From Spirochaetaceae bacterium (lineage in GTDB: Bacteria; Spirochaetota; Spirochaetia; DSM-27196; SKKC01): a stretch of 39,730 nt of DNA. Within the stretch, counting starts at the first letter, position 1, and the number at the start of each line of letters is the position of its first letter. The stretch is from the NCBI GenBank assembly GCA_007694005.1, contig RECN01000068.1:1-39730 (forward strand), in the 5' to 3' direction. The notes beneath the pieces are model-generated. The model saw nothing but the letters and a program-made list of their open reading frames with translations, searched no databases and was not told where the DNA came from. The position numbers were made by a program, and so were the translations under genes. Of the stretch, positions 1-39,730 are shown one piece after another.

Positions 1-128
1 TGAAGCGGGCTATTACCTCGTATCTGCAGAATCCGCTTGCGAAGAAGCTTCTCGCAGGGGATTTCGTCGAAGGAGACGCGATACACATTGGCGCCTCGGA
101 AAGTGGACTGACATTTGCAAAGAACTGA
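1..128 (+). CDS. clpB: ClpB disaggregase, C-terminal end (partial)
   Basis: Only the last 41 codons are in the window, read from base 3 and ending at TGA 126-128. The peptide contains QNPLAKKLLAGDF followed by EGDAIHI. This is the usual end of the C-terminal D2 small domain of ClpB/Hsp100, the AAA+ unfoldase that works with DnaK to dissolve protein aggregates in the cytoplasm. The nitroreductase gene starts 10 bases after the stop, so the two may be co-transcribed. The call rests on a short but characteristic tail; another Clp ATPase (ClpC type) is possible but fits less well. Confidence 0.75.
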   Translation, partial: KRAITSYLQNPLAKKLLAGDFVEGDAIHIGASESGLTFAKN

Positions 129-138
129 AGGAGACAGT

Positions 139-708
139 ATGGCAAACATCATGACTGAGATACAGGAGCGCCGCGCACGAAGAGCGCTCGATGAGACAAA
201 AGAGGTGCCCCGCGAGGTCGTGGACCGGCTTCTGAATGCGGCGCATATGGCCGCAAGCTGTTCGAACAAGCAGCCCTGGCGGTTTCTGGTCGGCGACGCG
301 GACCCGGTCAGGCAGACGCTCAGGGATCACCTGCTCGGAGGAAACTACTGGGCACAGAAGGCACCGGTGCTCATGGCCGTTGCAACGAGGATTTCGGATG
401 ATGCCCGCCTCGACGAAGGCCGGGACTACGCGCCCTTTGATACGGGAATGGCGGTCGCGCACCTGCTGTTACAGGCAACCCACGAGGGTCTGATCGCACA
501 CCCTATGGCGGGATTCAAGCCGGGACCCTTGAAGAAAGAGCTTGCACTTCCCGAGGACGTCATAATCTACGCTTTGATCGCGGTCGGCTATCCGGGGGAT
601 GAATCGCATCTCAGCGACAAGCATCTTGAAAGCGAACACAGCGAGCGCGATCGAAAACCCATAGAAGAGGTTGCCTCACGGGAGGCGTTTCCCTACGGGA
701 GCGAATAA
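139..708 (+). CDS. Nitroreductase-family FMN oxidoreductase
   Basis: A 189-residue protein. ATG 139 is chosen over an upstream TTG (115) because AAGGAG at 128-133 sits correctly before it and the TTG lies inside the end of clpB. The N-terminus carries the family pattern ERRARRALD followed by AAHMAASCSNKQPWRF, the FMN-phosphate binding region. A Gly-rich stretch GLIAHPMAGF comes in the second half, and the IALIAVGYPGD-like end (seen as IYALIAVGYPGD) is typical of nitroreductases. Such enzymes are cytoplasmic FMN homodimers that use NAD(P)H to reduce nitro compounds, quinones or other electrophiles; the substrate cannot be read from sequence. The length is normal for the family. Confidence 0.88.
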   Translation: MANIMTEIQERRARRALDETKEVPREVVDRLLNAAHMAASCSNKQPWRFLVGDADPVRQTLRDHLLGGNYWAQKAPVLMAVATRISDDARLDEGRDYAPFDTGMAVAHLLLQATHEGLIAHPMAGFKPGPLKKELALPEDVIIYALIAVGYPGDESHLSDKHLESEHSERDRKPIEEVASREAFPYGSE

Positions 709-751
709 GCGCCCCCGCGGGTCGAACGGGGCGAGTAAGCGTTCCCGCGGG
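701..751 (+). repeat. Imperfect tandem repeat spanning a stop codon
   Basis: Two 21-base units, at 701-721 and 731-751, match at 18 of 21 positions with a period of exactly 30 bases. The unit begins GCGA-R-TAAGCG and ends CCCGCGGG. The first copy contains the nitroreductase TAA stop. The following 751-796 is strongly GC-rich with GGCGGC/GCCGCC inverted segments and could fold, but there is no T-run, so I do not call it a terminator. Confidence 0.6.
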
Positions 752-796
752 CGGCGGGGCGGCGTTTGCCGCGCCGGCCGCCGAACCCGGCCGCGG

Positions 797-3010
797 CTAT
801 CGTCCGACGAGGCCCAAGGCCGGAACCTGTCGCGGTTCTGCGCCGGTCTGTATCGAACCGGCTGCGTGATCATCGATCACGATTGCGGTTGCGTGTCCCC
901 AGTAGGTGCCGATTCCGGTGTTGTGTCCCCGGTTCGCGAGCGCGTTCTGTGTTCCCTGGGGAAACCCTGACTCGAACAGAAGCCGGTTCTGCACGTTATA
1001 GGGAAAGAACGTGGTCGGAAAACTCCGCACGTCAAAACGTGGCATGTCTACGGCCTGCTGTGCAGTCATTCCAAAATCGAGAATAGCCATGACCTGCTGC
1101 AGCTGACCCTGCGGCTGGAAGTCTGCCCCGGTCACGCCGCCGAGAACGTAGGGTCGGCCATCCCTCATGACCATATAGGGCATGGAGGTGTGTCTGACGC
1201 GTTTGCCGGGTGCGATGGCGTTGGGGCTGTCGGGGTCATTGCTCATGAAGGTCATGCGCTCATTCATGTGTATGCCGGTATCGCCGGCGACCATGAAGAT
1301 GATTCCTATGCTTGTGGTGACTGACGCGGCGTTACCGTAGCGGTCAATCGCGTGCAGCGTCGTCGTGTGTCCGGGGGTCGGGCCCGAGAGCAGGTCGTTC
1401 ATAGGCCAGGTTCGTACCCGGTTCGGCGAGATAAGCGCCGCCTGCCGGGACAGGTAGTCATCAGAAATCAGATAATCCACGTCGATGTCGACGAATCTTG
1501 GATCACCGATAAAGCGTTCGCGGTCGGCAAACGCGAGTTTCAGGGCCTCTGCCTGTCGGTGAACGGTCTCGGCCGAATGCACCTGAAGCCCGGTGAAGTC
1601 GAAGTTGCGCATCATCCCGAGGGCCTGCAGCATTGCAATGCCCTGACTGTTCGGCGGGTTCTGTATGACCTGGTATCCGCGGTAATCAATCGAAATGGGT
1701 TCTTTCGCCTCGACCCGCTCCATGTTTGCAAAATCGCTGTAGGTCAGAAGACCCTGGTTGGCGCGTGAATATGCTGCGATGCGTTCCGCGATCGGCCCCC
1801 GGTAGAAATGATCCTCGGCGGCGTTCAGCGCTTCGATCTCTCCGCGACCGCGAGCGTTCTCGTAGGCCCGGGTTACCTCGGCGAAGGTGTTCGCCATATT
1901 TTCGTGGCGAACGGTAGCACCTGCCGAAAGAAGGTTGTTATTGCGGATGTAAATCGCAGCGGTGTCGGGCCATTGTCTGATCTGCGCTTCCCGGGAACCG
2001 AGATAGAGGCGGGAAATGCTGCTCAAGGGGTGTCCGTCGCGGGCAATGCGCTCGGCATCCGCGGTCAGCTCGGCGAGCGGTCGTGCCCCGTAGTCCCGAA
2101 GCAGTGCCATCCAGCCCGCCCACGCTCCCGGCACTATGGATCGGTGTATGCCGGGGCGGGAAAAATAAGCCCGGTCCTGAAACCGTTCTATCGTCGCGGC
2201 CATGGGTGTCGGACCGACCCCTCCGTAGGACACGGTGCGATCGCTTGCCGCATCGTAGTACAGCATCCAGGTACCGCCGCCGAATACACTCGAGAGCATG
2301 GGTTCGACGACACTCAGCACGGCCGACATGGCAAAGACCGCGTCGGCGGCCGTGCCCCCTCGCTCGAGGACACGTATGCCGGTTTCCGTCGCCATTTCAT
2401 GCTGCGACACCGCGGCGATCGCACCTGCTTCCGGCTGTGTATTTGATCCGCTGCGTATGCTTCGCGCGAGCCGCACCAGCGAGTCCGGGCTCATGAAGTG
2501 CTCGACCGCTGCAAGGATGGGCTGCTCGGCGGCGCTCAGCGATCCTTCATCGATTGCCTCGCGGCCTTCTGCTCCCAGACGGTACATACCCGGCTCACCG
2601 GCGCGCGATGCCTCGAGGACTGCGGTCGAAAGCGCCTCCATGTCAGCGAGTACGATTGAGTTAAAGGTGTGTTCTGAAGGAGTGAAACCCCTGTTTTCCC
2701 GAAACGCTTCTGCGAAGCTTTCATACGCGGCTGCCGCACTCGTTGAGTACGACGAGCTGTAGCGGCGATCCCAGACGGCAAGTTCACTGCGCAGTTCGCT
2801 GTGCCGGTTCACGTAATCGAATCGGACTTCCGTCAAGGTATCGTCGGCCACCGTTGTCAGGAGAACCGGGTGCCAGCCTTCACCATCGGGCTGCGGACCG
2901 TATATAACGTAGGTGCCGTCCTGTAAGGGTGCCGGCCCGCAGGCAGACAGAAATATCGTCAGGCCGACGAACAGAAGACTCAGACCCTGCATTAACTTTG
3001 ATGTTCGCAT
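797..3010 (-). CDS. ggt: Gamma-glutamyltranspeptidase lipoprotein with N-terminal FMN-binding-like domain
   Basis: A 737-residue predicted lipoprotein. It has a hydrophobic signal with lipobox LSAC and Cys24 as lipidation site. Residues about 31-135 look like the FMN-binding/PplA-type lipoprotein domain (DGTYVIYG, GWHPVLLTTV, EVRFDYVN, then a Lys/Arg-Ser-Glu-like RSELAVWDRRY). The usual TGAT-S/T flavin attachment motif is absent. Residues about 195-737 are a complete Ntn-hydrolase GGT: QHEMATETGIRVLERGGTA, ERFIGDPRFVDID, and GHTTTLHAIDRYGNAA with Thr549 as the likely autoprocessing nucleophile. Then comes LGGVTGADFQPQGQLQQ. The enzyme would cleave gamma-glutamyl bonds of glutathione or polyglutamate at the cell surface. 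It is divergent from argH, with no partner gene in an operon. The GGT call is firm; the N-terminal domain assignment is by eye. Confidence 0.9.
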   Translation of the reverse strand: MRTSKLMQGLSLLFVGLTIFLSACGPAPLQDGTYVIYGPQPDGEGWHPVLLTTVADDTLTEVRFDYVNRHSELRSELAVWDRRYSSSYSTSAAAAYESFAEAFRENRGFTPSEHTFNSIVLADMEALSTAVLEASRAGEPGMYRLGAEGREAIDEGSLSAAEQPILAAVEHFMSPDSLVRLARSIRSGSNTQPEAGAIAAVSQHEMATETGIRVLERGGTAADAVFAMSAVLSVVEPMLSSVFGGGTWMLYYDAASDRTVSYGGVGPTPMAATIERFQDRAYFSRPGIHRSIVPGAWAGWMALLRDYGARPLAELTADAERIARDGHPLSSISRLYLGSREAQIRQWPDTAAIYIRNNNLLSAGATVRHENMANTFAEVTRAYENARGRGEIEALNAAEDHFYRGPIAERIAAYSRANQGLLTYSDFANMERVEAKEPISIDYRGYQVIQNPPNSQGIAMLQALGMMRNFDFTGLQVHSAETVHRQAEALKLAFADRERFIGDPRFVDIDVDYLISDDYLSRQAALISPNRVRTWPMNDLLSGPTPGHTTTLHAIDRYGNAASVTTSIGIIFMVAGDTGIHMNERMTFMSNDPDSPNAIAPGKRVRHTSMPYMVMRDGRPYVLGGVTGADFQPQGQLQQVMAILDFGMTAQQAVDMPRFDVRSFPTTFFPYNVQNRLLFESGFPQGTQNALANRGHNTGIGTYWGHATAIVIDDHAAGSIQTGAEPRQVPALGLVGR

Positions 3011-3074
3011 ACTGTTTCTGAAGATACCCTGAAACGCGTAGTATGTTCAGTACCTGAGGTAAGGTTTTCCAGCG

Positions 3075-3103
3075 TTGACAGGGAATCTTTGCCTCTGTAG
3101 CTT
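3075..3103 (+). promoter_or_regulatory. Possible sigma-70 promoter for argH
   Basis: A consensus -35 TTGACA (3075-3080) is followed after 17 bases by TAGCTT (3098-3103), a weak -10 (3 of 6). Transcription would begin near 3110, only about 9 bases before the argH ATG. The SD-like AGGG at 3108-3111 would then fall at the very 5' end, making argH nearly leaderless. The region 3011-3118 is the divergent ggt/argH gap. Confidence 0.35.
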
Positions 3104-3118
3104 TGGCAGGGATTAACT

Positions 3119-4489
3119 ATGGCAAAATTATGGGACAAAGGATACGCGCTCGACAGTCTGATCGAGGCGTTTACCGTCGGGAATGACTATGAGCTCGATC
3201 GGTCGCTCGTCGTAGCTGACTGTCTTGGCAGTATGGCGCACGCACGCGGGCTCGCCCGCGCGGGCATCATTACATCGGAAGACGCGGATGCGCTCGTCGA
3301 CGAGCTGCTGATCATTGCGCGCAAAGGCGAAGCGGGTGAGTTTGAGATCAGGCCACAGGATGAAGACGCGCATACCGCTATCGAAGCGGAGCTGACCGAG
3401 CGGCTCGGAGATCTCGGTAAGCGAATACACACCGGGCGCTCGCGAAACGATCAGATCATAACGGCTCTGCGCATCTACGGGCGCTCGGCGATATGGCAGG
3501 TTATAGACGCCACGGCCGAAACCTGCGATGCGCTTTTTACGCTGGCGGAAACGCACGCGCAGACCGCGATGCCGGGTCGTACGCATCTTCAGATCGCTAT
3601 GCCTACGACCTTCGGGCTCTGGGCAGCGTCGATTGCTGAAGCACTGACCGATGACCTCGAACTGCTTTCCACGGCGCGGAGGCTCTGCGACCGGGGAGCG
3701 CTCGGGTCTGCGGCCAGCTATGGTGTGCCGCTACCGCTTGACCGCGCATACACCTCTGACCTGCTGGGATTTGAGCGGCTTCAGAACAACGTTCTCGCGG
3801 TGAACAATACGCGCGGACGACTCGAGCTTTCGGTGCTGACCGCGCTTGAGTCGATCATGCTCACGCTTTCGAAGATGGCGACCGATCTCATTCTGTTTTC
3901 GCTTCCGGAGCTCGGGTACGTCTCGCTTCCGGAAGCCTTGTGCTCCGGGTCGAGTATCATGCCGCAGAAGCGTAATCCGGACGGACTGGAGCTTCTGCGC
4001 TCCCGCAGCGGTGTCGTCGGCGGTTATGCGTCGACGGTGCGCAACATCGTCCGGTCTCTCCCAAGCGGTTACAACAGGGACTTCCAGGATACGAAGGAGC
4101 CGTTTCTTCGCGGCCTCGCCCTGACTGCGCTCGCGGTGCGGGTGGCGGGCAGAACCGTAGCTGCTCTTGAGGTGCATCCGGAAAAGCTGAAAGACGCACT
4201 CGTACCGGAGGTATACGCCACCGATGTAGCACTCGATCGTGTACAGGGAGGCGAAAGTTTCCGCGATGCCTACCGTTACGTAGGAACTCATCTGGATGAT
4301 CTCGGTGCGTACCGCTTTGAGACCGCGCTTGAGCGTCGCACAGGTATTGGTATGCCCGGGGCTCCCGGGTTTGACAGCGGGCGTGACGCTCTGGGCCGCT
4401 TGCTCGAGCTCGAGCGGGGAAGACAGCATCAGGCGAACGCCGCACTCTCGGCTCTTGCGGGTGATGAGGTGCGGGTAAGCGCGCTATGA
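3119..4489 (+). CDS. argH: Argininosuccinate lyase
   Basis: A 456-residue cytoplasmic enzyme that splits argininosuccinate to arginine and fumarate, the last step of arginine synthesis. It shows the family blocks in order: AHARGLARAGI near residue 40, EDAHTAIEAEL, HTGRSRNDQI near residue 104, MPGRTHLQ, and the fumarase/aspartase superfamily signature GSSIMPQKRNPD near residues 278-289 holding the catalytic serine. Full length for the family. Its stop overlaps the start of the next gene in an ATGA, so the kinase is translationally coupled. No other arg genes are in view. Confidence 0.96.
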   Translation: MAKLWDKGYALDSLIEAFTVGNDYELDRSLVVADCLGSMAHARGLARAGIITSEDADALVDELLIIARKGEAGEFEIRPQDEDAHTAIEAELTERLGDLGKRIHTGRSRNDQIITALRIYGRSAIWQVIDATAETCDALFTLAETHAQTAMPGRTHLQIAMPTTFGLWAASIAEALTDDLELLSTARRLCDRGALGSAASYGVPLPLDRAYTSDLLGFERLQNNVLAVNNTRGRLELSVLTALESIMLTLSKMATDLILFSLPELGYVSLPEALCSGSSIMPQKRNPDGLELLRSRSGVVGGYASTVRNIVRSLPSGYNRDFQDTKEPFLRGLALTALAVRVAGRTVAALEVHPEKLKDALVPEVYATDVALDRVQGGESFRDAYRYVGTHLDDLGAYRFETALERRTGIGMPGAPGFDSGRDALGRLLELERGRQHQANAALSALAGDEVRVSAL

Positions 4490-5853
4490 CGATTCTCGCC
4501 GTTGACGTGGGTACAAGCTCTATAAAAACCGCCCTCGTGTCAGACGACGGAACCGTCGGGCGTATCGTCCGCGGCAGCACTCCGTCGGCGCAGTCCGGAG
4601 GAGCCTCGTGGCTGCGCAGTGCTGCGGCAGCGTGTCATGAAGCACTCGACGGGTCGAAGCCGGATGCGGTCGTGTTCAGCGGCAATGGTCCGACCGTCGT
4701 CCCGGTCGACGCTGATGGTGTTCCGACCTACGAACCGCTGATGTGGCACGACGACCAGAGCGTTGAGCGCATTACCGGAGCGAGGAGCTTTTTCCTGCAG
4801 CGAATCGCGTGGCTGTACAGGCAGAAGCCGGAGGCTGCGGAGAAGACGCGATGGTTTCTCAGTTGCCCTGAGTTTTTTATGCATGCGCTCAGCGGCGAGG
4901 CGGTCACGGTACGACCGAACGAACGATTTACGCCGTTTATCTGGGACGGTGAGCAGGCGGATCTCTACGGTGTGGAGGCACACAAACTGCCCCCGTACGT
5001 TCTCACAGGCGATGTAACTCCCGCGGTCGCCGACGGACGTGGGATGGCATGGGGTCTTGAGGACGGCGTGCCCCTCATCGCCGGGGGGTACGACTTTCTC
5101 ATGAGCCTCGTCGGCACGGGAACGCTGAGACCGGGGCGTACCTGCGATCGCGCGGGAACGAGCGAGGGGATCAACCACTGTGCAGCCCGACCCGCTGAAG
5201 ATACACGCCTGCGGTCCCTGCCGCACCTGATGCCCGATACCTATAACGTGGCCGGTGTCCTCTCAAGCACGGGACGACTGTTCGAGTGGTTCAGAAGCAT
5301 CAGCGGGCAAAAGAAGGTTCCCTATGAGACCATGGTCAAAGACATACTCGACCGCAAGCCTGGGAGTACCCCCTGGTTTTTCCCGTCGCTGCATCAGGGA
5401 GCGAACTGGGAGTTTGCGTCGGGTATGTTCATCGGTCTTGGTGCTGAACACGATGAGGCGGACATGGGGCGGGCAGTTGTTGAGAGCATAGGCTACGCCG
5501 TGCGCGAGTCGGTAGAAATGCTCGGTGAGGCGGGTTTCACCGTTTCGTCCCTGCGGGCCTGTGGTGGTCAAAGCAGGAACTCGCTCTGGAATCAGATGAA
5601 ATCAGACATCACCGGTGTTCCCATAGAGGTTCCCGTGGTTCGTGACGCCGAACTTGTCGGGAATGCGATAGCCGGATTCGTGGGGCTTGGCGTGTACGAT
5701 CGTCTGGACGATGCTGCAGATAGAATCGTCCGCATCGAAGAGCGCTTTGAACCGAACACGGACCGCTATCGGATCTATACGGAGTGCTTCGGTGAATATT
5801 GTGCTCATTACGCGGGGTTCCGCATCGCGTTTTCCGAAGCGACGTCACCGTAG
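4486..5853 (+). CDS. FGGY-family carbohydrate kinase (xylulokinase-like)
   Basis: A 455-residue kinase that starts within the argH stop (4-base ATGA overlap). The N-terminal ASKHA phosphate-binding strand is AVDVGTSSIKTALV (residues 5-18), then GNGPTVVPVD and MWHDDQSV in the sugar-binding lobe. Near residue 210 come GGYDFLMSLVGTGT and RAGTSEGIN, and near residues 363-384 ACGGQSRNSLWNQMKSDITG, which is the second FGGY signature region. The family phosphorylates sugars or polyols (xylulose, ribulose, glycerol, gluconate) with ATP; the true substrate cannot be decided from sequence. Coupling to argH is not an obvious pathway link. Length is slightly below the usual 480-500 residues. Confidence 0.85.
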   Translation: MTILAVDVGTSSIKTALVSDDGTVGRIVRGSTPSAQSGGASWLRSAAAACHEALDGSKPDAVVFSGNGPTVVPVDADGVPTYEPLMWHDDQSVERITGARSFFLQRIAWLYRQKPEAAEKTRWFLSCPEFFMHALSGEAVTVRPNERFTPFIWDGEQADLYGVEAHKLPPYVLTGDVTPAVADGRGMAWGLEDGVPLIAGGYDFLMSLVGTGTLRPGRTCDRAGTSEGINHCAARPAEDTRLRSLPHLMPDTYNVAGVLSSTGRLFEWFRSISGQKKVPYETMVKDILDRKPGSTPWFFPSLHQGANWEFASGMFIGLGAEHDEADMGRAVVESIGYAVRESVEMLGEAGFTVSSLRACGGQSRNSLWNQMKSDITGVPIEVPVVRDAELVGNAIAGFVGLGVYDRLDDAADRIVRIEERFEPNTDRYRIYTECFGEYCAHYAGFRIAFSEATSP

Positions 5854-5859
5854 TATACT
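5831..5859 (+). promoter_or_regulatory. Possible promoter for the small membrane protein gene
   Basis: TATACT (5854-5859, 5 of 6 to the -10 consensus) lies 17 bases after TTTCCG (5831-5836, weak -35) in the last codons of the FGGY kinase. It would give a leader of about 20 bases containing GAGGAGG (5867-5873), the ribosome binding site for ATG 5884. Confidence 0.35.
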
Positions 5860-5883
5860 TATGGTCGAGGAGGCTGTTCCTTC

Positions 5884-6270
5884 ATGTTTTTCTTCTTCGG
5901 CTACCCCATCATTTTTCTGCTTCCCTTCTTTCTCGCGCTGCTCGCCTTGCGTTCCGGCAGTCGGACCCTCGGGGCACATCGGCGCAGCGCACTCTTCGGC
6001 GACGATCTGTACGCCGACTCCGCACTGCAGCGGCAGGTGAGGGGCATCGAAGCGAGGATCTTTCGACTGGCTTACCGGATGAACGGCGTCATTACCGTCA
6101 GCGATGTTGTCGTGGAGCTTGGAATCGGTTCCGAAGAGGCTCAGACCTTCCTCGACGCTCTTGTGGACAGTAACCGTGTCAGAATCGACGTCGCCGACGA
6201 CGGGGTCGTAACCTACGCCTTTCCGGAAATCGAGCACCGCCTGAACATAAACAAGGCAGGCGAGCAATAA
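5884..6270 (+). CDS. Small membrane-anchored protein with winged-helix-like region
   Basis: A 128-residue protein I do not recognise as a named family. ATG 5884 is supported by GAGGAGG 10 bases upstream. Residues 1-22 form a single very hydrophobic segment (Phe/Leu-rich) that should anchor the protein in the membrane. Residues about 55-115 read as a small winged-helix-like fold: IEARIFRLAYRMNGVITVSD, then VVVELGIGSEEAQTFLDALV, then a strand pair ending VVTYAFPEI. The tail is hydrophilic. It follows the FGGY kinase by 30 bases. A role is not assigned; a membrane-tethered regulator or adaptor is only a possibility. Confidence 0.7.
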   Translation: MFFFFGYPIIFLLPFFLALLALRSGSRTLGAHRRSALFGDDLYADSALQRQVRGIEARIFRLAYRMNGVITVSDVVVELGIGSEEAQTFLDALVDSNRVRIDVADDGVVTYAFPEIEHRLNINKAGEQ

Positions 6271-6274
6271 AAAA

Positions 6275-6300
6275 CCGGCTGTCGAAAAAACGACAGCCGG
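6275..6300 (-). terminator. Intrinsic terminator of the amtB-glnK transcript
   Basis: A perfect 10-bp stem (CCGGCTGTCG 6275-6284 with CGACAGCCGG 6291-6300) encloses a 6-base loop. Read on the reverse strand it is followed by a run of T (complement of the A-run at 6268-6274), so it ends the reverse transcript about 50 bases past glnK. On the forward strand there is no T-run after it, but the hairpin may still slow transcription from the gene before it. Confidence 0.85.
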
Positions 6301-6350
6301 CGTGTGCTTGTACGGCAGCTGCGATTCTCTCGCAGCTGCAACGTCGGTGG

Positions 6351-6692
6351 TCAGCCGACTGCGTCTTTACCTTTTTCTCCGCTGCGGATGCGGATTGCCT
6401 CTTCGATGGGAAGAACAAAGATCTTGCCGTCTCCGATCTCTCCGGATCGTGCGCCACGGATGATCGCATCGACGGCCGTCTGCACGAACTCGTCGTTTAC
6501 CGCGATCTCCAGCCGTGTCTTCTTCAGAAGGTTAACTTCCGTGACGACACCGCGGTAGCTCTCCGTGTAGCCTTTCTGCTGGCCACAGCCGACAGAGTTG
6601 GTCACCGACATCTTGAAGACTTCCGCCTTGAAGAGTTCCTCTTTCACAGCCGTAAGCTTGTACGGCTGAATGTATGCAATGATAAGTTTCAT
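6351..6692 (-). CDS. glnK: PII nitrogen signal protein, GlnK type
   Basis: A 113-residue PII trimer subunit. ATG 6692 is preferred over an in-frame start at 6710, because the protein then begins [13 protein letters not shown] as in the family. The T-loop reads [17 protein letters not shown] and continues [10 protein letters not shown]. Residue 51, where Tyr is uridylylated in E. coli, is Thr here, while Tyr46 is kept. The C-terminal signature [20 protein letters not shown] is intact, so ATP/ADP and 2-oxoglutarate binding are expected. The gene lies 18 bases after amtB, the classic pair in which GlnK plugs the ammonium channel when nitrogen is plentiful. Modification control, if any, must differ from the enterobacterial one. 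Confidence 0.95.
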
Positions 6693-6710
6693 ATCTTCAT
6701 GCCCCCACAA

Positions 6711-8027
6711 TTACATGTTGCTGAAGATCTGGAATCCACTGTAGGACTCCATGCCATGTTCGGAGATGTCCAGACCAGTGAGTTCTTCTTCCTCGCTGAC
6801 TCGGAGCACCTTGGCTGCCTTCAGAATGCTGAACAGTATCAGCGCAGTGACCATGGTCCATGCGAATACTGCCACAATACCAATTATCTGAACGATGATG
6901 TCGCCACCGCCGAAGATTCCTACCGCTAAGGTACCCCAGACACCGCACACACCGTGCACGCTGACTGCACCGACAGGATCGTCTATGTGAAGCTTCTTGT
7001 CGAGGAACTCGACCGATGCGACGACGATAAGACCTGCGATGATACCTACGATGATTGCCCAGCCCGGGCTGATCACATCAGGTCCGGCGGTAATACCGAC
7101 AAGACCCGCGAGAACACCGTTGAGGGTCATCGAGACGTCGGGCTTTCCGAACCAGATCCAGCTCAGGAACATTGCTCCGACTGCGCCACCTGCTGCCGAG
7201 AGCGCTGTGGTCACAAAGACGACGGCGATATCGAAGTCAACACCGCTGAGTGTGCTGCCGCCGTTAAAACCGAACCATCCGAACCACAGGATGAATACAC
7301 CGAGCGCGGCCAGCGGTATGTTGTGACCGGGAATGGCCTTAACCGTTGTCTTGCCGTCTTTCTTGACGTACTTACCCTTTCGGGCACCGAGAACGATAGC
7401 ACCGGCAAGCGCTGCCCAGCCACCGACGGAATGGACGATTGTTGAACCGGCAAAGTCTGCGAAGCCGAGTTCATCAAGGAAACCGCCACCCCAGGTCCAG
7501 TGACCGACAACAGGGTAGATAAGGGCGGTCAGAACGATCGAGTAGATCAGGTAGCCCCTGAACTGTGTCCGTTCTGCCATGGCTCCACTGACGATCGTCG
7601 CCGCGGTAGCCGCAAACACTGCCTGGAACATCCAGTCAATGTAGACTTCATGCATGACCGTTCCGTCGGGATATGCAAGGAAGAATCCGTCGGCGCCGAA
7701 CAAACCGCCCACGGATGTTCCGTACATGATGCCCCAGCCGATCGCGAAGTAGACGATCAGGCCTGCTGCGGCATCCATCAGGTTTTTCATGATGATGTTA
7801 CCGGCGTTCTTCGCTCGGGTAAGGCCTGTCTCCACCATGGCAAATCCTGCCTGCATGAAGAAAACCAGGGCCGCACCAAGAGCGAGCCAGATCATGTCAA
7901 ACGAGTCGCGGAACATGGTCATGTTCTCGACGCTCACTTCTACCGGATCACCAAACTGGCCAAAAGCGGCTCCGCCGCCGACCAGGAGACCCAGTAGCAC
8001 CAACAGTACAACTGCGCGTTTGTGCAT
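6711..8027 (-). CDS. amtB: Ammonium channel AmtB
   Basis: A 438-residue inner-membrane ammonium transporter. ATG 8027 is chosen because GGAGGAGGATT lies just upstream and the protein then starts with a signal peptide (MHKRAVVLL to about residue 23, ending AFGQ), as in AmtB. About eleven membrane helices follow. Landmarks are [20 protein letters not shown] (residues 59-78), [13 protein letters not shown], and the pore twin histidines His199 ([10 protein letters not shown]) and His358 ([11 protein letters not shown]). The cytoplasmic tail, ending [15 protein letters not shown], matches the region that meets PII. It is co-transcribed with glnK and driven by a sigma-54 promoter at 8084-8099. Confidence 0.96.
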
Positions 8028-8083
8028 TACGCGAATCCTCCTCCACTTGTGCAGTGGTAACAAAAGTTTTTCTATATTTATAC

Positions 8084-8099
8084 AGCATGAATCGTGCCA
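8084..8099 (-). promoter_or_regulatory. Sigma-54 (-24/-12) promoter of amtB-glnK
   Basis: Read on the reverse strand the site is TGGCACGATTCATGCT. It matches the sigma-54 consensus TGGCACG-N4-TTGCW, with the invariant GG and GC at the right 12-base offset and only one T replaced by A. The predicted start is near 8073, giving a 45-base leader with a strong ribosome binding site. Sigma-54 promoters need an AAA+ activator; the NifA-like gene next door is the obvious candidate. Confidence 0.85.
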
Positions 8100-8255
8100 A
8101 GATTGTGAGAACCGGATAAACCTGTTCGCAACTATGGTGGTAAAAAGGGGTTAATTCATTCTGAGATAAAGAGGTATCGAGTTACCGTAAACATCACGTT
8201 TCTCGTTGACGTCACGGAAGCTGATTGCATAAACCCTGTATATAAAGGAAAAATA

Positions 8256-8269
8256 CTACAAAAATGTAG
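8256..8269. promoter_or_regulatory. Operator site A1 upstream of amtB
   Basis: A 14-base inverted repeat, CTACAAAAATGTAG, with perfect 5-base arms around AAAA. It is the best copy of the operator series and is centred about 190 bases upstream of the expected amtB start. Likely bound by the NifA-like activator (inference). Confidence 0.6.
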
Positions 8270-8285
8270 AAAACGTCCTTAAAAA

Positions 8286-8299
8286 ATACATAATTGTAG
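8286..8299. promoter_or_regulatory. Operator site A2 upstream of amtB
   Basis: ATACATAATTGTAG, with four of five arm pairs matching, starts exactly 30 bases from site A1. Thirty bases is close to three helical turns, so both sites face the same side of the DNA. Confidence 0.55.
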
Positions 8300-8315
8300 G
8301 TTACTGGCAGTATGT

Positions 8316-8329
8316 ATACGATTCCGTGT
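8316..8329. promoter_or_regulatory. Operator site A3 upstream of amtB (weaker)
   Basis: ATACGATTCCGTGT starts exactly 30 bases from site A2. The arms are imperfect, but its core TACGA-N2-CCGT is the same as that of the perfect site N3 at 10059-10072. I count it because of phase and core identity together. Confidence 0.4.
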
Positions 8330-8367
8330 TGTTTCGTTCGGTTGAAAGGGGTTCGCGCTACGAGGGG

Positions 8368-8395
8368 GTAGGCAGCGCGCGTGTGCGCTGCCTAC
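8368..8395 (-). terminator. Stem-loop at the end of the NifA-like gene
   Basis: A perfect 11-bp stem (GTAGGCAGCGC 8368-8378 with GCGCTGCCTAC 8385-8395) has a 6-base loop and overlaps the stop codon of the NifA-like gene. No T-run follows on the reverse strand, so it is a weak or factor-dependent terminator, or an RNA-stabilising hairpin. It may insulate amtB from the upstream gene. Confidence 0.45.
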
Positions 8396-9960
8396 GAGCG
8401 GTAGTGTCGAGGGTCGATGTCGTGCTTCTGCACGCGAAGACCCATGATGCGTTCGGTTACACCGAGCAGCCTCGCGGCTCTGGCCATGTTGCCCTTGGTG
8501 CTCTTCAGCGCGTCAAGAAGGAGCTCCCGCTCGAGATTGTCCAGTGCTTCCTGTAGCGAGCTGTGCAGGCGTGTATCGGTGCTCTCGGCGCTCTGGAGCG
8601 ACGGTGGCAGGTGGTGGCTGTGAATCACCTCGTCGACGCTGAGCAGTACGGCGCGTTCGACACAGTTTTCCAGTTCGCGGACGTTCCCTGGCCAGTGATA
8701 GTTCATGAGCAGGTCGATCGCAGGTGTCGAAATGCGTCGTATGCTCGTGTGATTCTGTTGCGAATACTTTTCGATAAAGTGATCTGCGAGCAGGAGTATG
8801 TCGCTTTTGCGTTCCCGCAGCGGTGGAATATGAATCGGAAAGACGTTCAGGCGATAGTAGAGGTCTTCGCGAAAGTCGCCCGTGCCGATATCCTCTTCGA
8901 GGTTTTTGTTTGTTGCCGTTATTACGCGGACATTCGTTCGTATCGTCTCATTTCCGCCGACTCGCTCAAACTCCTTTTCCTGCAGCACACGCAACAGTTT
9001 TACCTGCGTCGTTGCCGACAGGTCACCGATCTCGTCGAGAAAGATCGTGCCTCCATTGGCGAGCTCGAAGCGGCCCTTTCGTGTTGCGATTGCCCCGGTA
9101 AAGGCGCCTTTTTCGTGTCCAAACAACTCGCTTTCTATGACAGTTTCGGGAAGCGCCGCGCAGTTAACCTTGATGAACGGTTTCTTGCTCCGGTGGCTGT
9201 TGAAATGTATCGCCTGTGCGACGAGTTCCTTTCCAGTCCCGCTCTCTCCCCGAATCAGTACGGTCGCTTCGCTCTTTGAGACCTGTGCGATCATGTCGAA
9301 CACCGCCTGCATGGCGTTACTCGAGCCTATGATGTTTGAAGGCCTGAAACGCTCGCGAAGCTCTTCCTGCAGGCGCGTGTTCTCTTCCTCGAGAAACCGC
9401 TTCTCTTCCATGACCGTCTGCCGAAGCTTTACAGCCTGGGCGATGAGCGACGATACAATGGAGAGCAGGCGTACATCTTCTTCGAGCAGATCCTGCTGTG
9501 CGGCGGGTCTGTCGACGCTGAAGGTGCCGATCGTTTCGTTTCCGATCTTGACCGGAACACAGATAAAACTCGTCGCGGCCTTCTCTATTGCCTGTCGAGC
9601 GCCGGTGCGGTCGAGAAATGAGGATTCCTGACCGATATCCGGTATAACCATGGGTTTCCCGGTCTGCACGACCTTTCCGGTTATACCTTCGCCGACCATG
9701 TACCTGCCGCGCTGTCGCTGCGACTCAGTCAGGCCAAAGGCTGCTTCGGTGATAATCTCACCGCTCTGCCGGTTCAGGAGAGTGATCGCGCCACGGCTCA
9801 TTCCGAGTCCGTCGACTACCGCATCGAGGACCGGCTGCAGCGTCTGTTTTATATCGAGGCTCTGGTCGAGAATCTGGCTTATACTGAACAGAAGGCGGAG
9901 CTCTTCAACTCTGTCCCTGGTGGATGCGGACGCAAATTCCGGGTGTGCGTTGTCTACCAT
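8392..9960 (-). CDS. NifA-like sigma-54-dependent activator (GAF-AAA+-Fis HTH)
   Basis: A 522-residue enhancer-binding protein. ATG 9960 is chosen over 9996 because AGGAG sits 7 bases before it. Residues about 25-180 form a GAF sensor domain, then a coiled linker (about 181-205). The AAA+ domain carries Walker A GESGTGKE (238-245), the sigma-54 contact loop [15 protein letters not shown] (276-290), Walker B GGTIFLDE (303-310) and the arginine-finger region ([14 protein letters not shown]). A Fis-type helix-turn-helix lies at 489-512 ([20 protein letters not shown]). The whole resembles NifA more than NtrC: there is no receiver domain, and HHLPPSLQ joins AAA+ to HTH. It lies upstream of amtB-glnK with a sigma-54 promoter, so it probably activates them. 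Control of its GAF domain by GlnK or 2-oxoglutarate is a reasonable inference. No nif genes are in view, so I give no gene symbol. Confidence 0.9.
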
Positions 9961-9996
9961 GGAAGGGCTCCTGTGCTGGTACGCAGATGATCCCAA

Positions 9997-10025
9997 ATAC
10001 TACAATTTTGTTGTAAAAACGACAA
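9997..10025 (-). promoter_or_regulatory. Possible sigma-70 promoter of the NifA-like gene
   Basis: On the reverse strand TTGTCG (10020-10025) and TAGTAT (9997-10002) are 17 bases apart, giving a start near 9990 and a leader of about 30 bases with AGGAG. The -10 box overlaps operator N1, an arrangement that would favour autorepression. Confidence 0.4.
10000..10013. promoter_or_regulatory. Operator site N1 at the NifA-like promoter
   Basis: CTACAATTTTGTTG has a perfect left arm and a right arm with one mismatch. The overlapping TACAA-N5-TTGTA (10001-10015) is also an inverted repeat. It covers the likely -10 box. Confidence 0.5.
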
Positions 10026-10028
10026 GGC

Positions 10029-10042
10029 CTACAAGAACGAAA
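10029..10042. promoter_or_regulatory. Operator half-site N2
   Basis: CTACAAGAACGAAA has a perfect left arm and a poor right arm. It is listed because it begins 29 bases from N1 and 30 bases from N3, keeping the same helical phase. Confidence 0.3.
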
Positions 10043-10058
10043 TATACGGATAATAGTA

Positions 10059-10072
10059 CTACGAAACCGTAG
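10059..10072. promoter_or_regulatory. Operator site N3
   Basis: CTACGAAACCGTAG has perfect 5-base arms around AAAC. It lies between the pyruvate kinase stop and the NifA-like promoter. As RNA from pyk it could also form a small 5-bp hairpin, but it lacks a T-run. Confidence 0.55.
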
Positions 10073-10080
10073 GAACGCGC

Positions 10081-11859
10081 TTACTCCCCGGTTATTATGC
10101 CTTCGTATATCAGCAGTTCTTCTCCGTCAAGACTGACGTAGAAGTTCTCTTCGAAGGTCGTATACGCGTCCGGGACTTCTCCGATGAATGCGATGTCCGG
10201 ATTGGCGCTCTGTATATCCTCTGGACTCAAGGGTGTTTCGTTTTCCACGATGACACCGGCGAGCCCTTCAAGAAGGGGGAGGTGCTCTTTCGTGAAACCG
10301 CGGGTGAGCATGATTTCTCCACCGTCGAGTCGAAGCCTCCTGCGCGCCGAATGTGCATCCTCGCATTTAACAATGCGGCCGGAGCCGAGTTTTCCGCACC
10401 CGAACTGGCCTCTATTCAGGATGTTGCCGAGAAAATGAACCTTGACCGTGTTCATCATGATCGGGCTGTTAACCGGTATGCCGGCTGCAGTCACAACCCG
10501 GTCGAGTCGACCGACGTAGCCTGATGCAAGACTGACGCGTATGGCGTTCTGTATCATCGCATCGCTGTCGTTTGCGAACTCGGTCTTGATTGGTGTTACA
10601 CCCCAGTGGATCAGAAGCTGTCGCTGCACGCGATCGCTGACGGTAACCGCGATGATGTCCTGCTGCGGTCGGAACTGACTCAGGACGCGGGGACTGTTAC
10701 CTCGAAGGCTCGGCGCGATAATCGCTGATGCGCCTACCTCATCTGCAACCACGTACGCGGCCCGTGCGATCGCATGTCCCATATCACTGGTATCATTTCT
10801 ACGGGCATAAAAATGCGCCTGGCATTCTTTACGGTATTCTTCGGATTCTTCGACCGCGCGCGCAATCTTGTCGAGCATGGCCACGCTTTCTACCGGATAA
10901 CGGCCGCCGGCGGTTTCTCCCGAGAGCATGACGCAGTCGGCCCCGTCAAAAATCGCGTTGGCGACGTCCGTCGTTTCTGCCCGCGTCGGTTTCGGGTTGT
11001 GGATCATAGAGTCAAGCATCTGTGTCGCAACGATAACCGGCTTGTTCATTGTGTTGCAGAGGTGGATGATCCGTTTCTGCGCCATGGGAATGAGCTCGGT
11101 GGAAAGTTGTACGCCGAGGTCACCTCGGGCAATCATTATGCCGTCCGATACACGGATGATGTCCTCGATGTTCTCCAGGCCTTCTTCATCTTCGATTTTT
11201 GCGATGACCCGGATCTCCGACTTGTGATCGTGCAGAAGGTTCTTGATCTCCTGCACGTTTTCCGCCTTTCGAATAAAACTGGCTGCAATAAAGTCTACTT
11301 TTTCGTGTAAGCCGAACAGAATATCGTCGATATCCTTCTTCGTCATTGCAGGCAGTCTCGTGCGAACGCCGGGAACGTTGACATTCTTTCGCGATCCGAT
11401 AAGTCCGCCGTTTCGAACCATGCAGACTATTTCGGTACCCCTGACTTCCTCGACTTCAAGGTCGATGAGACCGTCGGCAACGAAGATGTGCATGCCCGGT
11501 ACAACATCGTCGGGAAGTTCGGCATAGGAGATGGATAGACGTTCTTCGGTTCCCGCGACCGTTTCGGTTGTCAGAACAATCCGGTTTCCGTGATGAAGTT
11601 CGAGGGTTCCGTCATCCTTGACTGCACCAGTCCTGATTTCGGGTCCCTTTGTGTCGAGCATGAATGCGACGGGAATTTCCAGCTCTGCAGACGCTTTACG
11701 CGCCCTCTGTATACGTGTGAGATGCTCATCGTGTGAGCCGTGCGAAAAGTTCAACCGGCAGATGTTTAGCCCGGACGTGATCAGGCCGCGTATTTTTGCA
11801 TCGTCATCAACGGCTGGACCAAGGGTGCCGATAATCTTCGTTTTTCGGATTTTCTTCAT
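10081..11859 (-). CDS. pyk: Pyruvate kinase with C-terminal swivel-like domain
   Basis: A 592-residue glycolytic enzyme making pyruvate and ATP from phosphoenolpyruvate and ADP. ATG 11859 is chosen over a start at 11913 because the protein then begins MKKIRKTKIIGTLGPA, the normal N-terminus. Landmarks are LNFSHGSHDEH, MLDTKGPEIRTG, the catalytic-lysine region VIAKIEDEEGLEN, metal-binding IMIARGDLGVQ, and KPVIVATQMLDSM. About 110 extra residues at the C-terminus correspond to the phosphohistidine-swivel-like domain of Geobacillus-type enzymes (SGRIVK, GEIMLTRGFTKEHLPLLE). The TSHA histidine motif of that domain is missing. It lies 72 bases after the unknown gene upstream and may share its transcript. 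Confidence 0.94.
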   Translation of the reverse strand: MKKIRKTKIIGTLGPAVDDDAKIRGLITSGLNICRLNFSHGSHDEHLTRIQRARKASAELEIPVAFMLDTKGPEIRTGAVKDDGTLELHHGNRIVLTTETVAGTEERLSISYAELPDDVVPGMHIFVADGLIDLEVEEVRGTEIVCMVRNGGLIGSRKNVNVPGVRTRLPAMTKKDIDDILFGLHEKVDFIAASFIRKAENVQEIKNLLHDHKSEIRVIAKIEDEEGLENIEDIIRVSDGIMIARGDLGVQLSTELIPMAQKRIIHLCNTMNKPVIVATQMLDSMIHNPKPTRAETTDVANAIFDGADCVMLSGETAGGRYPVESVAMLDKIARAVEESEEYRKECQAHFYARRNDTSDMGHAIARAAYVVADEVGASAIIAPSLRGNSPRVLSQFRPQQDIIAVTVSDRVQRQLLIHWGVTPIKTEFANDSDAMIQNAIRVSLASGYVGRLDRVVTAAGIPVNSPIMMNTVKVHFLGNILNRGQFGCGKLGSGRIVKCEDAHSARRRLRLDGGEIMLTRGFTKEHLPLLEGLAGVIVENETPLSPEDIQSANPDIAFIGEVPDAYTTFEENFYVSLDGEELLIYEGIITGE

Positions 11860-11931
11860 TGCGATCTGGTACTCCCGGCGGCAATTGTACTGATGTCGCG
11901 CGTTTGTGTCCAAATGCAGGGACGTGTTGAC

Positions 11932-12387
11932 TTACTCTGCTGCCTGGTCCTCGAACAGAAAGCGGTATTCATCGGTACTGATGATCTCTTCGGTCTCACT
12001 GGACGGTGCGGCAGCACCCTGCAGGGCCCGCTGTAGTTCAGCCGCGACAGACCGTTGTTCTTCGCGGTAGCGCTCAAAACGCGGTGCGTGTGCAGAGAGA
12101 TCCTTAGCGAATGCGGAGTCTGACGTTTTCAGCGAGTCCAGGAACTCGACATAGTTCTGTACGGTACGTAATAGACTTCTCATGTACTCCGTTCTACGGA
12201 TCAGATAGACGTTTTCGCGCAGGCTTTTATCGAGAGAGCGGAGTGTCTCATGAATAAAGGTAACGTCACCCAGAATTTTTTCACCGAAGTAATCGTGATC
12301 AATATCCAGTACGACGCCGGTCGAGAGCGCCTTGATAAGAGCCGACACAAAAAATACATTATCTTCGTAGTTGATTCGCGCTGCCAT
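11932..12387 (-). CDS. Conserved-looking hypothetical protein, helical
   Basis: A 151-residue cytoplasmic protein with no family I recognise. ATG 12387 has AAGGTGAG upstream. There is no signal or membrane segment. The sequence alternates short helices rich in charged residues (LRSLDKSLRENVYLIRRTEY, LLRTVQNYVEFLDSL) with a low-complexity alanine/acidic stretch near residues 125-140. It ends in FEDQAAE. It is divergent from the rpsF operon and upstream of pyk in the same direction. Function is not assigned. Confidence 0.7.
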   Translation of the reverse strand: MAARINYEDNVFFVSALIKALSTGVVLDIDHDYFGEKILGDVTFIHETLRSLDKSLRENVYLIRRTEYMRSLLRTVQNYVEFLDSLKTSDSAFAKDLSAHAPRFERYREEQRSVAAELQRALQGAAAPSSETEEIISTDEYRFLFEDQAAE

Positions 12388-12440
12388 GTACTCACCTTAC
12401 AGAGTTCTTGTTCTTATACATCGGCGAACTATCCATGTCC

Positions 12441-12470
12441 TTGACAGCGTATTTCCCTGCATGGTAATGA
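12441..12470 (+). promoter_or_regulatory. Probable promoter of the rpsF operon
   Basis: A consensus TTGACA (12441-12446) is followed after 18 bases by TAATGA (12465-12470), preceded by TGG as an extended -10. Transcription would start near 12477, giving a leader of about 57 bases before rpsF. Confidence 0.45.
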
Positions 12471-12487
12471 TATCGAACCTCTTTACT

Positions 12488-12507
12488 CTCGGGAAGAAAG
12501 AGCCGAG
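12488..12507 (+). promoter_or_regulatory. Leader hairpin upstream of rpsF
   Basis: CTCGG (12488-12492) pairs with CCGAG (12503-12507) around a 10-base purine-rich loop, within the short rpsF leader. Many rpsF operons carry a leader element bound by the S6:S18 complex for feedback. This hairpin could be that element, but I could not match the known consensus with certainty. Confidence 0.3.
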
Positions 12508-12533
12508 GGTCATACGGTCCACAAGGAGGAACT

Positions 12534-12815
12534 ATGAGAAAGTATGAGGTTGTGTGCGTCTTCCGCCCGGAAGACGAAATTTTTAATCGCGGTCGTGACG
12601 ATATCCGTTCCGAAATTACCAAACTCGACGTAAAAATCGACAAGGAAGAGGATATGGGAGCACGGACGCTTGCGTATCAGATCAAAGACAAAACTCAGGG
12701 TCATTACTATCTGTACGTTACTGAGATGCTCCCGGAGAAGGTCCTGGAAATCGAGGAAGCGCTGCGTCACAAGCCGGAGCTTCTGCGGTCCATGGTCGTC
12801 CGCCAGGAGGAGTAA
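12534..12815 (+). CDS. rpsF: Ribosomal protein S6
   Basis: A 93-residue protein of the 30S platform that binds 16S rRNA together with S18. It starts MRKYEVVCVFRPE and ends with the helix EALRHKPELLRSMVVRQ, matching S6. AAGGAGG lies 6 bases before ATG 12534. First gene of the rpsF-ssb-rpsR-DUF2232-rplI-dnaB operon; ssb starts 6 bases after its stop. Confidence 0.96.
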   Translation: MRKYEVVCVFRPEDEIFNRGRDDIRSEITKLDVKIDKEEDMGARTLAYQIKDKTQGHYYLYVTEMLPEKVLEIEEALRHKPELLRSMVVRQEE

Positions 12816-12821
12816 CCTGTT

Positions 12822-13280
12822 ATGGCCGATATTAACCGTGTCGTACTCGTTGGCCGCCTCGTCCGCGACGCCGAGCTGAAGTACACCAGCGGCGGGCTCG
12901 CAATTACGACCTTCGCTGTAGCGATCAATCGTCGCCGCAAACAGGGTGATGACTGGGTCGACGAAGCGAATTTTTTCGACATCGTGCTCATGGGTCGCCA
13001 GGGAGAGGCTGTTCAACGATACCTCACCAAGGGTAAGCAGGTTGGTATCGAAGGCGAACTGCGCCAGAATCGCTGGGAACAGGACGGACAGAAACGGAGC
13101 AAAGTAGAGATCTTTGCCACCAATCTTCAGCTCCTTGGTGGGCGCGATGGTGGTGAGTCAGGCGGGTCGAAGGGATATTCCCGAGACTCCCATACTGAGT
13201 CGCCGGGCGCGGGAAGCCAGGCCAGCGAGCCTTTCTCGGGTGCGCCGGTTGACGATTTTGAAGACGACGTGCCGTTTTAA
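12822..13280 (+). CDS. ssb: Single-stranded DNA-binding protein
   Basis: A 152-residue SSB. The OB fold covers residues 1-108 (NRVVLVGRLVRDAELKYT, FFDIVLMGRQGEAVQRYL, KGKQVGIEGELRQNRWE). A Gly/Ser-rich flexible linker follows, then the acidic tip DDFEDDVPF that recruits replication and repair partners. It coats single-stranded DNA as a tetramer. It sits between rpsF and rpsR, the normal bacterial order. GGAGG lies before ATG 12822 inside the end of rpsF. Confidence 0.97.
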   Translation: MADINRVVLVGRLVRDAELKYTSGGLAITTFAVAINRRRKQGDDWVDEANFFDIVLMGRQGEAVQRYLTKGKQVGIEGELRQNRWEQDGQKRSKVEIFATNLQLLGGRDGGESGGSKGYSRDSHTESPGAGSQASEPFSGAPVDDFEDDVPF

Positions 13281-13308
13281 CGGCTTTTAGATATGGAGAT
13301 GCAAATAG

Positions 13309-13641
13309 ATGGCTGATGAAAGAAGTATGAGTGGTGATAGAGACCGTGATTCCGACGGTCGGGACGGGGGAAGAGGTCGCGGTGGATTCCGCAGTGGACC
13401 ACCGGGCGGCGGCGCCGGCGGCGGTCGCGGTGGAAGACCTTTTTTCCGTAAGAAAATTGATAAAATCAAGGCCCAGAAGCTGGTCGTTGACTATAAAAAA
13501 CCGGAAATTCTTCGTCGGTTCATTACCGACAGCGGGAAAATCCTTCCCCGACGCATTACCGGAACCAGTGCAAAAAACCAGCGCCGCCTTGTACGTGAGA
13601 TCAAGAAGGCGAGGGCAATAGCGCTTCTACCGTTGAGCTGA
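13309..13641 (+). CDS. rpsR: Ribosomal protein S18 with Arg/Gly-rich N-terminal extension
   Basis: A 110-residue protein. The S18 core (residues about 46-110) is clear: [44 protein letters not shown]. The first 45 residues are an unusual Asp/Arg then Gly/Arg-rich stretch ([11 protein letters not shown]). The start at ATG 13309 is used because GGAG lies 10 bases before it. An internal ATG at 13327 would only remove six residues, so the extension stands either way. Confidence 0.94.
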
Positions 13642-13664
13642 GTGCTCGACTCGCGTGGTCGAGA

Positions 13665-14609
13665 ATGCAGAATACCGTACAGCGCCGCTTTGACTGGACT
13701 GCAATACTCAGTCTTGCAGTCCTTTCAGGGCTGGTGTACTACAGCAGAAGCTTTTATCTTCTATTTCCGGCTCCCTTGCAGTTTCTGTACGGAAAGACGG
13801 ATACTCGACACTTCCTTATCGGCTGTGGCGCAGCTCTCCTGATTATTTTCGGGATTGTGGTGCACCGGGCGTCCGAGGTTCCTGCTGATCTCAGGATGGT
13901 GGCTTTTCTGGAGGCACTTACACCTGCCGGCCTTATGGCTGGACTGCTTGTGCTGAACTTTGGAAGCCGCGGTCGTCGTACGGCGATGCTGTTCGGCGCC
14001 GGTGCGATAGTCGGTGTTGCGGCCTTACCGTCCGTTCTGGCGTTCACCCGCAGCGATCTGTTTTCGCTGATTGTGGAACAGCAGGTTGCGGTGGTAGAGC
14101 AGGCCTTAGGGGCCATGACCGGGGACGCATCGGTCGAACAGATGATTCCCGGTGGCGCGGAGCAGTTCTTCCGCGCAGTCTGGTTGAGAGTGTTTGCGGC
14201 CGGACTGACGGTCATGCTTGGCCTGAACTGGATGGTCGGACGTCGCTTTGCCGTCGGACCTCGTGCAGTCTCTCTTGATCGATACTGGACGCCGCATTGG
14301 CTGCCCTTTGTCGCCGCGACTGCGCTGCTGTTTGCAGTGATCGATGCGACCTTCACAGCGGTGCTGTTCGGAGTCATTGGCTGGAACGCGCTGGGTATAG
14401 CAGTCGCAGTGTTTGCAGTTCAGGGATTCTCCCTGTTGCAGCACGTTGTTGGAAAGGGCGGAAAGAAACCGGTTGCCAGGGCCATGCTGCCTCTGGTGCT
14501 CATGCTGGTTCTTTTCGTACCATTTCTAAGCGGGTTTGTGCTCGTAGGGCTGCCCGCTCTTGGATTAGTAGAGCATTGGAAGCAAAGGCGACGCAGGCCG
14601 TCGTCATAA
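13665..14609 (+). CDS. DUF2232/YybS-like integral membrane protein
   Basis: A 314-residue membrane protein with about eight hydrophobic helices. Its place between rpsR and rplI is where many bacteria carry the YybS/DUF2232 protein. The C-terminal part fits that family: AVFAVQGFSLLQHVV, then two helices ending GLPALGLVEHWKQRRRR. Function in the family is not settled. The ribosome binding site before ATG 13665 is poor, suggesting low translation. Call based on context plus pattern, not on a search. Confidence 0.7.
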   Translation: MQNTVQRRFDWTAILSLAVLSGLVYYSRSFYLLFPAPLQFLYGKTDTRHFLIGCGAALLIIFGIVVHRASEVPADLRMVAFLEALTPAGLMAGLLVLNFGSRGRRTAMLFGAGAIVGVAALPSVLAFTRSDLFSLIVEQQVAVVEQALGAMTGDASVEQMIPGGAEQFFRAVWLRVFAAGLTVMLGLNWMVGRRFAVGPRAVSLDRYWTPHWLPFVAATALLFAVIDATFTAVLFGVIGWNALGIAVAVFAVQGFSLLQHVVGKGGKKPVARAMLPLVLMLVLFVPFLSGFVLVGLPALGLVEHWKQRRRRPSS

Positions 14610-14622
14610 GGAGTGTGGTCAT

Positions 14623-15228
14623 ATGAAAGTTATACTGAATGTTGATATTGCGAATCTCGGGGAAGAGGGCGATGTATGCGAAGTGAAACCGGGCTACGCC
14701 CGAAACTATCTTCTTCCGCGAGGCATGGTTCTACTCGATAATACACAGAATCGGGCGCTTCTTGAGAGTCGCAGATCGGACATTGAGAAACGACGGCAGC
14801 AGAAAGCTGACGCGGCGCGGTCGCAGCGCGAGAAAATCGAGGCGGAACCGCTGGTGATCGCTATGCCTGCCGGTGAAAACGGACGACTGTTCGGATCCGT
14901 AACCCCCGCTACGATCGTCGAGCAGCTCGATAAAGCCGGTATGTCCGTCGAGAAGCGGAACATCGACGTTCCCGAGAAGACGATCAAAACGCTTGGCACG
15001 TACAAGGTTCGTGTGAAGCTCTACGGTGAGGAAGAAGCACAACTGACTGTACAGGTCATCGCCGCCGGTAAAGCGAGCGAAGAGACGAAGCAGAAGCCGA
15101 CTCCGACCCCTCCTGCACCCGAAGCGGCCGTCGAGACAGCTCCCGAGGCGTCATCGGACGCTGACGAAGTGCAGACACCCGAAGCTGAGAGCGCTGAGAC
15201 TGACGAAACCGAATCCGGCACAGACTGA
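14623..15228 (+). CDS. rplI: Ribosomal protein L9 with acidic C-terminal tail
   Basis: A 201-residue 50S protein. The N-domain has MKVILNVDIANLGEEGDVCE and GYARNYLLPRGMV (the L9 signature), followed by the long connecting helix and the C-domain (GRLFGSVTPATIVEQL). The core ends near residue 149. A further 50 residues are rich in Pro, Ala, Glu and Thr, an added acidic tail not found in standard L9. AAGGAG lies before ATG 14623. The gene precedes dnaB. Confidence 0.95.
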   Translation: MKVILNVDIANLGEEGDVCEVKPGYARNYLLPRGMVLLDNTQNRALLESRRSDIEKRRQQKADAARSQREKIEAEPLVIAMPAGENGRLFGSVTPATIVEQLDKAGMSVEKRNIDVPEKTIKTLGTYKVRVKLYGEEEAQLTVQVIAAGKASEETKQKPTPTPPAPEAAVETAPEASSDADEVQTPEAESAETDETESGTD

Positions 15229-15246
15229 TTCGTGTAGGACAGCTGT

Positions 15247-16572
15247 ATGGCCGGCGATAAGGGACGAGTACCGCCTCATAATATTGAGGCGGAGATTGCC
15301 ACGTTAGGTGCGCTTATGCTCGACAAGGACGCGCTGAACCGCGTCCTTCCCCACATCCGGTCGAGGGACTTCTACCGCACCGCGAACGGAAAGGTCTTCG
15401 ATGCAATCGTGGCCTTAAGCGATCGCTCTGAAGAGCCGGACCTCATTACCGTGACCGAGGAGCTTCGCAGTCAGGGGAATCTTGACGCCATTGGCGGAGC
15501 CGCGTATATCGCGAGTCTCACATCTGCCGTCCCGACCGCCGCCAACGTTGAGTATTACGCCCGTATCGTTCGCGACACGAGTGTTCGACGACGTCTGCTG
15601 CGTGTCTCCGAAGGCCTCAACAGCAACGCGTACGACGAGCGGCAGGAAACCCGCTACATTATTGAGGAAGCGGAACGGGAAATCTTCGAGATCACCGACG
15701 AGAACCAGACCGAAGGCTTCAAACCTGCGCGCGAAATCGTCAATCGCACCATCGACGCGATAGAACGTCTGTATTACTCGAAGGACAGTTACACGGGAAT
15801 ACCGAGCGGATTCCCTGATCTCGACAAGATGACCAGCGGTTTCCAGAACAGCGAGTTCATCGTCGTCGGTGCCCGGCCGTCCATGGGTAAGACAGCGTTT
15901 GCGCTGAGTGTCGCTGCAAATATAGCGGTCAAGGACAAGATACCAGTCGGGTTTTTTACGCTTGAGATGAGCGATATGGCGGTTATGCAGCGACTCGTTT
16001 CGAGTGAAGCGCGCATCGGAAGCCACATCCTCCGGACAGGAATGCTCAAGCCCGCCGACTTCGCACACCTTGTCGACGCGGCGGGGATGCTCTACGACGC
16101 CCCCTTATTCATTACCGATACGCCAAACATGAAGCTGCTCGATCTGCGCGCCCAGGCACGAAGAATGAAGCAGCAGGCTGACGTGAAGATCATCTTCATT
16201 GACTACATCACGCTTGTTTCGTCGGAAAATCGGGATCTGCCACGACACGAGCAGATCGCTGAGATCTCCCGAAGCCTCAAAGCTCTCGCACGAGAGCTCA
16301 ACATTCCGATCGTCGCGCTGAGTCAGGTCAGCCGCGATTCGGAGGGCAAACGGCCGACTCTCGCAAACATTCGTGAGAGCGGTTCGATCGAGCAGGATGC
16401 CGACGTGGTCATGTTTCTCCACCGAGCCCGTTCGGATGACGAGAACGATGCGGTGATAGAAACCGAACTCATTGTGGCCAAACAGCGAAACGGCCCCATC
16501 GGCACCATAAAAATCGCTTTTGTGCCAAAGTATACGCGGTTTGAGTCTCTCGCTGGAAACAGTGCACACTAA
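15247..16572 (+). CDS. dnaB: Replicative DNA helicase DnaB
   Basis: A 441-residue hexameric 5'-3' helicase of the replication fork. The N-terminal domain begins with PPHNIEAEIATLGALMLD and the RecA-like domain carries Walker A GARPSMGKTAFAL (from about residue 208). Then come EMSDMAVMQRLV, the DIDYITLV-like Walker B (seen as IFIDYITLVS) and ALSQVSRDSE, then GSIEQDADVV. Full length, no intein. It is the last core gene of the operon, 18 bases after rplI. Confidence 0.97.
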   Translation: MAGDKGRVPPHNIEAEIATLGALMLDKDALNRVLPHIRSRDFYRTANGKVFDAIVALSDRSEEPDLITVTEELRSQGNLDAIGGAAYIASLTSAVPTAANVEYYARIVRDTSVRRRLLRVSEGLNSNAYDERQETRYIIEEAEREIFEITDENQTEGFKPAREIVNRTIDAIERLYYSKDSYTGIPSGFPDLDKMTSGFQNSEFIVVGARPSMGKTAFALSVAANIAVKDKIPVGFFTLEMSDMAVMQRLVSSEARIGSHILRTGMLKPADFAHLVDAAGMLYDAPLFITDTPNMKLLDLRAQARRMKQQADVKIIFIDYITLVSSENRDLPRHEQIAEISRSLKALARELNIPIVALSQVSRDSEGKRPTLANIRESGSIEQDADVVMFLHRARSDDENDAVIETELIVAKQRNGPIGTIKIAFVPKYTRFESLAGNSAH

Positions 16573-16589
16573 AGGCAGGAGAAGCTTGT

Positions 16590-16877
16590 ATGGCTATCGA
16601 CGACTATTATGATTTTTCCGACCTAAAGAACGACACCGAACGCCTGGTTTTCGAGGAACTCGACAGGCAGCTGGCTGAAGCGGGGCCGGACGTGCCCCGG
16701 ACACAGGAATGTGTCCTCGACATGGCAGCGTACGCCCTGAATCACGCCCGCCCTTTGTACCGGGTAAACCTGATCGGGCGACTTTACGCGCTTTCGAGTA
16801 CCGAAGTACGCGATCGCGAAGTACAATCAGCGGTGGCCGAAGCTATACAGCGCGTCACCGAAAATCCGCCTCGCTGA
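16590..16877 (+). CDS. ComFB-like small protein
   Basis: A 95-residue protein starting 17 bases after dnaB with AGGAG 8 bases before ATG 16590. The segment ECVLDMAAYALNHARPLYRV (residues 40-59) matches the hallmark of the late-competence ComFB family, in which a Cys-containing turn precedes D-x-x-A-x-ALN-x-x-x-P-x-Y. Only one cysteine (Cys41) is kept, so the zinc-type cluster of some members is absent. In cyanobacteria ComFB-like proteins bind cyclic di-nucleotides; whether this one does is unknown. Confidence 0.75.
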   Translation: MAIDDYYDFSDLKNDTERLVFEELDRQLAEAGPDVPRTQECVLDMAAYALNHARPLYRVNLIGRLYALSSTEVRDREVQSAVAEAIQRVTENPPR

Positions 16878-16881
16878 CCGT

Positions 16882-16911
16882 TTCGACGCCGCGCACGGTC
16901 TGGCCGTCGAA
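16882..16911. terminator. Inverted repeat between convergent genes
   Basis: TTCGACG (16882-16888) and CGTCGAA (16905-16911) can pair around a 16-base GC-rich loop in the gap between the ComFB-like gene and the propeller gene. No T-run is present on either strand, so it is at best a weak bidirectional terminator. Confidence 0.3.
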
Positions 16912-19302
16912 TCAGTTTCGTGGTCCGAGTGTGCGCAGGACTGACTCAAACTCAGCCTGAATTCCGCTGCCGTAACGGGGAGCCGTGAGGGGAAGCTCTA
17001 TTCGCGCATCCGCTATTGCAACCCGGGTATCGGGATCTGCGAAGCGCAGCAGATCTTCAACCGCGACTCCGTCCGCGGCAAAGAACCCACCGTTGGAACC
17101 GAGGGCCAGCCAGCGCGTATCCTCGAAGAGATACACGTCGGCAAGAAGCTGCTCGGTCACCTGGTCCCAGATACTGACCGTTCCGTTTGCGTTCACACTG
17201 AGTATCTTCTGTTGCCCCAGCGTCAGGCGGCGGGGGAGGTGTGCGGTCTGGGGCAGGAAGCGAACATCTCCGCCATCCCAGACTGCGATTCCGTCGTAGC
17301 CGGCCGCAACGTACACGGCACCGGTGAGCGGATCGACAACGAGATCCGCATCAACGTCCTCGACAGGCAGGCGGAATATCGTTTCCGAGCGATTCAGGTT
17401 CCTGCCGCTGAGGCGCTCGAGGCTCGTTACCGTCGTCCCGTTGGAACGCTCGAGCCCAAGCACATACACCGCCCCCCGGCGTGGATCTGCGACGACGCGG
17501 AAGGCGAAAAACAGGCGCGTTTGCAGAGATACGGTTTCACCCGTTCGTGGGTCTACTCGAACAAGCGCACTCGTCGAGGCCCCGGCGGTGTTTCGGCCGA
17601 CAACAAGCAGATCCTCACGGGCGAAAGCCGCAGTCCACGCATTCGCAACGCGCCGCGACTGCAGGAGCGCAAGCGAAACAGGGTGGCGCTCCTCGATGGT
17701 TCCATCCGAATACAGGATGGTCAGGCCGCGATCCGTTGAGCTTACCTGACGGACACTGAGATTCTCGCTTTCGCGGGGGTTCGGGACGTCCTCCATAATA
17801 CCGTCGGCGGTGAGGCGCTGTAGAAGTCCCGCTGATGAACCCCACAGGAGAAAGTCACCATCAAGGAGCGGAACGAGGGTTCCGTTTTGGTCAGGTGCGT
17901 CTGGCCACGGATCATTGAGCAGCTCCGTTACATCTATGTTTTGCGCGACACCGATTGTCGAAACGGCCCTCGGGAGCACGGGGTCGTCGAAACGACTCGT
18001 TCGCAGTAAGGAAAGCTCCGGGCGGGACTCCTGGAGGCTTACCGACCGCTCGAAGATCCGGTCGCCCTGCCTGCCGTAGAGACCGGGAATGCGGCTGACC
18101 GTACCATCGGGCTCGGTAACGGTAATTTCCGGACCCTGTGCACCATTCCCGTTGTTATCAGAAGAAGACATGCGCTCCGATACGCGTTCGCTCGACCGAA
18201 TTACGCGCGATCCCCGGAAAAAATCCGAATAGACGCTTGTACCGAAGCTGTCTGCCGAGACGAGCATGCGATTTGTCGCCAGCTGGACTGATCGGATTGG
18301 TCGAAGGATGTTGCGACCGAACACTTCGAGGGCGTCGTCGTCTACGATCGCGAGTCGTCCGCCCGGTCCGCCGGTATGTAAGGTCTGGTTGAACGACAAT
18401 ACCGCCGTGCTGTCAAGGATGTGGTCCCCGGTGATTTCGGCGCTCAGGCCGAGGGTGTTTCCGGAGAAATGGTAACGGCTGATCATTCGTGAACCCATGG
18501 CACCGGAAAGCACGATAATGGACCCTGTCCGCGGATCGACCGAAATGTCGCGGATCTGCGTGTGGTCCCGGGACGTGACGATCGAACCGTTCACGATATC
18601 TATAACTATGAGCTGGCTCCCGCGCTGTGCAATCGCGAACCTGCGATTCTGCAGGATTCGAAGGCGCTGCAGACCGCTTACGGTTGTGGCGCTTTGCAGT
18701 GTCCGGCCATCAGAGAGCGACGTGTAAACAATGCGTCCGTTTGACGGTGCATAGGTCATGATGTTCGCTTCACTCGCGCCTATGGTGAAATATCCTGCGA
18801 TACCGGTCTGTACACCGACGATCTGTTCCTCTTCCCAGGTATCGGTGCTCAGGGTTATAACGCTCGGGACACCGGTACGTGTATAGACCAGCCAGGTCCC
18901 CTGCGGGCTGAAACCGAAGGAAAGCGGTCGACTGCTCAGATCGCGGGCAAAGATCTCTGAAGGTTCTGTCCAGTCCCAGACCGCAAGCCGGTATCCGGTA
19001 CCCGTTCGTGTCAGAACCGCGACTTCTGTCGCCGCAGGGTGTACAGAAACGGCTTCGACAGGGAAGTGAGAAACCTGAAGGTTGCGAAGCGGTTCAAGAC
19101 TGCGGTCGTCCCAGAGCCGTATCGAGCCATCCGATCCGGCACTGACCATGACACTATGGGCCTCAGACCAGACAAGCGCATCGACCTGTCCGGTATGACT
19201 GGTATTCACAATGAGCTGCGGGTGCTGGCCTGATACGACAGCCGTCGTCAGCACGAAGATACCGATGAAGGCTGCTACTGTTTTGCTGCGATTGATGTTC
19301 AT
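16912..19302 (-). CDS. Exported beta-propeller (WD40-like) protein
   Basis: A 796-residue protein. ATG 19302 is chosen because longer starts run into rseP and because the protein then begins with a signal peptide (MNINRSKTVAAFIGIF, cleavage near VVSG). The rest is propeller-like: a clear WD repeat at about residues 35-70 (VSAGSDGSIRLWDD), a second clear one near the C-terminus (SVNANGTVSIWDQ), and many degenerate blades between. Near the end, LALGSNGGFFAADG resembles the closing motif of WD40 proteins that often carry a caspase-like domain, but no such domain is here. No catalytic motif is visible. It would lie in the periplasm or outside. It follows rseP by 28 bases as the last gene of that operon. 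Confidence 0.75.
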   Translation of the reverse strand: MNINRSKTVAAFIGIFVLTTAVVSGQHPQLIVNTSHTGQVDALVWSEAHSVMVSAGSDGSIRLWDDRSLEPLRNLQVSHFPVEAVSVHPAATEVAVLTRTGTGYRLAVWDWTEPSEIFARDLSSRPLSFGFSPQGTWLVYTRTGVPSVITLSTDTWEEEQIVGVQTGIAGYFTIGASEANIMTYAPSNGRIVYTSLSDGRTLQSATTVSGLQRLRILQNRRFAIAQRGSQLIVIDIVNGSIVTSRDHTQIRDISVDPRTGSIIVLSGAMGSRMISRYHFSGNTLGLSAEITGDHILDSTAVLSFNQTLHTGGPGGRLAIVDDDALEVFGRNILRPIRSVQLATNRMLVSADSFGTSVYSDFFRGSRVIRSSERVSERMSSSDNNGNGAQGPEITVTEPDGTVSRIPGLYGRQGDRIFERSVSLQESRPELSLLRTSRFDDPVLPRAVSTIGVAQNIDVTELLNDPWPDAPDQNGTLVPLLDGDFLLWGSSAGLLQRLTADGIMEDVPNPRESENLSVRQVSSTDRGLTILYSDGTIEERHPVSLALLQSRRVANAWTAAFAREDLLVVGRNTAGASTSALVRVDPRTGETVSLQTRLFFAFRVVADPRRGAVYVLGLERSNGTTVTSLERLSGRNLNRSETIFRLPVEDVDADLVVDPLTGAVYVAAGYDGIAVWDGGDVRFLPQTAHLPRRLTLGQQKILSVNANGTVSIWDQVTEQLLADVYLFEDTRWLALGSNGGFFAADGVAVEDLLRFADPDTRVAIADARIELPLTAPRYGSGIQAEFESVLRTLGPRN

Positions 19303-19330
19303 TTCTGCACGTACCTCGTTCGGTGTATGG

Positions 19331-20689
19331 TCAGTTGCCCGTAAAGAATAGTATATCAGTGGTGACCGCAAAAACGATAAGAATCAGGACAATTATCGCA
19401 CCGACGGTCTGGTATCTACTGATCGTAACGGCCGACAGGGGTTTACGGCGTATTCCTTCGTAGGCGTTAATCAGTATCTGACCTCCGTCAAATACCGGTA
19501 CCGGGAGCAGATTCATGAAACCGAGAATGACACTCAGAAGGCTGAGAAAGTTGAAGAACGATGATATTCCGGCCCCGAAACCCGCCTGAAACCCCTGACT
19601 TGCCACTTCACCGGTAAAAAACACGATTCGTGCCGGGCCTGCCACTGCCTGTGTCAGGTCGACGCCACGAAAGAGCGTTCCCAGGCCACGGACGGTCATG
19701 ACTACCACCCCGGCGGCCTCTGAGGTTCCTTTCTGAAGCGCGGCTATCGGTCCGAGCCCCGGGGTCCGGGCGCTGACACTCGCGAACACGACTCCAACGG
19801 TACGTCGTCCGGTGTCCGCGGTATCGGGTGCGATGTTTGTCTCGAAGCGTTCGCCACCGCGTTCGTAGACGACCCGAAGATTCGAACCTGCCTGCTGAAC
19901 GCGATTGCTGAAGGCTATGCTGTGTGGAATCTCAACTCCCGACGCTTCCCGGATTATGTCTCCTGCCTGAAGACCCGCAACCGCGGCCGGTCCATCCACC
20001 GAAGCGATGACCGGGTCAATCCACGGATATATACCAAGGCGTCCCCCTCCCGTCTGCCTGTCAAGCGCGGGGGTAACAGTCAGGTTTCGTTCATCGCCGT
20101 TCCTCATGACCGTAAGCGAGAGCTCACGGTCGGCCGATGCGGCTACAATCTGCTGTATGTCGCGAAAATAGGGAGTAGGGTCGCCGTTTATGACGATAAT
20201 GCGGTCTCCCGTCTGCATGCCGGCCTCATCAGCACGGGATACTGTCTGCGAACCTGCCTGAGGAAAATCTGTTTCAAGGATGATCCTGTTCTCGAATGTC
20301 TCGAATGAGAATCCGGTAAACCAGATTGCCGAGAGAACAAGGACGGCAAATATCCCGTTCGCCAGAGGACCTGCGAACAGAATCGCAATCCGCCTCGGTA
20401 CTGAGGCTCCGTAGAAGGTCCCCGCGTCCCGGGGGATCTCACTCGCCCGCTCATGTACCGCTTTCTGAAACGACTCTTCGCCTTTCATTTTACAGTAGCC
20501 ACCGAGCGGAAACATGCTCAGACGGTACTCGGTTCCCCGCCACGAGAACGAGGCCAGGGGCCGTCCCCATCCGAGCGAAAAGGCTTCAACCTCTACGCCG
20601 AGGGTTTTTGCCGCGATGAGGTGCCCTGCTTCGTGTACGAAGACGACAAGGCCGAGGCCGAGAAGACCGAAAAGGATGATCAGAAACAT
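19331..20689 (-). CDS. rseP: Site-2 protease RseP (RIP metalloprotease)
   Basis: A 452-residue membrane zinc protease. The zinc motif HEAGH is at residues 19-23 in the first helix, followed by FSLGWGRPL and SMFPLGGYCKM. Two PDZ-like regions occupy roughly residues 115-290 (GDRIIVINGDPTPYFRDIQQ and LQAGDIIREASGVEI). The second catalytic segment NLLPVPVFDGGQ is near residue 395. It cuts membrane-bound anti-sigma factors and leftover signal peptides. It lies 12 bases after cdsA; dxr, often found between them, is absent. Confidence 0.95.
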   Translation of the reverse strand: MFLIILFGLLGLGLVVFVHEAGHLIAAKTLGVEVEAFSLGWGRPLASFSWRGTEYRLSMFPLGGYCKMKGEESFQKAVHERASEIPRDAGTFYGASVPRRIAILFAGPLANGIFAVLVLSAIWFTGFSFETFENRIILETDFPQAGSQTVSRADEAGMQTGDRIIVINGDPTPYFRDIQQIVAASADRELSLTVMRNGDERNLTVTPALDRQTGGGRLGIYPWIDPVIASVDGPAAVAGLQAGDIIREASGVEIPHSIAFSNRVQQAGSNLRVVYERGGERFETNIAPDTADTGRRTVGVVFASVSARTPGLGPIAALQKGTSEAAGVVVMTVRGLGTLFRGVDLTQAVAGPARIVFFTGEVASQGFQAGFGAGISSFFNFLSLLSVILGFMNLLPVPVFDGGQILINAYEGIRRKPLSAVTISRYQTVGAIIVLILIVFAVTTDILFFTGN

Positions 20690-20701
20690 AGGAGGTACCT
20701 C

Positions 20702-21571
20702 TTACACGAGAAACAGTGCTGCATACAGGTAAAAGTACACAGGAGCAGCGAAGATAGGCGAGTCAATTGAGTCAAGTATACCCCCGCGACCCGGAATAAT
20801 GCTTCCGGAATCCTTGACGGTGGCCGAGCGCTTCATGCCGCTCTCTATGAGATCACCAAAAATGGTAGCGAATCCGATGGCAAATCCGAGGACAATCGAG
20901 CGCCAGACCGAACCGGGGAAGAGGTCAGGATACAGGTTCTGTGCCACTGCCAGTATCACCGGTGAAGTTACCAGGCCGCCTACGAAGCCGGGAATACTCT
21001 TGTTCGGGCTGATTGGTACCACACCACCTTTGCCACGTCCGAAGAGTCTGCCGAACACGTAGGCCAGAGAGTCGTTCAGGAATACTGCAGCGAGAAAGAC
21101 GAGAATGAGTGTTGCTGCGCCGTCGAGTGCATACATGAAGACGATGTAGCTGATAAAAAAACCGGGGTAGACCAGGACCATGGTATGCATCTTTATGCTG
21201 GGTATGATCCCCGCGAAGCTTTCACTATTGCGCCGAAACACCTGTGCGGAGAGAAGAAGGCTCAATACGGTGATTGCCAACAGGCCGATGTACGGTTCTC
21301 GGATGACTCCACTTACCTGTAGATATGCGGTCAGTGGAAGGGTCAGTCCCACCAGTGGAATCGTAAGTCTGCTTCCGGCATATCGTGCCGAGGACTCACC
21401 AAACAGAACTGAGGACTCGAAACTCGCGAGTACGGTCGTCAGCGCAATGAGCAGACTGAAGAGCGGAAAGTACGGTTCCTGTACGAGCAGAACGGATATC
21501 GCGATCGCAGGCAGCGCGAGTACAAACAGCAGAACGCGTATGACAACGTTGCTTAAGGGTCTTCGGTTCAT
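20702..21571 (-). CDS. cdsA: Phosphatidate cytidylyltransferase
   Basis: A 289-residue inner-membrane enzyme making CDP-diacylglycerol from phosphatidate and CTP. About eight hydrophobic helices are present. The C-terminal signature is recognisable as SGMKRSATVKDSGSIIPGRG, then GILDSIDS. Two common signature residues differ: GHGG is GRGG and the usual Asp-Arg is Asp-Ser. The ATG overlaps the uppS stop by one base (TGATG), so translation is coupled. Part of the rpsB-tsf-frr-uppS-cdsA-rseP operon. Confidence 0.93.
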   Translation of the reverse strand: MNRRPLSNVVIRVLLFVLALPAIAISVLLVQEPYFPLFSLLIALTTVLASFESSVLFGESSARYAGSRLTIPLVGLTLPLTAYLQVSGVIREPYIGLLAITVLSLLLSAQVFRRNSESFAGIIPSIKMHTMVLVYPGFFISYIVFMYALDGAATLILVFLAAVFLNDSLAYVFGRLFGRGKGGVVPISPNKSIPGFVGGLVTSPVILAVAQNLYPDLFPGSVWRSIVLGFAIGFATIFGDLIESGMKRSATVKDSGSIIPGRGGILDSIDSPIFAAPVYFYLYAALFLV

Positions 21572-22299
21572 CAGGAGTCCCCTCCGAACGTACGTGTCCG
21601 TCTCTGATATTCTTTTAATGCGGTCATAAAGTGTGCTTCCGTCCAGTCAGGCCAGAGGGTATCCATGAATACCAGCTCGGCGTAGGCCGCCTGCCAGATA
21701 AAAAAATTACTGAGCCTGTACCGGTTACCGGTGCGGATCACCATATCCAGCGGTGGTAGCTCCGGCTGGTCAAAATGGGCTTCAAGAAGGTCTGCTTCAG
21801 GCCGGCTGCTGCCGTCCCAGCTCCCGTCCGCGTACATGCGGTGCACAGCCGACAGGATCTCGTAGCGACCACCGTAGTTGATTGCGAGATTGCATACGAT
21901 GCGCGAATGCTCGCGCGTATCTTCAACGGTCTGGCGGATATCGTTCTGTACTTCCTCGGGAAGGCCCGCAATGTCTCCGGAATGTACGACACGAACCCCG
22001 TACTCGCGATAGAAGTCATACTCATCACGAAGGTGCCGGACGAGGTTCAGGAGAAATTTGACCTCGCGTTTCCCGCGTTGCCAGTTTTCGGTAGAGAAGG
22101 TGTACAGAGACAGGTATCGGACTCCCGTCTGCGCCGCGGCCCGAACAGCCGCCTTTGCCGCATTCAGGCCTTCTTCATGGCCTTTGGTGGCGGCAAGACC
22201 CTGCCGCTTTGCCCAGCGTCTGTTTCCGTCCATGATTATTCCGACGTGGGACGGTACGTCTGCAGCCGCTTCCGAGGGTGCCATCTCGTTATGCGCCAT
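21571..22299 (-). CDS. uppS: Undecaprenyl pyrophosphate synthase (isoprenyl transferase)
   Basis: A 242-residue cis-prenyltransferase that builds the C55 lipid carrier for cell wall synthesis. The catalytic Asp24 lies in HVGIIMDGNRRWAKRQGL. Also seen are YLSLYTFSTENWQR, CNLAINYGGRYEI, and VIRTGNRYRLSNFFIWQAAY. The last is normally RTGGE-x-RISNF, so the Gly-Glu pair is Asn-Arg here. Its start lies 3 bases after the frr stop; an in-frame ATG five codons later is an alternative start. Confidence 0.93.
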   Translation of the reverse strand: MAHNEMAPSEAAADVPSHVGIIMDGNRRWAKRQGLAATKGHEEGLNAAKAAVRAAAQTGVRYLSLYTFSTENWQRGKREVKFLLNLVRHLRDEYDFYREYGVRVVHSGDIAGLPEEVQNDIRQTVEDTREHSRIVCNLAINYGGRYEILSAVHRMYADGSWDGSSRPEADLLEAHFDQPELPPLDMVIRTGNRYRLSNFFIWQAAYAELVFMDTLWPDWTEAHFMTALKEYQRRTRTFGGDS

Positions 22300-22302
22300 T
22301 CC

Positions 22303-22857
22303 TCAGATCTCGAGGATCTCCTGCTCCTTCGCCTCAAGAACATCGTTAATGGTTTTCACGTAGGTGTCGGCGAGTTTCTGTACCTCGTCTTCGTAGCGTT
22401 TCTGCTCGTCTTCAGAGATGTCGCCGTCTTTCTGCATTTTCTTCAGCTCGTCGTTCGCGTCCCGGCGTATGTTGCGAAGCGCGACGCGGCCCTGTTCCGC
22501 TTTTTCCTTTGCCAGTTTCACGTATTCCTTGCGGCGGTCTTCGGTCAACGGAGGAATATTCAGGCGAATCACTTTGCCGTCATTACTCGGATTCAGAGAC
22601 AGTTCCGATTTCTGAATGGCCTTCTCAATCTCGCCTATGATGGCTTTGTCCCAGGGCTGAATCACCACCAGTCGTGCCTCGGGCACGCTGATGGTGGCAA
22701 CCTGATTGAGCGGGGTCGGATTCCCGTAGTACTCCACCTTGATCCTGTCGAACAGCGATGCGCTTGCACGCCCGGTCCGAATTTCGTTGAGATCTTCAGT
22801 TGCCGCTTCGATGGTTTTTTTCATCCGGCTTTCGGTTTCCTTGACCACTCGTTCCAT
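22303..22857 (-). CDS. frr: Ribosome recycling factor
   Basis: A 184-residue factor that splits post-termination ribosomes with EF-G. It shows the RRF pattern throughout: [56 protein letters not shown], and [10 protein letters not shown] near the end. Standard length. Start and tsf stop are separated by 3 bases, with GGAG inside the end of tsf. Confidence 0.97.
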
Positions 22858-22860
22858 GAT

Positions 22861-23709
22861 TTACTCCGTTTCCTGTCCGACGCGGAAGTAGCGGTAGTCG
22901 CTTATGCGTACCGATCCGCCTGCTTCTTTGCCTATGGCATCGGCCACCGCGGCGACCGACTTCTTGTCATCCTTGACGAAGGGCTGATCGACGAGGCAGA
23001 CCTCGGCGAGATGCTTTTTCATTTTGCCCTTGATGATGCCCTGCATGACGTGTTCCGGCTTGTCGAGGTTCTCTGCCTGCTTCTTGAAAATGCTTTCCTG
23101 CTCCTCGAGATACGCGGCATCGACGGTCTCAACCGACAGGAAAGTCGGGTTGAAGGCTGCAACGTGCAGGGCGCAGTCAAATGCAAACTGCTTCACCGAT
23201 GCGTGCTCCTTCATGGCCGCACTGTCGAGAGACAATTTCAAGAGAACACCGATCGATCCACCATCACCGTGTATGTAGTCGGCGACGAGTTCATTTTCGG
23301 CGACCTCAACGAGGGAAATCCGGCGAAGCGTCATGTTTTCCTTGATTGTGGAAATTGCTTCTTTCACCTTGTCTTCGATCTTTTCGTCGGATTCCGCGAC
23401 ACCACGTGCAACGACGTCTTCTGCGATGCTGTTACCGAGCGCGATGAAACTCTCGTTCCGGGCAACGAAGTCTGTTTCGCACGCCATTTCGATGATAGCC
23501 GCACGTGAATCACCGACACAGGTGAATATCCGACCCTCGTTGGTCGCTCGACCTTCGCGCTTCGCAGCGGCAGCAAGTCCGAGTTCCTTGAGGATCTTTT
23601 CCGCCTTCTGAAAATCGCCGTCGGCCTCTACGAGGGCTTTCTTGCAATCCATCATTCCTGCTCCGGTCTTATCCCGGAGCTTTTTCACTAAATCTGCGCT
23701 AATTGCCAC
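22861..23709 (-). CDS. tsf: Elongation factor Ts
   Basis: A 282-residue nucleotide exchange factor for EF-Tu. The N-terminal UBA-like part has LVKKLRDKTGAGMMDCKKAL, and ETDFVARNESF marks the core; the C-terminal part ends SVAAVADAIGKEAGG. The start codon is GTG (23707-23709 on the reverse strand) with GGAG 7 bases before. It follows rpsB by 30 bases, the usual pairing. Confidence 0.97.
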   Translation of the reverse strand: MAISADLVKKLRDKTGAGMMDCKKALVEADGDFQKAEKILKELGLAAAAKREGRATNEGRIFTCVGDSRAAIIEMACETDFVARNESFIALGNSIAEDVVARGVAESDEKIEDKVKEAISTIKENMTLRRISLVEVAENELVADYIHGDGGSIGVLLKLSLDSAAMKEHASVKQFAFDCALHVAAFNPTFLSVETVDAAYLEEQESIFKKQAENLDKPEHVMQGIIKGKMKKHLAEVCLVDQPFVKDDKKSVAAVADAIGKEAGGSVRISDYRYFRVGQETE

Positions 23710-23739
23710 TATATTTCTCCAAAATCCGTGTAATGAGTA

Positions 23740-24798
23740 TCAGTCTTCGCCGTACAGCCGTTCTTCGTCGATGCCGGCTTCGTCTGCTACACGGTCCTCG
23801 ATGAACTCCTGCTCCGGAAGACCACGCTTTTCCTCGTCTTCGCTCGGATTGTATTCCGAGTAATCCCTGTCGGTAATGACGTCTTCCTGTTTTTCTTCCT
23901 CATCCGAGGCCACAGGTTCTTCTTTCGCTGCTTCGGGCTTGGCCTCTTCGGTGGTCTCTTCGGCGACGTGTTCGGCAACAGGGCTGCTTTCTTCGCGTTC
24001 TACGCGGGGGCTCGGGCGATAGCCTTCTTCGTCTTCCCGTCCTTCGTGTATGGTGCTGTCGTCGGCTGTTGCGGTTTCGTCGTCATCCTGCATGCTCTCG
24101 ATGACTTCAAGGCCGATTTCGTTGTCAGCTTCCATTACTGCCTTGCTGATGATCTGTGTGAACAGCGTAATAGCTCTGATTGCGTCGTCGTTCCCGGGAA
24201 TGGGGTAGTCAATGCCGTCAGGATTACTGTTCGTGTCGACAACCGCAACAATGGGTATACCGCAGCGCTGGGCTTCGGCAATCGCGATTGCTTCCTTGCG
24301 GGTATCAATGACGAACATGATGCCGGGCAGATCCCGCATTTCCTTGATTCCGCCGAGGTTCTTTTCGAGCTTTGCCCGCTCTTTGTTCAGCTTGGCAACT
24401 TCTTTCTTCGTAAGGCTCTCGAAGGTGCCGTCGACTTCCATCTTGTCGATTTTCTTGAGGCGGAGAAGCGACTTCTTGATGGTCGTGAAGTTCGTGAGCA
24501 TGCCGCCGAGCCAGCGGTTATTTACATAGTACATGCCGCACTGTTCAGCTTCGCGCTGAATGGCAAGCTGAGCCTGCTTTTTGGTTCCGACGAACAGAAC
24601 CGACTTGTTCGCAAGTACGGATTGCCGTACTGCCTCATAGGCCTCCTTGATGGCGGCTATGGTTTTCTGAAGATCGATGATATGAATCCCGTTGCGCTCG
24701 GCAAAAATAAAGCGCTTCATACGCGGATCCCATCGTTTGGTCTGATGACCAAAGTGAACACCTGACTCGAGCAGGTTCTTCATTGTTACTACTGCCAA
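23740..24798 (-). CDS. rpsB: Ribosomal protein S2 with long acidic tail
   Basis: A 352-residue protein. The S2 core is residues 1-235: [53 protein letters not shown], and [20 protein letters not shown]. Residues about 236-352 are an added low-complexity tail rich in Glu, Asp, Ala and Pro, ending EERLYGED. The start codon is TTG, supported by AAGGAGGAAACA immediately before it and by the exact fit of the N-terminus to S2. First gene of the large reverse operon. Confidence 0.96.
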
Positions 24799-24867
24799 TG
24801 TTTCCTCCTTCGGAACACTCTCTCACATGAATCAACACATACCTGCCCGAACGAAACGACGCAGCGT

Positions 24868-24883
24868 ACACCGGGTACGGTGT
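24868..24883 (-). promoter_or_regulatory. Hairpin in the rpsB leader region
   Basis: ACACCG and CGGTGT form a perfect 6-bp stem with a 4-base loop, about 70 bases upstream of the rpsB start. S2 is known in other bacteria to repress its own leader; whether this hairpin takes part is only a suggestion. The rest of 24799-24972 contains the strong ribosome binding site and no clear promoter boxes. Confidence 0.3.
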
Positions 24884-24972
24884 CCTGAATCGGTGCTCCA
24901 CAGGGATGACTCATGCATCCATCGCTTGTTCTCGGTCTGTTTCACGCACGTAAGTCGTTACAGGCCGGAAGA

Positions 24973-25572
24973 TTAGATTCTGTCAAACTGGAATCGACAG
25001 GCACATAACATAGAATAAACGAGCCTCAATGGCAAGCCTATAACGTTGCTCGGGCTTCCCTCCACACCACGAAGCAGCGCCGCTCCGGCTCCCTGCATGC
25101 GGTAGGCTCCGGCAACCCCCTGCCATTCGCCGGTCGTGAGATACCAGGCTATGTCGGTTTCCTGCAGGGGCTCCACGATGACGACGGTCTGGTCGTGTTC
25201 CACACGTTGATGCCCGAGTCGGGGCTGTGCGAGACAGACGCCGGTCATGACCCGGTGACGGGCTCCCGAAAGGCTCCGGAGGAACTCGCGGGCTTCAGCC
25301 TCGCTGCCGGGTTTACCCAGGATTCGTCCGTCGGGTGCTACCACTATCGTGTCTGCGGTCAGGACGTAGTCGTATCGTGTCGGATCAGGGACCGAACGGT
25401 ACTTCCGCTCGGCAAGGTCCCTCACGGCGTCCTCCGGAGCAGTGCCCTCGCGTATCGATTCATCGGTGTCGTAGTGTTCAACGTCGAAGGTCAATCCGAG
25501 CGTCGCAAGCAGCTCGTGTCGTCGTGGTGAGCTGCTTGCGAGCAGAAAACGCGCGTTTTTCGAGACGCTCAT
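24973..25572 (-). CDS. maf: Maf-family nucleotide pyrophosphatase
   Basis: A 199-residue enzyme of the Maf/HAM1 fold that hydrolyses non-standard or dTTP/UTP-type nucleotides. Landmarks are FLLASSSPRRHELL (residues 9-22), the catalytic YVLTADTIV, the ILGKPGSEAEAREFLRSLSG block and GVAGAYRMQGAGA, then VEGSPSNVIGLPL. The IAWYLTTGEW segment fits the dTTP/UTPase (YhdE-like) branch. The ATG overlaps the stop of the DUF4321 gene by 4 bases, so the two are coupled. Confidence 0.93.
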   Translation of the reverse strand: MSVSKNARFLLASSSPRRHELLATLGLTFDVEHYDTDESIREGTAPEDAVRDLAERKYRSVPDPTRYDYVLTADTIVVAPDGRILGKPGSEAEAREFLRSLSGARHRVMTGVCLAQPRLGHQRVEHDQTVVIVEPLQETDIAWYLTTGEWQGVAGAYRMQGAGAALLRGVEGSPSNVIGLPLRLVYSMLCACRFQFDRI

Positions 25573-25814
25573 GCTGCGTGGAATACCCGGAAGCCGAAAA
25601 ATGCCCCGATGAGCGTGCCCGGGTTGACCATCAGTTCCAGCTTGAGGACTCGAACATCGAGGCCTACCGGGCCGACGGTCCAGTCTATCGCAAGACCGGC
25701 GCTTGCGAGGATGCGCTCAAGCAGTTCCCAGGAGAGTGTGCCTATGGCGATGAAGAGTGTCAGGAGAATAATGAAGGTGGATATATTCCGTTTAATGAGC
25801 TTCATATGTCGCAT
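25569..25814 (-). CDS. DUF4321-like small membrane protein
   Basis: An 81-residue protein. One hydrophobic helix lies near residues 11-30 (STFIILLTLFIAIGTLSW) and a second at the end (PGTLIGAFFGFRVF). Between them GLDVRVLKLELMVN matches the DUF4321 pattern, in which a short Asp-containing strand leads into the last helix. DUF4321 genes are often next to maf, as here (4-base overlap). An ATG three codons later (25805) is an alternative start. Function unknown. Confidence 0.7.
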   Translation of the reverse strand: MRHMKLIKRNISTFIILLTLFIAIGTLSWELLERILASAGLAIDWTVGPVGLDVRVLKLELMVNPGTLIGAFFGFRVFHAA

Positions 25815-25884
25815 AGACTGCCCCGAATGCGGCTGCTGTGCAAGACGACCGGACTGTCCGCGACTGTGGTGTTTTTTCCGCTTA

Positions 25885-25914
25885 TTGACAGCGCTGCCGG
25901 GCTGTGTCTATGCT
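25885..25914 (+). promoter_or_regulatory. Promoter of the tRNA-Arg gene
   Basis: A consensus TTGACA (25885-25890) and TATGCT (25909-25914, 4 of 6) are 18 bases apart, with the tRNA starting 10 bases after the -10 box. The GC-rich stretch just before the tRNA fits a stringently controlled promoter. Confidence 0.6.
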
Positions 25915-25923
25915 CAGCCCTAC

Positions 25924-25997
25924 GGGCGCGTAGCTCAGCTGGATAGAGCGCCAGCCTCCGGAGCTGGAAGTCGTGGGTTCGAATCCCGCCGTGCTCA
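25924..25997 (+). tRNA. tRNA-Arg (anticodon CCG)
   Basis: A 74-base cloverleaf, CCA not encoded. The acceptor stem pairs GGGCGCG with CGTGCTC (two G-U pairs) and A is the discriminator. The D arm is GCTC...GAGC. The anticodon stem CCAGC/GCTGG encloses loop CTCCGGA with anticodon CCG, reading CGG arginine codons. The T arm is GTGGG-TTCGAAT-CCCGC. All invariant positions fit. It has its own promoter upstream and terminator downstream. Confidence 0.95.
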
Positions 25998-26002
25998 CGA
26001 TC

Positions 26003-26038
26003 ACCTGCCTGCGGAGATTTCTGCGGGCAGGTTTTTTT
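26003..26038 (+). terminator. Intrinsic terminator after tRNA-Arg
   Basis: ACCTGCC (26003-26009) pairs with GGCAGGT (26026-26032), and the inner GCGGAGA/TTTCTGC can extend the stem. Seven T residues (26032-26038) follow. The last T is directly before the ATG of the aminotransferase gene, so the terminator covers that gene's ribosome binding site. Confidence 0.85.
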
Positions 26039-27199
26039 ATGGTAAATGCCCTGTTACAGAAAGCCTCCGAAATGCGCGCAGCAGGGCTGGATATCCTTGA
26101 TCTTTCCGATACCTCCTTTCATCGTAACGGGCTGTGTTTCCCCAATGAGCGCCTGAAAGCGTATTTCGACGAATACCTGGCACGCCGCAGCTACGATCCT
26201 GACCCGAGGGGGCTGCCTGCAGCACGCGAGGCAATCGCGTCCTGCTACACGAGCCGGGACATCGCCTGTGAGGCGTCTGACGTCCTGCTGACAGCGTCAA
26301 CCAGCGACGCTTACAACATCATCTTCCAGTCCCTCTGCAACGCCGGAGACCGGGTCCTTCTCCCGCGTCCGTGTTACCCGCTTTTCGAGCATCTGTGCCG
26401 GTACGCCCGGCTTCGAATGGACTACTACGACCTTGATCCTGCACGCGGATTTTCACCGGATTTTGACAGTCTGAACGGCATACTCAGACGCCCTGCGGCT
26501 CTGCTGGTGACGATTTCTCCGAACAACCCCACCGGGTCGTGTCTGTCCCAGGGGGACTGGCTCCGTCTGCGTGAGCTGTGCACCGCGCGCGGGATTACCA
26601 TGGTACACGACGAAGTGTTTTCCGACCTTGTCTGGGATGATGATGCCCGCGGTCGCGGAGGTGAGGCTTCCGCGTACACCGGAGCGCTTCTACGTCTCAG
26701 TGGCGTTTCCAAGCTCTTCGCCTCGCCGGATCTGAAACTGTCCTGGATCGCTCTCACGGAGGCGCTCCCGGAGGTACGCACCCGCATACTCGACACCCTT
26801 GAGACTGCGCGTGACATGTATCTCAACAGTTCAGGTCCAAGCGAGTATTTCGCCTTCCGCATGCTCACCGACGGTGCGTCGTATCGCGGAGAGCTCTACG
26901 AGCAGCTGAAAGCGCGGAAAGAGCTCGCCGACGAGATCCTCATGCAGCCTCACACCGATGCAGGAGGCGCTGTTCCCTATCCGCAGCAGGGCGGAGTTCA
27001 CCGGGTCATCCGCCTCCCCGATGGGTACGACGATGAGGCTTCGGCGCACGAGCTTCTCGAGCAGGACCGCGTCCTTGTCCATCCCGGGTACATGTACGGG
27101 TTCAGAGGTGGGGAGTACTGGGTCGTTTCGATCATGTCAGCACCACACACGCTGCGACACGGGCTGTCGCGTGTGGCTCGTTACCTGAAGCTGACCTAG
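26039..27199 (+). CDS. PatB/MalY-like pyridoxal-phosphate aminotransferase
   Basis: A 386-residue fold-type I PLP enzyme. ATG 26039 is used because an earlier in-frame GTG lies inside the tRNA. It starts MVNALLQKASE and shows ARRSYDPDPRGLPAAREAIA, SPNNPTG with the substrate/PLP Asn, HDEVFSDLVWDD with the PLP-ring Asp, and the lysine motif GVSKLFASPDLKLSW. The latter two fit class I/II aminotransferases and cystathionine beta-lyase-type members. Substrate not assigned. The only SD-like bases (GCAGG) are the 3' arm of the tRNA terminator hairpin. Its stop overlaps the end of the opposite DtxR-like gene. Confidence 0.88.
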   Translation: MVNALLQKASEMRAAGLDILDLSDTSFHRNGLCFPNERLKAYFDEYLARRSYDPDPRGLPAAREAIASCYTSRDIACEASDVLLTASTSDAYNIIFQSLCNAGDRVLLPRPCYPLFEHLCRYARLRMDYYDLDPARGFSPDFDSLNGILRRPAALLVTISPNNPTGSCLSQGDWLRLRELCTARGITMVHDEVFSDLVWDDDARGRGGEASAYTGALLRLSGVSKLFASPDLKLSWIALTEALPEVRTRILDTLETARDMYLNSSGPSEYFAFRMLTDGASYRGELYEQLKARKELADEILMQPHTDAGGAVPYPQQGGVHRVIRLPDGYDDEASAHELLEQDRVLVHPGYMYGFRGGEYWVVSIMSAPHTLRHGLSRVARYLKLT

Positions 27200-27699
27200 T
27201 TCTTGCCGCTCTGTATTTTTACGAGCGGGCGGGGGCATTGATCACAGCGGTGGTCGGGCCGTGCGCAGAAATACCCGACGTCGTCGTTCCAGGAAACCTT
27301 TTCCATGGGGCATGTCTCGTAATACTCGACGAAACGGGTCAGTCGTTCGAACAGTTGAGGCGAGACGCGGTGTTCCATGTGGCAGGCGTCCTCTTCGGCA
27401 CTCTGCTCGTCCATGCCCAGGACTTTCACAAAAAAGTCGCGGAGGGTCGCATACTTTCGTACAACGTCGCGCGCTACTTCCTCACCGGTCTCCGTCAACG
27501 TGACAATATCATATGGAGAGTAGTTGATCAGTTCGCGGTCACGAAGACTCCTGAGGGCAGCGGTAACCGAACTCCCCATGACACCGAGTTCGCCCGCGAT
27601 ATCCGTCACCCGGGCAGCTTTTTTTCGCTGTTCCACGGTGTAGATCGCTTTCAGGTACATTTCCAGGCTCTCAGTGAGTGGTTTATGTGCGGAGGCCAT
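27196..27699 (-). CDS. DtxR/MntR-like metal-dependent regulator with Cys-rich tail
   Basis: A 167-residue regulator. Residues about 5-70 are the DtxR winged helix (ESLEMYLKAIYTVEQ, VTDIAGELGVMGSSVTAALR, ELINYSPYDIVTLTETG). The metal/dimer domain follows (AEEDACHMEHRVSP, which supplies Cys, Glu and His ligands as in DtxR). After residue 125 there is a C-terminal piece with four cysteines spaced C-x14-C-x6-C-x2-C, which could bind zinc or iron. It is the last gene of the reverse cluster, 34 bases after the GNAT gene, and converges on the aminotransferase with overlapping stops. No clear SD. Metal specificity unknown. Confidence 0.85.
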   Translation of the reverse strand: MASAHKPLTESLEMYLKAIYTVEQRKKAARVTDIAGELGVMGSSVTAALRSLRDRELINYSPYDIVTLTETGEEVARDVVRKYATLRDFFVKVLGMDEQSAEEDACHMEHRVSPQLFERLTRFVEYYETCPMEKVSWNDDVGYFCARPDHRCDQCPRPLVKIQSGKN

Positions 27700-27733
27700 G
27701 GCTACAGAGCGTACCGGCGAGGATCACGGTCTG

Positions 27734-28660
27734 TCAATGTTCGAGGGAAAAGATTGCCCAGCGGTCGGTTTCGCGAAATCCGATCTGGCGATACAGCCTG
27801 CCCGCGTCGAGATTATCGTAGAAGAGGCAGAGGATGCGGTTCTGCTCGAGCAGTTCCCGGCAGAGATGTGACAGACACGCCCTGGCATGACCCCGGTAGC
27901 GGTAGGCGGGATGTGTTGCTACGCCGACTATCATGGCGCTGCGCGAGTTTTCTGCGGCTGTCGACGCGGTTGAAACAATGTCCTCACCAGCTTCGACTAT
28001 GGCCACTGTTCTGTGGCCCGCACGGATCGAGGATCGGAGCTCGTCTGCCTGAGTTTCGTGTGTCACAAACTCATCGATGGATTCGTACAGCTTCATGAGT
28101 CGCGGCACATCTTCCACTCCTGCGATACGAACCGTTCGGTCCTCCGATGTGGCGGGGAGCTTCTCTGGGCTGTCGATGCGGGCAAAGTGCATAGTCCGCA
28201 GCGTTCCTGCCAGCGGCATTCGACTGCGGGACTCCGGGTCGTCGCGACCTTCCGCAGCAGACTGGGGTATTTCGGCGGCGGAACCTGCAATTGACCGGAT
28301 AACCGGCTCAGATCCGCTTGCGACAATGTGTCGTCCGCCGCTGCCCGTGAGTCCGGGCGGAAATGCAGCGCTGTACTCGGCGATGATCTGTCGGAAGGCT
28401 TCGGGGCGTATCGGGCCGGGTTGCGACACGACGAAGCTGTCGTGGTAGCGAAGCAGTACAGACGTGAGTATGCCGTCGGTGAATTCACCCCATACGTCCT
28501 GAAAGGGCTGCTCGGTGCCGTAGTTTTCAAGATCGCCGAGTATGAAAAGGTTCAAGTCAGGGTGGGAGGTCAGAAGGTCGAAGACGGCAGGGAGATCGTC
28601 CATGGACAGGACCCGAACATCGGTGTTTCCGTAGCGCGGTGCTTCGTACTCGTCGCTCAT
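27734..28660 (-). CDS. GNAT-family N-acetyltransferase
   Basis: A 308-residue protein. The C-terminal half is a GNAT domain: RTVRIAGVEDVPRLMKLYES, then the acetyl-CoA loop VATHPAYRYRGHARACLSHL, then ILCLFYDNLDAGRLYRQIGF, the usual closing strand. The N-terminal half (residues 1-150) resembles a divergent second GNAT-like fold. It begins with VRVLSMDDLPAVFDLLTSHP and includes LFILGDLENYG. The substrate is unknown. ATG overlaps the chorismate mutase stop by 4 bases. Confidence 0.85.
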   Translation of the reverse strand: MSDEYEAPRYGNTDVRVLSMDDLPAVFDLLTSHPDLNLFILGDLENYGTEQPFQDVWGEFTDGILTSVLLRYHDSFVVSQPGPIRPEAFRQIIAEYSAAFPPGLTGSGGRHIVASGSEPVIRSIAGSAAEIPQSAAEGRDDPESRSRMPLAGTLRTMHFARIDSPEKLPATSEDRTVRIAGVEDVPRLMKLYESIDEFVTHETQADELRSSIRAGHRTVAIVEAGEDIVSTASTAAENSRSAMIVGVATHPAYRYRGHARACLSHLCRELLEQNRILCLFYDNLDAGRLYRQIGFRETDRWAIFSLEH

Positions 28661-29433
28661 GAGGGTTCGTGCTCAAGCCTCTGCAGCAGGTAGGCTACCT
28701 GACCTGCCTTTGTTCGCGGAATTATGGTGTCACGATAGAAGCCCACGACGACATCCGGAGAGATGACCCGGCGAACCCGGGTATGAACCTCCGTCTGCAG
28801 TTCCTGCATCTTTCTTCGAAGCCGCTCGATAATCGCCCGCTCGACGTCGGCCCGGGTGAGCATGGCCTCGATCTCGGCCGCGTCCGCGCGCCGTATCGCA
28901 CGGCGATAGGCCTCGGTATCCCGGCAAAATTTCGCCTCAGCTACGTACAGTGCACCGAAATGCACTCGACGCGAGACCGCCTGAAGAACCGAAACGTCGT
29001 GTTCGACACTCGATCCGTAGTGGCCGTCATCGCGGTGTTCGCACAGCTCGGGCAGGGTGGCAAGGTAAGCTTCAAGGAGTTCATCACTCTGACGCACGAC
29101 ATTCCAGTCATCAGCACGGAGCGACGCGTGAAATCCGGCCGCTGTGCGCTCGGCGTCCGGAAGTCCACTGGTGAACGGTCGCTCCTCCGGTACCTGATAA
29201 CGACCGAAGCGGGCTTCGAGTTCCTCCTGCGCACGCAGCCGTGCATGAAAAAGCGAGACTGACTGTGCTCCCTGAAGGCTTTCGGCTCCCGCCTCGTAGG
29301 CGCGCGGATTCCATGCGAACTGCGCGCGGTCGATGAAGCGGTACATGATAGACTCTTCAAGTGCTTCAAGCTGTGCCGCGATCACGTCGAGATCAAGCGG
29401 CGTATCGGTGTCGCCCCTGCTGACCCGTATCAC
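28657..29433 (-). CDS. Chorismate mutase, yeast type (AroQ-beta)
   Basis: A 258-residue all-helical protein that aligns from end to end with yeast ARO7: LEESIMYRFIDRAQFAWNP, AYEAG, VLQAVSRRVHFG, YVAEAKF, DVERAIIERL, and ISPDVVVGFYRDTIIPRTK. The reaction is chorismate to prephenate, the first committed step to phenylalanine and tyrosine. Counterparts of yeast Arg157, Lys168, Glu198 and Thr242 are Arg156, Lys168, Glu198 and Thr241. Three active-site positions differ: yeast Arg16 is Ala19, Asn194 is Arg194 and Glu246 is Gln245. The Gly-Ser effector-site pair (Gly140-Ser141) is kept, so control by aromatic amino acids is possible. Most bacteria use the much shorter AroQ-alpha type. It overlaps its neighbours by 4 bases at both ends. 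No symbol given, as bacterial usage varies. Confidence 0.88.
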   Translation of the reverse strand: MIRVSRGDTDTPLDLDVIAAQLEALEESIMYRFIDRAQFAWNPRAYEAGAESLQGAQSVSLFHARLRAQEELEARFGRYQVPEERPFTSGLPDAERTAAGFHASLRADDWNVVRQSDELLEAYLATLPELCEHRDDGHYGSSVEHDVSVLQAVSRRVHFGALYVAEAKFCRDTEAYRRAIRRADAAEIEAMLTRADVERAIIERLRRKMQELQTEVHTRVRRVISPDVVVGFYRDTIIPRTKAGQVAYLLQRLEHEPS

Positions 29434-31193
29434 GAGGTACTCCCTGACGGCAGCGGGGAAATCACCATGACCTGCATGGGGAGCAGTTTTGTGAGACTCG
29501 TTTCTTCTTCGGAAGACGTCGGGGAGGCGAGTAGAACCGAACCGTTTGCGCAGGCGTCGGCAAGCTCAGCGGGAACGTCCCACGAGGCATCGCGGGCGGA
29601 CAGATTAACGACAACGTACACCGCCGATCCATCCTCCATTCGGCGTGCGTACGCGATGATCTGCGGGTGCTCAGGTGCAAGGTCTTCGCAGGTCCCCTGC
29701 GTCCAGATCGGGTCGTTCCGCCGCATGTGAAGAAGCGAACGGTAAAACGTGTGCACACCGTCGGACTCCCGCGACTCGTTGCGTACGTTAATGTCCGGGT
29801 AGTTCGGGTTCAGGGATATCCAGGGTACCCCCGTGGTGAATCCTCCGTGGGCATCCGGGGACCACTGCATGGGAGTGCGCGCGTTATCGCGGCTACGCAG
29901 ATGCACGACACGCAGCGCCTTTGACTCGGACAGGCCGTTTGAAACGGCTTCCCGGTAGTAGTTCAGGGTCTCGATATCACGATAGGAGTCAATGTCCGGA
30001 AAGGCGACGTTGGTCATACCGATCTCTTCGCCCTGGTACACAAAGGGGCTGCCCTGCATGAGCAGGAAACTCGCGGCGATCGCCTTCGCCGAACGTCGGC
30101 GCATCTTCTTCCCGTCGGTCACGCCGAGACGGGAGACCATGCGCGGCTGATCGTGATTACCGGTGTACAGACTGTTCCAGCCCTTTCCGGACAGCCCTTC
30201 CTGCCAGGTTCGCAGGGTCTGCTTCAGGCGCGGCAGATCCCAGGAAACAGGCAGGTCATACTTGCCCGCGGGACCGTTGTCTATTCCGAGGTGCTCGAAC
30301 TGGAAGATCATCGACAGCTCCCGGCGGTCCGGGTGCACGTATCTGATCCCTTCATCGACTGGAGTCTGATGCATCTCCCCGATCGTCATGCACTCCGGGT
30401 ATTTCGAGAGTACCTCGCGGTGCATTTCCTGCAGGTGCTCGTGCGTGCGCTCGCGATTCGCGTAATACCGCGAGTCGTGGACGTACCGCTGTCCGTCGCG
30501 CGCAGGTACATCGGGAAGATCGGGATCCTTGGAGATGTAATTAATGACATCCATCCGGAAGCCGGCTATCCCCTTGTCGAGCCAGAAGCGCATCATCGTG
30601 TAGATATCTTGACGCACAGCCGGGTTTTCCCAGTTCAGGTCAGGCTGTTTTCGCGAGAACAGGTGGAGATAGTATTCGCGCGTTGCTTCGTTCCACTCCC
30701 AGGCTGAACCGCGAAAGTGACTTGCCCAGTTATTCGGTTCCGGCGGAATCGGGCTGCCCGGTGCGGAAGGTTCGTCAAGGTTTCGGCCGGGATGCCAGAT
30801 GAAATAGTCGTGATACGGGTCATCCCGTGAGACGCGGGCTTTCTGAAACCATTCGTGCTCGTCAGAACAGTGGTTTACCACCAGATCCATAACGAGCTTC
30901 ATGTTGCGCGCGTTCATCTCAGCGATGAGATGATCCATGTCCTTCATGCTTCCGAATTCCTGGTGAACCCGGTAATAGTCCCGGATGTCGTAGCCGTTGT
31001 CGTCGTTCGGTGAGTCGTAGACCGGGCACAGCCAGATCGCATCTATACCGAGGTCTTTCAGATAGTCGAGCTTTCTGGTAATGCCTTTTAAGTCACCAAT
31101 GCCGTCACCGTTTGTGTCGAGGAAACTTCGCGGATAAATCTGATAGAAGTTTGCCTGCTGCCACCACTGCGTCATACCCATAGCCGGAACCAT
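29430..31193 (-). CDS. GH13 alpha-glucosidase (oligo-1,6-glucosidase-like)
   Basis: A 587-residue cytoplasmic glycoside hydrolase (no signal). The GH13 blocks are complete: FYQIYPRSFLDTNGDGIGDL, VMDLVVNHCSDEHEWF, GFRMDVINYISK with nucleophile Asp215, MTIGEMHQ with acid/base Glu273, and YTGNHDQPR with Asp348. The residue after the nucleophile is Val, which in this family marks alpha-1,6 rather than alpha-1,4 preference, so isomaltose-type sugars or limit dextrins are likely substrates. ATG 31193 is kept, though ATG 31181 and 31175 are possible and no strong SD is seen. First gene of the cluster with the chorismate mutase, GNAT and DtxR-like genes. Confidence 0.94.
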   Translation of the reverse strand: MVPAMGMTQWWQQANFYQIYPRSFLDTNGDGIGDLKGITRKLDYLKDLGIDAIWLCPVYDSPNDDNGYDIRDYYRVHQEFGSMKDMDHLIAEMNARNMKLVMDLVVNHCSDEHEWFQKARVSRDDPYHDYFIWHPGRNLDEPSAPGSPIPPEPNNWASHFRGSAWEWNEATREYYLHLFSRKQPDLNWENPAVRQDIYTMMRFWLDKGIAGFRMDVINYISKDPDLPDVPARDGQRYVHDSRYYANRERTHEHLQEMHREVLSKYPECMTIGEMHQTPVDEGIRYVHPDRRELSMIFQFEHLGIDNGPAGKYDLPVSWDLPRLKQTLRTWQEGLSGKGWNSLYTGNHDQPRMVSRLGVTDGKKMRRRSAKAIAASFLLMQGSPFVYQGEEIGMTNVAFPDIDSYRDIETLNYYREAVSNGLSESKALRVVHLRSRDNARTPMQWSPDAHGGFTTGVPWISLNPNYPDINVRNESRESDGVHTFYRSLLHMRRNDPIWTQGTCEDLAPEHPQIIAYARRMEDGSAVYVVVNLSARDASWDVPAELADACANGSVLLASPTSSEEETSLTKLLPMQVMVISPLPSGSTS

Positions 31194-31243
31194 ACCCCGA
31201 GCACGCGGAGGTCGACAAGAAAGACCTTTCGGCCGCGGCTCTG

Positions 31244-31249
31244 TATAAT
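31244..31249 (+). promoter_or_regulatory. -10 box of srkA, giving a leaderless start
   Basis: A perfect TATAAT ends only 8 bases before the srkA ATG, so transcription would start at or within two bases of the start codon. No clear -35 is present, though the sequence before it is TCTG. No SD precedes the ATG. Confidence 0.5.
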
Positions 31250-31257
31250 GAACCGAT

Positions 31258-32283
31258 ATGGCTTCACAAGAATCCCCGTCCGGCGCCTACGGAAGTTTCA
31301 ACCTGCTCTCGCCACAACTCGCACTCGAGGCGGTGGAGGCCGTGTACGATCTGTTTCTCGACAGTACCCTGACGCCGTATCCGAGCTATGTGAACCGGGT
31401 GTATGGCGTCATGTCCGAAGACGGAAAGCCGTACATCGCGAAGTTTTACCGCCCGGACCGCTGGAGCGATGAAGCATTGCGCGAAGAGCACGAGTTTCTC
31501 ACCGACTGTGCCGATGCCGATGTACCGGTCGTCCTCCCCATACCTGATGCCGATGGAGAGACCATACACACCCTGGTCGCAGAGGCCGAGGACGGAAATA
31601 CCGAAACCGAATACCGGTTTACGCTGTTCCCGAAACGAAGCGGGCGGCTGTTTGACGCCGACCGGGAAGAGGACTACGAGCGGCTCGGGAGTCTGATCGG
31701 GCGCATGCACCTGGCCGCACGTCGACGCGCGTCAGAGCACAGACTGATCTGCACGCCGAAGGACTCGACGAGGCGCTTCGCAGAGGAACTCGATGAATCC
31801 GGGCTTGTCGCCTTCGACGGTGAGGATGACTTGTTCGACTGCATCGACCGGGTTCTCGACAGAATTGAACCCCTGTTTGACAGCGTGCGCCTTCAGAGAA
31901 TACACGGAGACTCGCACCGGGGGAACATCCTTGACCGTGCGGATGAGGGCCTCATGCTGATCGACTTTGATGACATGATGATGGGGCCCGCGGTTCACGA
32001 TCTGTGGCTGCTTCTTCCCGGGCGGGTCGACGATTCGCACGCCGAACTCGGTGCCATGCTCGCCGGTTATGAGCAGTTTGAGACGCTTGACCCGCGTGAA
32101 CTCAGGCTTGTTGAGCCTCTGCGTTTTATGCGCATGATCTACTACACGGCATGGTGTGCCCGGCAGATCGACGATGCCCGCTTCCGCACCACCTTCGGCG
32201 ACTGGGGAAGTGCCGCGTTCTGGACACAGGAGCTCGAAGACCTTCTGGATCAGGAGCGGGTAATCGAAGAGGTGCTCGGCTGA
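31258..32283 (+). CDS. srkA: SrkA-like stress response kinase (APH fold)
   Basis: A 341-residue Ser/Thr kinase-like protein of the aminoglycoside-phosphotransferase fold (YihE/RdoA in E. coli, a protein kinase that counters stress-induced death). The order of motifs fits SrkA closely: NRVYGVMSEDGKPYIAKFYR, RLGSLIGRMHLAA, catalytic RIHGDSHRGNIL, metal-binding LIDFDDMMMGPAVHDLWLLL, and GDWGSAAFW near the C-terminus. The start is supported by the motif-length match and the adjacent -10 box, not by an SD. It is divergent from the GH13 gene and convergent with the Eis-like gene. Confidence 0.92.
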   Translation: MASQESPSGAYGSFNLLSPQLALEAVEAVYDLFLDSTLTPYPSYVNRVYGVMSEDGKPYIAKFYRPDRWSDEALREEHEFLTDCADADVPVVLPIPDADGETIHTLVAEAEDGNTETEYRFTLFPKRSGRLFDADREEDYERLGSLIGRMHLAARRRASEHRLICTPKDSTRRFAEELDESGLVAFDGEDDLFDCIDRVLDRIEPLFDSVRLQRIHGDSHRGNILDRADEGLMLIDFDDMMMGPAVHDLWLLLPGRVDDSHAELGAMLAGYEQFETLDPRELRLVEPLRFMRMIYYTAWCARQIDDARFRTTFGDWGSAAFWTQELEDLLDQERVIEEVLG

Positions 32284-32301
32284 TGTCCGGACCCGGTGCG
32301 A

Positions 32302-33540
32302 CTACATGGTGTCGAAGGCCGTCAGCGACGGTGAACACACCGGAAAGAAGAGCCGTGCTGCCTGCAGGGCAGCGGCCGTCCCGGTAACGAGCCCGTCGGC
32401 GTGCAGAGCGTCGACCGTATGCGTGCCGTAGAGCATGCGCGCCGCGCTGTCACCGGCGTAAAGGACAGGAGCCCCGTCGATGGTCTCGGGAACGCCGCGG
32501 GTCGCTGCGGACCCGGCAGATGTGATGCGGACGGACTCTCCACCGACTGCACCTGGATCAAAGCTTATGAGCGCCTGCTCCCTGCCGTCTTCGAGGACGA
32601 GCGACACCGGGGCGGGGTAGCCGACCGAGGCGAGACGGGACGCGAGTTCGCCTGCGAGCGAACGCAGTGCGGAGGCAAGCGATACCGAGCGTATCATGGG
32701 CCCGCCGTCTGGTTCTGCGACCGCGGTGAGGGTATAGGGTCGTTTCTGCAGGGCTCTCACGTAGGGGCTCGCAGGCGGGAACGCGATAAAGCTGACGCGG
32801 GCACAACACTGCCGTGAGGCCTCCGCACGGCAGGCGGCAAGGACGGCTTCCGGATCGCCTGCGGCGTCGGTGACCAGTAAGGCGTCGTCGGATTTGTGGC
32901 ACACGATGTAGCCGGAGACAGCACCCGAGGCGTCCTGCCACTGGTATCCCCGGTGGCTTGTTCGGGGATTGTCCCGATAGGTCGGACGTATCGCTGTTCC
33001 GGGTATACCGTCGTTCCAGGCGTTCGCGAGGCTGGCGAGGGCGACATAATCGCTGACCGTGCTGGTCGCCGGCGCGTTCTGATCCGGCAGATCACAGGCC
33101 GAAACGGTCCACCGGTAGTCGGGCCACGCCGTGACGTATCCGAAACGGTGATAGAAGTTGCGTATACCGTAGAGCAGCGATACCTCGTATCCGGCTCCGG
33201 CGAGTCCGGCCACTGAATCTGCTGCAACCGCGCGGACGATTCCCCGCTTGCGGAACTCCGCGTCGCAGGCTACAGCACCAATACCCGCGACGCGCAACGT
33301 GCCACAGCCGATGCGCTGGGTAATGTCGTACACCCCGAAATGACCGACGAGCCGGTCTCCCACGAAGGCGACCCGGCTGGCCTGCCAGTCGTAGGGGCTA
33401 TTGTCGAGGTATCCGTGTTCACAGCGTTCGACCCAGTCGAAGTAACTGTCACCAAAGGTTTTGCCTGTCAGATCTATGATTGCGCTGCGGTCGCATTCAG
33501 GGTCCGGGGAAACAATGCGTATATCCTCTGTGCGTGTCAT
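32302..33540 (-). CDS. Eis-like GNAT acetyltransferase
   Basis: A 412-residue protein. Residues 1-150 form a GNAT domain with a binding loop seen as GAVACDAEFRKRGIVRAVAA and the family feature SLLYGIRNFYHRFGYV. The middle region resembles a second GNAT fold (TVSDYVALASLANAWNDGIP) and the last 100 residues a SCP2-like domain ending CSPSLTAFDTM. This three-part plan is that of Eis (enhanced intracellular survival) proteins, which acetylate amino groups of lysines, polyamines or aminoglycosides. The substrate here is unknown. ATG 33540 lies only 6 bases after its -10 box. Confidence 0.82.
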   Translation of the reverse strand: MTRTEDIRIVSPDPECDRSAIIDLTGKTFGDSYFDWVERCEHGYLDNSPYDWQASRVAFVGDRLVGHFGVYDITQRIGCGTLRVAGIGAVACDAEFRKRGIVRAVAADSVAGLAGAGYEVSLLYGIRNFYHRFGYVTAWPDYRWTVSACDLPDQNAPATSTVSDYVALASLANAWNDGIPGTAIRPTYRDNPRTSHRGYQWQDASGAVSGYIVCHKSDDALLVTDAAGDPEAVLAACRAEASRQCCARVSFIAFPPASPYVRALQKRPYTLTAVAEPDGGPMIRSVSLASALRSLAGELASRLASVGYPAPVSLVLEDGREQALISFDPGAVGGESVRITSAGSAATRGVPETIDGAPVLYAGDSAARMLYGTHTVDALHADGLVTGTAAALQAARLFFPVCSPSLTAFDTM

Positions 33541-33546
33541 GCCGAC

Positions 33547-33575
33547 AGTAGAACCCGGCGCCTGCTTTCAGTCAA
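33547..33575 (-). promoter_or_regulatory. Promoter of the Eis-like gene, giving a leaderless start
   Basis: On the reverse strand TTGACT (33570-33575) and TCTACT (33547-33552) are 17 bases apart. The expected start falls on or next to the ATG at 33540, leaving no room for an SD. Confidence 0.5.
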
Positions 33576-33668
33576 CAGAGCGAGTCGCGTTGCGATGTCG
33601 AAGTCTGTACTTCCCTTGAGTAAAATCATGACAGGTCAGATACTGTTTCGTGTATACGGAGGCATACT

Positions 33669-34658
33669 ATGAAGGCAATGGTCTGCAACGAATGGGGTTC
33701 TCCCGACGTGTTTACGCATGCAGAACTCGAAGTACCTGAACCGGGACCCGGGCAGGTGCGGATTCGGGTCGCTGCGACGAGCGTCAATCCTGTTGACACG
33801 AAAATCCGCGCCGGTCGTATCAAGGCGGCGCCGGCATTTCCTGCCGTCCTTCACGGGGACGTTGCCGGGGTCGTAGATGCGATCGGTCCGGGCGTGAGCC
33901 GGTTCGCCGTCGGTGACCGGGTGCACGGGTGTGCAGGCGGATTCAAAGGCCTGTCCGGTGCACTCGCCGAATATATGATTGCCGACGCGCGCGCGCTTGC
34001 CCGAGTGCCGGAAGGCATGAGAATGCGCGAAGCGGCCGCCATGCCGCTCGTGTCGATTACTGCCTGGCTGGCGCTGGTCGACAGGGCCCGGGTGAAGCCG
34101 ACTGATCACGTGCTGATTCACGCCGGAGCGGGTGGTGTAGGGCACGTGGCCGTGGGAATTGCAAGGGCCATAGGTGCACGTGTGGCGGCAACCGTATCAA
34201 CGGAAGAAAAAGCCCGGATTGCGACGAACATGGGCGCAGACGACATCATCTATTACCGTGACGAAACGGTCCCCGAATACCTTGACCGCCTGACCCGTGG
34301 GACCGGCTTTGATGTGGTCTTTGATACCGTAGGTGGTGAGAATATCGAGGGCAGCCTGAGCGCAACTCGTATTAGTGGTCACATGCTCGGTATCGCAATG
34401 CGAACTACCGCTAATATTGCAGCAATTCACGAGCGGAATCTCACGGTTTCCGGTGTCTTCATGGTCCTTCCCCTGCTCTCAGGAGTCGGACTCGAACATT
34501 TTGGTGATATCCTCACGACCCTCGATCGCTGGTATACGGATGGAAGATTCGCTCCTGTTGTTCACCCCGCAGAATTCGCTCTCGAACAGATAGCGGATGC
34601 ACACCGACTGCTCGAAGAAGGCTCGGTTTCGGGGAAGATCGTCGTAGACGTATCCTGA
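33669..34658 (+). CDS. Zinc-independent quinone/NADPH oxidoreductase (MDR superfamily)
   Basis: A 329-residue cytoplasmic enzyme of the zeta-crystallin branch of medium-chain reductases. It begins MKAMVCNEWG with the GroES-like fold (VAATSVNPVDTKIRAG, LHGDVAGVVDAIGPGVSRF, GDRVHGCAGG). The Rossmann dinucleotide site is VLIHAGAGGVGHVAVGIARA. The cysteine zinc lobe of alcohol dehydrogenases is missing, as usual for quinone reductases. It ends with RLLEEGSVSGKIVVDV, the typical end of this family. GGAGG lies 7 bases before ATG 33669. Confidence 0.93.
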   Translation: MKAMVCNEWGSPDVFTHAELEVPEPGPGQVRIRVAATSVNPVDTKIRAGRIKAAPAFPAVLHGDVAGVVDAIGPGVSRFAVGDRVHGCAGGFKGLSGALAEYMIADARALARVPEGMRMREAAAMPLVSITAWLALVDRARVKPTDHVLIHAGAGGVGHVAVGIARAIGARVAATVSTEEKARIATNMGADDIIYYRDETVPEYLDRLTRGTGFDVVFDTVGGENIEGSLSATRISGHMLGIAMRTTANIAAIHERNLTVSGVFMVLPLLSGVGLEHFGDILTTLDRWYTDGRFAPVVHPAEFALEQIADAHRLLEEGSVSGKIVVDVS

Positions 34659-34669
34659 CGGCGGCCTCT

Positions 34670-35308
34670 ATGCCGGATAACAGCGATCTCGTACGAGAGG
34701 CAGTCAGGAAAGGACTTCGCTCGAGATCTGTCGTCGACGCCATGAAGTCGGTCGACAGGCGCTTGTTCGTCGGTTCGGATGCGCGAAGCCAGGAGCTCGC
34801 GTACAAGGACGCACCGGTTCCTATTGCCGAGCGGCAGACAACCTCCCAGCCGTCGCTGATCGCATCCATGCTGGAAGCTCTCGCCATACAGCCCCACGAA
34901 CGCGCCCTCGAGATAGGCACCGGATACGGTTACCAGACCGCGCTTCTGTCTATCCTGTGCCGCGAGGTCGTGTCGGTCGAACGCTTCGCCGAACTCGCCG
35001 AACGCGCTGCAGCGAACCTCGAACGCTGTGGCATGCGGAATGTCATTGTGATACAGGGCGATGGTGGCCTTGGTGTTCCTGAGCATGCCCCGTACGATGT
35101 TGTCATTGGTTCAGCGGCCGCCCCGGCGGTACCCCCACCTTTCGTGGCGCAGCTTTCCGAGGGGGGCCGTGTCGTGATCCCCATAGGCCCGGGTGGCCAC
35201 GAGCGCGTATTGCTGTATCGGAAGACCGGTGGCGAGTTGATCGAGGAGCGCGTGCTGACGCAGGCCCGCTACGTGCGCATGATCGGGGAACATGCGCACC
35301 CCGAGTAG
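34670..35308 (+). CDS. pcm: Protein-L-isoaspartate O-methyltransferase
   Basis: A 212-residue repair enzyme that methylates abnormal isoaspartyl residues in aged proteins using S-adenosylmethionine. The family blocks are RRLFVGSDARSQELAYKDAP, PIAERQTTSQPSLIASMLE, the SAM motif ALEIGTGYGYQTALLS, and VIPIGPGGHERVLLY. Start ATG 34670 is 11 bases after the quinone reductase stop with no good SD. It may be read through from that gene. Confidence 0.94.
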   Translation: MPDNSDLVREAVRKGLRSRSVVDAMKSVDRRLFVGSDARSQELAYKDAPVPIAERQTTSQPSLIASMLEALAIQPHERALEIGTGYGYQTALLSILCREVVSVERFAELAERAAANLERCGMRNVIVIQGDGGLGVPEHAPYDVVIGSAAAPAVPPPFVAQLSEGGRVVIPIGPGGHERVLLYRKTGGELIEERVLTQARYVRMIGEHAHPE

Positions 35309-35404
35309 GAACACAGAGAGGATGCCCCCGGGACGTTCGGACGCGGTATGATCCTTGCAAAGCGGGATTTTTTCAGTATGCTCGAAGAGGTGGAGGTGTT
35401 TGCT

Positions 35405-37024
35405 GTGAAAAAAATCGAGGCACTTTACAGGGATGCAGGGATTGTGGTCCGTACCAAGGCTCCAAACGTAGCCGTCGTACTCACGGTTGTCGCATTTCTG
35501 CTCCCGATAACCATCGTAAACGATGTACTGGACGGCCGAATCGTCAATGCAGCACTTACCACCGTTATCGAAGGAATTATCATCCTCTCGATTCTGCTCC
35601 TGTATAGAGGCCGTTTCCGCTCAGCAACGCTCATGCCTTTAGTACTTATAACGCTGGTGCTTGTGGTCCTGTCTGTAGTTATCGAGCCTGAATCTGCCTA
35701 TCAGGTCTACGTGATTACGGTGTATATGGTTCCTCCGCTTGTGCTCTCCCTCGTTATCAGCGAAACCGAATGGCACACGCTGGCCGTAATGCTCGTTGGT
35801 GTGGCCACAATCATTGCGGTTTCACTGTTTGTTGTCCGGCCTGTTTTATCGGCAGAAGAAGCGGCATTTGTCGTCACCCGACTCATGACCGCGACCGTCA
35901 TCTACATTCTGACCGGTTTCTTTGCGTTCCGCGTCGCCCGGGCGAGCCGCAGCTCAATGGAGCTTATCGAGCAGACTAACGTGAAGAACGAGGAATCGCT
36001 TCATTCCATCGCGAAGATCGTACAGGATGCCGATTCAAGTGTTGATGCCCTGCGTTCGGTAGAAAGCCAGTTCAATGCCGCAAAATCCGGAGCAGACGAA
36101 ATCCGTCATCAGACAAGCGCGGTGAATGAACGAATTGCCGGACTTCGCGAATCCGTGGACCAGGCTCTGTCCTTCATTCGAAAAACAGCCGACCGCGTTT
36201 CCGGATTCCATGTACAGGTCGATGAGCAGAACACGGTCGTGCAGGAGTCTACCGCCGCGGTGAACGAAATGTCTGCATCGCTTGACTCAGTTGCTGCAAT
36301 AACCAGCGAGAAAAAAGAAGCTTCCGAACGACTTGTGTCGATAGGCGAGGCCGGCCTTGAGGATCTCAACCGGACAACCGAAGCGTTTGAAGTCGTCGCA
36401 CAGGAAGTCGACGCGCTGCATGAGATAAATAAAATCGTCAGTGATATTGCAGCCCGGACGAATCTCCTTTCGATGAACGCCGCAATCGAAGCTGCGCACG
36501 CGGGTTCGGGTGGTCGGGGTTTTGCCGTTGTGGCCGAGGAAATTCGGAAGCTCGCAACGAACACAGCCGAGAACTCACGAGTCGTGTCAGAACGACTGAA
36601 AAAACTAATGGACACGGTGAAAAACACTTCGGGCCACGTCGAGCATTCGGCGAGCAGCATGGCGGAAATCGCTCGCGAGGTCCGGCTCGTGTCAGAAGCA
36701 TTTGCCGAGATCACCGGTTCAACAGCAGAGTTGAGCAGCGGTGGACGCGAAATACTGCAGGCAATGCAGGCGCTTCAGAACAGCTCGGTCGCGGTGCGGG
36801 ATGGCTCGGATGAGATCGCCCAGGAGCAGGGCCTCGCAGCGGAGCAGATCGAAAGCATAAACACGATCACCGAAAAGATCAGTGCCGCTGCACTCCAGAT
36901 GGATCAGTCGCTCGACGCGATTGGCCGGTCGATGGATGACCTGCAGGAGACCATTATGAGCGGTACAAAGAAGACTTCGGCGTTGACCGAGTCTATTGCG
37001 CGTTTTTCTACGAGCCAGTCCTAA
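35405..37024 (+). CDS. Methyl-accepting chemotaxis protein
   Basis: A 539-residue chemoreceptor. The longest frame starts at ATG 35348, but GGAGG (35392-35396) stands 8 bases before GTG 35405 and nothing precedes the ATG, so GTG is chosen. The first 180 residues contain about six membrane helices without a large periplasmic domain, so it probably senses membrane or internal signals. The cytoplasmic part is a long coiled coil with the highly conserved tip IVSDIAARTNLLSMNAAIEA, then GRGFAVVAEEIRKLA, which contacts CheA/CheW. No obvious HAMP domain or C-terminal CheR/CheB peptide. It follows pcm by about 96 bases. Confidence 0.93.
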   Translation: MKKIEALYRDAGIVVRTKAPNVAVVLTVVAFLLPITIVNDVLDGRIVNAALTTVIEGIIILSILLLYRGRFRSATLMPLVLITLVLVVLSVVIEPESAYQVYVITVYMVPPLVLSLVISETEWHTLAVMLVGVATIIAVSLFVVRPVLSAEEAAFVVTRLMTATVIYILTGFFAFRVARASRSSMELIEQTNVKNEESLHSIAKIVQDADSSVDALRSVESQFNAAKSGADEIRHQTSAVNERIAGLRESVDQALSFIRKTADRVSGFHVQVDEQNTVVQESTAAVNEMSASLDSVAAITSEKKEASERLVSIGEAGLEDLNRTTEAFEVVAQEVDALHEINKIVSDIAARTNLLSMNAAIEAAHAGSGGRGFAVVAEEIRKLATNTAENSRVVSERLKKLMDTVKNTSGHVEHSASSMAEIAREVRLVSEAFAEITGSTAELSSGGREILQAMQALQNSSVAVRDGSDEIAQEQGLAAEQIESINTITEKISAAALQMDQSLDAIGRSMDDLQETIMSGTKKTSALTESIARFSTSQS

Positions 37025-37060
37025 GGGCATGCGTTCTACTTCTTTCGCCTGGAGATATTG

Positions 37061-38308
37061 ATGAAGCGGCATCGCCGCAGAGAGACACGTGCGTACCGCT
37101 GGCTACACGACATCGTTCGTCCGTGCATACGCGTTCCCATGCAGTGGTATTATCGAATCCGGCCGGAAAACACGGACATCTTCCGGCGTGTTCGCCCCCC
37201 GTACATAGTCATACCCAATCACGTCATGACCTGGGACCCGCTTCTCGTAAGTTTCTACGTCAGGGATCCTGTACACTTTGTGGCCTCGGACGCGAACTTC
37301 CGCAGCTCCTTCGCGTCGTGGTGGCTCAGGCGCTTTGGCGCCATTGCCAAATCGAAACTGCGGGACGATTTTGGCACGCTTCGCACTATCATGGACCTTC
37401 TGCGAGAAGGAAAGGTTGTCGGACTCTTTGCCGAAGGCGAACGGACCTGGGATGGAATCACCCTTCCCATCATCCCGTCGACGGCAAAGCTGATAAAAGC
37501 AGCAAAAGTGCCGGTGATCGTGCCGGTTCTGAAAGGGGCTTACCACTCGCTTCCACGATGGGCGTTCAAGTCGCGCCGCGGGAGGATCGAGATCGATTAC
37601 CGACTCGCGCTGACCCGAGACGAGGTCCTTCTCATGAGCGTGGAGGAAATACGGGTCAGAATAGAGCAGGTCATGTACCACGACGAGGACGCATGGCAGA
37701 GCGAAAACCCGACGGCTTTTACCTCTAAGCGTGCCGCTGAGCCCATGCAGCTGCTGCTGTTTTACTGTCCGAACTGCGAAGGTCTGAACTGCATGGGCAG
37801 CAAAGGAAGGCGTGTGTTCTGCACCGCGTGCGGGTACGAGGTTCATTTTTCGCTGCATGGGCGATTCCTGCCGGGCCGGCCCTCAGAGTCACGACGCGTC
37901 GTCTACGAGACGATAGGGGCATGGGCACGGGCGCAGGACAGTTTTCTCGACACGCATCTGAAGGAACTCGTGTCCAGAGCGGACCGTTCACCCGCTGTGG
38001 AGGCGGAGGATCCTTTGGGCCCCGAGGTCTTTCACGACGAACACGTCCGACTCTCTATGGGGTATCGCATGGTGCGTCCGGCAGTCCAGGCTCACGGAAG
38101 GCTTACGCTTCATGTCCGCGGCCTGAAGTTCACGTCTGTCGACGGTGAAATCATCCGCTATCCCTGGAATTTAATCAGCGGCCTGAATGTGGTGTATCAG
38201 GCACAGCTTGAGTTCTATCACAAGCGGAGGCTGATTGTGTTCGAGTTTCCCGGACGTGACACATCCGGCTACAAGTATCTGCTCTGCGGATGCAAACTCA
38301 TGAACTAA
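37061..38308 (+). CDS. PlsC-like acyltransferase fused to zinc ribbon and PH/GRAM-like domain
   Basis: A 415-residue protein. ATG 37061 is supported by GGAG at 37051. The acyltransferase domain (residues 40-215) has the HX4D motif NHVMTWD (His54, Asp59), the FAEGERTW block (125-128 EGER) and the PSTAKLIKAAKVPVIVPV block of 1-acyl-glycerol-3-phosphate acyltransferases. A zinc ribbon follows at residues 236-257, C-x2-C then C-x2-C (Cys236, 239, 254, 257). After that, residues about 318-410 show HVRLSMGYRMV, HGRLTLHVRGLKFTSVDG and RYPWNLISGLNV, a PH/GRAM-like pattern that may bind lipids. It is probably a peripheral membrane enzyme. Its stop overlaps the opposite EAL gene by 4 bases. Confidence 0.88.
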   Translation: MKRHRRRETRAYRWLHDIVRPCIRVPMQWYYRIRPENTDIFRRVRPPYIVIPNHVMTWDPLLVSFYVRDPVHFVASDANFRSSFASWWLRRFGAIAKSKLRDDFGTLRTIMDLLREGKVVGLFAEGERTWDGITLPIIPSTAKLIKAAKVPVIVPVLKGAYHSLPRWAFKSRRGRIEIDYRLALTRDEVLLMSVEEIRVRIEQVMYHDEDAWQSENPTAFTSKRAAEPMQLLLFYCPNCEGLNCMGSKGRRVFCTACGYEVHFSLHGRFLPGRPSESRRVVYETIGAWARAQDSFLDTHLKELVSRADRSPAVEAEDPLGPEVFHDEHVRLSMGYRMVRPAVQAHGRLTLHVRGLKFTSVDGEIIRYPWNLISGLNVVYQAQLEFYHKRRLIVFEFPGRDTSGYKYLLCGCKLMN

Positions 38309-39730
38309 ATCGGCTCAGGCCGACCGAAAAGGTACCCCTGCACGATGTTGCAGGATGTTGATTGTATCGCGCTCAGTTGTGCGGCGTTTTCAACACCTTC
38401 GGCAACGAATTTGTGACCGAATGCGTCAGCTATAGAACACATAGATCGGAAAAGGCCCAGGGATTTACTGTCGTGAGCGATATTAGACACGAAGGACTTG
38501 TCGGCCTTTATCTCACTGATCGGGAGTGTACCGATGTAACTCAGAGATGAGTAACCGGTACCAAAATCGTCCAGGGATGTCTGTATGCCGCGTAGCGAGA
38601 GATCACAGATCAGGGTCTCGACAACAGCCAGTTCCTCGATGAACAGGTCTTCGGTTATCTCGAAAATGATTCGCTCGGGGTCGACCGAAGCCTCTCGTAT
38701 AATGTCAAGCGAAGAACGTAGAAAGCCCTCACTCAAAAGTGCTGCCGGTGATACGTTAAACGATACCGTTATATCCGACCCGAACCTGGTATCGATTCTG
38801 TCAATTTTCTTGAGAACCGATCGCACTGACTCCAATGTAAACCTGGTTATCAAGGCTTTTCGGGTCAGTGCGGGTATAAAATCGCCGGGGTTTACGATCC
38901 CGAGGTCTGCATTTGACCACCGGCAAAGCACCTCAGCACCGACGACTTTCCTGCTCGACAGTTCAAACTGTGGTTGAAGCACGAAGGTGAACTCGTCGTT
39001 CAACAGCGCCTGTTTGATGTTCTGCTCAACGGCCTCTGTGTATAACAGAGACTCTTTCATACGCGGTGTGAACCATCGGATACCGCGTGTAGACTGAAAC
39101 GAGTCGTGTAGCGCGAGTTCGGCGTTCAAGAGGCACTCTTCGACCGTCGATCCGTCTTCAGGATACCGGGCCACCGCCTTATCGATCTCGATCGGTAAGC
39201 CGGGGGCGTTTGACTCAAGCATATCACGCGCGGCTGTTCGATTCTCGGTAAAAAAAGACGTGAGTCTTTCGGCCGTCCCGTGTGGATTCCAGACAGCAAA
39301 CTCGCCGCCATCGATACGTGCGATAAAGCCTTCGCCCACGTATTTCTGAAGCATCAAAGCCATGGCCTTGAGCTGGGCTTCGGCAACTTCCGAGCCATAC
39401 AGGACTTTTGTGAGTCTGTACTTGCGTATCTCAAGGATCACTATGAGACCCTGACTGCATACTCCCGTATCGATTTCTTCCTGTATGCTCATCACGAATC
39501 TCGACTTGTTCGCAAGGCCGGTCACAGCGTCGAAAAACGCAATCTGTGTAATCTTCTGATTCTGGACGACGAGGTCCTTGTTGCTGTTCAACAGATGAGA
39601 ACGCATCCGACCGATGAGCGTTATTGCGATAACACTAAACCCGGACAATGCAAATGCGTGAATGATCCACTGGAAGAAGTCCGTCTGGCGCTCGAGGACC
39701 GAAGGCGGGATAACGATTACGCTCTGACTG
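38305..39730 (-). CDS. EAL phosphodiesterase with degenerate GGDEF (5' end outside window)
   Basis: The last 475 codons; the frame stays open to the right edge, so the start lies beyond the window. A membrane helix WIIHAFALSGFSVIAITLIG is near 39610-39680. A GGDEF-like domain follows (AFFDAVTGLANKSRFV) whose signature is DGGEF, with two changed residues, so cyclase activity is doubtful. The EAL domain keeps AEVLCRW (EVL for EAL), FEITEDLFIEE, DDFGTGYSSLSYI, IKADKSFV and VAEGVEN. These are the metal and substrate residues of c-di-GMP phosphodiesterases, so it probably breaks down c-di-GMP at the membrane. Convergent with the PlsC-like gene. Confidence 0.92.
   Translation of the reverse strand, partial: SQSVIVIPPSVLERQTDFFQWIIHAFALSGFSVIAITLIGRMRSHLLNSNKDLVVQNQKITQIAFFDAVTGLANKSRFVMSIQEEIDTGVCSQGLIVILEIRKYRLTKVLYGSEVAEAQLKAMALMLQKYVGEGFIARIDGGEFAVWNPHGTAERLTSFFTENRTAARDMLESNAPGLPIEIDKAVARYPEDGSTVEECLLNAELALHDSFQSTRGIRWFTPRMKESLLYTEAVEQNIKQALLNDEFTFVLQPQFELSSRKVVGAEVLCRWSNADLGIVNPGDFIPALTRKALITRFTLESVRSVLKKIDRIDTRFGSDITVSFNVSPAALLSEGFLRSSLDIIREASVDPERIIFEITEDLFIEELAVVETLICDLSLRGIQTSLDDFGTGYSSLSYIGTLPISEIKADKSFVSNIAHDSKSLGLFRSMCSIADAFGHKFVAEGVENAAQLSAIQSTSCNIVQGYLFGRPEPI

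What the first reader, a model, noticed from the sequence alone, without database searches (positions are those of the whole stretch)
797..3010. GGT fused to an FMN-binding-like lipoprotein domain
The first 135 residues after the lipid anchor look like the PplA/FMN-binding lipoprotein domain, then a full gamma-glutamyltranspeptidase follows. The TGAT-type flavin-attachment motif is missing, so the domain may have been re-used as a spacer or ligand-binding module on a surface GGT. I do not know of this fusion being described.
Basis: partly seen in the sequence, partly recalled or inferred. Interest (0 to 1): 0.6.

Follow-up and report, generated by a model that had tools for sequence, protein, structure and literature searches.

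The report
GGT-like lipoprotein with retired flavin domain
In halophilic spirochaetes a lipid-anchored enzyme of the gamma-glutamyltranspeptidase family carries, between its membrane anchor and its catalytic part, a domain borrowed from flavin-carrying electron-transfer lipoproteins that has lost the site where the flavin is attached, so it probably serves as a stalk or docking piece rather than for redox chemistry.

Summary
The ORF at 797-3010 (-) is 737 aa: lipobox Cys24, a PplA/FMN-binding-type domain (about 31-152), two helices, then a GGT-family domain (about 197-737). The domain match is now established: profile-profile probability 99.2, E 2e-19, against canonical motif-bearing domains; E 2e-12 to the crystal structure 3o6u; and 3o6u is the best fold match of the predicted model (Z 8.0). 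The flavinylation motif D-x-x-[S/T]-G-A-[S/T] is absent in all 16 fused proteins read. The same domain order occurs in 16 of 46 genomes of the order, in five families and in a complete genome, so it is not an assembly artefact. Unfused relatives are mostly lipoproteins too, so the domain probably sits between an existing anchor and enzyme. It evolves faster than the enzyme but under purifying selection. The enzyme half keeps the catalytic Thr549 but has lost most residues that hold the gamma-glutamyl group in E. coli GGT, and it misses the NCBIfam GGT equivalog cut-off, so "full GGT" is true of the family, not of the substrate. Best reading: a non-redox, membrane-proximal stalk or docking module. 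A new variant of a known kind; no description was found in the searched papers.

The parts
797..3010 (-). Whole fused gene: lipoprotein signal, PplA-type domain, GGT-family enzyme (737 aa, stop included)
2939..3010 (-). Signal peptide and lipobox, residues 1-24 (LSAC, lipidated Cys24)
   Evidence: Sequence; helix 4-22 in the model. Lipidation is inferred from the lipobox.
2555..2920 (-). PplA/FMN-binding-type domain, residues about 31-152, without flavin-attachment motif
2657..2677 (-). Residues 112-118 (SEHTFNS), where canonical relatives have D-x-x-[S/T]-G-A-[S/T]
   Evidence: Alignments
2423..2524 (-). Helical and then poorly ordered linker, residues about 163-196
   Evidence: Helices 163-186, pLDDT below 50 at 182-194
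800..2422 (-). GGT-family N-terminal-nucleophile hydrolase domain, residues 197-737
   Evidence: PF01019 E 3e-112; PDB 2nlz E 2e-61, 2e0w E 1e-51
1364..1366 (-). Codon of Thr549, predicted self-cleavage site and catalytic nucleophile (E. coli GGT Thr391)
   Evidence: Alignment

Best explanation
A lipid-anchored, exported hydrolase of the GGT family that is expected to cut itself at Thr549 and act outside the cytoplasm. Between anchor and enzyme lies a domain homologous to the FMN-binding repeat of PplA-type electron-transfer lipoproteins. It has lost the ApbE recognition motif and therefore most likely carries no covalent flavin. It most likely works as a folded membrane-proximal stalk or docking module that sets the distance or partner of the enzyme. 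Shown here: homology, fold, domain order, motif loss, purifying selection, retained nucleophile. Inferred: lipidation, absence of flavin in the protein, stalk or docking role, hydrolysis rather than transpeptidation.
For: Homology and fold. Motif absent in all 16 fused N-domains; no D-x-x-[S/T/A/G]-G-[A/S/V/C]-[S/T] or [S/T]-G-A-[S/T] string in any N-domain. ApbE needs an Asp-led seven-residue motif (PMC12052999), and FMN-binding domains without covalent flavin bind flavin weakly (PMC8238504). The genome's only ApbE lies on another contig, whereas several canonical relatives in the order lie next to an ApbE-like gene by sequence (L128, L182, L184, L185). Unfused relatives mostly have a lipobox directly before the enzyme, and L018 sits inside a fused clade without the domain, so the enzyme can exist without it. 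N-domain dN/dS 0.04-0.35 against 0.02-0.11 for the enzyme in close pairs: kept, but looser, as expected of a structural part.
Against: No experiment. The conserved D31-G32, G45-W46 and FDYxN could also serve ligand binding. A pure spacer need not keep a fold, so the purifying selection suggests more than length. Standalone lipoproteins made only of the motif-less domain exist in genus g2 (L192, L193), so the domain may have a job apart from the enzyme. Non-covalent flavin binding is not excluded.
Confidence: 0.6

Rival explanations
1. The domain binds a small ligand (non-covalent flavin, quinone or a peptide) and regulates or feeds the enzyme.
For: The fold is kept and so are residues shared with the canonical domains (D-G, G-W, D-Y-x-N); dN/dS well below 1; motif-less standalone lipoproteins exist.
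Against: Outside the structural core the N-domain is poorly conserved (17-37% identity beyond the genus), without an invariant polar cluster at the former flavin loop. FMN-binding domains without covalent flavin bind flavin weakly (PMC8238504).
Confidence: 0.2
2. The domain is a slowly decaying remnant of a gene fusion, tolerated but not used.
For: Faster evolution than the enzyme; loss in L018; heavy divergence and length change in L020, L023 and L024.
Against: Open frame and colinear fold core kept in five families; dN/dS 0.04-0.35 in close pairs.
Confidence: 0.12
3. The domain is still flavinylated at a non-canonical Ser/Thr and the protein is a redox-linked hydrolase.
For: ApbE is encoded in the genome, and window Ser118 falls at the position of the flavinylated Thr.
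Against: The Asp, Gly and Ala of the motif are all gone and the Ser/Thr position is not conserved (Pro in L004 and L005). No ApbE lies near the fused genes of this genome.
Confidence: 0.04
4. The similarity is chance and the N-domain is an unrelated fold.
For: The single-sequence hit is weak (18.8 bits) and the domain model is of moderate confidence (pLDDT 65).
Against: Profile E 2e-12 and 2e-19 with colinear alignment, and the best fold match is the same family.
Confidence: 0.01

Closest known systems
PplA, flavinylated extracellular-electron-transfer lipoprotein of Listeria (NCBIfam NF041941)
   Same: Lipoprotein with the domain soon after the lipid anchor; colinear homologous domain.
   Different: PplA carries covalent FMN at two sites (PMC9973259) and no enzyme; here the motif is lost and a GGT-family enzyme follows.
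CPE2226 domain of Clostridium perfringens (PDB 3o6u)
   Same: Best sequence and fold match (E 2.1e-12; Z 8.0).
   Different: Has DVITGATSSS at the attachment loop; no enzyme in the solved construct.
Fumarate reductase-like enzymes with an FMN-binding domain (PMC8238504)
   Same: An FMN-binding domain joined to an exported enzyme.
   Different: There the domain is flavinylated and feeds electrons to a flavin reductase; here the partner is a hydrolase that needs no electrons, and the motif is gone.
E. coli gamma-glutamyltranspeptidase (2dbu/2e0w)
   Same: Same family and nucleophile Thr.
   Different: No extra domain and no lipid anchor in E. coli; Arg114, Asn411, Gln430 and Asp433 replaced by V265 (or its neighbour G266), G569, R585, F588 here.
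Extremophile GGTs (GtGGT, PtGGT; PMC8062742) and the cephalosporin-acylase-annotated 2nlz
   Same: His-Thr in place of Ser462-Ser463 and no conserved Arg; 2nlz is the closest PDB entry by sequence (E 2e-61).
   Different: No PplA-type domain; the aligned Arg114 position is Ser in those enzymes and Val here.

Membership tests
PplA/FMN-binding domain fold | Homologous sequence over the whole domain | tested here: met
   hhalign probability 99.2, E 2.1e-19, 119 columns; 12 of 13 members hit NF041941
PplA/FMN-binding domain fold | Same fold as solved members | tested here: met
   3o6u best match, Foldseek E 1e-4, VIA Z 8.0 over 113 residues; model pLDDT 65
Flavinylated FMN-binding protein (PplA proper) | ApbE motif D-x-x-[S/T]-G-A-[S/T] | tested here: not met
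   Absent in all 16 fused N-domains; window has SEHTFNS there
Flavinylated FMN-binding protein (PplA proper) | NCBIfam NF041941 curated cut-off (325 bits) | tested here: not met
   18.8 bits for the whole protein
Flavinylated FMN-binding protein (PplA proper) | Covalently bound FMN | not testable with these tools
   Needs mass spectrometry or fluorescence
GGT family (Pfam PF01019) | Family score above the gathering cut-off | tested here: met
   376 bits against 27, residues 213-728
GGT family (Pfam PF01019) | Catalytic Thr at the start of the small subunit | tested here: met
   Thr549 aligns with E. coli Thr391 and is invariant in the clade
True gamma-glutamyltransferase (TIGR00066 equivalog) | Equivalog score of 357.85 bits or more | tested here: not met
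   317.4 bits; relatives 294-341
True gamma-glutamyltransferase (TIGR00066 equivalog) | Gamma-glutamyl pocket residues (E. coli Arg114, Asn411, Gln430, Asp433, Ser462-Ser463) | tested here: not met
   Aligned with V265, G569, R585, F588, H607-T608; alignment-based, not structural
Bacterial lipoprotein | Signal peptide with lipobox | tested here: met
   LSAC ending at Cys24, by reading the sequence; no signal-peptide predictor was run

The most novel reading that the evidence does not exclude
FMN-binding domains that have given up flavin form a class of docking or sensing modules in halophilic spirochaetes, placed both on GGT-family hydrolases and as standalone lipoproteins, perhaps pairing with the flavinylated sister proteins of the same cell and so tying an exported hydrolase to the redox chain.
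Probability: 0.12. Interest if true: 0.65.

Novelty: new variant of a known kind. Interest (0 to 1): 0.42.

Why it matters
FMN-binding domains are usually read as a sign of electron transfer. Here is a family, present in many genomes, in which the fold was kept while the flavin site is missing, joined to a non-redox enzyme. It warns against annotating every such domain as a flavoprotein, and gives a clear case for testing what the fold does without its cofactor. It also marks a GGT-family clade shared by halophilic spirochaetes, haloarchaea, Kocuria and soda-lake Firmicutes whose substrate pocket does not look like that of GGT.

Tried and rejected
Pfam Phytoreo_Pns (PF05451) hit on the N-domain (E 7e-4 for the whole protein; 7e-5, above its cut-off, for the domain alone; 3 of 13 members): taken as chance, as it covers 71 residues of a plant-virus protein in a fragment of the domain. 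Pfam FMN_bind (PF04205) does not see these N-domains: its six hits in this genome are other genes. Gene neighbours gave no functional lead: argH beside the gene in this genome and in L046, a histone-deacetylase-family gene near the standalone copy, other genes elsewhere. Single origin of the fusion: not settled; the tree needs at least three label changes and a single clade is not rejected (p-AU 0.095). No PHROG matched. Paper searches for FMN-binding together with GGT found no description of the fusion; only open-licence PMC full texts are held, so this is weak evidence of novelty. The two GGTs without the domain in this genome (L001, L002) were kept as comparison.

Full report
WHAT IS THERE. 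The ORF at 797-3010 (-) encodes 737 aa with a lipobox LSAC ending at Cys24. Pfam places a GGT domain at 213-728 (E 3e-112); the closest solved relatives are 2nlz (E 2e-61) and E. coli GGT 2e0w (E 1e-51), both starting near residue 196-199. Residues 25-190 have no credible Pfam domain (the one hit is discussed under rejected leads), but NCBIfam PplA matches weakly.

IS THE N-DOMAIN REALLY PplA-LIKE? Yes. The genome has five GGT-family genes; three have the extra domain, two do not. Searching the whole genome with the PplA model returns three places, exactly those three N-domains. Of 13 N-domains collected from relatives, 12 match the PplA model, best E 7.9e-12; that of L009 covers one whole PplA repeat (E 1.5e-10 for the full protein). 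A profile of the 13 finds the structural-genomics domain 3o6u at E 2.1e-12, colinear over 121 positions, and 2kzx at 7.5e-5, and aligns with nine canonical motif-bearing domains at probability 99.2, E 2.1e-19. The AlphaFold2 model of the domain, of moderate confidence (mean pLDDT 65), has 3o6u as best Foldseek hit (E 1e-4) and best VIA hit (Z 8.0, rmsd 3.3, 113 residues), with the true FMN domain 8p2b and 2kzx next at Z 3.7-3.8. The fold evidence alone would be modest; the sequence profiles make the case.

BOUNDARY. In the full-length model strands and helices of the N-domain span 33-152, two helices 163-186, pLDDT falls below 50 at 182-194, and the GGT core starts at 199.

THE FLAVIN SITE IS GONE. 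ApbE attaches FMN to the last residue of D-x-x-[S/T]-G-A-[S/T] (PMC12052999). Canonical relatives in the phylum have DTISGAT, DTVTGAT, DAVTGAT, DALTGAT, DAVSGAT and the like. The aligned stretch here is SEHTFNS (residues 112-118), and none of 16 fused N-domains has the motif or any [S/T]GA[S/T]. Loss in single domains is seen elsewhere in the family: the second domains of the standalone proteins L126, L127 and L132 also lack it. Domains without covalent flavin bind flavin weakly (PMC8238504), so I infer that the fused domain is flavin-free.

DISTRIBUTION. Searches of relatives show the fusion in 16 of 46 genomes of the order: G000-G004 and G006 (f1), G009 and G016 (f4; the G016 copy is a fragment), G028, G032, G036, G040 and G043 (f7), and more divergent forms in G010 (f5, a one-contig genome), G021 and G038 (f3). 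Sample names suggest soda-lake and other sediments (my reading of the isolate names). Close relatives of the enzyme without the domain are in Kocuria, Natronorubrum, Natronococcus and a Syntrophomonadaceae assembly of the same sample series. Most of these, and many of the unfused spirochaete copies, show a lipobox-like Cys right before the enzyme, so the domain appears to have been placed between anchor and enzyme; L019, L021, L022 and the second copy of L054 show no clear lipobox.

HISTORY. In the enzyme tree the fused copies fall into three clades with at least three label changes; one clade for all is not rejected (p-AU 0.095), and L018 is best read as a secondary loss. Whether the motif was lost before or after fusion is open. 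In genus g2, standalone lipoproteins made of just the motif-less domain occur (L192, L193) beside canonical two-domain proteins with DVVTGAT and DQVTGAT (L194, L195).

CONSTRAINT. In five close pairs dN/dS is 0.04-0.35 for the domain and 0.02-0.11 for the enzyme (NG86): kept by selection, but in most pairs two to three times looser. Synonymous sites are saturated in the window/L008 pair, so that value is rough.

THE ENZYME. Thr549 aligns with E. coli Thr391 and is invariant in the clade. Residues that hold the gamma-glutamyl group in E. coli are replaced: Arg114 by Val265 (neighbour Gly266), Asn411 by Gly569, Gln430 by Arg585, Asp433 by Phe588, Ser462-Ser463 by His607-Thr608. Extremophile GGTs also have His-Thr there and Ser for the Arg (PMC8062742). 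The protein scores 317 bits against the 358 needed for the GGT equivalog. I infer a hydrolase of unknown, perhaps not gamma-glutamyl, substrate.

MECHANISM. Most likely the lipid anchor holds the enzyme outside the cytoplasm, the PplA-type domain forms a folded stalk or docking piece, and the GGT-family domain hydrolyses an amide after self-cleavage. No step of this was shown by experiment. Against a redox role: no motif, a hydrolytic partner, and the only ApbE gene on another contig, while several canonical relatives sit next to ApbE-like genes recognised by sequence.

NOVELTY. FMN-binding domains joined to exported reductases are described (PMC8238504). A motif-less one joined to a GGT-family hydrolase was not found in the papers searched; the library holds open-licence papers only. 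I class it as a new variant of a known kind. Interest is moderate: a clean case of a cofactor domain reused without its cofactor, with function still untested.

Noticed in passing
L048, L052-L054, L161-L164: GGT-family genes often come in adjacent pairs; in several spirochaetes a fused copy lies beside an unfused copy that belongs to a separate 'partner' clade in the tree.
   Followed up: partly
L049 (Kocuria), L050 and L051 (haloarchaea), L054 (Syntrophomonadaceae): The closest unfused enzymes outside spirochaetes include those of haloarchaea and other phyla, suggesting gene transfer among salt-lake microbes.
   Followed up: partly
L192:168-1103 (+), L193:1196-2056 (-): Standalone lipoproteins consisting only of the motif-less domain; in both loci a 367-aa frame lies on the opposite strand (in L193 a histone-deacetylase family gene).
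   Followed up: partly
L126, L127, L132: Two-domain PplA-like proteins whose first domain keeps the flavin motif and whose second domain has lost it.
   Followed up: no
L138-L144: Spirochaete lipoproteins with three tandem PplA-type repeats, many with DDIAGVS/DDIAGAS in place of DxxSGAT; whether these are flavinylated is unclear.
   Followed up: no
window 3119-4489 (+) and L046:4398-5768 (-): An argH-like gene (argininosuccinate lyase by sequence) is divergently placed next to the fused GGT both here and in L046.
   Followed up: no
window 10081-11913 (-): Pyruvate kinase with an extra C-terminal PEP-utiliser-like domain (weak, below the family cut-off).
   Followed up: no

Follow-up and report, generated by a model that had tools for sequence, protein, structure and literature searches.

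The ORF at positions 37061–38308 (+ strand) of the 39,730-nucleotide stretch of DNA analyzed here (the window) encodes a three-domain acyltransferase of 415 aa, in which a PlsC catalytic domain is followed by a zinc ribbon and a C-terminal barrel of the PH superfold. This enzyme is a member of a widespread spirochaete family, and the data make a strong case for a functional link between the family and a permease. The architecture, the fold, the conserved catalytic residues, the neighbourhood and the co-occurrence link come directly from computation. Taken alone, the enzyme is a new architecture of a known kind of enzyme; together with the permease it forms a candidate two-gene lipid system. 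As a tentative reading, for which we would give somewhat less than even chances, the pair re-acylates lysophospholipids and works like LplT-Aas, built from other parts, with the recycling of damaged membrane lipids as a possible purpose.

The acyltransferase gene and its surroundings

The ORF begins with ATG and has an alternative in-frame TTG at 37058; a GGAG read directly from the sequence at 37051–37054 (+), 6 nt before the ATG, is a possible ribosome-binding site. The homologue in the sister genome (G001) is 83% identical at the aa level over its full length. Comparison of the two genes gave dN 0.096 and dS 0.70, showing that the acyltransferase gene is under purifying selection. By part, pN was 0.074 for the PH domain, 0.069 for the PlsC domain and 0.154 for the ribbon plus linker, i.e. 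the constraint on the PH part is about that on the PlsC part and is weaker in the ribbon and linker. The signal for the three-domain architecture was far above that expected by chance.

The window is an entire contig (C198) in a 3.9-Mb genome of 204 contigs. Upstream of the acyltransferase, a chemoreceptor-type gene (MCPsignal by Pfam; 35348–37024, +) ends 36 bp before the ATG, and downstream a GGDEF-EAL gene (Pfam; 38305–39729, −) abuts the stop codon and runs off the contig. From position 35000 to the stop codon of the enzyme (38305), the window and the sister genome are colinear. Beyond that point the sister has a convergent permease, whose frame touches or overlaps the end of the enzyme frame, whereas the window has the GGDEF-EAL gene in its place and the permease is not adjacent. 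The first 256 residues of the permease orthologue were located at the edge of another contig of the same genome (C67), 94% identical to the sister's protein; the remainder was not found in the assembly, where the sole match was a paralogue on C173. Within the sister genome, the protein most similar to the GGDEF-EAL product is 41% identical to it and is encoded on a different contig. The loss of synteny at the stop codon would be accounted for by any one of an insertion, a rearrangement and a break in the assembly.

The catalytic domain

A Pfam search of the window protein (E up to 1) returned PF01553 as the sole match (residues 42–153, E 2.8e-15, 56.7 bits against a curated cut-off of 23) and no PH, GRAM or bPH family; PF01553 was also matched by 35/35 members of the family alignment (E up to 1). 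By Pfam and structure comparison the domain covers approximately residues 20–217 (37118–37711, +). With VIA-align 2, residues 12–217 of the model were superposed on the Thermotoga PlsC (5kym) with Z 20.2 and rmsd 2.5 over 196 aligned residues; the first 41 residues of 5kym fall outside the alignment.

The catalytic HX4D motif is located at H54–D59 (37220–37237, +) and motif III at E125-G126-E127-R128 (37433–37444, +). In the family set of 139 rows, which includes the window protein, the histidine is kept in 138 rows, the aspartate in 137 and E125 in all 139. R128 is present in 87 rows, including the window protein, and is replaced in the other 52. The alignment of 35 members, in which the catalytic motifs and the four ribbon cysteines are kept, agrees with the larger set. 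Acyl transfer to a lysolipid is the predicted activity of the three-domain enzyme. Among NCBIfam models, the window protein matched NF006386 best (acyl-ACP--phospholipid O-acyltransferase; E 2.4e-11, far below the cut-off, over 143 of 1147 positions), a model for proteins in which a transporter, an acyltransferase and a synthetase are fused.

The zinc ribbon and the C-terminal barrel

An AlphaFold2 model based on the 35-sequence alignment had a mean pLDDT of 90.1 and a pTM of 0.87 for the whole protein. The zinc ribbon, at approximately residues 231–270 (37751–37870, +), carries one CxxC at 236/239 and another at 254/257 and was matched by both ribbon profiles and ribbon chains, the family profile finding RPB12-type ribbons at E 4e-4. 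All four cysteines (C236, C239, C254 and C257) are present in 138/139 rows; the two CxxC knuckles form the ribbon, with zinc as the predicted ligand. The sole tree row without the full set, L109 (G181), also has no match to the PH profile, yet lies next to a permease. Between ribbon and barrel, the alignment and the model place a linker helix (residues 285–309; 37913–37987, +) with conserved W288 and Q292.

The PH-superfold domain occupies residues 318–415 (38012–38305, +), as delimited by AlphaFold2 and structure comparison. In the model it consists of seven strands (322–335, 338–351, 354–359, 364–368, 372–378, 382–387 and 390–395) and a C-terminal helix (403–414). In VIA-align 2, whose list cannot exclude folds outside it, residues 314–415 matched PH-superfold chains with Z 11–12: the PH-GRAM domain of MTMR6 (Z 11.7, rmsd 2.0, 84 aligned), MTMR2 (Z 11.4, rmsd 2.3, 94 aligned) and the PH domain of Vps36 (Z 11.3, rmsd 1.9, 92 aligned). 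EVH1, RanBD and Dcp1 domains scored equal to PH-GRAM against the same residues. Foldseek alone listed PH-containing chains without ranges, e.g. the SPT16 double PH domain at E 8.3e-4. The C-terminal profile (A3) matched 131/139 rows at E 0.001, and PH and GRAM were absent among the 25 of 55 Pfam families listed for the 35 alignment members. The enzyme is thus a bacterial protein whose PH-superfold domain goes unrecognised by Pfam. The mean net charge of the PH part is +1.7 (131 rows), which is not markedly basic.

The original prediction, made from the sequence before these comparisons, had described a complete PlsC domain, a two-knuckle zinc ribbon and a lipid-binding PH/GRAM-like region. The first two are borne out by the PF01553 score, the HX4D motif and motif III glutamate, the 5kym match and the cysteine conservation. 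The barrel, whose presence at residues 318–410 had been named as the decisive point, was found there in the model and in the PH-superfold matches. Lipid binding by the barrel is compatible with the fold but is not singled out by it, since EVH1, RanBD and Dcp1 match equally well, and the domain is not strongly basic.

Distribution of the family

A profile search found at least 150 enzyme matches, down to approximately E 1e-18, in at least 102 of 198 genomes, the genome of the window included. At E 0.001 the number of matching genomes was 131/198, a count that includes ordinary PlsC. Across the phylum, the C-terminal profile matched at least 52 of 392 genomes (at most 13 candidates scored per genome). 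In all 29 newly fetched loci (29/29) the protein carrying this domain also aligned with the full-length profile over almost its entire length; neither a stand-alone PH domain nor another host protein was seen among them. Two further copies of the three-domain enzyme are present in the genome of the window, on contigs C173 and C135. Outside the phylum, a scan with short exact peptide patterns, which finds mainly close relatives, gave one Bipolaricaulota contig (L046) among the matches found. The family had no match in plasmids at E 1e-10 or in PHROGs at E 0.01. What had been presented as a single odd protein is therefore not a one-off, given its presence in at least 102/198 genomes.

The same prediction had held that the enzyme is not the housekeeping PlsC, and this is supported by another PF01553 match in 28/28 chosen genomes. 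In 26 of these the other match is strong and its open frame does not exceed 347 aa; in the genome of the window the frame is 237 aa (C81). In G077 and G117 the best second match sits in a long frame, nominally 412 aa and 819 aa when measured from stop to stop. The possibility that the three-domain protein replaces the housekeeping enzyme as sole PlsC in small genomes was rejected on the same result in these 28 genomes.

Most N-terminal extensions in the long frames listed were read as out-of-frame translation, while two look real. At L046 (5365–6978, +), a phospholipid-methyltransferase (PEMT) domain, PlsC and the zinc ribbon form one chain, and a one-sequence search gave the region after the ribbon a weak resemblance to the PH profile (E 0.024). 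At L228 (4063–6480, −; G096), an 806-aa frame fuses a hydrophobic N-terminal half of approximately 400 aa to PlsC and the ribbon. No Pfam match explained this N-terminal half, and no relationship to the permease was detected (hhalign probability 0.2%); we read it as probably membrane-spanning.

Linkage to a permease

The most informative feature of the enzyme family is its linked permease, which lies outside the acyltransferase gene itself (37061–38308). In 154 loci (152 fetched stretches, the window and L046), a permease of approximately 476 aa was the commonest conserved neighbour, being found beside the enzyme in 50. It occurs in four layouts, upstream divergent (24), downstream on the same strand (21), downstream convergent (3) and upstream on the same strand (2).

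A permease profile (E 1e-20, at most 8 candidates scored per genome) gave 122 matches in 102 of the 198 genomes. Of these matches, 50 lie within 1.5 kb of an enzyme match, measured between match edges, and come from 47 genomes, 13 families and 27 genera; two of the 50 are halves of one gene (G002:C24). Presence and absence of the two genes were concordant. Among the enzyme matches listed, 95 of the 198 genomes have both genes, 89 neither, 7 the enzyme only and 7 the permease only; counted by genus, again among the matches listed, the numbers are 54, 30, 3 and 4. On nine contigs the permease matches are weak or partial and could represent true GltS or fragments; their removal changed the genome counts to 92, 91, 10 and 5. 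In eight mixed families (f8, f10, f13, f16, f25, f28, f33 and f34) every searched genome has both or neither, and five others (f4, f6, f30, f32 and f42) hold some genomes with one gene alone.

A FastTree phylogeny was built from 139 of the 155 enzyme ORFs in the 154 loci (at least 300 profile positions; the 16 partial ones were left out), several rows being on long branches. Permease adjacency was clustered in the tree yet widely spread, needing 15 changes, at least eight of them forced by supported branches. This count of separate lineages is rough, because in 27 of the 92 rows without a permease the contig ends less than 1.5 kb away, so that some of them may be false negatives. The two genes are neighbours in several layouts and in many families, and they are present or absent together; this is strong evidence that enzyme and permease act jointly.

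Relationships of the permease

Only one of four permeases tested reached the cut-off of Pfam Glt_symporter (PF03616; 26.2 bits against 26); one scored 18.1 and two were unlisted. No fitting NCBIfam name was obtained for the four. The AlphaFold2 model of the permease had a pLDDT of 85.2. In a structure comparison covering the top 1000 chains of Foldseek, the model matched AspT (8y1x) with Z 19.2 over 360 residues and CitS (9lsk) with Z 16.5 over 369 residues, and Na/H antiporters trailed at Z 8–10. Foldseek alone was weak, with a best E of 7.8e-3 to CitS and none below 0.001. On the basis of the modelled fold, the permease is a divergent elevator-type secondary transporter of the GltS/AspT/CitS kind. 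None of the curated models tried gives this permease family a name, and the link to the acyltransferase hints at what its role may be.

Other neighbours of the enzyme

An Lnt-type gene (Lnt by Pfam on one member) was a divergent neighbour in 13/154 loci, and an Lgt-type gene, assigned by our own reading, was nearby in 10/154. At three loci (L103–L105) the Lgt-type gene and the permease occur together, and at 0 of the 154 loci were an Lnt-type gene and the permease both beside the enzyme. The Lnt-adjacent tree rows fall almost entirely (11/12) in one clade that does not include the window copy. In the genome of the window and in its sister, another, short PlsC-type match lies approximately 1.2 kb from an Lnt match (C121 and C78), showing that PlsC-type enzymes outside the three-domain family can also lie near Lnt.

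A FeeM-like gene (N-acyl amino acid synthase; L111:2693–3406, −) lies directly upstream of the paralogue on C135. Such genes occupy the same place in L114 and L116, giving three loci in total (Pfam on one member, the C135 neighbour).

Several other genes recur beside the enzyme. A GAF-HD type gene is downstream in 20/154 loci, e.g. L088:9900–11186 (+) (Pfam, one member), and 10 of these 20 also carry the Lnt-type neighbour. A chemoreceptor gene was found in 7/154 loci in mixed layouts; a relative of the chemoreceptor-type gene of the window is also directly upstream of the enzyme in the sister genome. By our own reading, 10/154 loci have a HisRS/HisZ-like gene. At L079 and L080, whose enzymes are closely related to the window copy, an MFS transporter is convergent to the enzyme (L079:5974–7164, −, and L080:4916–6106, −); it was rejected as an LplT stand-in, the nearest NCBIfam model being TsgA, far below cut-off.

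Proposed function and alternatives

According to one report (PMC11416262), lyso-PE is what remains of PE once Lnt has removed an acyl chain. In E. coli, lysophospholipid is carried inward by LplT and re-acylated by Aas, and LplT binds Aas at its transferase domain to form a complex. The same report leaves room for further lysophospholipid transporters in other microorganisms. In the present study Lnt_N matched 197/198 genomes, and the LplT model matched 0/198 at E 1e-20, the E. coli control being found. NF006386 was over its cut-off in 0/198 genomes, with the E. coli control also below it, which makes this second negative a weak one, and the matches listed cover its second half only. The spirochaete enzyme–permease pair could be filling the place of LplT-Aas.

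In the mechanism favoured here, the enzyme would be a peripheral inner-membrane lysolipid O-acyltransferase with the domain order PlsC, zinc ribbon, PH-like barrel. The permease would deliver lysophospholipid, e.g. that left over when Lnt N-acylates lipoproteins, to the cytoplasmic face, where the PlsC active site would restore the missing acyl chain; the ribbon and barrel would anchor the enzyme at the membrane or on the permease. The parts that we infer are the location at the membrane, the substrate, the direction in which it is transported and the docking role of ribbon and barrel. The points counted for this reading were the permease link, the Lnt- and Lgt-type neighbours, the absence of LplT, the NF006386 match and the L228 and L046 fusions. 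Counted against it were the nearest solved folds of the permease, AspT and CitS, which carry acidic amino acids or citrate and not lipids; the lack of any locus with both Lnt and permease; the FeeM-like neighbour at three loci, which points to aminolipids; and the window copy, which adjoins a GGDEF-EAL gene and not a permease. In approximately half of the 198 genomes Lnt is present and both families are absent, showing that spirochaetes can do without the pair.

The catalytic part is also compatible with a second, regulated lysophosphatidic acid (LPA) acyltransferase that makes phosphatidic acid like PlsC, its barrel sensing the membrane and tuning activity, while the permease serves another need of the regulon. 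The best solved match is an LPA acyltransferase (Thermotoga PlsC, Z 20.2), and the motif III arginine is kept in 87/139 rows, the window protein among them; however, that arginine is missing in the other 52, all 28 genomes checked already have another PF01553 match, and the tight co-occurrence with the permease is left unexplained, making this explanation doubtful. If the permease instead supplied an acidic amino acid or dicarboxylate as head group, the enzyme might be an OlsA-like O-acyltransferase for amino-acid lipids, acting on the product of a FeeM/OlsB-like enzyme. In the OlsA/OlsB pathway an N-acyl amino acid is made by an OlsB-like enzyme and is then O-acylated, and a FeeM-like gene is directly upstream at three loci, including the C135 paralogue. 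The likeness of the permease fold to AspT and CitS also fits, as does the 1/4 permeases that reaches the Glt_symporter cut-off. Such a gene was nevertheless present in only 3 of 38 examined neighbourhoods with the enzyme, none of them permease-adjacent, and not beside the window copy; we regard this role as unlikely.

Two further explanations were considered. The enzyme could chiefly control the permease, with ribbon and barrel binding it and acylation setting its lipid surroundings. The co-occurrence fits this, as does the fact that the PH-superfold matches include the protein-binding EVH1, RanBD and Dcp1 domains, as close as the lipid-binding ones. Conservation of H54, D59 and E125, each in at least 137/139 rows, and the enzymes beside Lnt that have no permease argue against it, leaving it improbable. 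An acyltransferase of the lipoprotein pathway, acting directly with Lnt or Lgt on e.g. a lipoprotein or glycolipid and not on free lysophospholipid, would account for the Lnt-type (13/154) and Lgt-type (10/154) neighbours. Most family members, however, lack such a neighbour, and 11/12 Lnt-adjacent tree rows fall in one clade apart from the window copy, so that this role appears slightly more improbable still.

Re-acylation of lysophospholipids with the permease is retained as the preferred, if tentative, reading. Its most specific form is a spirochaete lipid-salvage module in which lysophospholipids would cross the inner membrane through an elevator-type transporter with the GltS/AspT/CitS fold and pass from it to a PlsC enzyme docked by ribbon and barrel; we consider this full version rather doubtful. 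If true, the permease would represent a new structural class of lysolipid transporter, in a previously undescribed module standing in for LplT-Aas. Searches of the open-licence literature for plsC with zinc ribbon, for bacterial pleckstrin homology with acyltransferase and for Spirochaeta sodium glutamate symporter found nothing. For spirochete PH/acyltransferase, GRAM with plsC and spirochaete lysophospholipid transporters, the titles and abstract openings were not about this enzyme family.

Comparison with known systems

The enzyme shares its catalytic fold, HX4D motif and motif III glutamate with the PlsC/AGPAT family (PF01553; Thermotoga maritima PlsC, 5kym), from which it differs by the added zinc ribbon and PH-like barrel and by a motif III arginine that is not invariant in its family. 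The C-terminal domain has the seven-strand barrel and C-terminal helix of PH-GRAM and GLUE domains (MTMR2, MTMR6, Vps36, EAP45; Z 11–12); unlike these, it is bacterial and has no Pfam PH or GRAM match at E 1. OlsA-type O-acyltransferases of aminolipids belong to the same PlsC family, and the FeeM-like neighbour at three loci is a further point of likeness; the zinc ribbon and PH-like domain of the window protein, and its gene context, differ. The permease has the fold of the GltS/AspT/CitS elevator transporters (AspT Z 19.2, CitS Z 16.5), but in sequence it is at or below the Pfam Glt_symporter cut-off.

The pair constitutes a concrete candidate, widespread in a group in which LplT was detected in 0/198 genomes, and carries a testable prediction. 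As in LplT-Aas of E. coli, a PlsC-type transferase is linked to a membrane transporter, possibly with a connection to Lnt. Unlike Aas, the window protein has no acyl-ACP synthetase (AMP-binding) domain by Pfam and NCBIfam and has the extra ribbon and PH-like parts, and its predicted spirochaete partner is of the elevator type, whereas LplT is an MFS transporter.
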